Source: Antrihabitans stalagmiti (GTDB lineage: Bacteria > Actinomycetota > Actinomycetes > Mycobacteriales > Mycobacteriaceae). Taken from it: a DNA stretch of 64,000 bases. A model generated the notes under the pieces. It did no database searches, had not been told where the DNA came from, and worked only from the letters and a program-made list of their open reading frames with translations. Every line of letters begins with the position of its first letter. Position 1 is the stretch's first letter. The translations under genes were made by a program, and so were the position numbers. Below are positions 1-64,000 of the stretch, one piece after another. The stretch spans positions 244,921 through 308,920 of the forward strand of contig NZ_JAEMNV010000005.1 in assembly GCF_016482825.1 (NCBI RefSeq), in the 5' to 3' direction.

Positions 1-1
1 A

Positions 2-532
2 CGGGTCGCTTTCGTGTTGCACGATGCGTTTTCGGTGCCGTTCGACGAGATCGCCGACATCCTCGGAGTGACCATCGAAACAGCACGCAAACTCGCTTCC
101 CGCGCGCGCAAGGCCGTCTCGGCGACCCCACCAGCCGTTCCACGCGAAGAGCACGCAGCTGCGGTGGAACGGTTTCTCGCAGCGATGGCGAGCGGAGACA
201 TGGCTGCAGTGATCGCGGCTCTGCATCCGGATGCCAGGACGACCGGCGACGCGAACGGGACGACGAGTACCGCGATCAACATCGTCACGGGTGCCGTCAA
301 GATTGCCAGGTTCTTCATGGGGCTCGCCGAGAAGTTCGGGCGCGACCCACTGCTGTCCTATACGCCGGTCATGGTCAACGGCGAACTCGGCATGTATCAA
401 CCGGGGACAGCGGGCGACGCCGCTCATCCGCCCATCCCATCGCGAGTGATGGGGTTCACCGTCCGCGACGGTCTCGTCGCCGCGACCTACGACATGGCGA
501 ACCCGGAGAAGTTGTCCGGCGTGCGACTCTGA
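2..532 (+). CDS. ECF sigma factor with SnoaL-like C-terminal domain (5' truncated by window edge)
   Basis: The reading frame is open from base 2, so the start lies outside the window. The visible part begins with the end of sigma region 4: the stretch FDEIADILG followed by TIETARKLASRARKAV is the typical region 4.2 helix-turn-helix of ECF sigma factors. After a short linker comes about 110 residues with the SnoaL/NTF2-like pattern found at the C-terminus of SigJ/ECF41-type factors (VERFLAAMASGDMAAVIAALHPDA). In that family the C-terminal domain modulates sigma activity in place of a classical anti-sigma factor. The family assignment is established knowledge; the target promoters cannot be inferred here. 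Confidence 0.85.
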   Translation, partial: RVAFVLHDAFSVPFDEIADILGVTIETARKLASRARKAVSATPPAVPREEHAAAVERFLAAMASGDMAAVIAALHPDARTTGDANGTTSTAINIVTGAVKIARFFMGLAEKFGRDPLLSYTPVMVNGELGMYQPGTAGDAAHPPIPSRVMGFTVRDGLVAATYDMANPEKLSGVRL

Positions 533-567
533 GCGGTCGCAGCGGTCCACCCGGCTAGGCTCGAGCC

Positions 568-1746
568 ATGTCGCAAGCGTCGGGGTCCACCTCTCGAACG
601 GTCGCACGATTGCAGCCGTTCTCGTCGACGATCTTCGCTGAGATGACCGAACTCGCAGTGCGGCACGAGGCGGTCAATCTCGGTCAGGGGTTTCCCGACT
701 CCGACGGTCCGGCAGCCATGTTGGCGGTCGCGCAGCAATCGATCGCGGACGGTCTCAACCAGTACCCGCCCGGTAGCGGTATGCCTATGCTGCGCAACGC
801 AATCGCGGCGGATCGAGCCACCCGCTACGGCACTTCCTACGACACGGCGGACCAGGTGCTCGTGACTGTCGGCGCAACCGAGGCGATCAGCGCCTCGGTA
901 CTCGGCTTGGTCGAACCCGGCGAAGAGGTCGTCTTGATCGAGCCGTTCTACGACTCCTATGCCGCGGCAGTTGCGCTGGCGGGCGCGGTTCGACGCAGCG
1001 TGTCGCTCGTGAGCGACGGTGCGGGTTTCACACTCGATGCGGATGCACTGCGTGCGGCGATCACACCGAACACGCGGATGATCATCGTCAACTCACCGCA
1101 CAACCCGACCGGCGCGGTGCTGAGTCGCGACGACCTTGCCGCCATTGCCGAGGTGTCCTGCGAGCACGACCTCCTTGTTCTGACGGACGAAGTCTACGAA
1201 CACCTCGCGTTCGACGACCGGTCTCACATCTCGATCTCGACACTGCCCGGCATGTACGAGCGGACGATCGTAGTGTCCAGTGCGGCAAAATCTTTCAGCT
1301 GTACGGGCTGGAAGATCGGTTGGGCATGCGGACCCGCGGATCTCATCGACGGCGTCCGAGCCGCGAAGCAGTTCCTGACATTCGTCGGAGGCGGACCGTT
1401 TCAGCCTGCTGTTGCCTACGCCCTCGAACACGAGCAGGCGTGGGTCCGCGGGTTACGCGACGAACTCCAGGTCAAGCGTGATCGCCTGTCGAAAGCATTG
1501 ACCGACACCGGTTTCGATGTGAAGCGCAGCGAAGGCGGCTACTTCGTCTGTGCCGACGTCACCCCGCTCGGAATCGGGGACGCATTGGCATTCTGCCGCG
1601 CCCTTCCCGATCGGATAGGCCTGGCCGCTGTGCCGGTGAGCGCGTTCGCCGACGACTTCGACAAGTGGAATCGGCTCGTGCGCTTCACCTTCTGCAAGAA
1701 GGACGAAACGCTCGACGCCGGAATCGAGCGATTGGCGAGGCTCTAG
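568..1746 (+). CDS. PLP-dependent class I/II aminotransferase (DapC/kynurenine aminotransferase-like)
   Basis: A 392-residue fold-type I aminotransferase of normal length. It contains NSPHNPTGA near residue 175, the DEVYEHL motif near 207-213, and the PLP-binding lysine at about K241 in SSAAKSFSCTGWKIGW. The N-terminal NLGQGFPDSDGP motif is typical of the branch that includes mycobacterial DapC-like and kynurenine/methionine aminotransferases. Substrate cannot be decided from sequence: N-succinyl-L,L-diaminopimelate, methionine or aromatic donors are all possible. It is convergent with the LysE gene, with a large inverted repeat between them. ATG start at 568. Confidence 0.88.
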   Translation: MSQASGSTSRTVARLQPFSSTIFAEMTELAVRHEAVNLGQGFPDSDGPAAMLAVAQQSIADGLNQYPPGSGMPMLRNAIAADRATRYGTSYDTADQVLVTVGATEAISASVLGLVEPGEEVVLIEPFYDSYAAAVALAGAVRRSVSLVSDGAGFTLDADALRAAITPNTRMIIVNSPHNPTGAVLSRDDLAAIAEVSCEHDLLVLTDEVYEHLAFDDRSHISISTLPGMYERTIVVSSAAKSFSCTGWKIGWACGPADLIDGVRAAKQFLTFVGGGPFQPAVAYALEHEQAWVRGLRDELQVKRDRLSKALTDTGFDVKRSEGGYFVCADVTPLGIGDALAFCRALPDRIGLAAVPVSAFADDFDKWNRLVRFTFCKKDETLDAGIERLARL

Positions 1747-1760
1747 TAGGCGTGCGATTA

Positions 1761-1838
1761 CCGCTGCTGCTCCACTCGTGTCTGCTGTGCGCGGCTTTCC
1801 GCTCGTTTCACGCGATAGTGGAGCGTCCGCAGCAGCGG
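1761..1838. terminator. Large inverted repeat between convergent genes, probable bidirectional terminator
   Basis: The outer arms CCGCTGCTGC (1761-1770) and GCAGCAGCGG (1829-1838) are perfect complements. A second segment, TCCACT (1771-1776) with AGTGGA (1817-1822), extends the stem with a small bulge, and CGTG/CACG continues inward. It fills the gap between two converging stop codons, which fits a bidirectional transcription stop. No clear T-tract follows, so a repeat element is an alternative. Confidence 0.55.
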
Positions 1839-1839
1839 A

Positions 1840-2484
1840 TCAGATAGCGGCGGGCCGCGCGCGGTCCGTAGCAAGGGTTATCGCGAGTCCGCCGAGCACG
1901 GTCCCCATGGCGAAGCGCTGCACCCGCAACCACGAGGGTCGGCGGGTGAGGAAACCCGAGATGGTCGCTGCCGCAAGCACTATCAGCGCGTTCACCGTCA
2001 GCGCTACGCAGATTTGCACGGATCCGAGCGCCAGACTCTGCAACCACACCTTGCCTGCGTCGAGATCGACGAACTGCGGGATCAGGGCAAGGTACATGAT
2101 CGCGATCTTCGGATTCAGCAGATTGGTCAGCAGCCCCATTGCAAACAGCTTTCGATCCGAATCGATCGGCATGGCCTGCGGAGCGAACACCGAGGTCCCG
2201 CCCGGCCGCAACGCCTGCCAGGCGAGCCAGAGCAGATATGCCGCGCCGGCGAACTTCACCGCTAGGTACAAATCGGGCACAGCGATGAACACCGCTGCGA
2301 TACCAACCGCGGTCGCGGTCATGTACACGAGAAATCCGACAGCCACACCGCACAGCGAGACCAGGCCAGCGCGCCGCCCCTGGGTGATGCTGCGCGATAC
2401 CAGGTACATCATGTTGGGTCCCGGCGTCAGCACCATTCCGAGTGCAACGGCTCCAACACCGAGTACTGCAGTCGTTGTCAGCAT
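1840..2484 (-). CDS. LysE/RhtB-family amino-acid exporter
   Basis: About 214 residues starting MLTTTAVLGVGAVALG, the normal length for this family. The signature LTPGPNMMYLVSRSI follows the first membrane segment, and further hydrophobic segments (LVSLCGVAVGFLVYM, LYLAVKFAGAAYLLWLAW) complete the usual five to six helices. Family members export amino acids or homoserine-type compounds across the plasma membrane. The longer open frame upstream of 2484 encodes Arg- and Asp-rich non-membrane sequence and was not included. Substrate unknown. Confidence 0.85.
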   Translation of the reverse strand: MLTTTAVLGVGAVALGMVLTPGPNMMYLVSRSITQGRRAGLVSLCGVAVGFLVYMTATAVGIAAVFIAVPDLYLAVKFAGAAYLLWLAWQALRPGGTSVFAPQAMPIDSDRKLFAMGLLTNLLNPKIAIMYLALIPQFVDLDAGKVWLQSLALGSVQICVALTVNALIVLAAATISGFLTRRPSWLRVQRFAMGTVLGGLAITLATDRARPAAI

Positions 2485-2592
2485 GAGGCCAAGCGTTCCA
2501 GCCGCTGGACCCTTTGTCGCAGTCCAGTTGCAAGGTAGTGGCCATGCGTCGAAGGCCGACGGCCCACTGCGACGATCCTTCTCGTTCACGAG

Positions 2593-2610
2593 ACTACTAA
2601 TTCGTGTAGT
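2593..2610. promoter_or_regulatory. Dyad ACTAC-N8-GTAGT in the divergent promoter region
   Basis: ACTAC (2593-2597) and GTAGT (2606-2610) form a dyad 15 bp before the GTG start of the downstream membrane protein. It resembles the TACTAC/GTAGTA half-sites bound by BlaI/CopY-type winged-helix repressors. No such regulator is seen in this window, so the assignment is tentative. Confidence 0.35.
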
Positions 2611-2625
2611 AGCGATCGCTGTATC

Positions 2626-3156
2626 GTGAATGGGGTGAATAACGCCGAGGTCGACGCTGCGCGCTTGCGTGGCGCCGCCGTCGGGGCTTGGTCGGCGGCT
2701 ATGGCTGTCGCAGCTCACGGCTTCGCAGGTGGCGGAATCCCTGGCGAAAGCTCGATCGTCGCGTTGATCCTTGCCTGCGCCGCGATCGGTACCGCGGTAG
2801 GTGCGGCAGTATCGAGCGGGCGTAGGTACCTCGTCATTGTCGTCGCTCTGTGCGCCGGCCAGCTGGTCGGTCACTTCGCACTCGTTCTCACCGAAAGCCA
2901 CGCCCACGGCGGCAACTTCTCGCTGCTGATGCTGGCATCCCACGTCGTCGCTGCCGCTGCCTGCGCGGCGCTGATCTGCAGCGCCGAGCGCCTGTACTGC
3001 GTCGCCGCATCCACCCTCGACCAGTTGATCGTCGCGACGTCGGCTCCGGTCCCCGTCGTCGGCCCGCTGCGCACTAGTCCCCCGCTGTATCGCCCCTCGG
3101 TTGTCCTACGGCTGCTGGTCAGCGCCGGAGCCGGCACCCGCGGCCCTCCTGCGTAG
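2626..3156 (+). CDS. Hypothetical multi-pass membrane protein
   Basis: A 176-residue protein with about four to five hydrophobic segments: AAAVGAWSAAMAVAAHGFAG, SIVALILACAAIGTAVGAAV, YLVIVVALCAGQLVGHFALVL and LLMLASHVVAAAACAALIC. A histidine-containing loop (ESHAHGG) lies between the third and fourth. The C-terminal 45 residues are Pro/Arg rich and probably cytoplasmic. I do not recognise the family with certainty. Similar small membrane proteins occur near copper-handling genes in actinomycetes, and the BlaI/CopY-like dyad upstream would fit, but that link is inference. GTG start at 2626. Confidence 0.65.
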   Translation: MNGVNNAEVDAARLRGAAVGAWSAAMAVAAHGFAGGGIPGESSIVALILACAAIGTAVGAAVSSGRRYLVIVVALCAGQLVGHFALVLTESHAHGGNFSLLMLASHVVAAAACAALICSAERLYCVAASTLDQLIVATSAPVPVVGPLRTSPPLYRPSVVLRLLVSAGAGTRGPPA

Positions 3157-3470
3157 CTAGCCCTTTCCGCCTGAGGCGGCCGGTCTCGCTCGACGCGACC
3201 GGATCACGCCGTTGCAGCGCTACGCCGCGACGCTTCTCTGTTTCGACCCTCGGCGCGCCACAGCCGTGCGCCACGGATCGCGCGCTGTCGACAGCCAGAT
3301 TCTGCATTGCCCCGGTTGATCACACCTATCGCTCCGCGGTGTTCGCGATTGCGCCAGGCGTGCAGCCGGTGCCCATCTGGGTCGCACGCTGCTCGACGAG
3401 CCTCCGCGGTGATGCCCGTCGGCACACTCGAATCGATTTCCTACCAACAGTTTTCATCGAAAGGCACACC
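3157..3470. other. Intergenic region of about 310 bases with no recognised gene
   Basis: Only short structured elements are visible: a small hairpin CCGCC-TGA-GGCGG (3167-3179), which may help terminate the preceding gene, and a CCGGTC/GACCGG pair just downstream. Short open frames exist on both strands but none has convincing amino-acid composition or a ribosome binding site. The 3' end carries the promoter and ribosome binding site of the DsbA-like gene (GAAAGG shortly before 3471). Confidence 0.5.
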
Positions 3471-4226
3471 ATGAACACCAAATCCGGCAAGCGCGGCCCG
3501 TTGGCAGTGGCGGCGCGCAAAGATCGCAACCGCAAGATCGCGATACAGGCCGCGATTGCCCTTGTCCTCGTCGCCCTCGTCGTCGCGATAGGAATTTCCG
3601 TCTCTCGCAAGAGTTCCGACAACAAGGCAGAACAGACCGCGGTGCCCACAACCACCGAGTCGACGGCTGCACCTTCGGTCCTCACCCCTGACGGTGCCAT
3701 CAGGATCGGCGATCCAGCTGCCAAGGTGGTCGTGTCGGCGATCGAGGACTTCCAGTGCCCTGCCTGCAAGCAGTTCGAATCGATGACCGGCCCGACGTTG
3801 TCGGATCTCGTCGCATCGGGAACTGTTGCGGTCGACTATTCACCGATTGCCATACTGGATCGTATGTCTTCGACGAACTATTCGACTCGCGCCGCCAATG
3901 CCGGCTTCTGCGTAGTAGAGGCAGACAAGGCGGCCTGGCCGGCGTGGCACCAGGCGATGTTCGAGGCACAGCCCAAGGAGGGTGGCGCTGGCCTTACCGA
4001 CGACCGCCTCGTCGAACTCGCGACGGCAGCAGGAGCATCCGATCCTGACGTCGCGCAATGCATTACGTCGATTCGCTACGGAACCTTCGTCGGTTCCAAT
4101 ACCCAGACTGTTCTTGCAGGCGGCGTCAGCAGCACACCGACCATTCGCGTCAACGGCGTTCAGCTGCGCAACCCGACTCCGGACGCGCTGCGTGCAGCCG
4201 TCACCGCTGCCGCGGCCCAACAGTGA
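3471..4226 (+). CDS. Membrane-anchored DsbA-family thiol oxidoreductase
   Basis: A 251-residue protein: a basic N-terminus, one membrane anchor (about residues 22-44), a Ser/Thr/Pro-rich linker, then a thioredoxin-like domain. The active-site motif is C96-P-A-C99 within EDFQCPACKQFE, and the cis-proline region is SSTPTIRVNG near the end. It should act outside the membrane, oxidising cysteines in exported proteins. It overlaps the VKOR start by four bases, the same pairing as Rv2969c/Rv2968c in Mycobacterium tuberculosis, where VKOR reoxidises DsbA. The ATG at 3471 was chosen over an earlier in-frame start because it follows a ribosome binding site and directly precedes the basic/anchor region. 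Confidence 0.92.
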   Translation: MNTKSGKRGPLAVAARKDRNRKIAIQAAIALVLVALVVAIGISVSRKSSDNKAEQTAVPTTTESTAAPSVLTPDGAIRIGDPAAKVVVSAIEDFQCPACKQFESMTGPTLSDLVASGTVAVDYSPIAILDRMSSTNYSTRAANAGFCVVEADKAAWPAWHQAMFEAQPKEGGAGLTDDRLVELATAAGASDPDVAQCITSIRYGTFVGSNTQTVLAGGVSSTPTIRVNGVQLRNPTPDALRAAVTAAAAQQ

Positions 4227-4789
4227 CAAGCGTTCGATCGAGTTCGGGGTGGCTGCTCACGATCGGTGGGCTCATCGGCCTGACGGCAGCGGCCACACTG
4301 ACCTATGAGCGCTGGAAGATCACCGCCGACCCGAGTTACATACCGTCGTGCAGTATCAACCCGGTGCTGTCGTGCGGCACGGTGATGACGACGCCACAGG
4401 CATCGGTGTTCGGCTTTCCCAATTCGCTGATCGGCATCGTGGGCTTCACCCTCGTCGTCGCGATCGGGGCGCTCACCCTGACCGGTGTGACACTGCCGCG
4501 CTGGCACTGGGTCGGGCTGTGGATCGGCAGTCTGCTCGGCACCGTATTCGTCTGCTGGCTGATCTTTCAAAGCCTGTACCGAATCGGTGCACTGTGCCCG
4601 TACTGCATGGCGGTCTGGCTGGTGACGTTACCGATCCAGACCGTCGCGTTTCATCGAGTCGCCGACGGGCGCGGCGGCGTTGTCAAAGCGATCGACGAGT
4701 GGCGCTGGACCATTGCCGCGGTGTGGTTCGCGATCGTTGCTGTCATGGTGTTCGTGCGATTCGAGGACTATTGGAAGAGCCTGATCTAG
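4223..4789 (+). CDS. Vitamin K epoxide reductase (VKOR) family membrane oxidase
   Basis: A 188-residue membrane protein with the VKOR layout. The loop cysteine pair is C43 and C51 (in CSINPVLSC), and the active-site pair is C125-P-Y-C128 in GALCPYCMAVW. The membrane-embedded helices include WVGLWIGSLLGTVFVCWLIF. It transfers electrons from its DsbA partner to menaquinone. The GTG start at 4223 overlaps the TGA stop of the dsbA-like gene, so translation is probably coupled. The stop overlaps the stop of the convergent DoxX gene through a shared CTAG. Confidence 0.93.
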   Translation: MTSVRSSSGWLLTIGGLIGLTAAATLTYERWKITADPSYIPSCSINPVLSCGTVMTTPQASVFGFPNSLIGIVGFTLVVAIGALTLTGVTLPRWHWVGLWIGSLLGTVFVCWLIFQSLYRIGALCPYCMAVWLVTLPIQTVAFHRVADGRGGVVKAIDEWRWTIAAVWFAIVAVMVFVRFEDYWKSLI

Positions 4790-6111
4790 CGGAAGTAAGC
4801 GGAGTCCTGCACCCAGTGGAAATCGCGGTTGCGCAACGTGAAGCTGTCCAGATCCACGCGCTCCAGAGCGATGACAACCGGGTGATCGTGCAATTCCCCT
4901 CGTAGCAGGAGCTGGTCCGGTGTCGGTCGATCGATAGACAGGGTCGCAAAAGGTGCCTGGACATCGCGACCGGTCGGGTCTCCCATCGTGACGAGTTCGA
5001 GCTGTCCGTTGGGTAGGAAATCGGCAAGCATCGGCTCGAGCTCGTCGTCCATTCGCTGGTAGGTCGCTGTCTCCGGACCGTCGAAAACGATTCGCTGCCA
5101 ACGGTTCTCATCAGTCTTCAACGGGGATAGCAGTTGCCCGTCGAGGGTGAACTCTTGCACATCCCAAATTCCGTACAGCTCGGATTTCGGGCTGCCTGCG
5201 CCGTTGCGCTCCTGCCAGACGACCCAGTTGTCGTAGCCGCTGCCAAGGGCGACCCAGATACCGATGAACACCTGAATCCAGGCCGCAATGCGGATCTTTC
5301 GGCCGTCGGCGAACAGCGTCGGTTGCGTCAATGGCTCGCAGGCTCGTTGCCGTAGGAACACATCGACAAGTCGCCGGACATACGGGGCGAGCAGGACCAC
5401 ACTGATGAGCAACAGCAGCAAAGAAAGCAGCTTCTCCGGTACGTCGAACGTGAGGTTCAAAAGGAGGATTTGCGCCGTGCTTGCCAGACTCAGAACGGCG
5501 CCGAGCACCACGGTCCTGGGGACGAACAACAGCAGCCCAGCCGCAACTTCCGCAGCGCCGAGCGCCATCTCGTACGGTTGCGAACTGCCGACTTGCAGCC
5601 ACAGCACCGACATCGGACTCAGGCTCCCGTAGGGCTGCAACAACCGCGCAAGCGAGGGCTCGGGCATCTGGTTCGGGATCAATTTGGCGAACCCGAACGA
5701 CAACATCTGCCCGCCGAGACACAGCCGCAAGAAAAGCATGAACCAGGCAAGCAAGCGGGGGTGAGCGGCTCGACGATCAAAGGCCGTCCACACCGCGGTG
5801 GCGACCGCCGCGACGATCACAATGCTGAACGCCAGCACCCACATGGCTGCCTGGTCTCCTGCTCCGGAGTTCTTGTTCAGCACCGCGTCGACCCCGAAGA
5901 ACGTTCTGCCGACCCAACCCGTCAGTGGGTCCGTTGGCGCCACGACCCACGGCCCACCGGATCTGCGAATCCACCGGCCGAGGAGGCCGAGCAACGCAAA
6001 CGGGATCGGAGTGAGGAGCAGACAGAACAAGCCGAAGTAGACGACGCAGAATCGGAATGCGAACTGCGTTAGCGGATGCCAGCCAGCCCGGATGGCGACA
6101 GTTTCGGTCAC
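4786..6111 (-). CDS. DoxX-family membrane protein with C-terminal soluble domain
   Basis: A 441-residue protein. Several membrane helices lie in the first 260 residues, including the DoxX-like LLAWFMLFLRLCLGGQMLSFGFAKLIPNQ and the helix after it. A final helix (IRIAAWIQVFIGIWVALGSGY) precedes an extracytoplasmic domain of about 150 residues rich in Asp, Glu and aromatic residues. DoxX proteins are linked to thiol and quinone redox chemistry in mycobacteria, which fits the neighbouring DsbA/VKOR pair, though this gene is convergent to them. GTG start at 6111 overlaps the TGA of the VanY-like gene, so these two form an operon. Confidence 0.75.
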   Translation of the reverse strand: MTETVAIRAGWHPLTQFAFRFCVVYFGLFCLLLTPIPFALLGLLGRWIRRSGGPWVVAPTDPLTGWVGRTFFGVDAVLNKNSGAGDQAAMWVLAFSIVIVAAVATAVWTAFDRRAAHPRLLAWFMLFLRLCLGGQMLSFGFAKLIPNQMPEPSLARLLQPYGSLSPMSVLWLQVGSSQPYEMALGAAEVAAGLLLFVPRTVVLGAVLSLASTAQILLLNLTFDVPEKLLSLLLLLISVVLLAPYVRRLVDVFLRQRACEPLTQPTLFADGRKIRIAAWIQVFIGIWVALGSGYDNWVVWQERNGAGSPKSELYGIWDVQEFTLDGQLLSPLKTDENRWQRIVFDGPETATYQRMDDELEPMLADFLPNGQLELVTMGDPTGRDVQAPFATLSIDRPTPDQLLLRGELHDHPVVIALERVDLDSFTLRNRDFHWVQDSAYFR

Positions 6112-6716
6112 GGCTGCATCCTGGGATCCTGGGTAGGGTCGGCGTACTGCAGCGGGCAGCCTTGCTCCGGTGCCTCAGCGCGAAGTTCGTAATGCCAGGG
6201 CTCGTTGGCGTAGATCGGGCACAACCCGTACTCGTACCCACGCACGGAGAGCCACGTCGTGGCATCGAAGGGACCGATGTCTATGGCGTTGCCGGACACG
6301 TGCGGCGATGTGTCCGCAGTGGCAACCCAGCGTGCAGCTTCGGATTCCGAGCCGTACTTCGAGACCGCTTCCTGTAGCAGTTGATCCTGGTAGTCGCGCG
6401 AGCGCCATCCACTGTTGACGTTGAACACGATGCCGTCGGCGGCGGCGTCCGTCGCCGCCTGGCTAAGGGCCTGCCGCAGACTCGGGTCGAGGTTGGCTAT
6501 GCCGGGATATCGGTCGTCGAACACGGTCACTCCCTCAGGAAGGGCACCGCCTCCCTCCGCAGTCGCGTCGCCACGATCTCCGCGAAGTACGTCACCGAAC
6601 GAGAAGACCGACTGAAAGAGCAGGACTCCGACGATCGCTGCGAACGCGACCAGACCGACAGTTGTGGTCCGCACGATGCTGCGGTTCGTTGCTCCTGGTG
6701 TTGGATATCGACTCAT
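6108..6716 (-). CDS. VanY-type D-alanyl-D-alanine carboxypeptidase (M15 family), membrane anchored
   Basis: About 202 residues with one N-terminal signal anchor (TVGLVAFAAIVGVLLFQSVF) and an external M15B domain. Metal ligands are visible in SPHVSGNAIDIG (His and Asp) and EPWHYEL (His, with the catalytic Glu nearby). NSGWRSRDYQDQLLQEA is the usual substrate-site motif. It should trim terminal D-Ala from peptidoglycan stems. The ATG at 6716 is preferred; a TTG at 6728 would add four residues. It is divergent from the two-component system. Confidence 0.85.
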   Translation of the reverse strand: MSRYPTPGATNRSIVRTTTVGLVAFAAIVGVLLFQSVFSFGDVLRGDRGDATAEGGGALPEGVTVFDDRYPGIANLDPSLRQALSQAATDAAADGIVFNVNSGWRSRDYQDQLLQEAVSKYGSESEAARWVATADTSPHVSGNAIDIGPFDATTWLSVRGYEYGLCPIYANEPWHYELRAEAPEQGCPLQYADPTQDPRMQP

Positions 6717-6803
6717 GCTGCGAGTCAACGCAACTCGGCGTTCTCGACGCGTATGCGGTTATCGATACGCCGACGATATTTCCAAGCTCGTAGCGTTGCG
6801 AGT

Positions 6804-7487
6804 ATGCGCGTGCTGATCGTCGAAGACGAACCCTATTTGGCCGACGCCATCCGCGACGGCCTGCGCCTGGAAGCGATCGCCGCGGACACCGCTGGTAACG
6901 GCGACGCCGCTCTGGAACTTCTGAGCATCAACGCCTACGACATCGCTGTCCTCGACCGCGACATTCCAGGGCCGACCGGTGACGAGATCGCCGAACGCAT
7001 AGTCGCCTCCGGCAGCGGCATACCGATCCTCATGCTCACCGCTGCCGACCGACTCGACGACAAGGCGAGCGGTTTCGGCCTCGGTGCCGACGACTACCTC
7101 ACCAAGCCGTTCGAACTGCGAGAGCTCGTGCTTCGTCTACGTGCGCTCGATCGCAGGCGGGCGCGCAACAGGCCACCCGTCCGGGAAATCGCAGGTCTGC
7201 GCCTGGATCCGTTCCGACGCGAGGTCTTCCGCGACGGTCGTTACATCGCGCTGACCAGAAAGCAGTTCGCGGTGCTCGAAGTTCTCGTGACCGCCGAGGG
7301 TGGCGTGATCAGCGCCGAAGAGTTGCTCGAGCGGGCGTGGGACGAGAACGCGGACCCGTTCACCAACGCAGTGCGCATCACGGTCTCGTCCTTGCGCAAG
7401 CGCCTTGGTGAACCCTGGATCATCGCCACTGTCGCCGGCGTCGGGTACCGCATCAGCACCGGGAGTGACGGAGGAGACCGTGCGTAG
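6804..7487 (+). CDS. OmpR/PhoB-family response regulator
   Basis: A 227-residue regulator. The receiver domain has acidic residues in VEDEP, the phosphorylation site at about D51 (VLDRDIPGPTG) and the conserved lysine in LTKPFE. The C-terminal winged helix shows ALTRKQFAVLEVL, EELLERAWDE, RITVSSLRKRLG and VAGVGYRI. It is co-transcribed with the histidine kinase, whose start overlaps its stop. The ATG at 6804 is the only start consistent with the conserved N-terminus. Stimulus unknown; the divergent VanY-type peptidase is a plausible target gene (inference). Confidence 0.93.
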   Translation: MRVLIVEDEPYLADAIRDGLRLEAIAADTAGNGDAALELLSINAYDIAVLDRDIPGPTGDEIAERIVASGSGIPILMLTAADRLDDKASGFGLGADDYLTKPFELRELVLRLRALDRRRARNRPPVREIAGLRLDPFRREVFRDGRYIALTRKQFAVLEVLVTAEGGVISAEELLERAWDENADPFTNAVRITVSSLRKRLGEPWIIATVAGVGYRISTGSDGGDRA

Positions 7488-8556
7488 AGCCCCCGGATTG
7501 AGTGTTCGCCTGAAACTCACCCTCAGCTACGCCGGCTTCATCATGCTCGTGGGTGCCTTGCTGTTCGTCGCCGTGTGCGTCTTCTACCTTCGGTTCCTAC
7601 CCGACGGCTTTATCAGCGCCGACGATAGCTTTTGGATAGACCGCTACGCCCTGCTGCGCGCCTTCGCTCCGTTCGTCACCATCGTGATGGCAGTCTTGCT
7701 GACCCTCGGTCTTGTGGGCGGGTGGCTGCTCGCCGGCTGGATGCTTACCCCGCTCACTCGCATCACGGCCGCAACCCGCATGGCAGCGAACGGATCACTC
7801 TCCCACCGAATCCGGCTATCGGGCCGGAGCGATGAGTTCCGCGAACTCGCCGATGTCTTCGACACGATGCTTGCCCGGCTCGAAGCGCACGTCGACGAAC
7901 AGCAGCGATTCGCCGCCAACGCTTCCCACGAATTGCGCACTCCCCTCGCGATCACACAGACCCTTCTCGATGTGGCCCGAAACGATCCAGACCGTGACAC
8001 CGGCGAACTGATCGACCGCCTGCGCGGCGTCAACACCCGCGCGATCGACCTCACCGAAGCACTACTTCTGCTCAGTCGCGCCGATCAACGTTCGTTCACC
8101 CGACAACACGTCGACCTGTCACTCCTCGCCGAGGAGGCCACGGAGACGCTGCTAACCCTGGCGGAGAAGCAAGAAGTCACCCTCGAGACCTCCGGCGAGA
8201 TCGCTCGCACCGTCGGCTCTCATGCCCTCTTGCAGCAGCTGACGACCAACCTCGTGCACAACGCGATCGTCCACAATCTGCCGCAGGGGACCGTGTGGGT
8301 CACCACGAGCGTTCAACCCGACAGCGTGGTACTCACGGTCGCCAACACCGGCGAACCGCTTGCTGAACAACTGATTTCGACGATTGTCGAACCGTTTCAG
8401 CGTGGCACCGAACGAATCCGCACCGATCACGCCGGTGTCGGGCTCGGCCTTGCAATTGTCAACAGCATCGTCGAAGCGCACGCCGGAACTCTCACCCTGA
8501 CACCGCGCGCCGCCGGCGGACTCTGTGTCGCAGTGCAACTACCGGCGGGGCGCTGA
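7480..8556 (+). CDS. Sensor histidine kinase
   Basis: A 358-residue kinase with two membrane segments (about 13-35 and 62-88) enclosing a short external loop, then a HAMP domain. The phosphoacceptor is H150 in ASHELRTPLA. ATPase motifs are HNAIVHN (N box), VANTGEP (G1) and GVGLGLAIVNSIV (G2). The small sensor loop suggests sensing in or near the membrane. The GTG at 7480 has GGAGG five bases upstream and overlaps the regulator stop by eight bases. Confidence 0.92.
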   Translation: MRRAPGLSVRLKLTLSYAGFIMLVGALLFVAVCVFYLRFLPDGFISADDSFWIDRYALLRAFAPFVTIVMAVLLTLGLVGGWLLAGWMLTPLTRITAATRMAANGSLSHRIRLSGRSDEFRELADVFDTMLARLEAHVDEQQRFAANASHELRTPLAITQTLLDVARNDPDRDTGELIDRLRGVNTRAIDLTEALLLLSRADQRSFTRQHVDLSLLAEEATETLLTLAEKQEVTLETSGEIARTVGSHALLQQLTTNLVHNAIVHNLPQGTVWVTTSVQPDSVVLTVANTGEPLAEQLISTIVEPFQRGTERIRTDHAGVGLGLAIVNSIVEAHAGTLTLTPRAAGGLCVAVQLPAGR

Positions 8557-8578
8557 CACGCGCGCTATCATCGAACAC

Positions 8579-9211
8579 ATGTTCGTAACGCATCAAGCTT
8601 CGCTGTTCGATGTCGAGCCGTCCGGCCCGACGATCGGCGACCTTGCCTGCGCAATCACCCGCACCCAGTTGAGTGCGGGCGCGTGGGTCGATCACGCGCC
8701 CGGCTGGGTGGCCGGATCCGAGGACCTGTTCTCCGACCTGGTCCACAACGTCGCCTGGCGGTCGGATCGCAGGCCCATGTACGACAGGGTTGTCGACGTT
8801 CCTCGCCTGCTGTGCTTCTACGATGCCGCGGATCCACTTCCGAATCCGCTTCTCGCGCAGGCCCGCTCACTGCTCAGCGAGCACTATGCCAACGAACTCG
8901 GCGAGCCGTTCACAACGGCCGGTCTCTGCCTGTACCGCGACGGGTCCGACAGCGTCGCGTGGCACGGCGACACGATCGGGCGCAGCCGCACAGCGGACAC
9001 GATGGTGGCGATCGTGTCGCTCGGCGACGCCCGCCCGCTCCTACTGCGACCGCGAGCGGGGGGTGCGACGCTTCGTTTCCAACTCGGCCACGGCGACCTG
9101 CTCGTCATGGGCGGATCGTGTCAGCGGACCTGGGAGCACGCCGTGCCGAAGACCAATCGCGCTGTCGGACCACGGATCAGCGTGCAGTTTCGGCCCCACG
9201 ACGTGCGGTGA
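8579..9211 (+). CDS. AlkB-like 2-oxoglutarate/Fe(II)-dependent dioxygenase
   Basis: A 210-residue protein of the AlkB fold. Iron ligands are H129 and D131 (WHGDTIGR) and H187 (WEHAVPK). 2-oxoglutarate-binding arginines lie at about R199 and R205 (RISVQFR). The PRLLCFYD and LCLYRDG segments match the nucleotide-recognition part of bacterial AlkB homologues. Likely role: oxidative demethylation of alkylated DNA or RNA. The ATG at 8579 lies 23 bases after the kinase stop. Its 3' end overlaps the convergent DAHP synthase gene by 35 bases. Confidence 0.87.
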   Translation: MFVTHQASLFDVEPSGPTIGDLACAITRTQLSAGAWVDHAPGWVAGSEDLFSDLVHNVAWRSDRRPMYDRVVDVPRLLCFYDAADPLPNPLLAQARSLLSEHYANELGEPFTTAGLCLYRDGSDSVAWHGDTIGRSRTADTMVAIVSLGDARPLLLRPRAGGATLRFQLGHGDLLVMGGSCQRTWEHAVPKTNRAVGPRISVQFRPHDVR

Positions 9212-10271
9212 CGGCAGCTGCGAGGGTGTCGAGTTGCCGTGCGGTGGTCGCCCAATCGAGGCAGGCATCGGTGATCGATTTGCCGTAGACGAGGTCGTCG
9301 GCTCGGCCGAGTGTCAGGTCTTGCCTGCCTGCTTCGATGAAGCTTTCGAGCATCATCCCGACGACGCGACGCTCCCCCGCCGCAATCCGGCGCGCGACGT
9401 CGTCGACCACGTCGACCTGCTTGTTGTGGTCCTTGTTGCTGTTGCCGTGGCTGGCGTCGATGACGATTCGTTCGGGCAGGCCCGCCTTGGCCAGCAGGGC
9501 AGCCGCGGCATCGACCGACGCCTCGTCGTAGTTCGGTCCGACGCTGCCACCACGCAGAATCACATGACAATCGGGGTTGCCGGTCGTCTGGATCAACGCC
9601 GCGTGTCCGTTCCGGTCCATTCCAGGGAACACGTGGCTTGCCGCCGCTGCCCGGGTTCCGTCGACGGCAACCTGGACGTCGCCGTCGGTGCCGTTTTTGA
9701 TGCCGACCGGCATCGACAACGCGCTGCTCAACTGTCGATGCACCTGACTTGCAGCAGTTCGCGCGCCGATCGCGCCGTAGCTGACCAGGTCCGCGATGTA
9801 TTGCGGCGTGATCGGGTCGAGGAATTCGCACGCTACCGGTAAACCGAGAGACGAGATGTCGACGAGCAACTGCCTGCCGATGCCCAAGCCGGTATTGACG
9901 TCGAAGCTGCCGTCGAGGTGCGGGTCGTTGATCAGGCCCTTCCACCCCAGCGTGGTCCGTGGCTTCTCGAAGTAGACGCGCATGACGACATGAAGACGAT
10001 CGTCGAGGTCGGCAGCCTTGCAGGCGAGGCGCTGTGCGTAGTCGAGTGCGGCTGCCGGGTCGTGCACCGAGCACGGTCCGACGATCACCATCAGGCGGTC
10101 ATCGTCGCCGTTCAGTACGTCGACGGTTGCGTTACGTCCGGCGCGCACGGTAGCCACGGCTGCGTCGTCGACGGCATGGGCTCGACGAATCTCGTCAGGC
10201 GACACCAACGGGCTGATGCTGATGGTGCGCTGATCATCGAGATCACGTGTCGGATCGAGTGCGATTGTCAT
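9177..10271 (-). CDS. 3-deoxy-D-arabino-heptulosonate 7-phosphate (DAHP) synthase, class I (AroF/G/H type)
   Basis: A 364-residue enzyme that condenses phosphoenolpyruvate and erythrose 4-phosphate in the first step of the shikimate pathway. Class I motifs: VIVGPCSVHDP, RVYFEKPRTTLGWKG, the SYGAIGARTAASQVHRQLSS segment, GIKNGTDG, HVILRGG and DASHGNSNKDH. Length is normal for the enteric AroG/AroF type. Most actinomycetes rely on a class II enzyme, so this may be a second, separately regulated isozyme (inference; no class II gene is visible here). The ATG at 10271 has AGGA seven bases upstream, and that ribosome binding site is buried in a hairpin. A leader peptide precedes it. Confidence 0.93.
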   Translation of the reverse strand: MTIALDPTRDLDDQRTISISPLVSPDEIRRAHAVDDAAVATVRAGRNATVDVLNGDDDRLMVIVGPCSVHDPAAALDYAQRLACKAADLDDRLHVVMRVYFEKPRTTLGWKGLINDPHLDGSFDVNTGLGIGRQLLVDISSLGLPVACEFLDPITPQYIADLVSYGAIGARTAASQVHRQLSSALSMPVGIKNGTDGDVQVAVDGTRAAAASHVFPGMDRNGHAALIQTTGNPDCHVILRGGSVGPNYDEASVDAAAALLAKAGLPERIVIDASHGNSNKDHNKQVDVVDDVARRIAAGERRVVGMMLESFIEAGRQDLTLGRADDLVYGKSITDACLDWATTARQLDTLAAAVTARRGAETAR

Positions 10272-10386
10272 TTCGGGTTCCTGTTCTCAGGACCGACCCG
10301 AAGGAAGATTCGCTACCAAGCGAGCCGGTCTGTCGTCCGGCTCGAGGTGGAGGTGTCAGCGTCGCAAAGCGGTTTCGCCGACCGAC
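10272..10386 (-). promoter_or_regulatory. Putative translational attenuator of the DAHP synthase gene
   Basis: Reading the mRNA 5' to 3', five segments can pair in alternating fashion. Segment 1 (10377-10386, inside the leader ORF, GTCGGTCGGC) pairs with segment 2 (10332-10341, GCCGGACGAC) with one mismatch. Segment 2 also belongs to CGAGCCGG (10337-10344), a perfect complement of CCGGCTCG (10321-10328) in segment 3. Segment 3 (10321-10330, GACCGGCTCG) can instead pair over ten bases, two of them G-U, with segment 4 (10291-10300, CGGGTCGGTC). Segment 4 also forms the stem TTCGGGT/ACCCGAA (10296-10302 with 10272-10278), with inner CCTG/CAGG, which hides the AGGA ribosome binding site directly before the ATG. 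Pairings were found by eye. Confidence 0.7.
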
Positions 10387-10430
10387 CCACCAAGGGCCGG
10401 TTCGAGAAACCAAAAATATCCGCGCGACAT
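10356..10430 (-). CDS. Aromatic leader peptide (24 codons) of the DAHP synthase gene
   Basis: ATG at 10430 and TGA ending at 10356 give a 24-residue peptide whose residues 5-8 are Tyr-Phe-Trp-Phe, all three aromatic amino acids in a row. This composition is characteristic of attenuator leader peptides that sense charged tRNA. No Shine-Dalgarno sequence precedes it. A TACAGT hexamer seven bases upstream could be a -10 element placing the transcript start at the ATG, i.e. leaderless translation, which is common in actinomycetes. Segments after the aromatic codons can pair with downstream RNA. Not long enough to appear in usual gene predictions. Confidence 0.8.
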   Translation of the reverse strand: MSRGYFWFLEPALGGSVGETALRR

Positions 10431-10437
10431 AAATTGG

Positions 10438-10470
10438 ACTGTACCAGCCGACACATCGGGAGTGTGTCGG
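10438..10470 (-). promoter_or_regulatory. Candidate promoter and operator of the DAHP synthase leader
   Basis: TACAGT (reverse strand, 10438-10443) fits a TAnnnT -10 hexamer seven bases before the leader ATG. Just upstream is a dyad of 7-base arms, CCGACAC (10448-10454) and GTGTCGG (10464-10470). It lies where the -10/-35 spacer would be, so it could bind a repressor. Both are by-eye assignments. Confidence 0.4.
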
Positions 10471-10505
10471 TGCCGACCATTTTTACTGCACCCAACTCTA
10501 TTGCG

Positions 10506-10520
10506 CACAATCTAATTGTG
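10506..10520. promoter_or_regulatory. OhrR operator
   Basis: CACAAT-CTA-ATTGTG is a perfect 6-base dyad with a 3-base spacer, ending 15 bp before the ohrR start. It closely resembles the TACAATT/AATTGTA half-sites of OhrR operators known from Bacillus and other bacteria. Autorepression relieved by organic hydroperoxides is expected. Confidence 0.7.
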
Positions 10521-10535
10521 GTCTACAGTTTTGAC

Positions 10536-10973
10536 ATGGCCAACGACCTCGCTCTCGACAGGCAGTTGTGCTTCGCGCTGTATTCGGCCTCACGGGCCGT
10601 GACGGCGACGTATCGACCGATCTTGGAATCCCTCGGCGTCACCTACCCGCAATACCTTGTGTTACTTGCACTGTGGGAACGCGACGGCCGTGGCGTCAGC
10701 GAACTGTGCGACGACCTGAAGTTGGACACCGGCACTCTCTCGCCGCTGCTCAAGCGTTTGGACATGCTCGGACTGGTCGAGCGGCAGCGCCTCTCCACCG
10801 ACGAGCGCCGGGTGCAGATCACCCTGACCGCCAAGGGCCGCGCGCTCGAAGCTCGCGCGTGCGACATCCCTAAGCGGCTCGGCGAGTCGATGGGCATGAC
10901 TGCTCGCGACGCCGACGAGCTTCGCGAAACGCTTGTACGACTGACGAATTCGCTCACCACGGCAGCAACCTGA
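10536..10973 (+). CDS. ohrR: OhrR, MarR-family organic peroxide sensor
   Basis: A 145-residue MarR-type winged helix. The N-terminal LDRQLCFALYSASRAVTATYRPILESLGVTYPQYLVLLALWE matches OhrR closely, in short pieces over that span, and places the reactive cysteine at C12. The DNA-binding wing is SPLLKRLDMLGLVERQR followed by DERRVQITLT. Oxidation of C12 by organic hydroperoxides releases DNA. It precedes ohr by about 50 bases and has an OhrR-like operator in its promoter, so the identity rests on sequence, partner and site together. ATG at 10536. Confidence 0.93.
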   Translation: MANDLALDRQLCFALYSASRAVTATYRPILESLGVTYPQYLVLLALWERDGRGVSELCDDLKLDTGTLSPLLKRLDMLGLVERQRLSTDERRVQITLTAKGRALEARACDIPKRLGESMGMTARDADELRETLVRLTNSLTTAAT

Positions 10974-11022
10974 ACCCCCGCACGGAACAACCGATAACCC
11001 CACAAAGGAAGAGGAAAGAATT

Positions 11023-11445
11023 ATGGCAATCCTGTACACCGCAGAAGCGCTCGCAACCGGCGACGGCCGCAACGGCCACGCCCGCACCACCGACGGCAAG
11101 GTCGACGTCGCCCTGTCCGCACCGAAGGAAATGGGCGGCAACGGCGAAGGCACCAACCCGGAGCAGTTGTTCGCGGCAGGCTACGCAGCATGCTTCCACG
11201 GCGCGCTCCGCTTGGTCGGCGGTCGTGAGAAGGCGAACATCGCGGATTCGGCAGTCGGCGCGAAAGTTGGCATCGGCCCCAATGATTCGGGCGGCTTCGG
11301 GCTCGAAGTAACCCTCGAAATCTCACTGCCCCACCTGTCGAAGGACGAGGCACAGGCACTCGCCGACAAGGCACACCAGGTGTGCCCGTACTCGAACGCC
11401 ACCCGCGGCAACATCCCCGTCACCGTGACGGTTGCCGAAGACTGA
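11023..11445 (+). CDS. ohr: Ohr, organic hydroperoxide resistance peroxidase (OsmC family)
   Basis: A 140-residue OsmC/Ohr protein. The catalytic cysteines are C57 (YAACFHGAL) and C121 (HQVCPYSNATR), with GTNPEQLFAAGYAA as the family signature. It reduces organic hydroperoxides to alcohols using dihydrolipoyl cofactors in the cytoplasm. GGAAGAGGAAAG lies just upstream of the ATG. It follows ohrR on the same strand and should be derepressed with it. Confidence 0.95.
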   Translation: MAILYTAEALATGDGRNGHARTTDGKVDVALSAPKEMGGNGEGTNPEQLFAAGYAACFHGALRLVGGREKANIADSAVGAKVGIGPNDSGGFGLEVTLEISLPHLSKDEAQALADKAHQVCPYSNATRGNIPVTVTVAED

Positions 11446-11578
11446 TTCACGCTTTTCTCCGACACGCGCGGCGACCGCTTCGTCTTGCTCGATCCGACGA
11501 AGGTACGGTCGCCGCGCTTGTATCGTCACCAGTGGCACATACCGGCAACCACCGAGCTGACGTCGCTGAGGAGTTCTT

Positions 11579-12571
11579 TTGGGTACCCGCGTACCAGGAT
11601 CGCGTGTTCTGCGACTGCTCGGCGTTGTACTCGCTGCACTGTTGCTTGTGCTGGCTACCGCGTGCGACACGCATTCGAGCGACGGTGGTTCCGACGCGGA
11701 CGGCAACTCCGACCGCACCGTCACGATCGGGCACTCCAAAGGCAAGACCAGCGTCAACGGCATTCCGAAGAAGATCGTGACGCTCGGGACCCAATGGCTC
11801 GACGCTGCACAGGTTCTCGGTGTGACTCCGATCGGCTATATCGACAACGTGGGCAGAGCGGCCGGTGCAACCAACTCGCCGTGGGAGCCTCCTTCGCTGC
11901 AAAGTGCGACAGCGATCGATCCAGCAGGCGACGTGGTCGCCCAGGTCGAGGCTCTCGATCCCGATCTGATCCTCGTCACCAGGTTCGGCCCCGACGAGTA
12001 CGACAAGCTGAGCAATATCGCGCCGACCATCCCCGAACTTCGGAGCTCCGAGGTGGACTCGTGGGGCGAGCAGATCGATATTCTCGGCAAGATCCTCGAC
12101 AAGCAGGGCCAAGCCGCGTCGGTCGCGGCGAACATCAACGGCCGCATCGACGCGATTGCCGCGAAGAACCCAGGACTGAAAGGCAAAACCTTCGTCACGA
12201 CGTTCCTGTCGTCGCCAACGCGGATGGATGTTCTCGCGGACCCGCAAGACGGCGCGAGCGTCCTGTTCACCCGGCTCGGCATGACGCTGCCCGAAAAGCT
12301 TGTCACCCAAGTCGGCCCGACGGGTCGCGCAGCGTTGCCACCCGAACGACTCGTCGACCTGAACACCGACCTGCTCGTCGCCACGTCGACCCCTGAGATG
12401 ACCGACCTCTTCAAGGCTCTACCTGGGTACGACACACTGCCTTCGGTCCAGAAGGACAGCATCGTCTACCTCGACGTCGCCGCCGGAACAGGACTCAATC
12501 AGCCTTCGCCGCTGTCGATTCCGTACGTCCTCGATCGTCTCGAAGCCGGCCTGGCCAACGCCGCCAAATAG
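11579..12571 (+). CDS. Iron-siderophore ABC transporter substrate-binding lipoprotein
   Basis: A 330-residue periplasmic-binding protein of the FecB/FepB type. The N-terminus has Arg residues, a hydrophobic core and a lipobox ending VLATAC, giving a lipid-anchored protein. The mature part shows IPKKIVTLGTQWLDAAQVLGVTPIG and a late IVYLDVAAGTGLN, the usual two-lobe type III layout without interdomain hinge strands. It probably binds the ferric form of the siderophore made by the neighbouring genes; no permease or ATPase is adjacent. The TTG start at 11579 follows GAGGAG by a good distance. It ends one base before the convergent N-hydroxylase gene. Confidence 0.88.
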   Translation: MGTRVPGSRVLRLLGVVLAALLLVLATACDTHSSDGGSDADGNSDRTVTIGHSKGKTSVNGIPKKIVTLGTQWLDAAQVLGVTPIGYIDNVGRAAGATNSPWEPPSLQSATAIDPAGDVVAQVEALDPDLILVTRFGPDEYDKLSNIAPTIPELRSSEVDSWGEQIDILGKILDKQGQAASVAANINGRIDAIAAKNPGLKGKTFVTTFLSSPTRMDVLADPQDGASVLFTRLGMTLPEKLVTQVGPTGRAALPPERLVDLNTDLLVATSTPEMTDLFKALPGYDTLPSVQKDSIVYLDVAAGTGLNQPSPLSIPYVLDRLEAGLANAAK

Positions 12572-13861
12572 TCAGGCGTCACGCAGCGCCCGCGCTGCTT
12601 TTCGCGAGCGCGTCGACCCTTCGACGACATCGCTGCGTAGCACTCGGTCCGACAACATGCCGAGGCAACTCAAATTCGGAAAACCCGGACCTTGGGACAC
12701 ACCGGCGAGGTTCGGCAGGAACAACTTCGGCGTCATGGACTCGACGGCAAGGTCGTAGCCGATGGACGCCTCGATGCGCTCCTGGGTGATCTCGCTGCCG
12801 ACCGACAGTTCGAGTACATCGGCGGCGTCCTGATCCATGAGGTCGACGAACCACAGCGGCTGACCGCCGGTGGCGTCGACCACCAGATCGAAGGTGTGCG
12901 TGCGATCGCCACGCGTGCCGTTGTTCAACGTCAACGCGAGCAGGTCGCCGTCGGACTTCGCGCGCACGACTCGGCCCTGCAAATGCGAGACCCTGTTGTC
13001 GCCGAGCAGCGTTTCCTGAACGCGGACCGAGAAGACTCCCCGATCGGTCCGGCGGATGACGTCTCGTTTCTCCTCGTTGGTGAGCGCGATCCACTTCGTC
13101 GGATCGCTGTACAGCGAGTTCTCGAAATAGCTTTCGCCACGGGTGTAGAGCGTTGCCATCGGTGAGACGACCGAGATGCTCATCGCGTCGTGCCGTGCGA
13201 GTTCGTCGAGCACCGAACCTGCGGTTTCACCGCCACCGATGACGGCTGCGCGCGACGAGAGGGGCAGTTGCCTGCGACCCGCCAGATCCCAGAACTCCGC
13301 CACGCTGAGCATCCGAGGATGTTTGTAGAGTGCGCTTTTGCTGCTGCCGGGACCGGTGATCATCAGCGCATCACCCTCGCACTGGATGGTCTGTCCGTTG
13401 GGTCCCTCGACGGTGAGCGACCATTCACCGGTGTCGCACGACATCGACCGGACCGATCCGACGATCAACTCCAGCTGAGCCTTCTTCGCAACCCACTGCA
13501 GGTATTTGGCCCACATGTGATGCTGCGGACTCGGTCGGCCGCGGTCGATCCATTCGGTGAAGCCGCCGTGATCGACGAGAAAGGACGTCCAGCTGAACGT
13601 CAGCATCTTCTCGTTGATCTCACGGTTGTGGCCCTGAACGAGATTCGAGCGGTACGGGAACCCGATGTCCTTCTCCGGGCTCGTGCCGAGGCGATGGTTG
13701 CCGTCGGTCCAGCCGCCGCCTGGCAGCCAGTTACCGCCGACCGCGTGCTGCTCGATCGCGACCACACGTGGCGCGGGGTAGCCGAGCTCTTTGAGAACCG
13801 ACGCCTTCGCGGCTACCGCAAGCGCTTTCGGTCCGGCACCGACGACGAGAAGGGTATCCAT
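12572..13861 (-). CDS. Lysine/ornithine N-monooxygenase for siderophore synthesis (MbtG-like)
   Basis: A 429-residue flavin-dependent N-hydroxylase. The FAD site is VVGAGPKALAVAAKA at the N-terminus; IEQHAVGGNWLPGGGWTDG follows; the NADPH-site region is VIGGGETAGSVLDEL. FPNLSCLGMLSDRV lies near the C-terminus. Length and motifs match mycobacterial MbtG, which hydroxylates the epsilon-amino group of lysine residues in mycobactin. The alternative, ornithine delta-hydroxylation, cannot be excluded. Its ATG shares one base with the TGA of the NRPS (TGATG), so translation is likely coupled. Confidence 0.88.
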   Translation of the reverse strand: MDTLLVVGAGPKALAVAAKASVLKELGYPAPRVVAIEQHAVGGNWLPGGGWTDGNHRLGTSPEKDIGFPYRSNLVQGHNREINEKMLTFSWTSFLVDHGGFTEWIDRGRPSPQHHMWAKYLQWVAKKAQLELIVGSVRSMSCDTGEWSLTVEGPNGQTIQCEGDALMITGPGSSKSALYKHPRMLSVAEFWDLAGRRQLPLSSRAAVIGGGETAGSVLDELARHDAMSISVVSPMATLYTRGESYFENSLYSDPTKWIALTNEEKRDVIRRTDRGVFSVRVQETLLGDNRVSHLQGRVVRAKSDGDLLALTLNNGTRGDRTHTFDLVVDATGGQPLWFVDLMDQDAADVLELSVGSEITQERIEASIGYDLAVESMTPKLFLPNLAGVSQGPGFPNLSCLGMLSDRVLRSDVVEGSTRSRKAARALRDA

Positions 13862-16800
13862 CACCGCTGCCCGCCTGCCGCGTCGGCGGTTTCCAGTTGG
13901 TGGGTGTCCATGGCCGCGATCTCGGCATAGATCTGCGCGACCTGTTCGAGTCTCGTTGCGCTTTCCCCTGCCGCCACGTCGCTCGCGATCAGTCGGGTTG
14001 CCAGCGCCGCAACCGTTCGCGCGGCGAAGATGTCCGACACGACGGCGTTCGATGCATCGAGCCAATCCCGGATCCGCGCAATGAGAGTCGTCGCAAGGAC
14101 GGAGTCGCCGCCGAGTGCGAAGAAGTCGTCGTCGACACCGACCTTCGTCCCGCCGAGCACCTCGCCGACGATTGCTGCGAGCGCACGCTCCAGCTCGGTT
14201 CGTGGGGCGACAAAGCCGTTCGCATCGTCCTCGGCGGTGAAGAGTGCCGTGACCGCTCGGCGGTCGAGCTTGCCGTTCGATGTCAAAGGGAAAACGTCGA
14301 GAATCTCGATGCGGCCGGGAATCATGTAGCGCGGCAGCAGATCTCCGAGTGCTGCCTGGATCTCGTCCGACGTGAGCGACCCGTCCGTGGTCACCGCCGC
14401 TGCCAGCTTCGGCGCAGCCTTACCGACGACGACCGCGACGGCAAGGCCGACCCCGTCGATGGACCGCAGCGCACCTTCGATCTCGCCGAGTTCGATCCGG
14501 TAGCCCCGAATCTTGACCTGATGGTCCGCGCGTCCGAGGAATTCGAGGGTGCCGTCCGGGAGGTATCTGGCGAGATCTCCTGTGCGATACCAGTTCTGAC
14601 CCTGATGGGTGAGAAACTTCGCTGCCGAGCGTTCCGGATCGTTGCGATATCCGAGCGCGACACCCGAACCACCGACCCACAGTTCACCCGCGACCCAGTC
14701 AGGACAGTCGTGGCCGGTCGGCCCGACGACGCGGCAGGCAACGTTGTCGAGCGGAGTACCGAACGGCACCGCGATCCAGTGCGGATCGACCCCGGCAGCG
14801 CCGGCAACCTCACAGACCGAGAAATGAATGGCCGTCTCCGTCGCACCACCCAGACCGGCGAACCTGCAGGTAGGCACCTGCTGCTCCAACCGGCCCGGCA
14901 GATCGACGCCGACCCAGTCGCCGCCGAGCAGCACCGCACGAAGCGAATCGCCGAGTCCGCGTCCGGGTCCGGCACTGCTGCCGACCGTCAGCAGCATGTC
15001 CAGCATGCTGGGTACGCAGTTGAGGATGCTGACGCGATACCGATTGACGAGAGCGACCCACTCGTAGGGGTTTTCGCGCGTCGCCTCGTCCATCGCGACG
15101 ACGGCACCACCCGCCGACAGCAATCCGAAGATGTCGTAGACCGAAGCATCGAACTCGAGGGCCGCCAGTTCGAGTGACCGATCGGCCGGGCCGACGTCGA
15201 AGCGGCGGTTGCAGTCGTCGATCGTGTTCATCGCCGCACGGTGCGGGACGTCCACACCCTTGGGAGTGCCCGTGGACCCCGACGTGAACAACACGTAGGC
15301 GACGCTCTCGGTGTCGGGAACTACCGGTTTCGCCAACGGCTCCGGATATGTCACCGCAGTCGCGAGCGGGAGCGCCGGAATGCCGACGCCACGGAACTGT
15401 TCACTGTCCTGACAGATGGCCGCGATGACGCGACCCGTTTCGAGTATCTGGGTCCGTCGCGCGATGGGCTGGTCGAAACCGATCGGAACGTAGGCCGCAC
15501 CTGCGGCGAGCACGCCGAGTACCGCGACGATCTGCCCGGGACCTTTCGGCACCTGCACCGCAACAGCATCGCCGACGCCGACACCGTCGGCCTGCAATGC
15601 GCCTGCGATTGCGAGCGCTTCGGCAGCGAGGGCTCCGTAGGTCTTTCCGCCGGTCTCGCCCCACAGCAGCGCGGGCGCATCGGGATTCGCCGCAGCGTTG
15701 GCGAAGAAGCCTTCGTGCAGTGCTCGTCCGGTTACCGGTGCCGCCGTGTCGTTGACCCGACGCCTGACCGCGAACTGATCGAGCGGCAACGACGGGGTCG
15801 CTTGCGCGGTCCACCCGGCAGCACCGTTCGCGAGCCGATCGATCGCGGTTGTGTACTGCGCGAACATCGAGTCGACAACACCTGTGGGGAAGGCGGATTC
15901 GCGAACGTCCCAGTTGAGCAGCAGCCCACCGCGGACCTCCGTCACCTGCGCATCGAGCAGCACCTGGGGACCCTGCGACACGATCCAGACCGGCTCACCG
16001 AAAGTGTCGGCGACCGAATCCGCGAACAGCTCACCGAGATTCAGCGCACTGGTGTAGACGATCGGAGCGAGCACCTGTTCGCCGCGATGTCTGCCGAGAT
16101 CCCGCAATACGTCGAGGCCTGAGTAGGCAGCGTGGGAACCGTTGGTATGCATCGTCTTCTGCAGTTCGCGGGCCCGCTCGAGCACACTGCATTCGGCGGA
16201 AACATCGACGTCGACCATGATCGACGAGGTGAAGTCGCCGACGATTCTGTCGACATCGGGATGCAGCGACTCACGTTGGAAGAGTGGAAGATTGAGCAGG
16301 AATCGCGGTTCGGCAGACCAGCGACCGATCGTTTCGGCGAAGACCGATGCCAGCGCCATCGCGGGTGTGACGCCGCGATCGTGCGCTGCGGCCAACAGGG
16401 CATGCTTGGCCTCGGGAGCGAGCCAATGGTGATAGCGAACAGTTTTGTTCGGGTCGGTCCGGTCGGCCTCGGGGACGACGGGAAGCGCAGGCGCGGCAGG
16501 AAGTTCGGCCAGCCTGCTCTGCCACCACCGCCTGTCCCGTTCGCGGGCGGGCGCGGGCTTTTCGGCCTTGGCGGCGAGGTACTGCCGATAGGTATAGGCG
16601 CTTGCCGCTACCTTTCGTCCGGCGTACAGCTCTGCGAGGTCGGCAACGAGCAACCGGTAGCTCATCGCATCGGCGGCAAGCATGTCGACGTCGAGATGCA
16701 GGCGCGTCTTGCCGTCCGGGAGCAGGGTGAGCGTCACATCGAGCACCTGGCCGTCCTCGACGGCGAGCCGTTGATGCGACTTCTCCTCGCGCAGCTCCGC

Positions 16801-17391
16801 GAGCTGCGCAGCCACCTCGTCGGCTGCGAGGTCGCGCAGATCGACGACGGCGAACACGGGTCGACCGGGCACCGCGAGGATCTGTTGCGTGCCGTTGGGA
16901 AGGAACTGAGCCCGCAGCATCGGATGGAGTGCGACCAACTCGGATACCGCTCGCTCCAAGGCAGCCGCGTCCACACCGCCGCCGTCGAACTCGACGTAGA
17001 GATGGGCGGCCACACCACCGAGCGCTTGGCTGTCGGTTCTGCCGATCCAGAAGGCGTGTTGCATCTGCGCCAGCGCGAACGGCTCGGCGTCGGCTTCGGG
17101 GGCGACGACCGGCTCGACCGCTTCCGGCTCGCTCACCGGTTCGGCTACGTCACCGGCAAGAAGTGCGTACCACGCATCGACAGTCGGTGCGGCCGCGAGC
17201 TGGGCAAAGTTGACGTCGAGCCCACGCTTACGCCACCCACCTGCGAGTTTCATCATGCGGATCGAGTCGAGCCCGAGCTGGATGAGGTCGTCCGCCGTGG
17301 CGATGGTGTGCGCCGGTTCGCCGAGTTGCTTGGCGACCTCGTCGCGAATGCTTTCTCGATCGATCCCGGCTCTGCCTGATTCAGCCACCAC
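13861..17391 (-). CDS. Siderophore NRPS, ArCP-Cy-A-PCP (MbtB-like, without thioesterase)
   Basis: A 1176-residue synthetase. Domain order: aryl carrier protein with phosphopantetheine serine at about S43 (LGLDSIRMM); heterocyclisation (Cy) domain from about 105 to 520 with the D236-x4-D241 motif; adenylation domain from about 545 to 1050 ([30 protein letters not shown], then GRADHQVKIRGYRIE); peptidyl carrier with S1097 (LGGDSVLAT). This matches MbtB-type enzymes that join salicylate to serine, threonine or cysteine and cyclise it to an oxazoline or thiazoline. Mycobacterial MbtB carries a further thioesterase domain, which is absent here. GTG or ATG start; upstream an iron box is shared with mbtA. 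Confidence 0.93.
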   Translation of the reverse strand: MVAESGRAGIDRESIRDEVAKQLGEPAHTIATADDLIQLGLDSIRMMKLAGGWRKRGLDVNFAQLAAAPTVDAWYALLAGDVAEPVSEPEAVEPVVAPEADAEPFALAQMQHAFWIGRTDSQALGGVAAHLYVEFDGGGVDAAALERAVSELVALHPMLRAQFLPNGTQQILAVPGRPVFAVVDLRDLAADEVAAQLAELREEKSHQRLAVEDGQVLDVTLTLLPDGKTRLHLDVDMLAADAMSYRLLVADLAELYAGRKVAASAYTYRQYLAAKAEKPAPARERDRRWWQSRLAELPAAPALPVVPEADRTDPNKTVRYHHWLAPEAKHALLAAAHDRGVTPAMALASVFAETIGRWSAEPRFLLNLPLFQRESLHPDVDRIVGDFTSSIMVDVDVSAECSVLERARELQKTMHTNGSHAAYSGLDVLRDLGRHRGEQVLAPIVYTSALNLGELFADSVADTFGEPVWIVSQGPQVLLDAQVTEVRGGLLLNWDVRESAFPTGVVDSMFAQYTTAIDRLANGAAGWTAQATPSLPLDQFAVRRRVNDTAAPVTGRALHEGFFANAAANPDAPALLWGETGGKTYGALAAEALAIAGALQADGVGVGDAVAVQVPKGPGQIVAVLGVLAAGAAYVPIGFDQPIARRTQILETGRVIAAICQDSEQFRGVGIPALPLATAVTYPEPLAKPVVPDTESVAYVLFTSGSTGTPKGVDVPHRAAMNTIDDCNRRFDVGPADRSLELAALEFDASVYDIFGLLSAGGAVVAMDEATRENPYEWVALVNRYRVSILNCVPSMLDMLLTVGSSAGPGRGLGDSLRAVLLGGDWVGVDLPGRLEQQVPTCRFAGLGGATETAIHFSVCEVAGAAGVDPHWIAVPFGTPLDNVACRVVGPTGHDCPDWVAGELWVGGSGVALGYRNDPERSAAKFLTHQGQNWYRTGDLARYLPDGTLEFLGRADHQVKIRGYRIELGEIEGALRSIDGVGLAVAVVVGKAAPKLAAAVTTDGSLTSDEIQAALGDLLPRYMIPGRIEILDVFPLTSNGKLDRRAVTALFTAEDDANGFVAPRTELERALAAIVGEVLGGTKVGVDDDFFALGGDSVLATTLIARIRDWLDASNAVVSDIFAARTVAALATRLIASDVAAGESATRLEQVAQIYAEIAAMDTHQLETADAAGGQR

Positions 17392-17474
17392 ACACTCCTC
17401 GACAATCCTGGTCCGTCGCGGACCGGTCCGGCACCACGACCACAGGGCACCAGCGGCAATCCTAGCCGAATGTC

Positions 17475-17493
17475 GTAGGGTTGCCTTACCTTG
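17475..17493. promoter_or_regulatory. Degenerate IdeR/DmdR iron box between NRPS and salicyl-AMP ligase genes
   Basis: GTAGGGTTGCCTTACCTTG agrees with the IdeR/DmdR consensus (TTAGGTTAGSCTAACCTAA) at 13 of 19 positions by my count. It lies in the 122-base divergent region, about 20 bases before the ATG at 17514. Iron-dependent repression of both directions is expected. Confidence 0.5.
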
Positions 17494-17513
17494 GTTTCAG
17501 ATCGAAGGATGAC

Positions 17514-19115
17514 ATGAACCACAAAGACGGCTTCGTCGGTTTCCGTGACGACCTGGCGGCGACCTACCGAAAAGCCGGCTTCTGGCAGGGCCGGACCCTC
17601 GGTGCCGTCCTGCGCGATGCCGCCGCACAGTGGCCGACGAGCACCGCGATCAAGTCCGACGACGGCGACCTCACCTACCGCGAGGTCGACGAGGCCGCCG
17701 ACCGGATGGCATCGGGTCTGATCGCACTCGGCATCGAACCCGGCGACCGCGTCGTCGTTCAGCTACCGAACACCACGGAGTTCGTTCCGACACTCTTCGG
17801 ACTGTTGCGCGCCGGTGCCATACCCGTCCTGTGCCTACCTGCGCACAGAGCGCTCGAAATCGGCCACCTCGCCGAGCTTTCGGGTGCGGTCGGCTACGTA
17901 ATTCCAGACTCAGCAGCAGGATTCGACTACCGAGAACTGGCCGAGACCGTTCGCGCGCGAGTGCCCTCGCTAGCGCACGTCCTCGTCCTCGGCGAGCCCG
18001 GACCGTTCACCGCACTCGACACGGTCCCCCGCGAACCGACCACGCTGCCGGACCTGGACCCGTCCGACATTGCGCTGCTGCTGGTTTCGGGTGGGACGAC
18101 CGGTGTGCCCAAGCTGATCCCCCGCACCCACGACGACTACGTCTACAACGCAACGGCAAGCGCGCGAGTATGCGAGCTGACCAACGACGACGTCTACCTC
18201 GTCACTCTGCCTGCGGCACACAACTTCCCACTCGCCTGCCCCGGCATCCTCGGCACCCTGAGCGTCGGCGGTGCCGTTACGTTCGTTGCCGATCCGAGCC
18301 CGGAAAATGCCTTTGCGACCATCGAGAGGCACGGTGTCACTGTGACCGCTGTCGTCCCTCCGCTGGCGCAACTGTGGTGTGTGGCAACGGATTGGGAGGA
18401 TGCGAACCTGGAGACACTTCGCCTGCTGCAGGTGGGTGGCGCGAAGTTGGCCGAGTCGAACGCGCGGGAAGTCCGGCCACAGTTGGGCGCGACGTTGCAG
18501 CAGGTTTTCGGCATGGCCGAGGGGCTGCTCAATTACACCCGACTCGACGACTCCGACGACATCGTTGCGACCACGCAGGGGCGTCCACTCTCCCCGGCCG
18601 ACGAGGTACGGGTCGTCGATGCGGACGGAAGCCCCGTTCCGACAGGCACCGAGGGTGAGTTGACGACACGTGGCCCGTACACGATCCGCGGCTACTACCG
18701 CGCCGAAGAACACAACGTCAGAGCGATCACCTCCGACGGCTTCTACCGCAGTGGCGACCTTGTAACTCAGCTGCCGAGCGGGCACCTGATGGTGACCGGC
18801 CGGATCAAGGACGTCATCAATCGCGGCGGCGAGAACGTGTCGTGCGACGAACTCGAAGAGCACCTGCTCGCGCATCCGGCGGTCCGGCACGCCGCGGCGG
18901 TCGGCATTCCGGACGACTCGCTCGGCGAAAAAATCTGTGCCGCATTGGTTGTCGTGGATGCCATGCCGTCACTCGCCGAGTTCAAGTCCTTCCTGACCGA
19001 TCGCGGACTTGCGCCGTACAAACTTCCCGACAGCCTGTACCGGCTGGAATCCCTACCGATCACCGCAGTCGGCAAAATCGACAAACGCGCGCTCGCCGCA
19101 CAGATTGCCGGCTGA
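17514..19115 (+). CDS. mbtA: Salicyl-AMP ligase / aryl acid adenylating enzyme (MbtA/DhbE-like)
   Basis: A 533-residue stand-alone adenylating enzyme. Motifs: LLVSGGTTGVPKLIPRTHDDY (P-loop; long span given in part), VFGMAEGLLNYTRLDD, RSGDLVTQLPSGHLMVTGRIKDVINRGGEN in short pieces, and the C-terminal lysine in VGKIDKR. The phrase PAHNFPLACPG is characteristic of aryl acid ligases of the EntE/DhbE/MbtA type. It activates salicylate (or 2,3-dihydroxybenzoate) and loads it on the aryl carrier domain of the divergent NRPS. The adjacent salicylate synthase makes salicylate the likely substrate. ATG at 17514 with GAAGGA upstream. Confidence 0.92.
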   Translation: MNHKDGFVGFRDDLAATYRKAGFWQGRTLGAVLRDAAAQWPTSTAIKSDDGDLTYREVDEAADRMASGLIALGIEPGDRVVVQLPNTTEFVPTLFGLLRAGAIPVLCLPAHRALEIGHLAELSGAVGYVIPDSAAGFDYRELAETVRARVPSLAHVLVLGEPGPFTALDTVPREPTTLPDLDPSDIALLLVSGGTTGVPKLIPRTHDDYVYNATASARVCELTNDDVYLVTLPAAHNFPLACPGILGTLSVGGAVTFVADPSPENAFATIERHGVTVTAVVPPLAQLWCVATDWEDANLETLRLLQVGGAKLAESNAREVRPQLGATLQQVFGMAEGLLNYTRLDDSDDIVATTQGRPLSPADEVRVVDADGSPVPTGTEGELTTRGPYTIRGYYRAEEHNVRAITSDGFYRSGDLVTQLPSGHLMVTGRIKDVINRGGENVSCDELEEHLLAHPAVRHAAAVGIPDDSLGEKICAALVVVDAMPSLAEFKSFLTDRGLAPYKLPDSLYRLESLPITAVGKIDKRALAAQIAG

Positions 19116-19129
19116 GCGCGCGTCGCGAC

Positions 19130-20449
19130 TCAGCTCGTGGCAGCCGCAACCACGTAAGGAGCGACGCTGCCGAGCTTTTCACACGTCTCTTCGAATTCCC
19201 GGTCGGGCTGGGACTGCCCGATCACCCCGGCGCCCGCGCGCAGCCAAGCCTGGCCGCCCGCCTGGTAGACCGCGCGAAGTACGAGCGTCGCTTCGAGATT
19301 CCCACCGGGCGAAACCACAAGCACTGCTCCCGAATACAGCCCGCGGGGCGCACCGTCGAGCCGGAAGATCGTGTCGATACTCGCGTCCTTCGGGATTCCC
19401 GACGCGGTCACAGATGGGAACAGAGCTTCGAGAGCATCCCAGTGCGAGTGGTTCGCTGCGAGCTGACCACGGACCGTGGATGCCAGATGCTGAACGCTGC
19501 CGCGCTCACGAACCGACATGAAGTCCGAGACGTGCGAGGTGCCCGCCTCGGCAACCGATTCGATCTCGGCCATCGAGGTTCGAACCGAAACTGCATGTTC
19601 GACAATCTCTTTGGGATCGGACTCCAGGTCCATCCGCGCTGCGAGATCTTCGGCGTCACCGCGGCCGAACGCTCGCGTGCCTGCCAATGGTTCCGTGGTG
19701 ACGACACCGAACTCGTCGACGGACGCGACCAACTCCGGGCTGAACCCAGCCGCCTCGAGGCCGCCGAGCCGTAGCAGGAAAGACCTTGCTGGAGTGTTGT
19801 TTTCGCGACCGAGCCGATACGACTCGGGAACGTCCACCTCGAATCCCAGCTCGACCTTCCGCGACAGGATGACCTTCTGATACCGACCCTGCTTGATTTC
19901 GTCGACAGCCGCAGCGACACGATCGCGATAACCCGTCACGTCGGTGCCGATCTCGGTCGGGGCTGCGGTACGCACCGCAGCGTCCGGAGCGGTCAGCAGG
20001 TCACGGATCGCGTCGTGATCGGAACTGTCGCCGCCGACGATCGTCGCACCGGACTCCGACACCGTGACCTCGACGCGCGGGATCATCAGATGCGCGAGTT
20101 CGATCCCACCCTGCAGGTGTGCCTCCGCACCGAATGTGTAGGCGCAGCATTCGAATCCGACCCACCCGAACGCTCGTCGCGGTCCGAGCGGCAGGGAATG
20201 CAGAGCGTGCTCCAGCACGGTCATCGGCCGACCGCTCCACTCACCGGTCCGGGTCTCGCCGTCCCAGGTGACGCGGAGTTCGTGGGTATCGAGCTCGACT
20301 TTGCCGAGGCTTTCGCCTGCGAAAATCCATTCACCTGGGCGCTCGTAGACCACGTACTCTTCGAAACGGCCGGACGCGGCCAAGCGCGTGACTGCGGCGA
20401 GGGGGTCGACTGCGGCGTCGATGCGCACGAACTCATCGGTGGTCGACAA
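19130..20449 (-). CDS. mbtI: Salicylate synthase (MbtI-like chorismate-utilising enzyme)
   Basis: A 439-residue member of the anthranilate synthase I/isochorismate synthase/MbtI family. The C-terminal catalytic core contains RYQKVILSRKVE, FSPELVASVD, TEPLAGTRAFG, DPKEIVEHAVSVR, FPSVTASGIPK and GLYSGAVLVV. Single-step conversion of chorismate to salicylate plus pyruvate is the MbtI activity; isochorismate synthase alone is the alternative. Similarity to MbtI and the absence of a separate pyruvate lyase favour salicylate synthase. It is convergent with mbtA and has iron boxes directly upstream. It competes for chorismate made through the DAHP synthase pathway. Confidence 0.92.
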   Translation of the reverse strand: MSTTDEFVRIDAAVDPLAAVTRLAASGRFEEYVVYERPGEWIFAGESLGKVELDTHELRVTWDGETRTGEWSGRPMTVLEHALHSLPLGPRRAFGWVGFECCAYTFGAEAHLQGGIELAHLMIPRVEVTVSESGATIVGGDSSDHDAIRDLLTAPDAAVRTAAPTEIGTDVTGYRDRVAAAVDEIKQGRYQKVILSRKVELGFEVDVPESYRLGRENNTPARSFLLRLGGLEAAGFSPELVASVDEFGVVTTEPLAGTRAFGRGDAEDLAARMDLESDPKEIVEHAVSVRTSMAEIESVAEAGTSHVSDFMSVRERGSVQHLASTVRGQLAANHSHWDALEALFPSVTASGIPKDASIDTIFRLDGAPRGLYSGAVLVVSPGGNLEATLVLRAVYQAGGQAWLRAGAGVIGQSQPDREFEETCEKLGSVAPYVVAAATS

Positions 20450-20460
20450 CGTTCCTCCAG

Positions 20461-20508
20461 TTTGGAAAGGCTCACCTAATTAACTGAAGGAAGGTTAGCA
20501 TTGCCTTT
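20461..20508 (-). promoter_or_regulatory. Two IdeR/DmdR-like iron boxes upstream of mbtI
   Basis: Box 1, TTTGGAAAGGCTCACCTAA (20461-20479), matches the consensus at 15 of 19 positions by my count and lies 12 bases before the mbtI start. Box 2, GAAGGTTAGCATTGCCTTT (20490-20508), matches at 12 of 19. Paired or overlapping boxes are common at strongly iron-repressed actinomycete promoters. Only box 1 is a confident match. Confidence 0.65.
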
Positions 20509-20556
20509 ACATACCGCGGTATGGCTCTCGTCACCCAATGTGAACCAGCCGACCCC

Positions 20557-21321
20557 TCAGGCAGCCTTCGCCGCTGCAGCCCGTTCCACGGTGAGCAGAC
20601 TTTCCGCACTGTGCTCCGCGTGATAAGCCGCGCCACCGCCACGAAGACCGAAGAGCCGCTTGCTCCAGACCAACCAGACGATCGCTGCGATGTTGATCAG
20701 CAGCGCACCGAGGCGAAGGACCGTGACGCGCTCGAGCAATTCGTAGATCTCGACGGGCAGGAAAATGCTCGTCGCGATTACCGCGAGGTATTCGCCCCAG
20801 CGTTTCACCAGCCACAATCCGACGGCCTCCGCGATCTGCAACCCGGCGTAGACGCAGACTCCGACGCCTAACCAGAACAGCGTCGTGTCCGACAACGAGA
20901 ACGCACGATCGATCCCGTGCACGATCTTCGAATCGTCGATGTTCCAGCCGATCTGATCGGCCAACGGTCTCAGCAGCGGCAGCTCCGCGTCGAACGCCTC
21001 CCTTACCGTGCCTTTGGCACCGCGGAACTTGAAGATGGCGACGGCAACGATCAACAGCACAAGTGCCCGAACAACCCGTTCGGCAGCGAGCAGCCGCATC
21101 AGCATGCGGTCGCGCAACAGTCTGCCGTGGGGCACTTCGGGGGCTTGGTCGGCAGGCCCGCTACGACGCGGCTCGCCCGGTACGAAATTGCCACACCGCA
21201 GGCAACGCCACGCCTGCCCCACCGCGGTGTCGACGGTCAACCGTGCCCGCAACGACTCCTCGTCGGGCGAGTAGGTTTCGTGGCTCCGCCACGCACACGA
21301 GCGCAGTGCCCAATCCATCAT
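20557..21321 (-). CDS. DUF2127 membrane protein
   Basis: A 254-residue protein with about four membrane helices (ALVLLIVAVAIFKF, TLFWLGVGVCVYAGLQIAEAVGLW in part, YLAVIATSIFLPVEIYELL, LLINIAAIVWLVW). The EAVGLWLVKRWGEYLAVIATS region is the DUF2127 signature. The N-terminal 60 residues are cytoplasmic and contain a CLRCG zinc-ribbon-like pair. Function is unknown. It is divergent from plsB with 157 bases between. GTG or ATG start near 21321; an ATG three bases in is equally possible. Confidence 0.75.
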   Translation of the reverse strand: MMDWALRSCAWRSHETYSPDEESLRARLTVDTAVGQAWRCLRCGNFVPGEPRRSGPADQAPEVPHGRLLRDRMLMRLLAAERVVRALVLLIVAVAIFKFRGAKGTVREAFDAELPLLRPLADQIGWNIDDSKIVHGIDRAFSLSDTTLFWLGVGVCVYAGLQIAEAVGLWLVKRWGEYLAVIATSIFLPVEIYELLERVTVLRLGALLINIAAIVWLVWSKRLFGLRGGGAAYHAEHSAESLLTVERAAAAKAA

Positions 21322-21478
21322 CGAAGCCTAACGTCGGATATGACAAACCCTCGGCACGAACGGCGACGCGACGGGAGAATGAGCACTCCGCAGGAATCTT
21401 CGTCGACACTGTCGTCGACACAGTTCGAACAGGTCCCCACCGGGATCGACGGTCGAGCACCGCATGTGAAGGGACGCC

Positions 21479-23803
21479 ATGAGCGACAGCAAGCCGACAG
21501 CAGCCACAGCAGCTGTAGTCCTCGTCGAGGCCGCAACGGCTGTCGAACGCGACGTCATATCGCGATGGGTGGCGGCAGACGGACTCGAGCGCGGATCGGG
21601 CGCACCGTCGCCGATTCAGATCGCCCTCGACACCGAACAGATCGTGAACAAACTGCTCGCGCGCGGTGACGACCCGATGGTCGTCCCGGTTCGGGTGCTG
21701 TGGCTGCCGAAGGAGCGTGACGGGTCACGGCGCGCACATGTCTCCGACATCGCCACCTTCTCCAACCCACGCAATCCGCACCGCCTCGCGCAGAAGTGGA
21801 TCGTGCGCAACGCACCGGATCGCCATCGCGTCCTCACGGGTGAACCGGCATTGTTGAGCGAGTTGCGCACCCGCCACACGGAATCCACGGGCAACGACAC
21901 CCCTCGTTCGCTCGCCAGATACATCGTGCGCAGCGCAGTCGTCACGTTGGCTCGCGCCGAGCGAACCGTGATCGGCGACCGCTACAAGGTGCCCCGGCTC
22001 GTCGCCGAGGAGATCCTCGACGACCCCCGCTTTCGCAGGCAACTCGACGATATCGCCGCGCGAACCGGCATACCTCGCGAGGAAGCGTTCGAACGTGCAG
22101 ACGCCGCGCTCCGTGAGCTCGTGGCAGCGCAGAGTCGCTTGGTCTCCGACCTCTTCAGCCAGGCGATGGCACCGATTCACAAGCGCGCGTGGACCGTTCA
22201 CGCCGACGAGACGGGTATGGCGGAACTACGAAAGTACAACCGTCGCTATCCGCTCGTCTTCCTGCCGTCGCATCGTTCCTACGCCGACGCCTTCGTTCTC
22301 GGAGATGTACTCGCGCAGAACGACTTTCCGCCGAATCATCTGATCGGCGGAGCCAACTTGAACTTCTGGCCGATCGGACCGATCGCTCGACGCACCGGAA
22401 CCGTCTTCATCCGTCGCAGCTTCGGCGAAGACGAAATCTACAAGGCCGTCGTCGAGGAGTACTTCGGCTACCTGCTCGCCAAACGCTTCAACATGGAGTG
22501 GTACTTCGAGGGCGGTCGCACTCGGACCGGCAAGCTTCGCCCGCCGCGCTACGGCCTGCTCAACTATCTCGCCATGGCGGTGCGCACCGGCAGGGCGGAG
22601 GACGCCCTGCTGATACCCGTGTCCATCACCTACGAGCGACTCAACGAACTCGGCGCTATCTCCGACGAACAACTCGGTGGCAAGAAGAAGGCCGAAGGCC
22701 TCGCCTGGATGGCCAACTACATTCGTAGTCAGCAGAATTCGGCCGGTCACGTCTACATTCGGTTCGGCGATCCACTCTCGGCTCGCGATCGACTCACCGC
22801 ACACGGCGATGTCATGGGCGCCGACGCACCGCCGGACGAGGCCAGAGCCCGCCTCGCAGTACAGAAGCTCGCGTTCGAGGTTGCGGTCGGAATCAATCGG
22901 ATCACGCCGATCGCAACCAACGCCCTCGTCACACTTGCGCTGCTCGGTGTTCGCGGACGCGCGCTGACGATTCCGGAGATCCAGTCGATCCTCGATCCTG
23001 TCCTCGCCTACATCGACGAACGCAAGATTCCGCAGGGCGAACTGCAGGTGCTTCGCGAACGAATGGGCCTTGCGGGCGTCCTCGATCGGTTGTCCGACGC
23101 CAAGGTGGTCACCGGCTACACGGCAGGTGAGGAGCCCGTCTACTCGATCGAACCCGGCCAGCACCTGGTCGCAGCGTTCTACCGCAACAGCGCAATTCAC
23201 TGGTTCGTCAATCGATCACTGCTCGAGCTCGCGGCACTCACCGCATTCGACAGTCACTCCGCGAACCCCCTCGAAGCGGGGTGGGCCGAAGCGATGCGGT
23301 TGCGAGATCTGCTCAAGTTCGAATTCTTCTTCCCCGATCGGCGCGGATTCGAGACCGAGATGGAAGCCGAAGTACTGCTTGTCGATCCGGAATGGCGCAC
23401 GCGCAAACCGACCCCGACCGAACTTCTCGACAAGCTCGCAGGTAGCGGATTCATGATGGCACACCGCACCTTACGGTCGTTCCTCGGCGCACAGCTCGTC
23501 GTCGCCGAACGGCTGGCTCTACGCGATCCCGAATCGAAGGTCGACCGCGAGCAACTGCTGAGCGAGTGCGTCCGCGTCGGCCAGCAGATGCTGCTGCAAA
23601 CCCGTTTGCACAGCCCGGAATCGGTGTCGTCGGAACTGTTCGCCTCGGCGTACAAGCTGGCCGACAACCGCAACCTGATCGGTCCGGGAGGACCCGAATT
23701 ACGCAAGGAGCGAGAGGATTTCGCCGCCGAGCTGCGAGCGCTCGGCGGCCGGATCGACCGCGCCGAACAACTCGACGCATCCAACAGGAAGTTGCTGCCC
23801 TGA
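21479..23803 (+). CDS. plsB: Glycerol-3-phosphate 1-O-acyltransferase (PlsB family)
   Basis: A 774-residue PlsB-type enzyme, normal length for the actinobacterial form. The catalytic HX4D motif is PSHRSYADAF (about residues 262-271), followed by GGANLNFWPIGPIARRTGTVFIRR in pieces, FEGGRTRTGKL and VSITYERL. It acylates sn-glycerol 3-phosphate at the membrane in the first step of phospholipid and triacylglycerol synthesis. The next gene, a HAD-PlsC fusion, overlaps it (TGATG), the same pair as Rv2482c/Rv2483c of M. tuberculosis. ATG at 21479 with AAGGGA five bases upstream. Confidence 0.93.
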   Translation: MSDSKPTAATAAVVLVEAATAVERDVISRWVAADGLERGSGAPSPIQIALDTEQIVNKLLARGDDPMVVPVRVLWLPKERDGSRRAHVSDIATFSNPRNPHRLAQKWIVRNAPDRHRVLTGEPALLSELRTRHTESTGNDTPRSLARYIVRSAVVTLARAERTVIGDRYKVPRLVAEEILDDPRFRRQLDDIAARTGIPREEAFERADAALRELVAAQSRLVSDLFSQAMAPIHKRAWTVHADETGMAELRKYNRRYPLVFLPSHRSYADAFVLGDVLAQNDFPPNHLIGGANLNFWPIGPIARRTGTVFIRRSFGEDEIYKAVVEEYFGYLLAKRFNMEWYFEGGRTRTGKLRPPRYGLLNYLAMAVRTGRAEDALLIPVSITYERLNELGAISDEQLGGKKKAEGLAWMANYIRSQQNSAGHVYIRFGDPLSARDRLTAHGDVMGADAPPDEARARLAVQKLAFEVAVGINRITPIATNALVTLALLGVRGRALTIPEIQSILDPVLAYIDERKIPQGELQVLRERMGLAGVLDRLSDAKVVTGYTAGEEPVYSIEPGQHLVAAFYRNSAIHWFVNRSLLELAALTAFDSHSANPLEAGWAEAMRLRDLLKFEFFFPDRRGFETEMEAEVLLVDPEWRTRKPTPTELLDKLAGSGFMMAHRTLRSFLGAQLVVAERLALRDPESKVDREQLLSECVRVGQQMLLQTRLHSPESVSSELFASAYKLADNRNLIGPGGPELRKEREDFAAELRALGGRIDRAEQLDASNRKLLP

Positions 23804-25233
23804 TGGATCTCGACGAAGTCGTCGACACGATCCGCACAGGACCACGCGGACCGAACATCGGTGCCTTTTTCGACTTCGACGGCACTCTCGTCCACGGCTT
23901 TTCCGGCGTACCCTTCTTCCGACATTTCGTGCGCGCGGGCAGGCTGACGCCTCGCGAGATCGCCGGCACGATGCTCTCGGGCATCCGCGGCGGCAAGTCC
24001 GAGCAGGATTTCGCCCGCTTCATCGATCTCGCGCTCTCGGGCTGGGCAGGCCACACCGAAGCCGAGTTGGAGACCATCGGTAATCAGCTGTTCCAGAAGC
24101 GGATCGCCGGTCACCTCTACCCGGAAGCATGGCGACTGATCCGTGCGCACGAGGCTGCAGGTCACACCCTCGTCATCGCATCGTCGGCCACACGATTCCA
24201 GATCGAACCGGCGGCCCGTGCGCTCGGCATCGACAACATCCTGTGCACCCCGCTGGAGGTCGTCGACGGCGTCCTAACCGGCAAGGTAGCGGGCAGCGCA
24301 CTGTGGCGCCATGGGAAAGCAGTAGCGACAAAGGAATTCGCCGAGGCTCACGGTATCGACCTACCCCGGAGCCACACCTACTCCAACGGCGGCGAAGACG
24401 TCGAATTCCTCTCGCTCGTCGAGCGTCCCGTCGCAGTCAACCCGGATTCGCACCTGGCAACCGAAGCGAAGACTCGCGGCTGGCCGACCCTAAGGTTCAA
24501 ACCCCGCCGGTCCCCCGGACCTGTGACAGCAGCACGAACCATAGCCGCCATCGGCGGGTTCGCCGGAGCAGTCGTCGTCGGGGCCGGTACCGGCGTCGTC
24601 AGTCGGGATTCCAGCCGTGGCCGTGACCGCGTCATCGCCCATACCGGGGACTACACCCTAGCCATGGCGGGTATCGACGTCCGGGTCGTAGGCGAACACA
24701 ACGCCCGCGAACCGCGTCCAGCGGTGTTCGCGTTCAATCATCAAAGCGAACTCGACATGTTCGTCCTTGCGAAAGTGTTGCGCGACGGATTCACCGGAAT
24801 CACGAAGAAGGAGTTGGCGAGCAATCCGCTCCTCGGACCTGTATTGCGTTATATGGGAGCGACATTCGTCGATCGCAGCAATACGGCCGCCGCGAAGGAG
24901 GCCCTCCGCCCTGTGGTCGATACGCTACGCGGCGGCCTCTCGATAGTCATCGCTCCCGAGGGCACACGTTCGATCACACCGTCGCTCGGCGAGTTCAAGA
25001 AGGGCGCGTTCCATATCGCGATGCAAGCGGGCGTACCGATCATCCCCGTCGTGATCCGCAACGCGGGCGAACTCAGGTGGCGCAACGGCACCGCAATTCG
25101 GTCAGGGACCGTCGAGGTCGCCGTGCTCGATCCGATCGATGTAAGCGACTGGTCCGCAGACGATTTGAACGATCGCGTCGCCGCCGTCAGGCAGTTGTTC
25201 CTCGACACACTTCTCGACTGGCCGCGGGCCTGA
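23803..25233 (+). CDS. plsC: Bifunctional HAD phosphatase / 1-acyl-glycerol-3-phosphate acyltransferase
   Basis: A 476-residue fusion. Residues about 20-230 are a SerB-like HAD phosphatase domain: FFDFDGTLVHG carries the nucleophilic aspartate, IASSATRFQIEP motif II, and HTYSNGGEDVEFL the late acidic motif. Residues about 265-470 form a PlsC domain with NHQSELDMFV (HX4D) and IAPEGTRS. Together with plsB it could make and then dephosphorylate phosphatidate precursors. The role of the HAD half is inferred from the Rv2483c-type architecture. The ATG at 23803 shares one base with the plsB stop. Confidence 0.92.
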   Translation: MDLDEVVDTIRTGPRGPNIGAFFDFDGTLVHGFSGVPFFRHFVRAGRLTPREIAGTMLSGIRGGKSEQDFARFIDLALSGWAGHTEAELETIGNQLFQKRIAGHLYPEAWRLIRAHEAAGHTLVIASSATRFQIEPAARALGIDNILCTPLEVVDGVLTGKVAGSALWRHGKAVATKEFAEAHGIDLPRSHTYSNGGEDVEFLSLVERPVAVNPDSHLATEAKTRGWPTLRFKPRRSPGPVTAARTIAAIGGFAGAVVVGAGTGVVSRDSSRGRDRVIAHTGDYTLAMAGIDVRVVGEHNAREPRPAVFAFNHQSELDMFVLAKVLRDGFTGITKKELASNPLLGPVLRYMGATFVDRSNTAAAKEALRPVVDTLRGGLSIVIAPEGTRSITPSLGEFKKGAFHIAMQAGVPIIPVVIRNAGELRWRNGTAIRSGTVEVAVLDPIDVSDWSADDLNDRVAAVRQLFLDTLLDWPRA

Positions 25234-25236
25234 CGC

Positions 25237-26154
25237 GTGCTTCCAGTACGAAACGGGCTCAACCCCACGCGGTTACGTATGCCGGTCGGCGACTGGCCGA
25301 CGGTGCTGTCCTACCTGCTTGCCAGGTTTCCCCACGACGCCGTCCGACTGGAGGAGAAGGTCACAGCGGGAGAGGTCGTCGACGACCGCGGCGAACCTAT
25401 CACCCCGAAAACCGCCTATGCGCCGCACCGTTTCGTGTTTCTCTACCGCGACCCACCCGTCGAGACGCGGGTGCCATTCGAGATCGAGATCATTCATCAC
25501 GACGACGATCTGCTTGTCGTCGACAAACCACATTTCCTGGCAACCACACCACGCGGTGCCTACATCGTCGAGTCGGCACTCGTTCGGCTGCGACGGCAGT
25601 TCGACCTGCCGGAACTGAGTCCCGCGCACCGTCTCGACCGCGGCACCGCAGGGGTCCTCGTTTTCACGATTCGACCCGAATTGCGGCGCGCGTACCAGAC
25701 GATGTTCGCCGATCGTACGGTGACCAAGACCTACGAGGCGATTGCCGGGTTCGATCCCGCGCTGCCGCTGCCCCACGTTCGGAGCAGCCGAATACACAAG
25801 GACCGCAATGTATTACAAGCTCAGGAGATCCCCGGCGAACCTAACGCGGAGACTCGGATCGAACTGCTCGAAACACTCGGCGACCAAGCCCGTTACCGTC
25901 TTCTCCCCAGCACCGGAAAGATGCATCAGCTTCGTGTGCACCTGAGCGCACTCGGCATCCCGATCGTCGGTGACAACTTCTACCCCGACCTGTACGAGGT
26001 CGCGTCCGACGATTACTCGAATCCTCTTCGCCTCCTTGCCAAATCGATCGAGTTCGACGATCCGATCAGCGGTGTGCGCCGCCGTTTCGAGAGCCGCCGC
26101 GAACTCGATGCGAGCGTGGTGACGATCCCGTCCACCGCCGAAAGGCGTGGGTGA
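25237..26154 (+). CDS. RluA-family RNA pseudouridine synthase
   Basis: A 305-residue enzyme. The catalytic aspartate is D134 in HRLDRGTAGVLVF, and the second motif is RYRLLPSTGKMHQLRVHLSALGIPIVGDN in pieces. The N-terminal part resembles a degenerate S4-like segment without clear RNA-binding residues. RluA relatives isomerise uridines in 23S rRNA or tRNA; the target cannot be told. The GTG start is three bases after the plsC stop, so it is probably co-transcribed. The last 89 bases overlap the convergent AraC regulator. Confidence 0.87.
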   Translation: MLPVRNGLNPTRLRMPVGDWPTVLSYLLARFPHDAVRLEEKVTAGEVVDDRGEPITPKTAYAPHRFVFLYRDPPVETRVPFEIEIIHHDDDLLVVDKPHFLATTPRGAYIVESALVRLRRQFDLPELSPAHRLDRGTAGVLVFTIRPELRRAYQTMFADRTVTKTYEAIAGFDPALPLPHVRSSRIHKDRNVLQAQEIPGEPNAETRIELLETLGDQARYRLLPSTGKMHQLRVHLSALGIPIVGDNFYPDLYEVASDDYSNPLRLLAKSIEFDDPISGVRRRFESRRELDASVVTIPSTAERRG

Positions 26155-27118
26155 AGCTCGCCGTTTCGGAATAGCCGAGGCGCTGCGCGATCTCGGCAAC
26201 CGACAGCGCGGTCTCACCGAGCAGTTCTTCGGCGACCTGCCTACGCACGTTCTCCAGCAGACTCCGGTACGTCGCACCTTCCTCCAACAAGCGGCGACGC
26301 AGCGTCCGTGGCGTCATGAACAGCGCAGCGGAAACCTGCTCCGATGTCAGCGGTCTGGCCGGGTTGCCGAGCAGCAGGCTTCGCACTTGCCCGGACAACC
26401 CCGTTGGGACGCTACGTTCGAGCAGCTCGCGACACTGCTCCTCGGCCATGGCAGCAGTGAGAGGCTCGGCGAGCGGCAATGGATCGTTGACCCTGGACAG
26501 GTCGAAGCAGACCGCGTAGCGATCCGCGTCGAATTCCGGTGCCACCCCGAGTAGGCGTCGCAGCTCGGTCCGTATCTGTGGCGAGGGCTCGGCGTAGGGC
26601 AACTGCACCGCACGAAGGGGGCGCGGCGTTCCCACCAACTCGCGTTGGAGTGCATCGATGATGCCGATGTCGCGCTCGGCGATGAACCGCCGCAGTGCCT
26701 GCGGTGCGGGCATCGGGTCGACGACCAGGGTGAGCAGGCCGTCTTCCTCGTGCGCGACGATGTCGCAGTAGGAGAATGTCAGTTCCAGATAGCGCAGACC
26801 GAGGTCGATCGCGTGGCGCAGTGTCGGGCTGCTCATCAGCGCATAGCCCCAGATGCCGTGGGTCGTGACGTGGTAGCGAATGCCGGCGGCGATGCCGAGG
26901 CCGGGTTCGTCACCGATCGCCGACACGACGTTGGCAACGACGACAAGCTCTTGGTCTGGGGTGACGTGAAGGTCGGGCGTGGCCAGCTCTTCGGTGTCGA
27001 TCCCCGATCCGCGAAGACAGACGTCGACCGCGATGCCGCGGATGGCCGCGAACTCGACGATCAGGCGCACACTCGGCGCCCGACGGGTGCCCGTCACAGC
27101 GGCTGTCGCAGATGTCAC
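26066..27118 (-). CDS. AraC-family transcriptional regulator (OruR/ArgR-like)
   Basis: About 350 residues. The N-terminal domain (arabinose-binding-like, ligand sensing) shows HVTTHGIWGYALMSSPTLRHAIDLGLRYLELTFSY in pieces, typical of AraC proteins of the OruR type. The C-terminal double helix-turn-helix has FMTPRTLRRRLLEEGATYRSLL and AQRLGYSETASFTHAFRRWTGSSP in pieces. It is divergent from the GMC oxidase and aldehyde dehydrogenase genes, which it probably activates. The GTG at 27118 preceded by GGAGAGGAG was chosen; upstream in-frame sequence is non-conserved. The 3' end runs 89 bases into the pseudouridine synthase gene. Confidence 0.86.
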   Translation of the reverse strand: MTSATAAVTGTRRAPSVRLIVEFAAIRGIAVDVCLRGSGIDTEELATPDLHVTPDQELVVVANVVSAIGDEPGLGIAAGIRYHVTTHGIWGYALMSSPTLRHAIDLGLRYLELTFSYCDIVAHEEDGLLTLVVDPMPAPQALRRFIAERDIGIIDALQRELVGTPRPLRAVQLPYAEPSPQIRTELRRLLGVAPEFDADRYAVCFDLSRVNDPLPLAEPLTAAMAEEQCRELLERSVPTGLSGQVRSLLLGNPARPLTSEQVSAALFMTPRTLRRRLLEEGATYRSLLENVRRQVAEELLGETALSVAEIAQRLGYSETASFTHAFRRWTGSSPRSHRVRGGSRNGGAHR

Positions 27119-27156
27119 GAGGCTCCTCTCCGCAGGCCGGGGCGCAAACTGTCGGG

Positions 27157-27166
27157 TTTGGCCAAA
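27157..27166. promoter_or_regulatory. Palindrome TTTGGCCAAA in the AraC/GMC divergent promoter
   Basis: A perfect 10-base palindrome lies near the middle of the 150-base divergent region, followed by an AT-rich stretch (ATCTATCAATTTTTTG). It is a candidate regulator site or promoter element; AraC proteins usually bind direct repeats, so another factor is possible. Confidence 0.3.
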
Positions 27167-27270
27167 TCTATCAATTTTTTGTCCGCCAACCGCCTGTGGT
27201 TTCGCGTCGGAAGCTCGTAGGTTGGTAGTAGGCACGTGATGCAGGTCACGGGTGAACCATTCGACGAGGA

Positions 27271-28878
27271 GTGCAGTTGACCGAGCAGGATTCATTCGAC
27301 TACGTGATTGTCGGTGCAGGCAGCGCGGGTTGCGTGCTGGCGAATCGTTTGACCGAAGATGCGAGTACGTCGGTGCTCCTACTCGAGGCAGGCGGAGAGG
27401 ACGACGCCGACGAAATCCACATTCCGGCCGCGTTCTCGTCGCTGTTCAAGACCAAGTGGGACTGGAACTACGAGACGTCCGAACAGAAGCACATGGGCGG
27501 ACGCAAGGCCTACTGGCCGCGTATGAAGGGGCTCGGCGGCTGCTCGTCGATGAACGCGATGATCTACATCCGCGGCAACGCCCTCGACTACGACGACTGG
27601 CGCGATCATCACGGCGCCACCGGGTGGGGCTACTCCGACGTCCTGCCGTACTTCGCCCGCGCAGAGACGAATACCGGCGTGCACGACAAGTACCACGGAT
27701 CCTCGGGCCCGCTCCACGTCGAGGACAGGCGCTACACCCACGAGCTCACCAACGCCTGGGTCGACGCGGCTGTGGCCAACGGGCTGAAGCGAAACGACGA
27801 CTTCAACGGCGAGAGCCAAGGAGGCGCTGGGCTCTATCAGGTCACCTGCAAGAAAGGCCATCGCTGGTCGACGGCGGACGGCTACCTGCGCTCTGCGCTG
27901 GATCGGCCGAACCTGACCGTGCGCACGAACGCGTTCGTCACGAAGATCGTCCTCGACGGCACCCGAGCCACCGGCGTCGCATATTCGCGCGGCGGCAACG
28001 ATCTCGTCGCACATGCAGGCAAGGAGGTCATCCTCTCCGGTGGCGCCATCAACTCGCCCCAGCTGCTTATGCTCTCCGGCATCGGTCCGGCAGCCCATCT
28101 GCGCGAGCACGGCATCGACGTCGTCGTCGACTCGGCCGGTGTCGGTGAAAACCTGCACGACCACCCGGTGGTTCCCGTCCTGACGTACACGAAAGGCACA
28201 AGCGACCTCAGCGACTTCGTCAATCCGAAACGATTGATCCAGTGGCAGGTCACCGGCCGTGGGCCACTCGCGAGCAACGTCGGCGAGGGCGGCGCCTTCT
28301 TCGCGTCGAAGGAGGGTCTCGACGCACCCGACATCCAGATCCACGTCGCGCCGACCGGCTTCTACGACAACGGTTTCCGCGAGCCGATCGGTCAGATGTT
28401 CACCGCCGGAGTCACTTTGGTCAACGTGGCCAGCCGCGGTCGCCTGCGCCTGCGGTCGGCGAATCCGGCATGGAAGCCGGACATGGATCCCGCCTACTTC
28501 GCCGACCCGATCGACATGGACGCGGCCGTGGCAGGCATTCGCAGGACGTTCGACATCGCGAAAGAATCTGCGATCGGCCGCTTTCTCGACAAGCCGTTCA
28601 TTCCCGCGAAGGTCGACGGCGTCACCGACACAGAACTCGCCGAGCACGTCCGCACCTGGTCTCAGACGCTGTACCACCCCGTCGGGACCTGCGCGATGGG
28701 CGATAGCGAAGACTCCGTAGTCGATCCGCAACTGCGGGTCCGCGGTGTCGACTCGCTTCGCGTCGTCGACGCGTCCGTCATGCCCGAAGTTCCACGCGGC
28801 AACACCAACGCTCCGACCGTCATGGTCGCGGAGAAGGCTGCCGATCTGATCCTCGCTCGCACCGCACCGACCGCCTAG
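27271..28878 (+). CDS. GMC-family FAD-dependent alcohol/choline dehydrogenase
   Basis: A 535-residue glucose-methanol-choline oxidoreductase. FAD-binding VIVGAGSAGCVLANRL is at the N-terminus, then PRMKGLGGCSSMNAMIYIRGN in pieces. ILSGGAINSPQLLMLSGIGP is the second GMC signature. The catalytic His is in LYHPVGTCAMG and the Asn in PRGNTNAPTVM. It oxidises primary alcohols to aldehydes; choline, long-chain alcohols and polyethylene glycol are all known substrates in the family. The aldehyde dehydrogenase that follows would complete oxidation to the acid. GTG at 27271 or, with better spacing from AGGAG, TTG at 27277. Confidence 0.9.
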   Translation: MQLTEQDSFDYVIVGAGSAGCVLANRLTEDASTSVLLLEAGGEDDADEIHIPAAFSSLFKTKWDWNYETSEQKHMGGRKAYWPRMKGLGGCSSMNAMIYIRGNALDYDDWRDHHGATGWGYSDVLPYFARAETNTGVHDKYHGSSGPLHVEDRRYTHELTNAWVDAAVANGLKRNDDFNGESQGGAGLYQVTCKKGHRWSTADGYLRSALDRPNLTVRTNAFVTKIVLDGTRATGVAYSRGGNDLVAHAGKEVILSGGAINSPQLLMLSGIGPAAHLREHGIDVVVDSAGVGENLHDHPVVPVLTYTKGTSDLSDFVNPKRLIQWQVTGRGPLASNVGEGGAFFASKEGLDAPDIQIHVAPTGFYDNGFREPIGQMFTAGVTLVNVASRGRLRLRSANPAWKPDMDPAYFADPIDMDAAVAGIRRTFDIAKESAIGRFLDKPFIPAKVDGVTDTELAEHVRTWSQTLYHPVGTCAMGDSEDSVVDPQLRVRGVDSLRVVDASVMPEVPRGNTNAPTVMVAEKAADLILARTAPTA

Positions 28879-28906
28879 ACCTCGACACCCGATTCAGGAG
28901 TACGAC

Positions 28907-30397
28907 ATGACCACAACAAGCGACGTCACGACCACCGAGACGTTCGATTCGCTCGATCCCGCCACCGGCGACGTGATCGGCACCTACCCCATCCACACGG
29001 CCGAGCAGGTCAACGAGGCCGTGGCGAAAGCCAAGGTCGCGGCCGAATGGTGGTCGGGCCTGACGTTCAACGAGCGCGGCGACCGACTGAAGGCGTGGGG
29101 TGGGGTCCTCACTCGCCGCATCGCTCAGCTCGCCGAGGTCGTGCACGCCGAGACCGGCAAGCCGACCTCGGACGCGACACTGGAGGTCGCCCTCGTTCTC
29201 GACCACATCGCCTGGGCCGCAAAGAATGCCAAGAAGGTCCTCGGTCGCAAGGGCGTTTCGACCGGTCTCGTCATGTCCGACCATTCGGCCACCCTCGAGT
29301 ACTTGCCGATGGGTGTGGTCGGCGTGATCGGGCCGTGGAACTACCCGGTGTTCACCCCGCTCGGCTCGATCACCTACGCACTTGCCGCAGGCAACACCGT
29401 CGTCTTCAAGCCCAGTGAGTACACCCCCGGAGTCGGCGCGTGGCTCGTCGACGCGTTCGCTCAGGTCGTTCCCGAAGCGCCTGTGCTGCAACTGGTCACC
29501 GGGCTCGGAGCGACCGGTGAAGCGCTCTGCCGGTCCGGTGTGGACAAGATCGCGTTCACGGGTTCGCCTGGCACCGGCCGCCGCGTCATGCATGCCTGCG
29601 CCGACACCCTGACCCCCGTCGTCATCGAAGGTGGCGGCAAGGACGCGTTGATCGTCGATGCCGATGCCGACGTCGCGAAGGCTGCGGACGCCGCGATCTG
29701 GGGCGGTCTGGCAAACGCCGGTCAGACGTGTGTCGGGGTCGAGCGGGTCTACGTGCACGAGCAGGTCTACGACGAATTTGTCAGTGCTGTAACCGAACTC
29801 GCGAGCGGACTGCGGTCGGGCGCGGATTCCGAGGCCAAGCTCGGACCGATGACGATGCCGTCGCAGCCCGGTGTGGTCCGCAGTCACATCGCCGATGCGC
29901 TTGCCCGTGGTGGCCGTGCGGTCGTCGGTGGGCTCGGAGCGGTCGGCGAGCGGTTCGTGCAGCCGACGATCCTCGTCGACGTGCCAGAGGATTCGCTTGC
30001 CAACACGGAGGAAACCTTCGGTCCCACCATGACGGTCGCGAAGGTTCGCGATATGGACGAGGCGGTCGCGCTGACAAATGCGTCCAAGTACGGACTGGGT
30101 TCGACGGTGTTCGCGAAGAAGAACGGCAAGGCAATCGCGCATCGCATCAGGTCGGGCATGACGGCCGTCAACTCGGTCATCTCGTTCGCCGCGATCCCGA
30201 CGCTGCCGTTCGGTGGCATCGGTGATTCGGGCTTCGGCCGCATCCATGGCGCCGACGGCCTGCGTGAGTTCACCTACGCGAAAGCGGTTGCGAGCCGCAG
30301 GATGCCGGGCCTGATGAATCTGATGAGCTTCTCGAGGACGGCGAAGAACGACAAGGCAGTGGTCACCCTCGCATCGCTGCTGCACGGAAAAGGCTAG
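28907..30397 (+). CDS. NAD(P)-dependent aldehyde dehydrogenase
   Basis: A 496-residue ALDH. Catalytic residues are E241 (VVIEGGGKD) and C275 (NAGQTCVGVERV). The cofactor site is FTGSPGTGRRV, and the proline/tryptophan motif is GPWNYPVFTPLGS. The C-terminal LPFGGIGDSGFGRIHG is intact. It lies 28 bases after the GMC gene and probably oxidises the aldehyde that enzyme makes. The C-terminal SFSRTAKNDKAV tail has no clear membrane anchor. Substrate undetermined. Followed directly by a strong palindrome. Confidence 0.93.
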   Translation: MTTTSDVTTTETFDSLDPATGDVIGTYPIHTAEQVNEAVAKAKVAAEWWSGLTFNERGDRLKAWGGVLTRRIAQLAEVVHAETGKPTSDATLEVALVLDHIAWAAKNAKKVLGRKGVSTGLVMSDHSATLEYLPMGVVGVIGPWNYPVFTPLGSITYALAAGNTVVFKPSEYTPGVGAWLVDAFAQVVPEAPVLQLVTGLGATGEALCRSGVDKIAFTGSPGTGRRVMHACADTLTPVVIEGGGKDALIVDADADVAKAADAAIWGGLANAGQTCVGVERVYVHEQVYDEFVSAVTELASGLRSGADSEAKLGPMTMPSQPGVVRSHIADALARGGRAVVGGLGAVGERFVQPTILVDVPEDSLANTEETFGPTMTVAKVRDMDEAVALTNASKYGLGSTVFAKKNGKAIAHRIRSGMTAVNSVISFAAIPTLPFGGIGDSGFGRIHGADGLREFTYAKAVASRRMPGLMNLMSFSRTAKNDKAVVTLASLLHGKG

Positions 30398-30466
30398 GCG
30401 GCTTCGCCGCTCGTGAGTCTTTTCGGAGGGCCCACCCTCCGAAAAGACTCACGAGGCCGGAGGCCA
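30397..30466. repeat. Palindromic repeat, copy 1 (also a likely terminator)
   Basis: The element opens with AGGCGGCTTCGCCGC, then a perfect 21-base-pair inverted repeat (30410-30430 with 30435-30455, loop CCCA) whose outer arm reads CTCGTGAGTC. It starts at the aldehyde dehydrogenase stop codon. Copy 2 at 31099-31165 shares the opening block, the CTCGTGAGTC/GACTCACGAG arms and the trailing CCGGAGG. The long stem would terminate transcription from the operon upstream. Confidence 0.75.
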
Positions 30467-30523
30467 CCTACCGACAACTTTTCTTTTCTTGACAACTAAT
30501 ACTTTCGGTGCGATCGTATTCGC

Positions 30524-31171
30524 ATGCACGACATCGAAGTGATCAACGACCCGGCTGCCGCCGAGGTCACGCTCGATCCGATCCGCGCCGAACTCCTTGC
30601 CGCGCTCGCCGAACCGGGCTCTGCAACAACACTTGCCGCCCAGATCGGCCTCACGCGCCAGAAGGTCAACTACCACCTGCGCGCCCTCGAAACGCACGGC
30701 CTCGTCGAGCTTGTCGAGGAACGCAAAAAGGGCAACGTCGTCGAGCGGGTGCTGCAGGCGACTGCCGCGTCGTACGTCATCTCCCCGACCGCACTCTCCG
30801 CTGTCGCACCCGACCCGGGCCGCGCACCCGACCAGTTGTCGGCACGCTGGCTGCTCGCACTCGCCGCCCGACTTGTTCGTGAGGTCGGCGACCTGATCAC
30901 CGGCGCGGCGGCGGCCAAAAAACCTCTGGCGACGTTCGCGGTCGACAGCGAGATCCGGTTCGCCACCGCAGCCGACCGTGCGGCATTTGCGCGAGAACTC
31001 GGCGACTCCGTCAAGACCCTTGTTGCCAAGTACCACAGCGAAACCGCGCCAGCTGGACGCGACCATCGCTTCGTCGTAGGACTCCATCCGAAACCCAAGG
31101 CGGCTTCGCCGCTCGTGAGTCCTTCCGGAGCGCCCGACCACCAAAAAGACTCACGAGCCCGGAGGGCATAG
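30524..31171 (+). CDS. ArsR-type winged-helix regulator
   Basis: A 215-residue protein. The first 85 residues form a helix-turn-helix with LDPIRAELLAALAEPGSATTLAAQIGLTRQKVNYHLRALETHGLVELVEER in pieces, the usual ArsR/HTH_20 type. The middle 100 residues are helical and unassigned. The last 24 residues are encoded by a palindromic repeat (31099-31165) and read as low-complexity sequence, so the original C-terminus has probably been replaced. The SRPBCC gene starts two bases later. ArsR-SRPBCC pairs are common in actinomycetes. ATG at 30524. Confidence 0.82.
   Translation: MHDIEVINDPAAAEVTLDPIRAELLAALAEPGSATTLAAQIGLTRQKVNYHLRALETHGLVELVEERKKGNVVERVLQATAASYVISPTALSAVAPDPGRAPDQLSARWLLALAARLVREVGDLITGAAAAKKPLATFAVDSEIRFATAADRAAFARELGDSVKTLVAKYHSETAPAGRDHRFVVGLHPKPKAASPLVSPSGAPDHQKDSRARRA
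31099..31165. repeat. Palindromic repeat, copy 2, inside the 3' end of the ArsR gene
   Basis: AAGGCGGCTTCGCCGC, then GCTCGTGAGTC (31111-31121) and its complement GACTCACGAGC (31148-31158), then CCGGAGGG. The outer blocks match copy 1, while the inner stem has diverged to CCTTCCGGAGCGC and lost pairing. The repeat is read in frame as the regulator's C-terminus. Confidence 0.7.
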
Positions 31172-31173
31172 CC

Positions 31174-31884
31174 GTGCACGAATTTTCCATCGAACGCGAA
31201 GTGATCCTCCCGGTCGACCCGGAGCAGGTATTCGCAGCGATCACCACCGGAACTGCCGGTTGGATGTTTCCGACCGGCGGCGACCCGGATATCGACGCGA
31301 ACGATTCCACGAACAATCCCGTCAAGGCATGGGAGCCACCCAACCGACTCGCGATCCGCCAGGAAGCCGACGGCTGGTTCAACGCGCTCGAGTACCTGAT
31401 CGAGGCACGCGACGGCGGTACGGCTTCGCTGCGCTACGTGCACAGCGGCATCTTCGTCGACGACTGGGACAACCAGTACGACGGCGCGAGCAAGCACACC
31501 GACTTCTACCTGCACAGCCTCGGGGAATACCTGCGGCACTTCGCGGGCAGACCCGTCACCTACGTCTCCGCCGACGGTCCGCCGGCATCGGGCACACCCG
31601 ACGCCTTGACTACACTTCGACGCGCACTCGGCGTCGATTCCGCAGCGCGCGTGGGTGATCGCATCACCATCGACGTACCCGGGTCGACGCCGGTCGATGC
31701 CGAGGTCGACTATACGAACGAATACTTCCTCGGATTGCGCAGCGCCGAAACCCTGTACCGCTTCTACGGCCGCAACAACTTCGGTGGAACGGTCGACGCT
31801 GCACACCACTTCTTCACCGACGAGATCGACCACGTCGCAACGCAACTGGCTTGGCAGAACTGGCTCGACAACATCTACGCGTGA
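31174..31884 (+). CDS. SRPBCC (AHSA1-like) ligand-binding domain protein
   Basis: A 236-residue protein opening with EFSIEREVILPVDPEQVFAAITT, the first strand and helix of the START/Bet v1-like SRPBCC fold, followed by PNRLAIRQEADGWFNALEYLIEA. The C-terminal half resembles a second, weaker copy of the fold (ITIDVPGSTPVDAEVDYTNEYFLGL). Function is unknown; such proteins bind hydrophobic ligands. GTG start two bases after the ArsR stop, so both are one transcription unit. The downstream DUF6069 gene probably belongs to it. Confidence 0.8.
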   Translation: MHEFSIEREVILPVDPEQVFAAITTGTAGWMFPTGGDPDIDANDSTNNPVKAWEPPNRLAIRQEADGWFNALEYLIEARDGGTASLRYVHSGIFVDDWDNQYDGASKHTDFYLHSLGEYLRHFAGRPVTYVSADGPPASGTPDALTTLRRALGVDSAARVGDRITIDVPGSTPVDAEVDYTNEYFLGLRSAETLYRFYGRNNFGGTVDAAHHFFTDEIDHVATQLAWQNWLDNIYA

Positions 31885-31909
31885 CCAATTACCCATACAA
31901 GGAGAAGCT

Positions 31910-32350
31910 ATGACCAACACCGCTCCCGACCGCCTGTCCTCGTTGAAAGCGTTGCGGCTCAGCCGAGTCGAAGGCGTCGTCGGCACCGTGCTCGTCGCGC
32001 TTGTGATCAACCTGGTGATCTGGCTGATCGGCCTCGCTGCAGGTGCTTCCTACGACGCGCAAGACGGCGACGAGGTCATGAGAGTTGCCCCAGGGGGTGT
32101 CATCTTTCTCTCGACGCTGCCGACGATCGTCGGAATGACCGCCGCCGCATTGCTGTCGCTGAAATGGACCGTGATTCTGCGGGTCGCTCAGGTAGTGGGT
32201 CCGGTGCTTGCCATCGCGACGATCGCGACAACGGCCACAACCGAATTCGACTCCACGACCTCCCAGGTCTTTCTGTCACTGATGCACGTCGCGCTCGCGG
32301 CAGTGCTCTACGTCGGGCTGGAAGGTATGCGCCGGAATCTGGCGAAGTAG
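31910..32350 (+). CDS. DUF6069 family membrane protein, first paralogue
   Basis: A 146-residue protein with four membrane helices: VVGTVLVALVINLVIWLIGLAAG, GVIFLSTLPTIVGMTAAALLS, VAQVVGPVLAIATIAT and SLMHVALAAVLYVGLEGM. It aligns well with the gene at 32573 (APGGVI, LPTIVGMTAAALL, MHV, YVGL). Function unknown. AAGGAGAAGCT precedes the ATG at 31910. Followed by a strong hairpin. Confidence 0.78.
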   Translation: MTNTAPDRLSSLKALRLSRVEGVVGTVLVALVINLVIWLIGLAAGASYDAQDGDEVMRVAPGGVIFLSTLPTIVGMTAAALLSLKWTVILRVAQVVGPVLAIATIATTATTEFDSTTSQVFLSLMHVALAAVLYVGLEGMRRNLAK

Positions 32351-32365
32351 CCTCAGGCTGTATCG

Positions 32366-32409
32366 ATTCGGGTCGGTGTGCGCTTTTCGGGGTGCACACC
32401 GACCCGAAT
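32366..32409. terminator. Perfect 16-bp inverted repeat, probable terminator
   Basis: ATTCGGGTCGGTGTGC (32366-32381) and GCACACCGACCCGAAT (32394-32409) are perfect complements separated by a 12-base loop containing TTTT. It follows the first DUF6069 gene by 15 bases. There is no T-tract, so a dispersed palindrome with terminator function is possible. Confidence 0.6.
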
Positions 32410-32510
32410 TCGTACACGGCGACCCGTCAGAACGTCGACGCCGGTCCAGTTGAGCCAGTCGGTGAGATAGGCATCTGAAAGTTCGATTTCGGGATTCGAC
32501 TTGACCTAAA

Positions 32511-32533
32511 CCATTGTTCAGGTTGAACGATGG
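32511..32533. promoter_or_regulatory. Operator-like dyad upstream of the second DUF6069 gene
   Basis: CCATTGTTCA (32511-32520) and TGAACGATGG (32524-32533) are inverted with a 3-base spacer and match at 9 of 10 positions. It ends 39 bases before the ATG at 32573 and overlaps the likely promoter. The length and symmetry suit a dimeric repressor of the TetR or MarR type. Confidence 0.55.
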
Positions 32534-32572
32534 GTCAGGTACCCCGACCATCGCCTGACGAAGGAACTCCGA

Positions 32573-33040
32573 ATGACTGCCGCAAATGCAGAAACCAGCA
32601 CCGCCACACCAGCCACCACACCTCACAACCGTCGAGCACTCAACCGCCCGCAAGCTGTCGCGTTCGCCGTCGTCGCGGCACTCGTCGTCAATCTCGTTGT
32701 CTGGCTTGTAGGTTGGGCTTTCGGCGGCGACTTCACGATCGTCGCGGACGGAAAAACCTCCGACGCCGCACCCGGCGGAGTGATCATCTTCACCGTCGTC
32801 CCCACGTTGATCGGCATGACCGCAGCGGCCCTGCTTCTCCCCTACTGGGCTGGGGTCGTCCGAGTAGCGCAGATCATCGGACCGACACTGTCGATACTGA
32901 CCATCGGACTGACGATCAACGCACCCTTCGATGGTCCGAGCACCGTCTCGCTCTCGGCCATGCACGTTGTGATCGCCATCGCGATCTACGTCGGACTCGA
33001 TGCAATGCAACGCGGCTGGGCAGCCAAGCGCCGCAACTGA
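32573..33040 (+). CDS. DUF6069 family membrane protein, second paralogue
   Basis: A 155-residue protein with a polar, Thr/Ala-rich N-terminus and four helices: AVAFAVVAALVVNLVVWLVGWAFGG, GVIIFTVVPTLIGMTAAALLL, VRVAQIIGPTLSILTIGL and MHVVIAIAIYVGLDAM (long ones cited in pieces). It is a close paralogue of the gene at 31910, with the same APGGVI, PTLIGMTAAALL and MHV blocks. It has its own operator-like dyad, so it may be regulated apart from its paralogue. Function unknown. Confidence 0.78.
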   Translation: MTAANAETSTATPATTPHNRRALNRPQAVAFAVVAALVVNLVVWLVGWAFGGDFTIVADGKTSDAAPGGVIIFTVVPTLIGMTAAALLLPYWAGVVRVAQIIGPTLSILTIGLTINAPFDGPSTVSLSAMHVVIAIAIYVGLDAMQRGWAAKRRN

Positions 33041-33121
33041 GCTCGCCAACCGGAACTCGCACCCTGGCCAAACCGTCGGTAGGATTTCACAAAGTCCGGC
33101 GGTTCGGCCGAAGGAGTGGCG

Positions 33122-33616
33122 ATGTCGACGATCAACGGTCTCCCGGCTCATCCCCTGCTGGTCCATTTCGTCGTCGTCCTCACCCCGGCGACCGCTGTCC
33201 TCGCAGTCGTGTGTGCGATCTGGCCCGCCGCTCGACGCCGTTTCGTCTGGTTGCTGCTCCCGACCGCACTTGTGGTTCTCGTCCTGACACCGCTGACCGT
33301 CAGAGCGGGCAGGTCACTCGCCGAGAAGTTCGGCAACTCCGAGGTACTCCGCACACACATGAACCTCGGCGAGACGATGATCTGGTTTTCGATCGCGCTC
33401 GCCGTCGCCGCCGCGTCCGTCACAGCCATTCACGTCGCGGAACACCGATCGAAGGCACTCAAACCCGCTGTCGTGTGGAGTATCGCAGCCTTGACCATTG
33501 CCGTCGGCGTCGCTGTCTGCGTGCAGACCTACCGCATCGGCGATTCCGGTTCGCGCGCCGTCTGGGGAGGAACCGCCATGGCCCTCGAACTGCCCGCTAG
33601 CCCAGCACGATCATGA
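33122..33616 (+). CDS. DUF2231 family membrane protein
   Basis: A 164-residue membrane protein opening with STINGLPAHPLLVHFVVVLTPATAVLAVV, in which the GLPAHPLLVHF motif is the DUF2231 signature. Three further helices follow, with histidines in RTHMNLGETM and AIHVAEHR. DUF2231 proteins are suspected to bind haem or take part in redox, but no activity is established. ATG at 33122 has AAGGAG five bases upstream. The 3' end overlaps the convergent DUF202 gene by 20 bases. Confidence 0.85.
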   Translation: MSTINGLPAHPLLVHFVVVLTPATAVLAVVCAIWPAARRRFVWLLLPTALVVLVLTPLTVRAGRSLAEKFGNSEVLRTHMNLGETMIWFSIALAVAAASVTAIHVAEHRSKALKPAVVWSIAALTIAVGVAVCVQTYRIGDSGSRAVWGGTAMALELPASPARS

Positions 33617-33929
33617 CCAACGCGAGCACGACAATCACGGTGATGCCGACAGCAATCACCGCAGGCATCATCGATCGGGGTAGGGGACGGCCACTCCTGA
33701 TCGCCTCGTCGACTCGCTGCCACCGCTGATAACTGGTCGACGCAAGATAAAGCGCAAGCGCGGCCAACGCGAGGCCCGCGGCCAGACGTAGCGGCTTCGG
33801 CCCGAAATCCGGAACGAACTGCACCACACCGACGCCGCACGCCAACAGTGCCAGGGACGTCCGGATCCACGCCAAAAACGTGCGCTCGTTCGCCAGCGTG
33901 AACCGGTAGTCCGGCTCGTTGTCGGTCAC
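33597..33929 (-). CDS. DUF202 (YidH) family inner membrane protein
   Basis: A 110-residue protein with the family signature RFTLANERTFLAWIRTSLALLACGVG in pieces at the N-terminus, then two further membrane helices (LAAGLALAALALYLAS and MPAVIAVGITVIVVLALVMIV). Function unknown. The gene downstream of 33939 on the same strand lies 9 bases before its start, so the two form a short operon. Confidence 0.88.
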   Translation of the reverse strand: MTDNEPDYRFTLANERTFLAWIRTSLALLACGVGVVQFVPDFGPKPLRLAAGLALAALALYLASTSYQRWQRVDEAIRSGRPLPRSMMPAVIAVGITVIVVLALVMIVLG

Positions 33930-33938
33930 GATTTCAGA

Positions 33939-34556
33939 TTAAGGCTTCCTGGGCTCGTCCCCGTAGTTGGGGATTCGAAATCGGTACCAGTCGCCTTCGA
34001 TATGCGTGTAGATAGTTCGATCAGCCTCCAGATTCGGGCGGAACACAAATCCGGTAGCGCGAATCCCGTCGTCCAGATCGAAATAGACGCTGCCGTTGCG
34101 CTCCCACTGCTGACTGCAACGAAATCCGCCGACAACGCCGGGACACTGCACCTTCGTCTCGTCACCGAGCATTTCCAGCGCAGCTTGTTCGAACGACCCC
34201 TCGACGAAGTGCCAGCGCACCTCGAACATGTCGACGCTGACGACCACCGACGCGACAATCCCGAACAGAATTGGAACTGCGGCAGTTTTGGCCCACTGCC
34301 TTCCGGCCGTGTCTCCGTAGCTACCCGAATAGCCTGCGAGTCTGATGATCCAAGCCAGTCCGACGACCGCCAGCGTGCACATCACTGCGAGCCACAGGTC
34401 GAGGTCGACGCCGACGGGGAAGGTGTCCAGCCACATCAACGCAGCACAAGCGCACACACCCACGGCAAACAGCACCCACCCCGGCGGCGTCGACCAGAAC
34501 CGACTCCATGCCGCGCGCACCGTCCCCACCGCCCCGTCATGGGTCCATACTCTCAT
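33939..34556 (-). CDS. Hypothetical membrane protein with external C-terminal domain
   Basis: About 205 residues. Three helices (WVLFAVGVCACAALMWLDTF, LWLAVMCTLAVVGLAWIIRLAG in pieces, and VPILFGIVASVVVSVDMFEV) precede a domain of about 90 residues outside the membrane. That domain has two cysteines (QCPGVVGGFRCSQQWE) that could form a disulfide. I do not recognise the family. ATG at 34556 was chosen since the upstream extension is basic and lacks a ribosome binding site. Divergent from the acyl-CoA dehydrogenases. Confidence 0.65.
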   Translation of the reverse strand: MRVWTHDGAVGTVRAAWSRFWSTPPGWVLFAVGVCACAALMWLDTFPVGVDLDLWLAVMCTLAVVGLAWIIRLAGYSGSYGDTAGRQWAKTAAVPILFGIVASVVVSVDMFEVRWHFVEGSFEQAALEMLGDETKVQCPGVVGGFRCSQQWERNGSVYFDLDDGIRATGFVFRPNLEADRTIYTHIEGDWYRFRIPNYGDEPRKP

Positions 34557-34623
34557 TCGGTCAGTGCTAGTCTGATCACATATATTTGATTTTCTGTGCC
34601 GTACTCGCAAAGGAGCGAACCGT

Positions 34624-35856
34624 ATGGACCTCGACTGGTCGACCGACGAACTCGAGTTTCGAGACGAGGTCCGCGAGTTCCTCGCCGAGAAACTGACGCC
34701 CGAATTGCGCCGCGCCGGACGCCTGATGACGAGCGTCTACTCCGACCACGAGGCCAGTCTCGAATGGCAGCACATCCTGCACGAACGTGGTTGGGCAGCG
34801 CCTGCGTGGCCCGTCGAATACGGCGGCTGCGACTGGAGTCTCGCCAAGCACTACATCTTCAGCGCCGAGTCGATTCGCGCGGGCGCTCCCCTGTTGTCCC
34901 CCATGGGAATTCGGATGGTCGCTCATGCCATCGTCGCATTCGGCACGGCCGAGCAGAAGGACTTCTATCTCCCTCGCATCCTGACCGGTGAGGTCTTCTT
35001 CTGCCAGGGCTATTCCGAGCCGGAATCCGGTTCGGATCTGGCGTCGCTCAGCATGGCCGCCGTCGAGGACGGTGACGACCTCGTCTGCACCGGAAGCAAG
35101 ATCTGGACGACCCACGCAACCGAAGCCAACTGGATCTTCTGCCTCGTGCGGACATCGAAGGAAGCGCAGAAGCAGCGTGGCATCACCTTCGTGCTCATCG
35201 ACATGAACAGTCCCGGTATCGAGGTGCGGCCGCTGGTGATGACCTCGGGCGAAGAAGTGCAGAACCAGGTGTTCTTCGACAACGTGCGGGTTCCGAAGGC
35301 CAATGTCATCGGCAAGATCGACGACGGCTGGACCGTTGCGAAGTATCTCCTCATCTTCGAGCGCGGCGGTGGTGCAGCGGCGCCCATGCTGCAGGCCATG
35401 GCGAATTCGGTCGCGGACGCAGCTGCGGAACAGCCCGGTCCCGACGGCCGACCGCTGATCGACGACCCCGCATTCTCGGCCAAACTCGCCGAAGCCCGCA
35501 TTCGCGTCGACGTACTCGAGATCGTCGAATTCCGCACGCTCGCAGCGCTTGCGAGCGGAAAGAACCCCGGGCCTGCCGCCTCGATGATCAAGATTCTCGG
35601 AACCGAACTGAGCCAGAAGATCACCGAACTGGCGCTGGAGGCAGCTGGTCCGCGAGGACGCGTCTACCAACCGCACGCGACGGCACCAGGCGGACCGCTG
35701 TCGGAGTACACCCCACCCGCTGACGGCTACCTCAGCGGCGCTGAATGGCAAGCCGTTGCTCCGCTGCGCTACTTCAACGACCGCGCCGGCTCGATCTACG
35801 CCGGCAGCAACGAAATTCAACGAAATATTCTCGCCAAAGCCGGATTGGGTTTGTAG
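34624..35856 (+). CDS. Acyl-CoA dehydrogenase (FadE family), large-type
   Basis: A 410-residue flavoprotein. Visible blocks: FCQGYSEPESGSDLASLSM (FAD and substrate site), GSKIWTTHATEANWIFCLVRT in pieces, and the C-terminal RYFNDRAGSIYAGSNEIQRNILAKAGLGL in pieces. This architecture is typical of the actinobacterial FadE pairs that act as heterotetramers, for example in steroid side-chain or ring degradation. The next fadE starts at the base after its stop, supporting a heteromeric enzyme. Substrate unknown. ATG with AAGGAG upstream. Confidence 0.9.
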   Translation: MDLDWSTDELEFRDEVREFLAEKLTPELRRAGRLMTSVYSDHEASLEWQHILHERGWAAPAWPVEYGGCDWSLAKHYIFSAESIRAGAPLLSPMGIRMVAHAIVAFGTAEQKDFYLPRILTGEVFFCQGYSEPESGSDLASLSMAAVEDGDDLVCTGSKIWTTHATEANWIFCLVRTSKEAQKQRGITFVLIDMNSPGIEVRPLVMTSGEEVQNQVFFDNVRVPKANVIGKIDDGWTVAKYLLIFERGGGAAAPMLQAMANSVADAAAEQPGPDGRPLIDDPAFSAKLAEARIRVDVLEIVEFRTLAALASGKNPGPAASMIKILGTELSQKITELALEAAGPRGRVYQPHATAPGGPLSEYTPPADGYLSGAEWQAVAPLRYFNDRAGSIYAGSNEIQRNILAKAGLGL

Positions 35857-37005
35857 ATGGACTTCGCACTCGACAACGAACAAGAACTGCTGCGCGACAC
35901 CGTCACCGGGTTTCTCGCCAACCGCTACGACCTGGCGGGCAGCCGGACCGTTGCCAAGTCCGGGATCGGCTGGCAACCCGACATCTGGCGCGGCTTCGCG
36001 AAGGAACTCGACATCCTCGGCGCGACGCTGCCCGAGTCGGTCGGCGGAATGGGCGGTGGCCCAGTCGAATCGATGATCATCGCCGAAGCGCTCGGCTACG
36101 CGCTCGTCGTCGAGCCGTACGTCGACACGGTGATCGTCGGTGGCGGACTGCTACAGCGCGCAGGTGGCGAACAGCCGACGGCACTACTGAACGGCATCGC
36201 GTCGGGGGACGTGATCACTGCCCTCGCTGCCACGGAACCGACGTCGGGATACACCCTCAACGACGTGACCACCACAGCCACGAAGGACGGCGATGCGTGG
36301 ATCATCAACGGCGCCAAGATAGTTGTCGGTAGCGCTCCTTTCGCGACGCATCTTCTCGTCACCGCACGAACATCGGGCGAGCGCCGCGACACGACCGGAC
36401 TGTCGCTGTTCGTGCTCGAGTTCGACGCAGGCAATCCGCCGAAAGGCCTTGAAGTCCACAGCTACCGAACGATCGACGACCGCCGCGCAGCCGATCTCGT
36501 CTTCACCGATGTCCGGCTACCGGCCGACGCGCTTCTCGGCGCCGAGGGCAGGGCGTGGGCATCGCTCGACCAGGCAATCGACGAAGCAACAGCGGCGGTT
36601 GCGGCCGAGGCTGTCGGTTGTATGCGAAAAGTGTTGGCGGACACCGTCGAATACACGAAGCAGCGGCAGCAGTTCGGGCAGCCGATCAGCAGCTTCCAAG
36701 TGTTGCAACACCGTATGGTCGACATGTCCATGGAACTCGAGCAAGCGGTTGCTGCAGCACATCTCGCGATCCTGAATCTCGATGCCGAACCGAAGCTCCG
36801 CGCCCGAGCGGTCTCGGCTGCCAAGGCGACGATCGGTCGGGCCGCTCGATTCATCGGCCAGAACGCCGTCCAACTTCACGGCGGCATGGGGATGACGGAG
36901 GAACTCGCGATCGGACACTACTTCAAGCGTCTCACCGCGATCGAGCACGAATACGGTCCTGCCGACTTCCATATCGCCCGCTACGCCGCACTGACAAGGG
37001 GCTGA
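35857..37005 (+). CDS. Acyl-CoA dehydrogenase (FadE family), partner subunit
   Basis: A 382-residue acyl-CoA dehydrogenase. Features: DFALDNEQELLRDTV N-terminus, VGGMGGGPVESMIIAEALGY, YTKQRQQFGQPISSFQVLQHRM in pieces and LHGGMGMTEELAIGHYFKRL. The more degenerate FAD-binding region relative to the preceding gene is common for the second subunit of alpha2beta2 dehydrogenases. The ATG abuts the TAG of the first fadE (TAGATG). A double-TetR regulator follows on the same strand after 40 bases. Confidence 0.9.
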   Translation: MDFALDNEQELLRDTVTGFLANRYDLAGSRTVAKSGIGWQPDIWRGFAKELDILGATLPESVGGMGGGPVESMIIAEALGYALVVEPYVDTVIVGGGLLQRAGGEQPTALLNGIASGDVITALAATEPTSGYTLNDVTTTATKDGDAWIINGAKIVVGSAPFATHLLVTARTSGERRDTTGLSLFVLEFDAGNPPKGLEVHSYRTIDDRRAADLVFTDVRLPADALLGAEGRAWASLDQAIDEATAAVAAEAVGCMRKVLADTVEYTKQRQQFGQPISSFQVLQHRMVDMSMELEQAVAAAHLAILNLDAEPKLRARAVSAAKATIGRAARFIGQNAVQLHGGMGMTEELAIGHYFKRLTAIEHEYGPADFHIARYAALTRG

Positions 37006-37045
37006 TCGCTCCAGGCGAGCAATCGCCGCCGGTAGCATCGTCGCG

Positions 37046-38245
37046 ATGACCAGCGCGCAGGACGGGCCGACGCAGGACCGTCCTGCCCGGAACACGCGTC
37101 CACCCAACCGACGCGCCCTCATCGTCGCGGCAGCAAGCGCGCTGTTCTACGAACACGGCTACGCGAACGTCGCGATGAGCGACGTGGCAGAGGCAGTCGC
37201 GATCGGTCCGTCAGCGCTGTATCGCCACTTCCGAGGCAAGCAGCAACTCCTCGGTCGGGTCGTTGCCGATGCGCTCGACACATTCGTCGACGCCCTTACC
37301 CAAGCCGAGTCCGACGACACGACCGATCTCGCGGAAGTTCTCGCGACAGCCGCGCTCGAGCACCGAACGGACGGCGTCCTGTGGCGGCGCGAAGCTCGCC
37401 ACCTCTCCGAGGAGGACCGCAAGGATCTGCGCGCCGAAACCAGACTGATCGGCGAGCGTCTGATGCGGATCATCGGTGCCAGGCGCCCACAGCTCAGCGC
37501 GGCAGAGTCCGACCTACTGGCGTGGTGCGCACTCGGCGTTGCCAACAGCATGTCGTTCCACCGACTTACCCTCCCAGCGTCGGAATCGGCGAAACTGCTG
37601 ACCGAACTCGTTGCGGCCGTACTCGATGCATCCATCGAACTGCCGGTGGGGGCGCAGGCGCCGAACCGCGCGACCGACCTGCTGAATGCGACCCGATCAC
37701 GTCGGGAAGCCATTCTCGGCGAAGCGATAGTCCTGTTCGCCGACAAGGGTTTTGCGGGAGTGAGCATGGACGACATCGGCGCTTCGGTCGGAATTGCCGG
37801 GCCGAGTGTCTACAGTCATTTCGCGGCGAAGACCGACATCCTCGTCGCCGCCATGTTCCGGGGTGACGAGTGGCTGCAGATGGACATGAACCGAGCCCTC
37901 GGCCAGTCCACCGATTCCCGCGACGGAGTCCGGCGCCTACTCGACAGCTACGCATCGTTCGCAATGGAGAACCCGCACCTGGTCAGGATCCTCGTCTCGG
38001 AGTCAACGCACCTTCCCGACACCGAGCGGCACAGGTCGCGGGTCGCGCAACACGACTACATCGCCAAGTGGGTGCATCTGGTCCGAACGGTTCATCCCGA
38101 ATGGGACGCGACCGTCGCCAGAATCCGCGTCCAGGCAGCGCAAGCGCTGATCAACGACGTCGCGTTGACGCCGCACCTTCGCACACTTCCCGGCATAGAA
38201 GCTGCGATCGCGTCGATCGGTCGAGATCTTCTCGGCGTCACATAG
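37046..38245 (+). CDS. Tandem TetR-family regulator with two DNA-binding domains
   Basis: A 399-residue protein made of two TetR modules. Module 1 (about 22-200) has RRALIVAAASALFYEHGYANVAMSDVAEAVAIGPSALYRHFRGKQQLL in pieces. Module 2 (about 213-399) has RREAILGEAIVLFADKGFAGVSMDDIGASVGIAGPSVYSHFAAKTDIL in pieces. Each has its own helix-turn-helix and ligand-binding helices. A single chain could mimic a TetR dimer. It is likely co-transcribed with the fadE pair and probably regulates them and/or the ephD-like gene downstream. Confidence 0.88.
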   Translation: MTSAQDGPTQDRPARNTRPPNRRALIVAAASALFYEHGYANVAMSDVAEAVAIGPSALYRHFRGKQQLLGRVVADALDTFVDALTQAESDDTTDLAEVLATAALEHRTDGVLWRREARHLSEEDRKDLRAETRLIGERLMRIIGARRPQLSAAESDLLAWCALGVANSMSFHRLTLPASESAKLLTELVAAVLDASIELPVGAQAPNRATDLLNATRSRREAILGEAIVLFADKGFAGVSMDDIGASVGIAGPSVYSHFAAKTDILVAAMFRGDEWLQMDMNRALGQSTDSRDGVRRLLDSYASFAMENPHLVRILVSESTHLPDTERHRSRVAQHDYIAKWVHLVRTVHPEWDATVARIRVQAAQALINDVALTPHLRTLPGIEAAIASIGRDLLGVT

Positions 38246-38307
38246 GCCGTCCGCAATCGAGTAGCGTTCTTGTCCATCAACTCGCGACCGATACCTGGAG
38301 AACGAAC

Positions 38308-40104
38308 GTGACAGATACGAAGCCGACCGACGCGACCGACACTGCGCACGGCATCTCCGAGCGATTCGTTCGTAACGGCGAGATCGAGATCGCGGTCTAC
38401 GAACAAGGCAATCCGGACGGCGAAACGATCATCCTCGTTCACGGTTGGCCCGATACCCACCACCTCTGGGAGGGCGTCGTTCCGTTCCTCACCGACCGCT
38501 TCCATGTCGTCAGTTACGACACTCGCGGCCACGGTCGGACGACCAATCCGGACAGCTACCGCGACTTCGAACTCAGTGCCCTGGCATCGGATTTCTTCGC
38601 CGTCGCCGACGCGGTCAGCCCGGACCGACCGGTGCACGTACTCGCACACGACTGGGGTTCCATCTCGGTGTGGGAGGCAGTGTGCGAGCCAGCGGCCGAG
38701 GAGCGGATAGCGTCGTTCACGTCGGCATCCGGCCCGAACCTCGACCACGTCGGCAAGTGGATGAAACGCAGGCTGTCGCGGCCGACACCGAAGAACGTCT
38801 GGCAGCCGGTGTCGCAGTTGCTGTCGTCGGGATACACGTTCCTCTTTATGACCCCCGCACTACCGAAGGCCCTGTTCGGGCTCGGGAACGAGTCGCACTG
38901 GAAGACGTTCTTGAAGGTGACCGAAGGCACCGACTCCGATCGGATCTTCCTCGCCGACACCCTGAAGCAGGACCTCGTCAACGGCCTGCGGATCTACCGG
39001 GCCAACATCGTCCAGCGAATCTTCAATTCGCGCGAACGCGAGACCAAGGTTCCTGTGCAGTTGATCGTCGACACGAAGGACGTCGCCATTCGACCTGCCG
39101 GCTACGACGACGAATCCCGCTGGACCGACCGGCTGTGGCGTCGCGACGTCAATGCAGGCCACTGGGTGCCGTTCTCACATCCGCAGGTTTTGGCGCAGGC
39201 CACGATCGAGCTCATCGACGCCCTGTCCGGCAAGGAACCCACGCGAGAACTACGTCGCGCTCGTGTGAGGAAGGCCGAGCGACGCCACTTCGACGACCAG
39301 CTCCTCGTCATCACCGGCGGGGGTAGCGGTATCGGCCGGGAGACCGCTCTTGCCTTCGCCCGCGAAGGTGCCGAAGTGGTGCTTTCCGACGTCAACCTCG
39401 CCTCGGCGAAGGAGACCGCGACGTTGATCGCCGAACTCGGCGGGGTCGCCCATGCCTACCAACTCGACGTCTCCGACGAGGACGCTGTGCAGGCGCACGC
39501 CGATCACGTTGCCGAAAAGCACGGCGTGCCGGACATTCTGATCAACAATGCTGGTATCGGACAGGCTGGCGGGTTCTTCGACACCCCGGCCGCAACGTTC
39601 CGCAAGGTCATCGACATCAACCTCTTCGGCGTCATCAACGGGTCCCGGTCGTTCGGCGCGAAGATGGTCGAACGCGGACTCGGTGGGCAGATCGTGAACC
39701 TGTCGTCGATGGCGGCGTTCGGCGCGCAGCAGGGCTTCAGCCCGTACGCGACGAGTAAGTCCGCGGTGTTCATGTTCTCCGACTGCCTGCGATCCGAGCT
39801 GGCCAGCGCCAACATCGGCGTCAGCACGATCTGCCCAGGCATCGTGCACACGAACATCACCAACACCACTGAGTTCTCCGGGGTATCGAGCGATGAGCAG
39901 GCCAAGAAGCAGGCCAAGTTCGATCGGCTCTACGCCAAGCGCGGCTACACCCCCGACAAGGTGGCCGACTGCATCGTCGACGCGGTCAAGACCAACAAGT
40001 CGATCGTTCCGGTGACACCCGAGGCGCACCTCAGCTATCACTTCAGCCGGTTGGCGCCTGCGTTGGTCCGCTTCGGTGCGGCCAACTCGAACCTCATCAA
40101 GTAA
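38308..40104 (+). CDS. ephD: EphD-like fusion: alpha/beta hydrolase (epoxide hydrolase) plus short-chain dehydrogenase
   Basis: A 598-residue two-domain protein. Residues about 15-310 are an alpha/beta hydrolase: oxyanion motif HGWPDTHHLW, nucleophile Asp in AHDWGSISVWE, catalytic His in NAGHWVPFSHP. Residues about 330-598 are a short-chain dehydrogenase: TGGGSGIGRETA, NNAGIGQAGG, catalytic Ser (NLSSMAA) and YATSK. This is the layout and size of mycobacterial EphD (Rv2214c), which is linked to oxygenated mycolic acid metabolism. The GTG at 38308 was chosen because upstream sequence is the end of the TetR gene. The 3' end overlaps the convergent DUF1275 gene by eight bases. Confidence 0.9.
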   Translation: MTDTKPTDATDTAHGISERFVRNGEIEIAVYEQGNPDGETIILVHGWPDTHHLWEGVVPFLTDRFHVVSYDTRGHGRTTNPDSYRDFELSALASDFFAVADAVSPDRPVHVLAHDWGSISVWEAVCEPAAEERIASFTSASGPNLDHVGKWMKRRLSRPTPKNVWQPVSQLLSSGYTFLFMTPALPKALFGLGNESHWKTFLKVTEGTDSDRIFLADTLKQDLVNGLRIYRANIVQRIFNSRERETKVPVQLIVDTKDVAIRPAGYDDESRWTDRLWRRDVNAGHWVPFSHPQVLAQATIELIDALSGKEPTRELRRARVRKAERRHFDDQLLVITGGGSGIGRETALAFAREGAEVVLSDVNLASAKETATLIAELGGVAHAYQLDVSDEDAVQAHADHVAEKHGVPDILINNAGIGQAGGFFDTPAATFRKVIDINLFGVINGSRSFGAKMVERGLGGQIVNLSSMAAFGAQQGFSPYATSKSAVFMFSDCLRSELASANIGVSTICPGIVHTNITNTTEFSGVSSDEQAKKQAKFDRLYAKRGYTPDKVADCIVDAVKTNKSIVPVTPEAHLSYHFSRLAPALVRFGAANSNLIK

Positions 40105-40738
40105 CTGTCCCCATACGCCGCAACGCTGCCGTGCCGAACGCGGTCAGCGCTGCGGCGAACCACAATGCGGACAGGCCTATCCACAGGTAGGTCACGGCAC
40201 CGACCACAGTGCCTGCAGCGAGGCCGGACCAGAGTGCGAAGTACCGCAGCCCGACCACGCTTCGCTCTCCGTCGATCAGCCTCGACACACTTTGTCCCAG
40301 CTTCACCAGCGTCCCGGTGACGAAGGTGAGGCCGATCGTCGCTTGCCCGTCACGTTCGAACACCGAGTTCTGCGCACCCATCGCGACAGCCATCAAGGGT
40401 GGGGCCAAAAACGCGACGAAGGGCACGTGATGGAAGACCGCTGCGGTCGTCAGGATGGACGCGACGATCGCGAGCACCAGCCATCGTCGCTCCCGGACTC
40501 GACGACTTGCCTGCGACCCGATGACGACTCCGACGAAGAAGGCGACGATCAATCCGATCGCGAGGCCGAAGTCTCGGAAGTCACCTTCGGCGAGCGATAC
40601 TCCCGCCTGCGTTGTGTTTCCGCTCATAAACGAGACGAAATAGCCTCCGAAGTGCAGAAACCCGATCGCATCCACGAAGCCCGCTACCCCGGACAGCATG
40701 GCCGCGAGCGCCATCTCACGGCGGTCGTGATCAAGCAT
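40097..40738 (-). CDS. DUF1275 (YoaK) family membrane protein
   Basis: A 213-residue protein with about six membrane helices. The signature GFVDAIGFLHFGGYFVSFMSGNTTQAGVSLAEGD (cited in pieces GFVDAIGFLHFGG and FMSGNTTQ) and the later GLTFVTGTLVKLGQ are diagnostic. Function is not established; transport is suspected. Divergent from an ArsR regulator, with an operator-like dyad between them. Confidence 0.88.
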   Translation of the reverse strand: MLDHDRREMALAAMLSGVAGFVDAIGFLHFGGYFVSFMSGNTTQAGVSLAEGDFRDFGLAIGLIVAFFVGVVIGSQASRRVRERRWLVLAIVASILTTAAVFHHVPFVAFLAPPLMAVAMGAQNSVFERDGQATIGLTFVTGTLVKLGQSVSRLIDGERSVVGLRYFALWSGLAAGTVVGAVTYLWIGLSALWFAAALTAFGTAALRRMGTVT

Positions 40739-40769
40739 CGGACTCCTTCCCGCCGCTATTTGCTAAACT

Positions 40770-40783
40770 TTGAATATAGTCAA
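40770..40783. promoter_or_regulatory. Near-palindrome between DUF1275 and ArsR genes
   Basis: TTGAATATAGTCAA is symmetric at 12 of 14 positions. It lies 40 bases before the ArsR start and about 32 before the DUF1275 start. AT-rich dyads of this size are typical ArsR/SmtB-family operators, so autoregulation and control of the divergent gene are plausible. Confidence 0.5.
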
Positions 40784-40822
40784 TCATGAAGCGCGTGCAG
40801 CTCGAGTCTGGAGAGGATCACG

Positions 40823-41176
40823 ATGCCGAATTCGAGCCAGCCGCTGTATCGCATGAAAGCAGACTTCTTCAAAACCCTCGGCCACCCGGTCCGAATAAGG
40901 GTGCTCGAACTGCTCAGCGAACACGAGCGCACGGTGTCCGACATGCTTGGAGAGGTCGGGATCGAACCATCGAACCTTTCGCAGCAACTCTCGGTTCTGC
41001 GCCGCGCCGGACTGGTCACGGCCCGTCGCGACGGACTGTTCGTGACCTATGCGCTGGCATCACCGAGGGTGTCCGAACTGCTCGCCGTCGCGCGCGAGAT
41101 CCTGCTCGGCGTGGTCGTCAGCCAGGCGGAAACCCTAGGCGAAATCGACGAAAAACCTATTAAGGAAAGACTTTGA
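40823..41176 (+). CDS. ArsR/SmtB-family transcriptional repressor
   Basis: A 117-residue winged helix: KADFFKTLGHPVRIRVLELLSEHERTVSDMLGEVGIEPSNLSQQLSVLRRAGLVTARRDGLFVTYALAS in pieces. There is no cysteine anywhere in the protein and no obvious alpha5 metal site. It is therefore probably not a classical arsenic or zinc sensor; a redox or sulfur-type (BigR-like) role would also need cysteines. Ligand unknown. Its TGA overlaps the TTG of the next gene. Confidence 0.88.
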   Translation: MPNSSQPLYRMKADFFKTLGHPVRIRVLELLSEHERTVSDMLGEVGIEPSNLSQQLSVLRRAGLVTARRDGLFVTYALASPRVSELLAVAREILLGVVVSQAETLGEIDEKPIKERL

Positions 41177-41559
41177 GCAACGAAACGCGCACCAAGCCCA
41201 ATCTGATCGAATACATCACCTACTCCTACGGACGCACCCTTCCGCCATCGATGCGTGACTGGGTTCGACACGATCTAGCAGGCAAGGGTTCCGCGACTCG
41301 ATTGGTCATCAGGGTCACGATTCCTTGCATCCTGCTGCTTCTGCCACTGCTGTTGATACCTACGACGCTGTACGTCTACATCAGCATGACGGTGCCGATC
41401 CTCATTCCGTTCGTCTACTTTGCGATCGCACTCAATCGGGTGTACCGACGTCATCGCCTGTCCCAACACGGCCTCGACCCGGCCCTGGTCGACGAGCAGG
41501 ACAAAGCGAAGAACGCAGTCGAATACCAGGCCTACCGCGATCGACACGGGCATACCTAG
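41173..41559 (+). CDS. DUF5313-like small membrane protein
   Basis: A 128-residue protein with a conserved-looking amphipathic N-terminus (NLIEYITYSYGRTLPPSMRDWVRHDLAGKG in pieces), two adjacent helices (VIRVTIPCILLLLPLLLIPTTLYV in pieces and MTVPILIPFVYFAIALNRVY) and a basic C-terminal tail with AYRDRHG. The pattern fits the actinobacterial DUF5313 group. The TTG start at 41173 overlaps the ArsR stop, so both are co-translated. Confidence 0.75.
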   Translation: MSNETRTKPNLIEYITYSYGRTLPPSMRDWVRHDLAGKGSATRLVIRVTIPCILLLLPLLLIPTTLYVYISMTVPILIPFVYFAIALNRVYRRHRLSQHGLDPALVDEQDKAKNAVEYQAYRDRHGHT

Positions 41560-41660
41560 ATTCGACGATTACCGAAAACAACAACGGTTACGATTCCATC
41601 GGGCCGGGTACACCGGATTGACCGCCTTGTCGGGAACCGATTCGACCGGACGGAGGATGC

Positions 41661-42629
41661 GTGAGCAGCCACTATTCGCACTTCGCGCATTCACCCCCGC
41701 GCTTCGATCTGGCGAGCGATGCGATCCTGACCTATTTGCGCAACGAGATCCCGCTCGGCTTCTGGGGAGTGACGCGATTCGACGGTGAACGCCAGGTCTA
41801 CCTCACCGTGAACAACGTCGCGTTCCCTGTCACGTCGGGTGATTCCGTTGCCTGGGCCGACTCGATGTGTCAGTACATGGTTCTCGGCGAGTCCCCGAAC
41901 ATCGCACCCGACGTCCGTGAGGTACCCCAGTACGCGGCGATCGAAGAAGCGTCCGCACTTTCCATCGGCACCTATGTGGGGCTGCCGCTGGTCACCTCGG
42001 ACGGAACACTGTTCGGCACACTCTGCGGGTTCGACGAGAAACCGCACGAGGATTCACTCGAAACCCACCAGTCGCTCCTCGAGCTGCTCGTCTCATTGCT
42101 TGCGAACGTTCTCGAAGCCGACCTCGATCGAACCGCGGTGCAACGGGCACTCGAACAAGCCGAGCTGCGCGCCTCGACGGACACGTTGACCGGACTGCTC
42201 AATCGAGGGGGCTGGGAACGCCTGCTCGAACACGAAGAGGCTCGCTATCGTCGGTTCGGCGACCCCGGCGCAGTGATCAGCGTCGACCTGGATCATCTGA
42301 AACCGATCAACGACACCAAGGGACACCACGCCGGCGACGAGTATCTCCGTACCGCCGCTCGGGCACTCGCGGACAACGTGCGTAGCGCCGACATCGTTGC
42401 CCGTGTCGGCGGCGACGAGTTCGGCATTCTGGCGCCGAAGACGACAGCGGACGACGCAGAGGAATTGGCCCGACGTCTGTCGCAGGCACTCCACGCGGTC
42501 GGCGTCACGGCATCGTTCGGACACGCCCAGTACACGATCGCCGAAGGTTTCGCAGGTGCATGGAAGGCCGCGGACACCGCTATGTATCAGCAGAAGAAGA
42601 CGCGCCGCGAACCGTTCCCGTCGCGCTAG
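41661..42629 (+). CDS. GAF-GGDEF diguanylate cyclase
   Basis: A 322-residue protein. A GAF domain (about 10-155) is followed by a short coiled linker and a GGDEF domain (about 165-318). The active site is intact (ARVGGDEFGIL), as is DTLTGLLNRGGWE at the domain entry. An inhibitory I-site RxxD (RSAD) sits five residues before GGDEF, so product inhibition by c-di-GMP is likely. The GAF domain probably senses a small ligand or redox state. GTG at 41661 with GGAGG upstream. Confidence 0.9.
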   Translation: MSSHYSHFAHSPPRFDLASDAILTYLRNEIPLGFWGVTRFDGERQVYLTVNNVAFPVTSGDSVAWADSMCQYMVLGESPNIAPDVREVPQYAAIEEASALSIGTYVGLPLVTSDGTLFGTLCGFDEKPHEDSLETHQSLLELLVSLLANVLEADLDRTAVQRALEQAELRASTDTLTGLLNRGGWERLLEHEEARYRRFGDPGAVISVDLDHLKPINDTKGHHAGDEYLRTAARALADNVRSADIVARVGGDEFGILAPKTTADDAEELARRLSQALHAVGVTASFGHAQYTIAEGFAGAWKAADTAMYQQKKTRREPFPSR

Positions 42630-42792
42630 TCGGATCGGTGACTCGACCGCTCGAGGATATCGACGAGCCCATCGGTCTGTATCGAGCACGGCTGACGAGG
42701 AACCCGCGACAACCGACATAGGTGCGGTCGAGTGGATATGCTTGCGAATTCCCGCAACCGCGAGCAGACGGGACGGGGGCGAAGGAGCGAGC

Positions 42793-44043
42793 ATGTCCGA
42801 TGAAGCAGCAACGAGCCACATTCGGTTGACCTCGCACAGTGGCGGCGTCGGATCCCTACCTATCCGCTGGGCGGCGCCGACCGCGACCGAACGCGGGCCG
42901 GTTGTCGGTACGACGACAAATCGTGCGCACCGCAACGTAGTCGGCACACACAGTGGGTCCTACAGCATCTACCGAGCGTTGGCCGTCGCGGCAGGTGCGT
43001 TGTCGCGCAAGCACAAAGCCGACCTCACCAATACGGCACCGACCAACATCATCGGCCCGTATCCCCAGTGGAGCGAGCCGGGCAAGATCGTGAGCCTCGA
43101 CCCGTGGGGCGCCATCGTCGCCGACGTATTCTCCGCGGAACTTGCTGCGGGCCAAGATATTCGGCCCAGTATCGCCGTCACCAAGGCGCACGTGATCCTA
43201 CCGGAGATCATCGAGGCCGTGCACAAAGGCCGCCTGCAACCCGACGGTCGTTTCCTCTTGCCGAACGGTGCAGCTCTGGTCAGCAAGGTTGCGATCGAAC
43301 CCGTCTGGCATCTGCCGGGCGTTGCACAGCGCTTCGGTTGCAGCGAAAGCGACTTGCGCCGTGTGCTTTTCGAGGAGACAGGCGGCATGTACCCCGAGCT
43401 CGTCACCCGGTCGGACCTCGAGGTGTTCCTGCCGCCGATCGGCGGGCAGACCGTCTACATCTTCGGCGACCCGCGTGATCTCGCCAATCCAGACGTAGAG
43501 CTGACCGCGCGTGTGCACGACGAATGCAACGGCTCGGACGTGTTCGGTTCCGACATCTGCACCTGCAGGCCCTATCTCACCCACGCGATCGAGGAGTCGA
43601 TCCAGGGAGCACAGCGCGGTGGTGTCGGCCTGGTTTCATACTCCCGCAAGGAAGGTCGCGCGCTCGGCGAGGTGACCAAGTTCCTCGTCTACAACGCACG
43701 CAAACGCCAAGAGGGCGGCGACACCGCAGATCAGTACTTCGCCCGCACGGAATGTGTTGCAGGCGTTCAGGACATGCGGTTCCAGGAGATGATGCCCGAC
43801 GTACTGCACTGGCTCGGCGTCCGCAAGATCCACCGTCTCGTCTCCATGAGCAACATGAAGTACGACGCCATCACCGGATCCGGCATCGAGGTCGGTGAAC
43901 GTGTCGACCTCCCCGACGATCTCATCCCGGCCGACGCGCGAGTCGAGATCGACGCCAAAATGGCGGCAGGCTACTTCACACCAGGCGTTGTGCCCGACGC
44001 CGAGGAATTGACGAAGCCCAAGGGCCGCGGATTGGACGGCTGA
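42793..44043 (+). CDS. URC1-like GTP cyclohydrolase II homologue (uracil catabolism)
   Basis: A 416-residue protein with an N-terminal extension of about 200 residues and a C-terminal GTP cyclohydrolase II fold. The zinc ligands C245, C256 and C258 keep the exact spacing of RibA. Downstream SYSRKEGRALGEVTKF and RFQEMMPDVLHWLGVRKIHRLVSMSNMKYDAI in pieces also match. The long N-terminus and the neighbours (DUF1688 and uracil phosphoribosyltransferase) mark it as URC1 of the URC uracil degradation pathway rather than riboflavin synthesis. In that pathway UMP formed from uracil is thought to be opened by URC1. ATG at 42793 with GAAGGAG upstream. Confidence 0.88.
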   Translation: MSDEAATSHIRLTSHSGGVGSLPIRWAAPTATERGPVVGTTTNRAHRNVVGTHSGSYSIYRALAVAAGALSRKHKADLTNTAPTNIIGPYPQWSEPGKIVSLDPWGAIVADVFSAELAAGQDIRPSIAVTKAHVILPEIIEAVHKGRLQPDGRFLLPNGAALVSKVAIEPVWHLPGVAQRFGCSESDLRRVLFEETGGMYPELVTRSDLEVFLPPIGGQTVYIFGDPRDLANPDVELTARVHDECNGSDVFGSDICTCRPYLTHAIEESIQGAQRGGVGLVSYSRKEGRALGEVTKFLVYNARKRQEGGDTADQYFARTECVAGVQDMRFQEMMPDVLHWLGVRKIHRLVSMSNMKYDAITGSGIEVGERVDLPDDLIPADARVEIDAKMAAGYFTPGVVPDAEELTKPKGRGLDG

Positions 44044-44044
44044 G

Positions 44045-45268
44045 GTGGAGGACGCAGTCGCCACCCTGCGCACCACGGCTGCTGTGCGTGACCGCGCGAA
44101 CCAGTTGCTTCTTCGTGCGCGCGAGGGTAATTCGCGCTGGTTCGGCGTGAACGACGGCGCACTACCGACCGCGGCGAAGGAGGTAGCCGACGTCACCCAC
44201 GCGCGTTACCCTGACCTAGAGATTCCGTTCCACAGCAGGTGGCGACACTTCGAGGCCGGTGGTATCGACCGTAAAGCCGAACTCGATGCCGCACTGGCTG
44301 CGTCGGATGCGCCCGCGCGCGCACGCGCGATGATCGACCTTGCCGTTGTGAGTGTGCTGCTCGATGCAGGCGCAGGACCGGATTGGCACTACGACGAAGC
44401 GGTCAGCGGTCAGCGGTTCGCACGGTCGGAAGGTCTTGGCGTTGCGAGCTGGCACGGGTTCGTCAGCGGTGGCTTCTCGAGTGATCCGTCGAAGCCGCTG
44501 CAGGTCGATGCGGTCGGCCTACAGAACCTCGACGAAGGCCACCTCGCCGCGATGTTCGGTGTCGGGTCCGCCAATCCGCTCGTCGGGCTCGACGGCCGAG
44601 TCCGGTTGCTGCACAGACTCGGCGACGCCTTGCGTGCACGTCCCGACGTGTTCGGCGCGGACGGTCGCCCAGGTGGCTTGTTCGATGCGCTGGTCGGGCA
44701 GCAGGATCCGGCGACTGCGAGCGTCGCGGCACACGACATTCTGTCGCTGCTGCTCGCGTCGCTCTCGGGTATCTGGCTGGCAGACAACATGATCGGCACC
44801 CACCCGCTCGGCGATTGCTGGCAGCACCGGGCGGTCGAGGGTCCGGGGCTGACGAAAGGCTGGGTGCCGTTCCACAAGTTGTCGCAGTGGTTGACCTATT
44901 CGCTGCTCGAACCGTTCGGTTGGGCCGGCGTGCGGGTCACCGGGCTGGACGCGCTGACCGGCCTGCCCGAGTACCGCAACGGCGGACTGCTGCTCGACAC
45001 CGGCGTATTGGTATTGCGCGAGCATGGTTTTGCCGAACGCAACTGGGCGGTCGGCGACGAACTGATCGTCGAGTGGCGCGCACTGACGGTCGCGCTGCTG
45101 GACGAGCTGGCACCCCTCGTACGGGAACAGCTCGGGGTCGATGCCGAGCGGCTACCGCTGGCATGTGTCCTCGAAGGTGGTACCTGGGCGGCGGGTCGTG
45201 TTCTCGCACAACGTCTCCGGGATGGGTTACCGCCGCTGACCATCGTCAGCGACGGCACGGTCTTCTGA
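44045..45268 (+). CDS. URC4-like DUF1688 protein (uracil catabolism)
   Basis: A 407-residue protein of the DUF1688 family. Recognisable blocks: [51 protein letters not shown]-like [21 protein letters not shown] and a C-terminal [21 protein letters not shown] in pieces. In the yeast Lachancea kluyveri the homologue URC4 is required for uracil catabolism; its chemistry is not settled. The GTG start lies one base after the URC1 stop, and upp follows 28 bases later. Confidence 0.88.
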
Positions 45269-45296
45269 ATTCATTCGAGCGACAGGACAAGATTCT

Positions 45297-45926
45297 ATGG
45301 GAACGGTACACCTGATCGACCACCCGCTCGTGCAGCACAAGCTGACGTTGATGCGTCGTAAAGAAGCTTCCACCAACAGTTTTCGACGACTTGCCAACGA
45401 GATGTCGACGCTGATGACCTACGAGGTGCTGCGCGACATTCCGATGCAGGAAATCGAGATCGAAACGCCGTTGGAGCGCACGACAGGCAAGGTGATCGAC
45501 GGTAAGAAGGTTGTCTTCGTCTCCATCCTGCGCGCGGGCACCGGAATCTTGGACGGCATGTTGACCGTGGTTCCGGGAGCGCGGGTCGGGCACATCGGCC
45601 TCTACCGAGACCCGCGCACGCTCGGCGCGGTCGAGTACTACTTCAAGATGCCAGGCGATCTCCGCGAGCGCGACGTCGTCGTTGTCGATCCCATGTTGGC
45701 GACGGGCAACTCCGCGGTCGCTGCAGTGGAGCGACTCAAGGAGTGCGGCCCCAAATCGATCAAGTTCGTCTGCCTGTTGGCGTGCCCGGAAGGCGTCGCG
45801 GCATTGCACAAGGCTCATCCGGATGTACCGATCTACACCGCTGCCGTCGACCGCGAACTCGACGAGCAGGGCTACATCCTGCCCGGGTTGGGCGATGCAG
45901 GCGACCGGATCTTCGGAACGAAATAG
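45297..45926 (+). CDS. upp: Uracil phosphoribosyltransferase
   Basis: A 209-residue enzyme of normal length. The PRPP-binding loop is [21 protein letters not shown]. The uracil site is the C-terminal [29 protein letters not shown] (in pieces [16 protein letters not shown] and GDAGDRIFG). It converts uracil and PRPP to UMP. As third gene of the URC operon it supplies UMP, the intermediate of URC degradation, besides ordinary salvage. ATG at 45297. Confidence 0.95.
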
Positions 45927-45930
45927 GCGG

Positions 45931-46620
45931 CTACGCCGCGCGTTGGTGTCTGAGCACTACTCGAATGCCTGCGACGGCTAGTGCTGCCAGCGACGCCGCT
46001 GCGACGATACGGATCAATGCGAGGTTCGCAGACGCAGCCGCGAGGAGACCGTAGGCGGCACCGAGTGCCGACGCCCAGACCAGCGCGCCGAGTGAGCGGC
46101 GCAGATCCGGATCGAGCGATCGGCGCCGAGCCCATGCTGCCGCGACGAGTACGGTCGTCGACGCGATTGCCGCCATGGCGCCGTAGACGACGTTGAAGAT
46201 CCCGTCGCCTTCGTCCGGGAGGGTCCGCATGGGGGTTATCGCGTAGATGCCGAGGATCAGCACCACAGCGACCACGCTAACCGGCCTTGCAGAGTTGACC
46301 AGGCCCGGCCTACCGGACAGCCGTCCGCCGAGCGTGACGTACTCACCGGCCGCAAGTAGTACGAGACACCTACCCACAACCACGTTGATGTTCGCCAGAT
46401 CGAGGTAGGTCTCCGACAAATGCCGCATTTGCGCCGCGATTTCGGGCACGATGGGCAATGTGGCAGCAAAGAGGAAGCCGCACACACGCGTCAGTTCGCG
46501 ATGGCGAGGTTGATCGCGGTCGACCATCCGCGCGACCCAGACGGTTCCGAGCGTCATGGGCACGACGAGAGCAATTGCGTTCACGACAACGTGGGCGGTG
46601 TCGTATCGGTCGGTCGACAC
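45931..46620 (-). CDS. Hypothetical multi-pass membrane protein
   Basis: A 229-residue protein with six or seven predicted helices, for example VVVNAIALVVPMTLGTVWVA, VCGFLFAATLPIVPEIA, VSVVAVVLILGIYAIT and AMAAIASTTVLVAAAWA. Family not recognised. It ends four bases after the convergent upp stop and lies 31 bases downstream of the XRE regulator on the same strand, so the two probably form an operon. Confidence 0.7.
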   Translation of the reverse strand: MSTDRYDTAHVVVNAIALVVPMTLGTVWVARMVDRDQPRHRELTRVCGFLFAATLPIVPEIAAQMRHLSETYLDLANINVVVGRCLVLLAAGEYVTLGGRLSGRPGLVNSARPVSVVAVVLILGIYAITPMRTLPDEGDGIFNVVYGAMAAIASTTVLVAAAWARRRSLDPDLRRSLGALVWASALGAAYGLLAAASANLALIRIVAAASLAALAVAGIRVVLRHQRAA

Positions 46621-46651
46621 GGGAAATCACACTACCGGCAGCTGCACTGCG

Positions 46652-46990
46652 TCACAGACCGAGATCTCGCGCGCTCTTGTCGACGTCCACCTCTTCGCGG
46701 TGCCGAGCAGCCGCCCGCCGGAGCCGACCCGCGATCCCCCGATCGGTGCGCAGCGCTGGTGGCATCGCGAGTTCCCACATCGTCAGCCCGAACACCGCTG
46801 CGATTGCCGACGTCTGCTCGACATCGAGCACCGAGTCGCCGTTCATGATCTTGCTCAAGGTCGTTTCGGGCAAGCCCGCGAGACGGGCAAGCTCACTTTG
46901 CGTCATTTTTTTGGCGCGGACCATCTCGCTGCGGATGTTTTCAACGATCGCAGCCTGCTCGCGACCTGCCAGTCGCTTCCCGCTCGGCAT
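46652..46990 (-). CDS. XRE-family helix-turn-helix regulator
   Basis: About 112 residues. The HTH_3 domain lies in VRAKKMTQSELARLAGLPETTLSKIMNGDSVLDVEQTSAIAAVFGL (in pieces MTQSELARLAGLPETTLSKIM and LDVEQTSAIAAVFGL). The N-terminal MPSGKRLAGREQ and basic C-terminus are unassigned. ATG at 46990 is preferred; an ATG at 47008 would add six residues. It heads a two-gene unit with the membrane protein downstream. Confidence 0.8.
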   Translation of the reverse strand: MPSGKRLAGREQAAIVENIRSEMVRAKKMTQSELARLAGLPETTLSKIMNGDSVLDVEQTSAIAAVFGLTMWELAMPPALRTDRGIAGRLRRAAARHREEVDVDKSARDLGL

Positions 46991-47093
46991 GACGATGATC
47001 CTACCCATCGCAGCCGCTCGAGCGTTTCGTTGCGCTCTAGCGAATTCAGGCAGCGAACCACCTGCCCATATGGGAAGATGACTTTTGCGGAGC

Positions 47094-47179
47094 GGGAGCA
47101 TTCCGGTCGGCACCTCGAGGGGTGGCAGCCGACCGGAAAGTGCTCCCGACGTGAAAGCGCAGGGGGCTGGCACGTCGGG
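47094..47179. other. Two overlapping, mutually exclusive hairpins in a 250-base intergenic region
   Basis: Hairpin 1 pairs GGGAGCA (47094-47100) with TGCTCCC (47141-47147), and TTCCGGTCGGC (47101-47111) with GCCGACCGGAA (47128-47138), leaving a 2-base bulge; CACC/GGTG can extend it inward. Hairpin 2 pairs CCCGACGTG (47145-47153) with CACGTCGGG (47171-47179). They share bases 47145-47147. They lie between the divergent XRE and CitE-like genes, 64 bases before the latter. Could be a leader switch, a small RNA or a dispersed palindrome. Confidence 0.5.
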
Positions 47180-47242
47180 CCGAGCGGATCGGCGACGCAA
47201 ACAATGCACTAAAGGTGGTTATCCGCTGACAGGGCGGGTTGT

Positions 47243-48100
47243 GTGGATGCCATGGAATCGCACACGACGACAATCGTCCGCAGACCGATCGACGCATCGG
47301 TCGCACGATCCTGGTTGTTGGTGAATGCCAGACAATCCGACATGTTCGACCGTGCCCACGGGTCGCGGGCGGATCAGATCGTGCTCGATCTCGAGGACGC
47401 CGTCGATCCCGACCTGAAACCGGCCGCACGTGACGCCGTCGCCACCTGGCTCGAACGAAATTCGGCGTGGGTCCGCATCAACAGTCGCGGCACGCAATTC
47501 TGGTCCGACGACGTCGACCAACTCAGCGGACTACCGGGGCTTGCAGGCGTCATGCTCGCCAAAACCGAATCACCACAACAGATCAGCGAAACCTACGATC
47601 GCCTCGGCGGCTCGACGCCAGTGCTCGCACTGATCGAGTCTGCGGTCGGCATAGAGGAAGCCCCCTCGATCGCCCGGGCCCGTGGAGCGTTCCGACTCGC
47701 CTTCGGCAGCGGTGACTACCGTCGCGACACAGGCGCAAGCGCGGACGATCTCGCCATGGCCTATCCCCGCTCTCGCCTGGTCGTCGCCAGCCGTATCGGC
47801 GAACTCCCAGGCCCCATCGACGGCCCGACCGTCGGCACAAGTCATTCCCAACTGCGTGACCAGTCCGCTATGTCGGTCTCGCTCGGACTCACCGGCAAAC
47901 TGTGCCTCGGCGAGGAGCAGGCACCGGTTGTCAACGAGGTCCTCAGCCCAACTCCGTCGGACGTCGGGTGGGCACTCCAATTCTTGGCCGACTTCGAGAA
48001 CCGGGGCGGCACCGTACGAGACGGTAGCGACCTTCCCCGCTTGGGCCGCGCCCGCAAGATCACCCGGTTGGCCACCGCGTACGACGTGCTTCCCGCCTGA
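47243..48100 (+). CDS. HpcH/HpaI aldolase / citrate lyase beta-subunit (CitE)-like protein
   Basis: A 285-residue protein of the CitE-like TIM-barrel family. Motifs: ADQIVLDLEDAVDPDLK, WVRINSRGTQFW, VMLAKTE, PVLALIESAVGIEEA and LAFGSGDYRRDTGA. The family cleaves or forms C-C bonds of beta-hydroxy acyl-CoA esters such as malyl-CoA or citramalyl-CoA. No alpha or gamma subunits of citrate lyase are nearby, so a stand-alone lyase or thioesterase role is likelier. GTG at 47243 or ATG at 47252; neither has a strong ribosome binding site. Confidence 0.87.
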   Translation: MDAMESHTTTIVRRPIDASVARSWLLVNARQSDMFDRAHGSRADQIVLDLEDAVDPDLKPAARDAVATWLERNSAWVRINSRGTQFWSDDVDQLSGLPGLAGVMLAKTESPQQISETYDRLGGSTPVLALIESAVGIEEAPSIARARGAFRLAFGSGDYRRDTGASADDLAMAYPRSRLVVASRIGELPGPIDGPTVGTSHSQLRDQSAMSVSLGLTGKLCLGEEQAPVVNEVLSPTPSDVGWALQFLADFENRGGTVRDGSDLPRLGRARKITRLATAYDVLPA

Positions 48101-48149
48101 TCGGGTTCGCCGCCGCGGCGCGGGAGTGACCCTGGCATAGGGTGCCCGC

Positions 48150-51100
48150 ATGGCAAAAGATTCCCAGACTCGGTTGTCAGCGCGCATCGCAGCGCTGTAT
48201 GCCGCTCACCCGCAGATTCGCGACGCGCGTCCGAACAAGGACGTGGGCGCCGCGTTGCGGGAGCCTGGGATCGAACTCGCGCAGGTCGTCACGACCGTGA
48301 TGGAGAGTTACGCAGATCGGCCTGCGATGGGACATCGGGCGGTCGACACCTCCGGTGGACGGACGGTGCACCTGCTGCCCGAGTTCGTCACGATCACCTA
48401 CGGTGAGCTGTGGCAACGGGTCAGCGCGGTGGCCGGGGCGTGGCATTTCGATACCGACAATCCGATGCGCGCCGGCGAATTCGTCGCAACGCTCGGATTC
48501 ACGAGCACCGACTACGCCATCGTCGACCTGGCGTGCACGTATCTCGGCGGCGTTGCGGTCCCGCTTCAAGCCGGAGCTTCGGTTGCACAGTTGTCGGCGA
48601 TCGTCGCAGAGACCGAGCCTCGTACTCTCGCGGTTAGCGCCGAGAACCTCCACATTGCAGTCGAGCTCGTGCAGTCCGGCGCAGCTCCGCACCGTCTGAT
48701 CGTCTTCGACTACCACTGCGACGACGACGTTCAGCGGACCGCATACGACGACGCCGTCGCGCGCCTCGCGAACACCTCGGTAGTTGTGGAGTCGCTCGAT
48801 TCGGTCATCGACCGGGGCCGTCGGTTGCCGACAGCACCGCTGTTCGTCCCCGACGACGACGAGGATCCGCTGGCACTTCTGATCTACACCTCCGGCAGTA
48901 CGGGAACTCCGAAGGGCGCGATGTACACCCGCAGTTTGGTGACCGCCGTCTGGTTGTCCCAACCGGAGGTCGCCGGGATCAACCTCAATTACATGCCGAT
49001 GAGCCACATCGCAGGCCGTATCAGTCTGCACGGCGTTCTCGCGCGTGGGGGCACCGCCTATTTCACAGCCAAGAGCGACATGTCGACCCTGTTCGACGAC
49101 ATCGCACTGACCCGGCCAACCGAGCTGTTTTTCGTTCCGCGAGTGTGCGACATGATCTTTCAGCGCTACCAAAGCGAGATGCAGCGGCGATCGGAACCGG
49201 GCACCGATCGCGAAGCACTCGATGCGACCGTGAAAGCTGAACTGCGCGAGAGCTTTCTGGGCGGTCGGTACATGTCCGTCGTCGTCGGGAGCGCGCCTAT
49301 CGCCGCCGAGATGAAGAGCTTCGTCGAATCGGTGATCGAACTCGACCTGCACGACGGCTATGGCTCGACCGAGGCGGGCGGTGGCGTCGTGATCGATACG
49401 ATCGTCCGCCGACCGCCGGTGCTGGAATACAAGTTGGTCGACGTGCCCGAACTCGGCTATTTCGGTACCGACCAACCACACGCACGCGGCGAACTGCTGT
49501 TGAAAACGTCCACCATGATCCCCGGGTACTACAAGCGCCCCGACATCAACGCGGAGATCTTCGATGCGGACGGCTTCTACCGGACCGGCGATATCGTGGC
49601 CGAGCTTGCACCGGATCGACTTTCCTACGTCGACCGCAGAAACAACGTGCTCAAACTGTCGCAGGGTGAGTTCGTCGCAGTCGCCACATTGGAGGCAGTG
49701 TTTGCCAGTAGCCCACTGCTGCAACAGATTTTCGTCTACGGCAGCAGCGAGCGCGCGTACGTGCTTGCGGTCGTGGTGCCGACCGAGGAACTGCTAGCGT
49801 GCGATGACCCGAAGGCGGCACTGAGCGATTCGCTACACCGGATAGGCCGCGACGCCGGCCTCAATTCCTACGAGATTCCACGCGATTTCATCATCGAGCC
49901 CGAGCCGTTCACCACCGCGAACGGCTTGCTGTCCGGCATCGGTAAGCTGTTGCGACCCAAGCTGATCGAACGATACGCACCACGCCTGCAGCAGCTCTAC
50001 GCCGTGCTCGCAGAAGAGCAAGCCGACGACCTCATCGCGCTGCGGCACGAGGCAGCCGAGCTGGGTGTTCTCGAAACCATCGGACGCGCCGCAGAAGCGT
50101 TGCTCGGTTGCGCAGCAAGCGATCTGCGCCCGGACGCACACTTCGCCGACCTCGGCGGCGATTCGCTGTCGGCGCTGTCGTTCTCGAATCTGCTTCGCGA
50201 AATCTTCGACGTCGACGTACCTGTCGGGGTGATCGTCAGTCCAGCACACGGTTTGGGGGAACTGGCGGAGTACGTGACGGCCGCGCGAACGTCCGGTTCG
50301 CTACGACCGACGTTCGCCTCGGTCCACGGTGTCGGCGAGCACGCACGTGCCACGGATCTGACCTTGGACAAATTCATCGACAGCCGAACCCTCGACGCTG
50401 CACGGACCCTGCCGACCGCTACCGGCCAGGTGCGGACGGTTCTGCTGACCGGCGCCAACGGCTATCTCGGTCGATTTCTCTGCTTGGACTGGCTCGAACG
50501 ACTCGACCGATCCGGCGGCGGCTCGCTGGTCTGTATCGTCCGCGGCAGGGACGTCGCCGCGGCGCGCTCACGACTCGACGACGCCTTCGACAGCGGTGAT
50601 CCCGCCCTGCTCGCCCGGTACCGCGAGCTCGCCGACAGGTACCTCGAAGTGCTGGCAGGCGACATCGGTGAGACCAACCTCGGACTCGACGACGAGACCT
50701 GGAACAAGTTGGCAGACAACGTCGATCTGATCGTTCACCCGGCGGCGTTGGTAAACCATGTGCTGCCGTACGAGCAACTCTTCGGTCCCAATGTTGTCGG
50801 AACGGCCGAGGTCGTTCGGCTTGCGATCACGTCGCACATCAAGCCGGTCACCTATCTCTCGACCGTCGCGGTGGCCGCCCAGATCGCTCCGTCCGCCTTC
50901 GAAGAGGACGGCGACATCCGGGACGTCAGCCCGGTACGCACGATCGACGACAACTACGCGAACGGCTACGGGAACAGCAAGTGGGCAGGCGAGGTGCTGC
51001 TCCGAGAAGCACACGACCTCTGCGGACTTCCTGTTTCGGTATTTCGGTCGGATATGATTCTGGCCCACAGTCGATTCGGCGGTCAGCTGAACGTACCGGA

Positions 51101-51626
51101 CATCTTCTCTCGACTGCTGCTGAGCATCGTCACCACCGCGCTCGCACCGTTCTCCTTTTACCGCACCGACCAGGACGGGAACCGCCAACGCGCACACTAC
51201 GACGGCCTACCTGCCGACTTCGTCGCCGAGGCCATCACCACACTGGGCACGGAATCCGTTGCGGGACTGCGGACCTTCGACGTCGTCAATCCGCACGACG
51301 ACGGCATCTCGCTCGACACCTTCGTCGACTGGCTCATCGAATCCGGCCATCCGATCCATCGCGTCGACGACTACGCCGATTGGCTTGCGCGCTTCGAGAC
51401 GGCGTTGCGATCCCTTCCCGAAAAGCAGCGCCAGGCGTCGCTACTTCCCCTGCTGCATGCCTATCGGCGCCCCAGCAACCCTGTTCGCGGCTCGGCGTTG
51501 CCTGCACATGGATTCACAGCGGCTGTCCAGGCGGCGAAAGTCGGTGCAGAAGGCAATGTTCCGCACCTGTCGCCGGCACTGATCGCGAAGTACATCAGTG
51601 ATTTGCGCCTGCACAACCTGCTGTAG
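48150..51626 (+). CDS. car: Carboxylic acid reductase (CAR)
   Basis: A 1158-residue three-domain enzyme, the usual CAR length. Adenylation domain (about 45-640): [42 protein letters not shown]. Carrier domain with phosphopantetheine serine S672 ([11 protein letters not shown]). Reductase domain (about 765-1158): [22 protein letters not shown] in pieces, STVAVAA, and Y940-x3-K944 ([12 protein letters not shown]). It reduces aryl and aliphatic carboxylic acids to aldehydes with ATP and NADPH after activation by a phosphopantetheinyl transferase, which is not in this window. Natural substrate unknown. ATG at 48150. Confidence 0.95.
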
Positions 51627-51635
51627 TCGAAGTAC

Positions 51636-53099
51636 CTAATCGATCGGCTCGCACGGCAACTCACCGCGCCTGACAGCGTCGACCATGAGGCCGTGATCGA
51701 TCTCGGTCTGGTCGGCGTAGGCGCGGGCGAAGCGGCGCAGCGCAACCTCGAGTTTGTCGGACCCGCCGACATATCCGGCGATCATGGACGCCCCGCTCGT
51801 TCGTGCGTGTCCTTTTGCGAGCAGCCGACCGCAGATTCCGGCGTAGTCGGTCAGGGCAGCCGGCGTCAGGTGGTCTATTGCGATGGCGCCCTTCATGTTC
51901 CGGAACTGACGTACGTAGTACTGGCGACCGTCGACCGTGGTCCAACCGAGCAGCGGGTCACTGACCGTCTGCAAGGCCTGCTGATACTCGACAACGCGTC
52001 GACCCTGGTGGTCGTGCCACGCGGATTCACCGTGCACGAACGGCGCTACCACCGAGCGTCTTGCCTGTTTGAGTTGGAGGAAGACGACGTCGTCGGGGCT
52101 ACTGCCCTCGCACAGTGCGACGTACGCGCGCAGGCCGACACTGCCGACCCCGACGACCTTGTGCGCGACATCGACGAGGGTGTAGCCGCTCAGTACCCGG
52201 CGCCAGTGACTCGGCAACGTCGCGAGGTATTCGTCCAGACCGACGGCAAGACTGTCGGCTTCGGCAGTGTCCAACCGAGTGATCAGCGGCGGCTCGGTGA
52301 CGATTCTGCGACCACCTGCGTCCTGTTCGGTGAACCGTGGCAGCGCGCGATCGCTGACCCGCCGCCGCGCGCGCCGCGCCGACCGCTCGATCTCGTGCCG
52401 TAGCGACGTGTCCGACGCCGTCGTCTGGAGGCGATCGCGGTCGAGCCGTTCGAACGACCGCGTCAGGAGCGGTTGTCCGGCGAGCCAACGAATGTGCTTG
52501 CGATACATGGCAACACAGGATTCGACGGCGCTCGCGCACTCCTCTTCGGTTGCCGAGTTCTGCCTACCTGCGATCCAGATGCTTGCGGTGAGCCGACGCA
52601 CGTCCCACTCCCAGCCGCCGGGATGGGCCTCGTCGAAGTCGTTGAGGTCGAGCACGAGGTCCCGCTCGGGCGACGCGTAGAAACCGAAGTTGCCGAGGTG
52701 CGCGTCGCCACAGATCACCGGCCGAATCCCTGTCGCGGGCAGTGCTGCCAGGTCGTGGGCCATTACGATCGCCGAGCCACGAAGAAAGCCGTACGGCGAG
52801 GCAACCATTCGCCCGACCCGCACGGGAACCAGAGAATCGATTCTTCCCATATGGGATTCCTTTATCGACGCAAGAACATTCGGCCGATCGTTTTCGGTTC
52901 GCCATTCTCCGAGTGCCGATCGCGGTGTTCGTTTACGCATCGTTTTTCCGAGCAGGTAACGCTCTTCCCGCGGTACCGCGCGACGCCGCAGCGACGCGTA
53001 GTCGTTGCCATCGGCGGTGGTTACCACGACGTGGCCGCCGATACGAGGATCCGGCTCGGTACCAACAGTTTCCAAGCCTTGGACCTCGTCGATGTTCAT
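51636..53099 (-). CDS. DUF2252 family protein (kinase-like fold)
   Basis: About 487 residues. Diagnostic blocks: FLRGSAIVMAHDLAALP, VICGDAHLGNFGFYASPERDLVLDLNDFDEAHPGGWEWDVRRL in pieces, and VGSVGLRAYVALCEG. The GDAHLGNFG and DLNDFDEA motifs resemble the catalytic and metal loops of aminoglycoside/choline kinase-like proteins, but the activity of DUF2252 proteins is unproven. ATG at 53099 is preferred; a GTG at 53150 would add 17 residues but lies within a promoter-like dyad. Divergent from the lipoprotein gene at 53173. Confidence 0.85.
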   Translation of the reverse strand: MNIDEVQGLETVGTEPDPRIGGHVVVTTADGNDYASLRRRAVPREERYLLGKTMRKRTPRSALGEWRTENDRPNVLASIKESHMGRIDSLVPVRVGRMVASPYGFLRGSAIVMAHDLAALPATGIRPVICGDAHLGNFGFYASPERDLVLDLNDFDEAHPGGWEWDVRRLTASIWIAGRQNSATEEECASAVESCVAMYRKHIRWLAGQPLLTRSFERLDRDRLQTTASDTSLRHEIERSARRARRRVSDRALPRFTEQDAGGRRIVTEPPLITRLDTAEADSLAVGLDEYLATLPSHWRRVLSGYTLVDVAHKVVGVGSVGLRAYVALCEGSSPDDVVFLQLKQARRSVVAPFVHGESAWHDHQGRRVVEYQQALQTVSDPLLGWTTVDGRQYYVRQFRNMKGAIAIDHLTPAALTDYAGICGRLLAKGHARTSGASMIAGYVGGSDKLEVALRRFARAYADQTEIDHGLMVDAVRRGELPCEPID

Positions 53100-53136
53100 C
53101 TGCCAATAGTGCGCTACAGAGAAATAATGGGAAAGC

Positions 53137-53158
53137 CCTGAAAAATTCACATTTCAGG
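53137..53158. promoter_or_regulatory. Dyad CCTGAAA-N8-TTTCAGG in a divergent promoter
   Basis: Perfect 7-base arms at 53137-53143 and 53152-53158 lie between the DUF2252 gene and the first serine-hydrolase-like lipoprotein, 15 bases before the latter's ATG. It is placed to control both directions. The binding protein is unknown. Confidence 0.45.
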
Positions 53159-53172
53159 CGCGAGAATCATTT

Positions 53173-54441
53173 ATGTCGATATCTAGGAACGTCTTGGTGT
53201 TTGCATGCGCAATCGGGCTCTTGGCGGCGTGCACATCGAATGAAAGCTCTTCGGGTTCGGAAACGGACTCGCAGTCGGCTGGCGCCGCTGCCACGACAAT
53301 CGAGTCTTCGGATCCCGCGAAGGCCGAGGCGATTACGAAGATCGTCCGCGACTACATGGAAGAGGCCCACCTGAAGGCCGTCATCTACCGCGTGACCGTC
53401 GACGGCAAGGAGATCGTCACAGCCGCGGAGGGCGAGTCGATGACGGGCGTTCCCGCCACGACCGACATGCACTTCCGCAACGGAGCGGTGGCAATCTCTT
53501 ACGTTTCGACGCTGCTGTTGCAGCTTGTCGACGAGAAGAAGGTCGCCCTCGAAGACAAGCTGTCGAAGTACCTGCCCGACCTTCCCAATGCCGACCGAGT
53601 GACCCTGCACCAGTTGGCTCAGATGACGTCGGGCTATCAGGACTTCGTGATCGGCAACGAAGAATTTGCAAAGATGGCCCTCGCCGATCCGTTCAAGGCG
53701 TGGACGACAGAGGAACAGCTTGCGCTCGCGATCAACAAGCCCCTGTGGTACGAGCCCGGAACCAACTGGGACTACGCGCACACCAACTACGTCATCCTCG
53801 GACTCGTCATTGCGAAGGTGACAGGAAAGACGCTCGAGGAGGCGTTGCAAGAGAAGGTCCTCGACCCGCTCGGCTTGAAGAACACCAAACCGTCGCTGCT
53901 GGCCGAGATTCCGGCACCTGCATTGCACGCCTTCAGTTCCGAACGCCGCGGCTACTTCAACATCCCCGAAGGCACCTCCTTCTACGAGGAGTCGACGGGC
54001 TGGAACCCCTCGTGGACCATCAGCCAGGGAGCCATCCAGACGAGCAATATCTACGACCTCGAAACCAGTGCGGTTGCCATCGGAACGGGCAAACTGCTGT
54101 CACCCGAGTCGTACAAACTGATGACGTCGACCGACCTGCGCGGCAAGACGACCGCCATTCCCGGTTGCGTCAACTGCCGTCCGTTGGACGACTTCCAGAC
54201 CTACGGACTCGGCCTGTGGATCACCGGCGACTGGCTGTACCAGAATCCGCTGTTCTTCGGCTACGCGGCGGTCAACGCCTACCTGCCCTCGCAGAAGATT
54301 GCCATCGCTGTCGCCGTCACCTACAAAGAGCAGGCCTTCTCCGCGGACGGCGGCTATTCGAACGGCGGCGACGCTCTGTTTCGCAAGATAGGCGCCTACC
54401 TCGCTCCCGACGACGCTCCGCCGATAAAACCAGCGAACTGA
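53173..54441 (+). CDS. Beta-lactamase-fold lipoprotein with degenerate active site (first of two)
   Basis: A 422-residue lipoprotein: signal peptide with lipobox LLAAC giving C20, a Ser/Thr-rich linker, then a class C beta-lactamase/serine-hydrolase fold (ALEDKLSKYLPDLPNADRVTLHQLAQMTSGYQDF, cited in pieces DKLSKYLPDLPNAD and LHQLAQMTSG; YEPGTNWDYAHTNYVILGLVI). The canonical SxxK position reads A105-V-A-I108 in HFRNGAVAISYV, so both nucleophile and lysine are missing. The second motif YxN reads YAH. It is probably not a hydrolase but a binding or structural cell-wall protein. ATG at 53173. Confidence 0.85.
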   Translation: MSISRNVLVFACAIGLLAACTSNESSSGSETDSQSAGAAATTIESSDPAKAEAITKIVRDYMEEAHLKAVIYRVTVDGKEIVTAAEGESMTGVPATTDMHFRNGAVAISYVSTLLLQLVDEKKVALEDKLSKYLPDLPNADRVTLHQLAQMTSGYQDFVIGNEEFAKMALADPFKAWTTEEQLALAINKPLWYEPGTNWDYAHTNYVILGLVIAKVTGKTLEEALQEKVLDPLGLKNTKPSLLAEIPAPALHAFSSERRGYFNIPEGTSFYEESTGWNPSWTISQGAIQTSNIYDLETSAVAIGTGKLLSPESYKLMTSTDLRGKTTAIPGCVNCRPLDDFQTYGLGLWITGDWLYQNPLFFGYAAVNAYLPSQKIAIAVAVTYKEQAFSADGGYSNGGDALFRKIGAYLAPDDAPPIKPAN

Positions 54442-54475
54442 CAAGCTGACACAACAGCCGACCCGAGGACACTCC

Positions 54476-55666
54476 TTGATCATCTCCAACCGTAATCGCT
54501 TGCGCCGCAATGCCGCCGCGGCGTTCGCCGTCGCCATCGCGCTTTCGCTCACCTCCTGCGGAAGCAACGAATCCGATTCCGCGTCCGACGAAAGTGCGAC
54601 AGCCACGACCACTGTCGCGCCGGAGCTCGGCCCGGACGGGCAGCAGGTCGTCGACATCATCGACAAGCAGATGAAGGCACTCGACCTGACCGGGGCTGTC
54701 TACGGCGTCTGGCGTGGTGACGAAGTCGTCGCTGTCGGGGCGGCCGGGCAATCTCCGGTAGGCGTGCCGACGGCGCCGGACATGCAACTGCGGATCGGGC
54801 AACCGATGGAGCCGATGCTCTCGACCGTCCTGTTACAACTCGACGGCGAGGGCGTGTTGAAGCAGGACGAGCCGATCTCGAAGTGGCTGCCGGACTTCCC
54901 GAGGGCCGACCAGATCACGCCGAAGATGCTGGCCGACAGCACGTCCGGGGTGTCGGACTACGTGACCAATCCCGACTTCCTGAAGCAGTTCTACGCCAAT
55001 CCGATCAAAGGGTTCACAGCTGCGGAATTGATCGCACTGGCGAACGCTCGACCACCGCTCTTCGAGCCGGGCAAGAGTTGGGCGTACGCGCACAGCGATC
55101 TTGTCCTGCTCGGCGAGGTCTTGCAGAAGGCGACCGGCAAGACGTTGGGTGAGTTGCTCCAGACGCGCATCCTTGACCCACTGCAGATGAAAGACACGCA
55201 CCCAGTGCTGAATTCGCAGATGAGCGGGCCGATCCTGCACGGCTACACAAACGAGCGTGGCATGTTCGAAGACTCCACCTTCTGGAATCCGACGGCATTT
55301 CTACACAGCGGCAACATGAACACCACCGTGGCGGATGTCGCAACCTGGATGCGTGCGCTGACCGACGGCACGCTGCTGTCGAAAGAACAGTCCACGGCCA
55401 TGCTGGGTCCGTCCACCGCTGGAATCGGACCGTTCACGAAGGACAAATTCTTCGCTTACGGCGTCCTACACGACAACGCCTGGATCATTTCGAATCCCTC
55501 GTACGGCGGGTATCACGGAGCGGTGTTCCACGACTCCGAGACGAAGACCCTGGTCATCGTTTATGTCACCCTCGGGCAGAACACTCCCGATCCGAACACC
55601 AACAACGCGATGCCGGCGGGCACGGAGATCGCAACGATGCTTGTGCCCAACCGCCCGCCGGCCTGA
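54476..55666 (+). CDS. Beta-lactamase-fold lipoprotein with degenerate active site (second of two)
   Basis: A 396-residue lipoprotein with lipobox SLTSC (C28) and the same fold as the preceding gene (EPISKWLPDFPRADQIT, LADSTSGVSDYV, FEPGKSWAYAHSDLVLLGEVL). The SxxK position is Q109-P-M-E112 in LRIGQPMEPMLST and YxN again reads YAH, so catalysis is unlikely. The two genes are tandem paralogues, 34 bases apart and presumably co-transcribed. TTG start at 54476; GAGGAC lies about ten bases upstream. Confidence 0.85.
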   Translation: MIISNRNRLRRNAAAAFAVAIALSLTSCGSNESDSASDESATATTTVAPELGPDGQQVVDIIDKQMKALDLTGAVYGVWRGDEVVAVGAAGQSPVGVPTAPDMQLRIGQPMEPMLSTVLLQLDGEGVLKQDEPISKWLPDFPRADQITPKMLADSTSGVSDYVTNPDFLKQFYANPIKGFTAAELIALANARPPLFEPGKSWAYAHSDLVLLGEVLQKATGKTLGELLQTRILDPLQMKDTHPVLNSQMSGPILHGYTNERGMFEDSTFWNPTAFLHSGNMNTTVADVATWMRALTDGTLLSKEQSTAMLGPSTAGIGPFTKDKFFAYGVLHDNAWIISNPSYGGYHGAVFHDSETKTLVIVYVTLGQNTPDPNTNNAMPAGTEIATMLVPNRPPA

Positions 55667-55672
55667 CCCGAT

Positions 55673-57277
55673 CTAACGCACGAACGTCCCCATCTTCTCG
55701 GCGTCGTAGTACTCGAGATTGAGCCGACCCCCGTCGAAGGTGGCCTTCGAAATCGTTCCCGGCGCGGCGTTTTCGGTGAGCAGCGTGAAGGTGAAGGTAT
55801 CGCCGTCCCAATGCTTCAGTGGGAAGGTTTGACCTGCCGGGCCAAGTCCGAGGACGAGGGCACCGTCTTTCTCCGAGATCGTCGCGGGTCCGTAGTAGTC
55901 GTTGGCGTAGGTGCCTGCGTACTCCGAAAGCGGTTTGGCGGGAGCGGGGTTGGTTGGAGCGGACTTTCCGACCAGCGAACCGTCCGGCACGGTAATCGGC
56001 CCGAGCACCTTGGTAAACAGGGCGGTGAAGTCCTCCGTGATCGAACCGAATTGCACGAGATCGGAGAAGCTTTCGTTCACGATCTCAGGAACTCCGATCG
56101 GCCACGCGTTCGTGAGGGTCACGATGGCGACGTCGGCCGACGGTAGGGCCAGGATGTTCGTCGCCGCGCCGGACAGGAACGCACCGGAGTGATTGAAGCC
56201 CGTCCGACCTGCAGCCGACGTGTTGACGTTGTAGCCGTAACCGTAGAAGGACGCTCGTGATTCGGGCGTCGACGGTGGGTGGGAGACAACCTGCGGCGAG
56301 ATTGCGGGCAGGAACGATTCGGGCGAGTAGATCTGCTTGCCTTCGTAGGTGCCGTTTCCGAGAACCATCAGCAGCCATTTGGCCAGATCGTTCACCGATG
56401 AGCTGACGCCACCCGCGGGAGATTGCGGATCAGCGTCACGGTCGAGGTCGTGTACAAACCGACCGTCGACCTTCTGGTGCAGCGTCGCGCGGTTGCTCCT
56501 GGTGAGGAAGTCGGAGTGCCGTGAACTCGTCGAGTCGAGGCCGAGCGGTTTGTAGATGGCGTCTTCGGCCAGATCCGCCCACTCCTTTCCTGCCTTCGTC
56601 GCGACAGCCTCTGCGCCCATGGTGAGGCCGTAGTTGGCGTAGTTGTACGTGATCCGGAAGGGGTTCAGCTGGTGCATCCGCAGGTGGTCGAGGATGTACT
56701 GACGGTCGAAGCCGAGATCCTCCAGCTTGTCACCGGCCGCACCGGGAAGCCCTGTGCGGTGGGAGAAGCCGTCGCCGACGGTCACATTGTCCGAGACCCA
56801 GGGATCAGCGAGGGAGAAGTTGGGCATCAACTCCTTGACCTTGGAATCCCACGAGACGTCGCCCTTGGTGACCTCGCTGGCAACAACGGTTGCCGACACC
56901 GACTTCGAGACCGACGCGACCTGAAAGACGGTGTCCGCGTCGACCTTGTCGCCTTTCTCTATGTCTCGGACACCGAAACCTTTGGCGTAGAGCACCTTTC
57001 CGCCATGCACAACAGCGATGGCCATACCCGGAATACCGGAATTGCTCATCACCTGCTCGGCGAGATCGTCGAGTTTGGCCACAGCCCGGTTCACACTGTC
57101 TTCGGGAAAGGCAACGCCGGCAATCACACTCGGCGATTCACCGATAGAGGTCGGGGTGTCGAGTGAGAATTCGTCCGATGATCCCGACGATCCGGACGAA
57201 CAACCGACAGCGAGAACGGCGGCGGTGAGGACCGCACCTGCTGTGCGCACACGGCGCCTCGATGCTGAGCGTTTCAT
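55673..57277 (-). CDS. Serine hydrolase lipoprotein (class C beta-lactamase family), active-site intact
   Basis: A 534-residue lipoprotein with lipobox VLAVGC (C26). The catalytic SxxK is S122-V-S-K125 (QVASVSKSVSAT), the YxN motif Y213-A-N215 (TYNYANYGLT), and the third motif is NHSGAFLSG. The last 100 residues are a DUF3471-like beta domain (LSEYAGTYANDYYGPATI). Likely an exported esterase, peptidase or penicillin-binding-like enzyme. ATG at 57277. It converges on the two degenerate paralogues and gives a direct comparison for their lost motifs. Confidence 0.9.
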   Translation of the reverse strand: MKRSASRRRVRTAGAVLTAAVLAVGCSSGSSGSSDEFSLDTPTSIGESPSVIAGVAFPEDSVNRAVAKLDDLAEQVMSNSGIPGMAIAVVHGGKVLYAKGFGVRDIEKGDKVDADTVFQVASVSKSVSATVVASEVTKGDVSWDSKVKELMPNFSLADPWVSDNVTVGDGFSHRTGLPGAAGDKLEDLGFDRQYILDHLRMHQLNPFRITYNYANYGLTMGAEAVATKAGKEWADLAEDAIYKPLGLDSTSSRHSDFLTRSNRATLHQKVDGRFVHDLDRDADPQSPAGGVSSSVNDLAKWLLMVLGNGTYEGKQIYSPESFLPAISPQVVSHPPSTPESRASFYGYGYNVNTSAAGRTGFNHSGAFLSGAATNILALPSADVAIVTLTNAWPIGVPEIVNESFSDLVQFGSITEDFTALFTKVLGPITVPDGSLVGKSAPTNPAPAKPLSEYAGTYANDYYGPATISEKDGALVLGLGPAGQTFPLKHWDGDTFTFTLLTENAAPGTISKATFDGGRLNLEYYDAEKMGTFVR

Positions 57278-57376
57278 CGGAACTCCCTGCTGTCTGAGGT
57301 CCCCCGTCTGCAGAAAATCGTAGCTCCGCAACGTTTCCGGCACATGCGATTCCGCAGGTCGTTCTACTGTTTGGTT

Positions 57377-58753
57377 ATGGGTGATCGCACAGCAGGACTC
57401 GCCACTGCCGCCGCGCATGCGCGGGCATTCCTCGACCAGCTCGACGAGCGCCCCGTTGCCGCCCGGGTGGACGCCGCCGGTGTTCGCGACGTTCTCGGCG
57501 GGCCGCTCCCCGAACACGGCGAAGACCCCGCGACTGTCATCGACGCGCTTGTTGCCGGTGCCGATCCAGGTCTTGTCGCGAGTTCCGGTCCCCGACATTT
57601 CGGCTTCGTCATCGGCGGTGCGCTCCCCGCAGCGTTGGCCGCGGACTGGGTCGTCTCCGCGTGGGATCAGTGCGCTGCGTTCCATGCTCTCTCCCCCGCT
57701 GCGGCCGCAATCGAAGAGATCACCTCTGCGTGGTTGCTCGACTTGCTCGGACTACCCGATACGTCGAGCGTCGGCTTCGTCACCGGTGGCCAAGGCGCCA
57801 ACACCACCTGCCTGGCCGCCGCGCGCCATGCAGTCCTTGCAAGAACAGGGTGGGACGTCGGTAAGCACGGGCTGATGGGCGCGCCTTCGATTCGGATCAT
57901 GTGCGGCGAGCAAGCGCACGCCACCATCTACACGGCTCTGCGGCTGCTCGGGCTCGGCGCCGACACCGCGGTGCGCATTGCCACCGATGATCAGGGACGA
58001 ATGGAACCCGACGCGCTCAGCGCTGCTCTGGCCGGAGGGGAGGGTCCGGCGATCGTATGCGCGCAAGCCGGGAACGTGGCAACGGGCGCTTTCGACTCCT
58101 TCGCTCGAATAGCCGACGCCTGTGCCGCTCACGATGCGTGGCTGCACGTCGATGGCGCCTTCGGCTTATGGGCCGCTGCCTCGCCGTCGACGAGTCATCT
58201 GACGCGCGGCGTCGAACGAGCGGACTCCTGGGCTGTCGACGCGCACAAATGGTTGAACGTTCCGTACGACGGGGCAATGGCAATCGTTGCCGATCCCGAC
58301 GCTCATGTCGCCGCCATGGGCCTCGCGGGGCCGTATCTCGTTGTCGATCCCGGTCAGCGCAACAACACGAACTACGTACCTGAAAGTTCGCGACGTGCTC
58401 GTGCGGTCCCGGTGTACGCAGCGATCCGATCACTCGGCCGTGCGGGCGTCGCCGACCTGATCTCGCGAAACTGCGCGCAAGCTCGTCGAATGGCAGATCG
58501 CTTGGCTCGGTTGCCGGGCGCGGACGTCCTTAACGACGTCGTCCTCAATCAAGTGCTCGTGCGACTACCCGGAGGAGACGACGCGAACCGAGCAGCTGTG
58601 GCCGCCATCCAGCGCGATGGCACCTGCTGGCTCGGCGGTACCACCTGGAACAACGAGTACGTATTGCGAATATCGGTGTCGAATTGGGCGACAACGGACG
58701 CCGATATCGACCGCTCGGCCGATGCCATCGCGAGGGCCGCGGGGCAGATTTGA
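57377..58753 (+). CDS. Group II PLP-dependent decarboxylase (aromatic-L-amino-acid decarboxylase-like)
   Basis: A 458-residue fold-type I PLP enzyme. Motifs: RHFGFVIGGALPAALAADWVVSAWDQ in pieces, FVTGGQGANTTCLAAAR, HVDGAFGLWAA and the PLP lysine in SWAVDAHKWLNVPYD. Family members decarboxylate aromatic amino acids, glutamate or diaminobutyrate, or act as aldehyde synthases. Substrate cannot be told. ATG at 57377. The hemophore-like gene follows after 46 bases on the same strand. Confidence 0.9.
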   Translation: MGDRTAGLATAAAHARAFLDQLDERPVAARVDAAGVRDVLGGPLPEHGEDPATVIDALVAGADPGLVASSGPRHFGFVIGGALPAALAADWVVSAWDQCAAFHALSPAAAAIEEITSAWLLDLLGLPDTSSVGFVTGGQGANTTCLAAARHAVLARTGWDVGKHGLMGAPSIRIMCGEQAHATIYTALRLLGLGADTAVRIATDDQGRMEPDALSAALAGGEGPAIVCAQAGNVATGAFDSFARIADACAAHDAWLHVDGAFGLWAAASPSTSHLTRGVERADSWAVDAHKWLNVPYDGAMAIVADPDAHVAAMGLAGPYLVVDPGQRNNTNYVPESSRRARAVPVYAAIRSLGRAGVADLISRNCAQARRMADRLARLPGADVLNDVVLNQVLVRLPGGDDANRAAVAAIQRDGTCWLGGTTWNNEYVLRISVSNWATTDADIDRSADAIARAAGQI

Positions 58754-58799
58754 GTGGTTTGCGACGTTTACCGAAGTCGATCTCGGTCAATCCGAAGGT

Positions 58800-59177
58800 A
58801 TGAAATCACTCAAAACGACGTTGATCGGAGCGATGGCCGGCGGAGTGTTGCTGTTTGCGCCCACGACGGCCTCCGCTGTTCCGACAGACATCTTCGATCC
58901 GCTACTGGACTCGACCTGCAACTTCGGCCAGATCGATGCGGCACTGCACGACCGGGCGCCGGAAGTCGCGGCACAACTCGACCAGATGCCGGAGCAGAAG
59001 GCGCAGCTCGCCGTGCTCTTCGACCTGCCCGTCGATCAGCGGCGGATGGCGATCGACGCCTACCTGGCCGCAAATCCGGGGATGAGCGGTCGGGCCGAGC
59101 AGCTTGCAAACAGCTTGGAAGCCGAGCAGGCGCGCCCTGTGATTCAGTCGATCGCCGACAGCTGCAGTAGCTACTGA
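58800..59177 (+). CDS. Secreted hemophore-related protein (Rv0203-like)
   Basis: A 125-residue protein with a Sec signal peptide (KTTLIGAMAGGVLLFAPTTASA, cleavage after ASA, cited in pieces). The mature part is about 100 residues, helical, with one cysteine near each end (DSTCNFGQIDAAL and IADSCSSY) that can form a disulfide. QRRMAIDAYLAANPGMSGRAEQL matches the actinobacterial hemophore-related family. Haem binding is known for Rv0203 but not shown for this protein. ATG at 58800. The 3' end overlaps the convergent SDR gene by seven bases. Confidence 0.83.
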   Translation: MKSLKTTLIGAMAGGVLLFAPTTASAVPTDIFDPLLDSTCNFGQIDAALHDRAPEVAAQLDQMPEQKAQLAVLFDLPVDQRRMAIDAYLAANPGMSGRAEQLANSLEAEQARPVIQSIADSCSSY

Positions 59178-60028
59178 CCTAGGCCCGGAGTCTGCGGTTC
59201 CGGGATCGCAGACTCCGCTGCACGACTGACGACTTCCCACAAGTTGTATTCCGCCCGTCGACTTTCGGCGATCATCGCCGCTGCGTCGAATGCGGTCCCG
59301 CCGAGAAGGAGTCGCCGCGGTGGATCTTCGGCATTCACCAATTTCAGCACTGCCGATGCAGCCAATTCTGGTGCGCTGTCGACGGATTCGCCGTCCCACT
59401 GCTGCGTGATCGCGTCGCGAACCGGATCGTAGGTCTGCATCGGGTCCGTCGATGTCATCGACTGGTAGAGGTTCGTCCAATACCCGCCGGGCTCGACGAC
59501 TGTGACAGCAATTCCGAAAGCTGCGACTTCGAGAGCCAACGAATCGCTCATGGCTGCCAGCGCGGCTTTGCTCGCGCTGTACAGGCCGGTGGTCGGCGCG
59601 CTCGCCAACGCTCCGATGCTCGATATCTGGATGATGTGGCCGCTGTGTTGGGCCCGCAGGTAGGGCAGGACGGCCTGACTCACCCAGAGTGCGCCGAAGA
59701 AGTTCGTTTCGAACTGCGCTCGGGCTTGCGCTTCGGTGAACTCTTCGACCATGCCCATCGAGATGTTGCCCGCGTTGTTGACGACGACGTCGAAACGGCC
59801 TAATTCGTTGTGCGCCTTGGCTACTGCACCAATGACGGCTTGGCGGTCCGTCACGTCGACGTCGAAAACAACGAGTGCGCTACCCGTCGAATTGGCACGT
59901 TCACGAAGTTCCACAGTCGAGCGAGCAAACACGGCCACGCGGTCCCCCGCGTCGAGCGCAGCCGAAACGAACGCGCGACCGAGGCCGCGAGAACCCCCGG
60001 TGATCAACCACGAACGCTGCACAGTCAC
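59171..60028 (-). CDS. Short-chain dehydrogenase/reductase
   Basis: A 285-residue classical SDR. The cofactor site is WLITGGSRGLGRAFV, then VVNNAGNISMG, catalytic Ser in QISSIGALA and YSASK. The adenine/ribose site DVDVTDRQ and an arginine after the glycine motif suggest NADP(H). VEPGGYWTNL follows the active site. Substrate unknown. The GTG at 60028 has GAGGAGG upstream. Divergent from a TetR regulator, with two matching operators between. Confidence 0.9.
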   Translation of the reverse strand: MTVQRSWLITGGSRGLGRAFVSAALDAGDRVAVFARSTVELRERANSTGSALVVFDVDVTDRQAVIGAVAKAHNELGRFDVVVNNAGNISMGMVEEFTEAQARAQFETNFFGALWVSQAVLPYLRAQHSGHIIQISSIGALASAPTTGLYSASKAALAAMSDSLALEVAAFGIAVTVVEPGGYWTNLYQSMTSTDPMQTYDPVRDAITQQWDGESVDSAPELAASAVLKLVNAEDPPRRLLLGGTAFDAAAMIAESRRAEYNLWEVVSRAAESAIPEPQTPGLGQ

Positions 60029-60043
60029 AACTACCTCCTCTGC

Positions 60044-60114
60044 GAGACGGGTCGTCTCGTCTCGCGCTGTCAGCATGCACCTCTCGACGCCCAACTGTCA
60101 AGACGGACCGTCTC
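60044..60114. promoter_or_regulatory. Two TetR-type operators between SDR and TetR genes
   Basis: Site 1 GAGACGGGTCGTCTC (60044-60058) and site 2 AAGACGGACCGTCTC (60100-60114) share the dyad pattern AGACGG-N-CGTCT. Site 1 lies 16 bases before the SDR start and site 2 lies 22 before the TetR start, 56 bases centre to centre. One site per promoter indicates autoregulation and repression of the SDR. Confidence 0.75.
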
Positions 60115-60135
60115 GTTTCGTGTAGATTTTTGGGC

Positions 60136-60741
60136 ATGAAGGTGACGGACGGTCGATCTGCGGACGCGCGACGGCGAAGCGAACGGTCACGGCTGGCAAT
60201 CTTGGAATCGGCGACCGAACTCGTTCGCGAGGTCGGCTACGAGAAAATGACCATCGAAGCAATCGCCGCCCGCGCGGGAGTGGGCAAGCAAACCATCTAT
60301 CGGTGGTGGCCGTCGAAAGGTGCGGTGTTGTTCGATTCGTTCGTCGCGATGAACGAGAACGGCGCCGAACTGGCCGCGCTTCCCGATACCGGCGACATCG
60401 AATCCGACCTGAAAGCTGTTCTCGCAGCAACGGTCGACGAGCTGAACGACCCGCTGTACGACGTCCCGATGCGGGCTCTCAACACCGCGATATCGAACGA
60501 CGAAGCCCTGGCCGCGCAGTACGAGGAATGGCTGGAGACACCGATGCGAGAGGTCAAAAGGCGCCGACTGCAAGCAGCTCAGGACGCGGGCCAACTGTCA
60601 CCGGCAGTAGACCTCGATATCGCCATCGATCTGATCTGGGGGCCGTTGTTGAACCGTTGGCTGCAGCGGAGCGGACCGTTGAACTCGACCTACACAAACA
60701 GGATCGTCGATTCGGTTCTCGACGGCATTCGCGCTCGCTAA
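60136..60741 (+). CDS. TetR-family transcriptional repressor
   Basis: About 201 residues. The N-terminal helix-turn-helix is RLAILESATELVREVGYEKMTIEAIAARAGVGKQTIYRWWPSKGAVL in pieces. The C-terminal domain contains WGPLLNRWLQRSGPL, typical of the TetR_C_11/16-like group. Likely represses the divergent SDR through the paired dyads. ATG at 60136; a TTG at 60130 is possible. The 3' end overlaps the convergent globin gene by four bases. Confidence 0.9.
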   Translation: MKVTDGRSADARRRSERSRLAILESATELVREVGYEKMTIEAIAARAGVGKQTIYRWWPSKGAVLFDSFVAMNENGAELAALPDTGDIESDLKAVLAATVDELNDPLYDVPMRALNTAISNDEALAAQYEEWLETPMREVKRRRLQAAQDAGQLSPAVDLDIAIDLIWGPLLNRWLQRSGPLNSTYTNRIVDSVLDGIRAR

Positions 60742-61190
60742 TCGTCGGCCGCGAGGCCGTCCCACGACCAGTGCGGTATGCGTAGTCCGCCCGGCACGTC
60801 GTCCGCCGATCGGTGGTAGCGCGCCATCGTAGTTGTTGTCGCCCAAGCGAAATAGTCGAGAAGCGTTCGATGCACACGTGTGCCTTCGACTATCCCGATG
60901 TCGCGTAGAGCCAAGTCGAAACATTCGATTGCGCGGCGGTCCATCTCGTCGTGGGGGCCGTTGCCGCTGTGCATTCGCACGACGGCGGTTTCGTCGCCGA
61001 AATCCTGCGAGTACGTCGCAGGCCCGCCGAGTGCCTCCGCCCAGTAGGCGGCCAGTCGAGCTGTGTGGTCGGGATGAAAGCCATGGCTGAACGCATGGCC
61101 CACCACGTCGTCGGCCACCACTCGGACGTGCCAGGCGTGGGCGAGGGCGAGCAATCCGTCCGATCCACCAGCGGCGTCGTACAGGCTCAA
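60738..61190 (-). CDS. Group II truncated haemoglobin-like protein (trHbO type)
   Basis: A 150-residue globin: SLYDAAGGSDGLLALAHAWHVRVVADDVVGHAFSHGFHPDHTARLAAYWAEALGGPATYS in pieces. FHPDHTARLAAYWAEALGGP is the usual E-helix region. A His eight residues into the F region lies in VRMHSGNGPHDEMDRRAIECFD. Roles in oxygen, NO or peroxide handling are known for the family. Its ATG overlaps the stop of the Ddn-like gene, so the two are co-transcribed. Confidence 0.87.
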   Translation of the reverse strand: MSLYDAAGGSDGLLALAHAWHVRVVADDVVGHAFSHGFHPDHTARLAAYWAEALGGPATYSQDFGDETAVVRMHSGNGPHDEMDRRAIECFDLALRDIGIVEGTRVHRTLLDYFAWATTTTMARYHRSADDVPGGLRIPHWSWDGLAADD

Positions 61191-61534
61191 CTGGTCGCGT
61201 CCAGCGTCACCCGGACCGACACCTGGCCCTTGTCGTTGCGGCGACTGACGGCGTGTCCTGTGCGGTCGACTCCGTGTAGTGCGACCGCCAGTTTGTCACC
61301 GTCGTGTTGGAAGTTGCGCCACCAGTTCTTCTTGTCCGGGAACGCGACGCCGATGCTCAGTACGTTCCCTTTTTGGGTGTACCCCACGGGAAGACTGAAC
61401 GTTTTGCCGGACTTGCGCCCCGTGTAGGTGATGACGGCCATCGACTTACCCGCAAGCTCGCCGATTACGGGCAGGTCCAGCACCGCGACCACAACCTTGT
61501 TGGTCAGTTCAGCGACCCTGTGGAACGTATTCAT
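61187..61534 (-). CDS. Ddn-like F420/flavin-binding split-barrel protein
   Basis: A 115-residue protein of the nitroreductase/deazaflavin-dependent (DDN) family: MAVITYTGRKSGKTFSLPVGY, VLSIGVAFPDKKNWWRNFQ. The KNWWRN motif and small size match the group. Family members use F420H2 or F420-like cofactors to reduce quinones or nitro compounds. First gene of a pair with the truncated haemoglobin, overlapping by four bases. ATG at 61534. Confidence 0.87.
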   Translation of the reverse strand: MNTFHRVAELTNKVVVAVLDLPVIGELAGKSMAVITYTGRKSGKTFSLPVGYTQKGNVLSIGVAFPDKKNWWRNFQHDGDKLAVALHGVDRTGHAVSRRNDKGQVSVRVTLDATS

Positions 61535-61543
61535 ACGTCCAGA

Positions 61544-62764
61544 CTAGGCGGCGGCGATGTCGGAACTCTGGTCTCGCAGCGGGAACGGCAGCGGTAGCGG
61601 CGGCGCTGTCGATCGGAGCTGATGCCCGGTCGGGGTGGTGATGGTGTAGCTGTGCAGTTGGCCGGGCTGCTGGCCGTCGGCTTCCTTGGCGTAGTTGCAG
61701 GCTTCGCACAGGCCGGCGGAGTTGTGCAGCGTCGTCGCACCACCCGATTCCGCCGATTCGACGTGATCACCATGCTTGATCCGCGCATCACACCACGGGG
61801 TGCGGCAGATCCGGTCACGGAACCGGGTCATCCGCAGCAACCCTTTCCGGAAGCACCGCGACGTCGATTCCATCGCGGTCAACGCCCCCGTCGTCGGATT
61901 CGCATAAAGCCGACGCAACTCGACCATCGCAGCGGAGTCGTGCAGCCACTGCTTGACCAGATCCGCGGGTATCGGTCCGTAACCGGGAACATCCGCCGCG
62001 GATGGAGTATTGGTCAGCAGCGCTTCGTCGGAGATGACGACGTTGACAGTGACCGGCACTGCGGACGCTGTCGCCAGCCCGGTCACCCGTTCGACCAGGA
62101 TGTCGGCCATGATCTGACTTCTGGTCCGCTCATCGCCTGCCGCGACGACGGCTGCGGCGTCCTTCAGCAACGTCGCATGCACGGTCACGGCTTGCTTCAT
62201 CGGCAGCAACGCCGTCAGATACGCCATGGTGTCCGGCGCCGGCCGTGAGGTGACGTCGGTTGGCTTCAGCTTTGCGGGCTCGTCGCACCATAGATTCGGC
62301 GTCGAGTTCGGCACCCAACGCGATCGCGGCAGCTTTGAGCTGATTGTCGCCTTTGCCGGCGAGGGTGGCGGGGTCGCTGCACAGTTCTCGGTCGACGGTG
62401 CCGCGGTCTTCCTTGCTCAGGCACGCGGTTTCGCGGACCAGGATGGTGGCTCGCCACTCGGTCAGCTCACCCGTCTCGAGCTGACGCAGGGTGTGCGGCA
62501 TTTCCTCGACCAGCGCGCGGGCGAAGCCGAGATGTTGGCTGCCTTTGTTCGGTGAGCATTGTCGGGCCAATCCGATTTCGGACGGGATACCCATCTCCTG
62601 TTGCGCTTTCGACAGTCCACGTGCGGCACGTTCGGCTCGTCGTTGCGTGGCGAATTGGTTGGTCACCCGTGCCTGCAGTGCCGCGCAGCCTGATTTCACT
62701 TTTCCAATACCAGGATCACATCGGCCTGCTCGGCGTCGCTCAGTGTGCGATCGACATTCGCCAT
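61544..62764 (-). pseudogene. 13E12-type DUF222/HNH endonuclease, broken by two frameshifts
   Basis: Three consecutive frames encode one recognisable protein. Frame A (from about 62764): MANVDRTLSDAEQADVILVLEK. Frame B: KSGCAALQARVTNQFATQRRAER, then LTEWRATILVRETACLS and ELDAESMVRRARKAEANR. Frame C: VTSRPAPDTMAYLTALLP and the HNH domain with CRTPWCDARIKHGDHVESAESGGATTLHN in pieces, then LCEACNYAKEA. The first break is near 62700-62706, where GAAAAGTGAAATC appears to lack a G. The second is near 62260-62266 in AACCGACGTCACC. The HNH residues themselves are intact. Either a natural pseudogene or sequencing errors; the start may lie further upstream. Confidence 0.82.
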
Positions 62765-62951
62765 CTCGGCCCATAAAGCGGTATCCGGTCCGCCTCCGCT
62801 TCGAGGCAAGATCCTGTGTGATTGCTCTCGGATTCCGAGTGGAATCACACATAGTCCGGCAACCAGCCATACTCCGACCGGCGCCCCCACAGAGCGATGT
62901 CAATGGCACCCTCACTCCGGGCCGAGGTCCGATGCCGCAGGATTTGGCTAC

Positions 62952-63617
62952 TCAGGCGATCGGCAGCGTTTCGCTGTACGGCACATTGAACGTGGCAACG
63001 AAATCTGCGAAGAGGGATTCGTCGCCGATCAGCTCGACCGCCCCGACCTGCAGAGCGGCGTCGGGCCCGAGGACTCCTGCGAGCACATCGCGAAAGCCCG
63101 GACCTCCGACTACTACGAGGTCGGGAGCCGGATGCGCACCCGGCTGCACCACGATCTCCCGCGTGGTGACCCTTGCGTGCGCAACGGCAGCGCCGACCCG
63201 GACCTCGTAGGTCACCGATCCGCGTCGACGGGGACGCGAACCGCCCTGTCCTGCAACGCGTAACGAGCCGACCAACGACGCGTCGGTGACGACCTCACCC
63301 TCGCGTGGCTCACGCATACCGGCCGCTCCCCACCGAGCCAAGGCGTCGAAAGCTGTCCTGAGCTCGTCGGCCCTCGGAGTTACCCGGTAGACCACCGACC
63401 GACCCGACACCTCACGGACCACGAGGCCGTCTTCTTCCAGCTCCTTGAGTCGACTGGCAAGCACATTGGTCGGCATGCCGGGTAGCCCGGCGATCAAGTC
63501 GGAGTAGCGCCGCGGACCGACGAACAGATCGCGAAGAACGAGGATCGTCCACCGCTGACCGACGACCTCCGCCGCGCGTGCAAGCCCGCAGAACTGGCCG
63601 TACTCACGTGTACGCAT
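62952..63617 (-). CDS. HxlR-family transcriptional regulator with C-terminal ligand domain
   Basis: A 221-residue protein. The N-terminal winged helix is the HxlR type: REYGQFCGLARAAEVVGQRWTILVLRDLFVGPRRYSDLIAGLPGMPTNVLASRLKELEEDGLVVRE in pieces. The last 100 residues resemble an SCP2-like lipid-binding domain. C10 in FCGLA is at the position used for redox or aldehyde sensing in HxlR/HypR proteins. Divergent from the monooxygenase gene with overlapping dyads between. Confidence 0.88.
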   Translation of the reverse strand: MRTREYGQFCGLARAAEVVGQRWTILVLRDLFVGPRRYSDLIAGLPGMPTNVLASRLKELEEDGLVVREVSGRSVVYRVTPRADELRTAFDALARWGAAGMREPREGEVVTDASLVGSLRVAGQGGSRPRRRGSVTYEVRVGAAVAHARVTTREIVVQPGAHPAPDLVVVGGPGFRDVLAGVLGPDAALQVGAVELIGDESLFADFVATFNVPYSETLPIA

Positions 63618-63631
63618 CCCCTCACCCTACC

Positions 63632-63660
63632 CACTTGCTGCACTCAAGCAAGTGTGCTTG
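63632..63660. promoter_or_regulatory. Overlapping dyads in the HxlR/monooxygenase promoter
   Basis: Dyad 1: CACTTGCT (63632-63639) with AGCAAGTG (63647-63654). Dyad 2: CAAGCA (63645-63650) with TGCTTG (63655-63660). A third half-site-like ACAAGTAG follows at about 63667. The repeated CTTG/CAAG units suit an HxlR dimer controlling both genes. Confidence 0.6.
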
Positions 63661-63693
63661 TCTGAAACAAGTAGATCGAAAAGGAGCAAACGG

Positions 63694-63984
63694 ATGATCA
63701 TCGTTGCGGGACACATCACCGTCGAACCTGCGCAGCGTGCGTCGTACCTCACGGGGTGCGTGGTCATAGTCGAGCAGGCTCGCGAGGCGGACGGCTGCCT
63801 CGACGTAGCCATCAGCGCCGATCTGGTCGACCCGAGTCGCATCAATATTTTCGAGCGCTGGGACTCACAGGCGACGCTGGATACCTTCCGCAGAACCGGC
63901 CCAGGCAGTGATCAAGACGAGGCGATGCTCTCGGTGGCAGTGGAGGAGTACGACGTCACCAGCGTGCGGCCTCTGTTCGGGTGA
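63694..63984 (+). CDS. Antibiotic biosynthesis monooxygenase (ABM) domain protein
   Basis: A 96-residue dimeric ferredoxin-like protein: MIIVAGHITVEPAQRASYL, AREADGCLDVAISADLVDP, INIFERWDSQATLDTFR. The ADGCLD and ERWDSQATLD blocks are standard for ABM/quinol monooxygenase proteins such as YgiN. It is probably repressed by the divergent HxlR regulator and may act on quinone-like stress compounds. ATG at 63694 with AAAGGAG upstream. Confidence 0.88.
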   Translation: MIIVAGHITVEPAQRASYLTGCVVIVEQAREADGCLDVAISADLVDPSRINIFERWDSQATLDTFRRTGPGSDQDEAMLSVAVEEYDVTSVRPLFG

Positions 63985-64000
63985 AACACACCCGGCAACA

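Follow-up and report, generated by a model that had tools for sequence, protein, structure and literature searches.

The question raised by this locus is whether the DNA upstream of a class I 3-deoxy-7-phosphoheptulonate (DAHP) synthase gene of Antrihabitans stalagmiti encodes a switch, what such a switch might sense, and at which step of expression it might act. The gene lies in the window, the whole 64,000-nucleotide stretch of DNA that was analysed, and is preceded by a short ORF with four aromatic codons in a row and by RNA segments that could pair in alternative ways (Table 1). We think it likely that this region is a leader-peptide attenuator that controls the class I DAHP synthase mainly at the level of translation. 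The gene product scores 486 bits against TIGR00034 (aroFGH, NCBIfam), for which the cut-off is 173. In its own genome (G000, 6.39 Mb) the protein has a single match, and one class II DAHP synthase is encoded at another locus. The leader stop codon and the DAHP synthase ATG (10271) are separated by 84 nt.

Table 1. Features of the leader region and its gene, by position in the window
Feature	Position	Strand	Basis
-10 box TACAGT, TG at 10446-10445	10438..10443	(-)	sequence; 7 nt before leader ATG
Leader ORF, MSRGYFWFLEPALGGSVGETALRR plus stop, 24 codons	10356..10430	(-)	ATG at 10430, TGA 10358-10356
Regulatory codons TAT TTT TGG TTT (Tyr-Phe-Trp-Phe, codons 5-8)	10407..10418	(-)	sequence and codon counts
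Hairpin within ORF, CCGGCCC with GGGUCGG (10400-10394 with 10388-10382)	10382..10400	(-)	96.3% of cells paired, 61 loci
Segment 1, GGCCCUUGGUGG, directly 3' of regulatory codons	10387..10398	(-)	pairing with segment 2, swap test in 106 loci
Segment 2, CCACCUCGAGCCGG, partner of 1 or 3	10337..10350	(-)	pairing fractions
Segment 3, GACCGGCUCG, partner of 2 or 4	10321..10330	(-)	2:3 paired in 95.3% of cells
Segment 4, UUCGGGUCGGUC, partner of 3 or 5	10291..10302	(-)	alignment, folds, swap test
Segment 5, CAGGAACCCGAA, Shine-Dalgarno AGGAA 10282-10278, adjoins DAHP synthase ATG	10272..10283	(-)	4:5 swap test
Class I DAHP synthase, 364 aa	9177..10271	(-)	PF00793, E 1.4e-85

A sequence-only reading of the window had proposed a 24-codon ORF with Tyr-Phe-Trp-Phe at codons 5-8, and direct reading of the sequence gives the same ORF. 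When the 257 nt upstream of the gene were subjected to 5000 dinucleotide shuffles, an ORF with at least four consecutive aromatic residues arose in 10 and one with at least three in 145. On comparative grounds, the strongest sign that the leader reflects more than chance is its recurrence: among the matches listed, it stands in 102 of the 103 loci whose DAHP synthases are nearest, which comprise 96 distinct sequences, and recurs as MQRAYFWFSRPAPGGSV and variants. The sole exception, L005, is the second DAHP synthase copy in genome G001, in which the other copy (L003) has the leader. Antrihabitans stalactiti (L006) has a leader-to-gene sequence identical to that of L002 from G003, one of the four genomes that represent the window's genus in the search set. 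The leader ORF and the pairings, whose lack in relatives the sequence-only reading had named as a ground for refutation, are both conserved.

Codon choice is kept along with the residues. Across 48 deduplicated loci with YFWF leaders, Tyr is encoded by TAT in all 48 and the last Phe by TTT in 46, whereas TAT and TTT account for 21% and 14% of codon use in the window's long ORFs. Rare codons thus appear to be maintained at the regulatory positions, which we count in favour of the proposed attenuator.

Leaders extend beyond the nearest loci. Loci L006-L085, the best 80 out of 591 that were confirmed, do not form a random sample; a further 60 loci were fetched among the matches listed, besides 30 loci. 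An aromatic leader was found by pattern in 36 of 40 more distant loci of the family, plus L238 by eye, and in 22 of 40 loci sampled from the class, plus three by eye; L222 was masked in these counts, and the leaders of L209, L215, L219 and L238 were seen by eye and not caught by the pattern. No leader was found by pattern in 14 of the 40 class-sample loci, all of family f18, and none was found in L240-L242 either. As to a second YFWF leader in the window's own genome, three of the four other sites that fit the pattern look internal to protein genes, and the fourth (L254) has no suitable leader start.

We then considered where the transcript begins. The window has the promoter-like sequence TG-G-TACAGT at 10446-10438, whose -10 box (10443-10438) the sequence-only reading had overlooked; no sigma-70 consensus pair was called at this promoter. 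Counting one per locus, all 106 deduplicated actinobacterial loci have a TANNNT that ends 6-8 nt upstream of an in-frame ATG or GTG, with spacings of 6, 7 and 8 nt in 8, 90 and 8 loci, respectively, and at most 9 loci at each other spacing from 0 to 24. The spacing test was anchored on the aromatic codons, and the ORFs had been pre-picked in a way that favours such a box, so some bias is left in these counts. Because the conserved -10 box is so close to the leader start, at 6-8 nt, the mRNA is probably leaderless, with the transcript beginning at the leader ATG itself. Actinobacteria are known to have leaderless leader peptides (PMC8079986 and PMC5784534, excerpts of both). A transcript start downstream of the ORF, which the sequence-only reading had raised against itself, is not indicated: the conserved -10 box points to a probable start at the leader ATG.

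Other features surround the locus. On the far side of the leader promoter lies a divergent MarR-family gene (PF01047), and an inverted repeat, CCGACACA-N7-TGTGTCGG, occupies 10448-10470, directly upstream of the leader -10 box and before the MarR-family gene. This repeat is a possible operator; none was seen by eye in the 40 nt upstream of related leaders. Near the DAHP synthase, 11023-17391 includes an OsmC-like gene (PF02566) and one for a periplasmic binding protein (PF01497), together with a long ORF resembling one for a non-ribosomal peptide synthetase; this is possibly a siderophore region.

Four successive pairings had been proposed between the leader and the gene, and the fractions of paired cells given here refer to alignment A1, which comprises 61 loci of type 1, the type of the window. 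Pairing 2:3 stands as described, with 8 of 8 pairs in the window and 95.3% of cells paired. Pairing 4:5 also holds: it has 7 pairs, and 4 more bury the Shine-Dalgarno AGGAA; it covaries within the window's type. Pairings 1:2 and 2:3 exclude each other, as had been claimed. A 1:2 helix exists, but in another register than the one first given (10377-10386 with 10332-10341). The register GGC..C..GGUGG (10398-10387) with CCACC..G.GCC (10350-10339) is paired in 94.3% of cells, versus 73.6% for the earlier one, which forms 9 of 10 pairs in the window and is 10.5 kcal/mol worse when the ON state is forced with a ribosome that holds the Trp codon in its A site; we retain it as an alternative only. Pairing 3:4 has 10 of 10 pairs in the window, G-U included, and 86.7% of cells paired, but lacks covariation and is unproven. 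The ORF-internal hairpin had been missed altogether; it is also present in the window's minimum-energy fold.

Several properties of the RNA bear on these pairings as a set. The leader RNA folds more stably than its shuffles by 4.46 sd, none of 200 being as good, and the arrangement GAGCCGG-N3-10-CCGGCTC occurs at one site in the window's own genome. Inside the window's type, pairing changes are mainly from G-C to G-U (61 loci), with clear covariation in none of 1:2, 2:3, 3:4 and the ORF hairpin, and sliding the partners by 1-3 columns lowers each structure to about half or less. C10295 and G10293 of segment 4 are invariant in the 61 loci although they are unpaired in 4:5, an invariance that speaks in favour of 3:4.

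Covariation in relatives, the check that the sequence-only reading had suggested, was found for 4:5 within the window's type and for 1:2 in the wider family, and was not found for 3:4 or for 1:2 within the window's own type. In swap tests, which set native partners against permuted ones, 4:5 scored -7.96 natively versus -6.16 when permuted in the window's type (49 of 54 type-1 loci taken in; 0 of 10,000 permutations as good, relatedness uncorrected). Its compensatory versions are UUCGGGU with ACCCGAA in the window and CGUGGG with CCCACG or UGCGGG with CCCGCA elsewhere. For 1:2, native partners scored -25.86 versus -23.51 over 106 loci, and -29.80 versus -25.59 over the 53 loci without YFWF or YWF (0 of 5000 as good in each, both uncorrected for relatedness); within YFWF and YWF leaders alone, 692 of 5000 permutations were as good and no covariation was found. 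The wider family carries complementary 1:2 versions such as GGCUCUGGGUGG with CCACCCAGAGCC, GGCUCCAGG with CCUGGAGCC, and GGCUCCGGAUGG with CAUCCGGAGCC. Within the window's type, 2:3 displays invariance and G-U changes without covariation; in the 52 loci of other types it scored -15.56 versus -13.91 (0 of 10,000, relatedness uncorrected). For 3:4 in the window's type, 8656 of 10,000 permutations were as good. Comparison of sequences thus supports the ORF, its codons, the -10 spacing, 1:2 across the wider family and 4:5, and by such comparative evidence the leader is a real, conserved attenuator, of a kind already known.

The sequence-only reading had also held that the logic of the switch closes. 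At equilibrium it fails: with both states forced, OFF beats ON in the window by 9.3-11.6 kcal/mol across three ribosome states, and in all eight ribosome states that were folded 4:5 is preferred and the Shine-Dalgarno is 0.01-0.02 unpaired. Equilibrium folds of 47 loci are dominated by 2:3 (mean 0.83-0.96) and hardly form 3:4 (0.02-0.05). When segment 2 is blocked, 3:4 rises above 0.5 in 8 of the 45 loci used (out of 53), and not in the window. We rejected an equilibrium switch on the OFF preference and on these 8 of 45 loci.

As an order of events, the same logic works in stepwise folds along transcription, in all 49 loci used (out of 53). When the RNA has been made as far as segment 2, a ribosome whose A site holds the Trp codon lets 1:2 pass 0.5 in all 49 loci (0.68 in the window), whereas a ribosome that has reached the stop codon does so in none. 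With RNA ending before the Shine-Dalgarno, 3:4 exceeds 0.5 in all 49 when segment 2 is blocked (0.99 in the window), versus 3 of 49 when segment 2 is free. It counts against the relay that 1:2 passes 0.5 in just 9 of 49 loci when the A site holds the last Phe codon (window 0.47), and in 29 of 49 when the leader is free of ribosomes (window 0.05), so that many relatives need no stalled ribosome for 1:2. Because OFF is favoured at equilibrium and the relay works stepwise, any switch must be kinetic, and to be plausible the modelled relay would have to act before segment 5 displaces 3:4.

These considerations lead to the following scheme, which agrees in outline with that of the sequence-only reading. 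Transcription would start at the leader ATG, and ribosomes would enter at the 5' end independently of a Shine-Dalgarno. When charged Tyr-, Phe- or Trp-tRNA is scarce, a ribosome would stall at codons 5-8, and segment 1, just ahead of it, would pair with segment 2 as the latter exits the polymerase; segment 3, left free, would then capture segment 4 ahead of the synthesis of segment 5, so that the Shine-Dalgarno of the DAHP synthase gene would stay open. When charged tRNAs are plentiful, the ribosome would reach the stop codon, covering segment 1 and the front of segment 2, and 2:3 followed by 4:5 would form and close the Shine-Dalgarno. Within this scheme, we infer the stalling, the 3:4 step, translation as the output and the identity of the sensed amino acids. 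All three aromatic amino acids may be sensed; for Corynebacterium glutamicum, a review describes an effect of Phe limitation and none of Tyr (PMC11802643, excerpt).

In the window there is no T-run after 2:3, and no rho-independent terminator was found between leader and gene. A helix over the ribosome binding site with compensatory change is the mark of a translational attenuator, and 4:5 is such a helix (49 loci). From the covarying Shine-Dalgarno helix together with the missing terminator we infer translation as the output in the window, in line with the sequence-only reading, which had likewise placed the output on translation; translation is the most likely output.

The same sensor might instead act on transcription, with the 2:3 hairpin ending or stalling transcription, perhaps with Rho, and 4:5 being secondary, and we regard this as unlikely. 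It would fit aroR of C. glutamicum, which is reported, citing Neshat 2014, to work by transcription attenuation, with transcription stronger under Phe limitation and no effect of Tyr (PMC11802643, excerpt), and a weak terminator-like site at 10323-10310 in the window (2 sites in 501 bases versus 0.4 expected). It would fit L106 and L235 as well, where T7 and T6, respectively, directly follow the hairpin. It would also fit the proteobacterial leaders: among named loci that are the best 80 of 591, 33 of 54 non-actinobacterial loci (mostly Proteobacteria) have an aromatic leader by pattern, and a hairpin followed by a T-run is present in 32 of the 32 examined (L068 was left out), in 19 of which the leader can pair with the 5' arm of that hairpin at -12 kcal/mol or better. 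By contrast, the window has no T-run, and a single one follows the hairpin among 52 deduplicated type-1 loci, the T7 of L106, a locus that has the 4:5 helix as well; L115, L140 and L164, also of type 1, have just a short T stretch nearby, and L235 lies outside these 52. Further, the Shine-Dalgarno helix covaries, which a terminator mechanism would not need.

Downstream of segment 2, leaders of the YWRF, WRFYF and YFA types carry a further hairpin, often GGCAGNGAC...GTCNCTGCC; a T-rich stretch follows within 70 nt in 33 of 52 of them, and 24 contain TTTT. This hairpin lies directly after segment 2 in L017, L045, L053, L062, L203-L208 and others and does not overlap the 1:2 helix. It is often followed by a TTTCGTC-like sequence and is conserved beyond the apparent need of a terminator. 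At proteobacterial class I DAHP synthases, leaders such as FYFWYYGF, KFYFYFFW and SFYWYF were seen (L022, L025-L027, L052, L056, L075, L083 and others), and 7 of 32 have a -10-like box at a distance of 6-8 nt upstream of the leader start.

Translation coupling, in which ribosomes that finish the leader ORF reinitiate at the gene or melt 4:5 with no aromatic sensing, strikes us as very unlikely. The leader stop lies 84 nt upstream of the gene, and one report bears the title 'Ribosome reinitiation at leader peptides increases translation of bacterial proteins' (PMC4833913, title), but that gap holds two strong hairpins and varies in length among loci, and other lineages have retained aromatic codons even though their leaders are quite different. 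More doubtful still is an arrest by the nascent peptide, in which YFWF..PALGG would stall the ribosome on binding a free aromatic amino acid. TnaC, which arrests with tryptophan, is the model for such a device, and a P-A-x-G-G stretch is kept in most actinobacterial leaders found. This stretch, however, is encoded by pairing RNA that elsewhere changes together with its partner (GGCUCCGGAUGG/CAUCCGGAGCC, GGCUCCAGG/CCUGGAGCC), and arrest by excess product would open expression when the product is plentiful. Least probable of all is a protein or small molecule that binds conserved RNA with the ORF incidental, because, for all the unusual invariance of segments 2, 3 and 4 and the lack of an Rfam match, two partners per invariant stretch suffice as an explanation and aromatic runs recur where the RNA differs.

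Returning to the attenuator acting mainly on translation, we considered how far it extends beyond the window. Covariance model R1, built from 49 loci (alignment A2 likewise comprises 49), matches 17 of 61 relatives; 15 of these matches lie directly before a DAHP synthase, and the other 2 (E 3e-4 and 4e-4) lie beside other genes. In 296 genomes of the class it gives 16 matches, 7 of them before a class I DAHP synthase. One match, L264 (E 7e-6), lies ahead of a gene for a DAHP synthase/chorismate mutase fusion that belongs to another subfamily. Around 1500-1700 of L264, a leader with the aromatic run YFAF and similar RNA is visible. Eight of the 16 class matches (E 6.9e-4 or worse) were set aside, with no match to the window's DAHP synthase within ~1.5 kb on either side, a neighbourhood test that also missed the divergent L264; the matches L279 and L280 adjoin a gene that reads as elongation factor Ts. 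YWRF-type leaders are poorly matched by R1 (none in G006 and G011, for example), so its misses do not count leaders. Rfam covariance models gave no match up to E 1 in the 2.5 kb around the window's leader, and none at gathering score in 18 related loci.

Taken more broadly, many actinobacterial and proteobacterial class I DAHP synthases may have aromatic leader attenuators, and the Nocardia/Rhodococcus-like lineage would have kept the sensor, a leaderless aromatic ORF with a 1:2/2:3 switch, and exchanged the terminator for a kinetic five-segment Shine-Dalgarno relay, with living intermediates (L106, L235) and with an element that follows the function and not the gene, occurring also before the DAHP synthase/chorismate mutase fusion. 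We put this forward tentatively, at slightly less than even chances. If true, it suggests one attenuator family in which the sensor was kept and the output moved from transcription to translation. It would also give a concrete mechanism for control of the entry into the shikimate pathway in Nocardia, Rhodococcus and relatives, for which a 2005 survey found none, and the relay would serve to test whether a thermodynamically unfavourable RNA state lasts long enough to matter.

The sequence-only reading had called such a device little described in this group. In so far as open-licence text covers the subject, nothing was found on this leader in Rhodococcus, Nocardia or relatives, nor on proteobacterial DAHP synthase leaders of this form, and few aromatic leader attenuators of DAHP synthases are described there so far; the kind itself is known, the C. 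glutamicum aroF leader having been reported in 2013-2014. Related predictions exist outside Actinobacteria: an aroF attenuator is tabulated for Shewanella (PMC2659441, excerpt), and attenuators are predicted before a DAHP synthase-tyrA operon in Vibrio (PMC1173090, excerpt). The survey of Seliverstov 2005, which covered ~20 genomes including Nocardia farcinica, gives no conserved structure before Phe/Tyr operons in the part that we cite (PMC1262725). The LEU element and other actinobacterial leaders in the same survey combine, as described in that part, a leader peptide with RNA that involves the Shine-Dalgarno, as the window does.

The aroR leader of aroF (cg1129) in C. glutamicum, a member of the same order, resembles the window in that an aromatic leader precedes a class I DAHP synthase. 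It is predicted to be an attenuator with Phe-Tyr-Phe (PMC4046766, excerpt), and elsewhere it is called translational control by Phe and Tyr (PMC7356990, excerpt). In a genus that appears to be Corynebacterium (g3), the leaders are QRFYF and WRFYF and the 1:2 helix lies in the same place as in the window, but a hairpin with a T-run follows segment 2, whereas the window has YFWF, a Shine-Dalgarno helix and no such terminator. The polycysteine leaderless short ORFs of mycobacterial cys operons (Canestrari 2020) regulate downstream translation according to a review (PMC9031893, excerpt). They present an actinobacterial leaderless leader ORF whose codons tune downstream expression, as the window probably does; they use cysteine codons before another gene, whereas the window uses aromatic codons. 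The classical trp and phe leader attenuators, E. coli trpL and pheL, end in a rho-independent terminator, whereas the window seems to hide a ribosome binding site. What trpL and pheL share with the mechanism proposed here is the sensing of charged tRNA by translation of a leader and by alternative helices (PMC11802643, excerpt).
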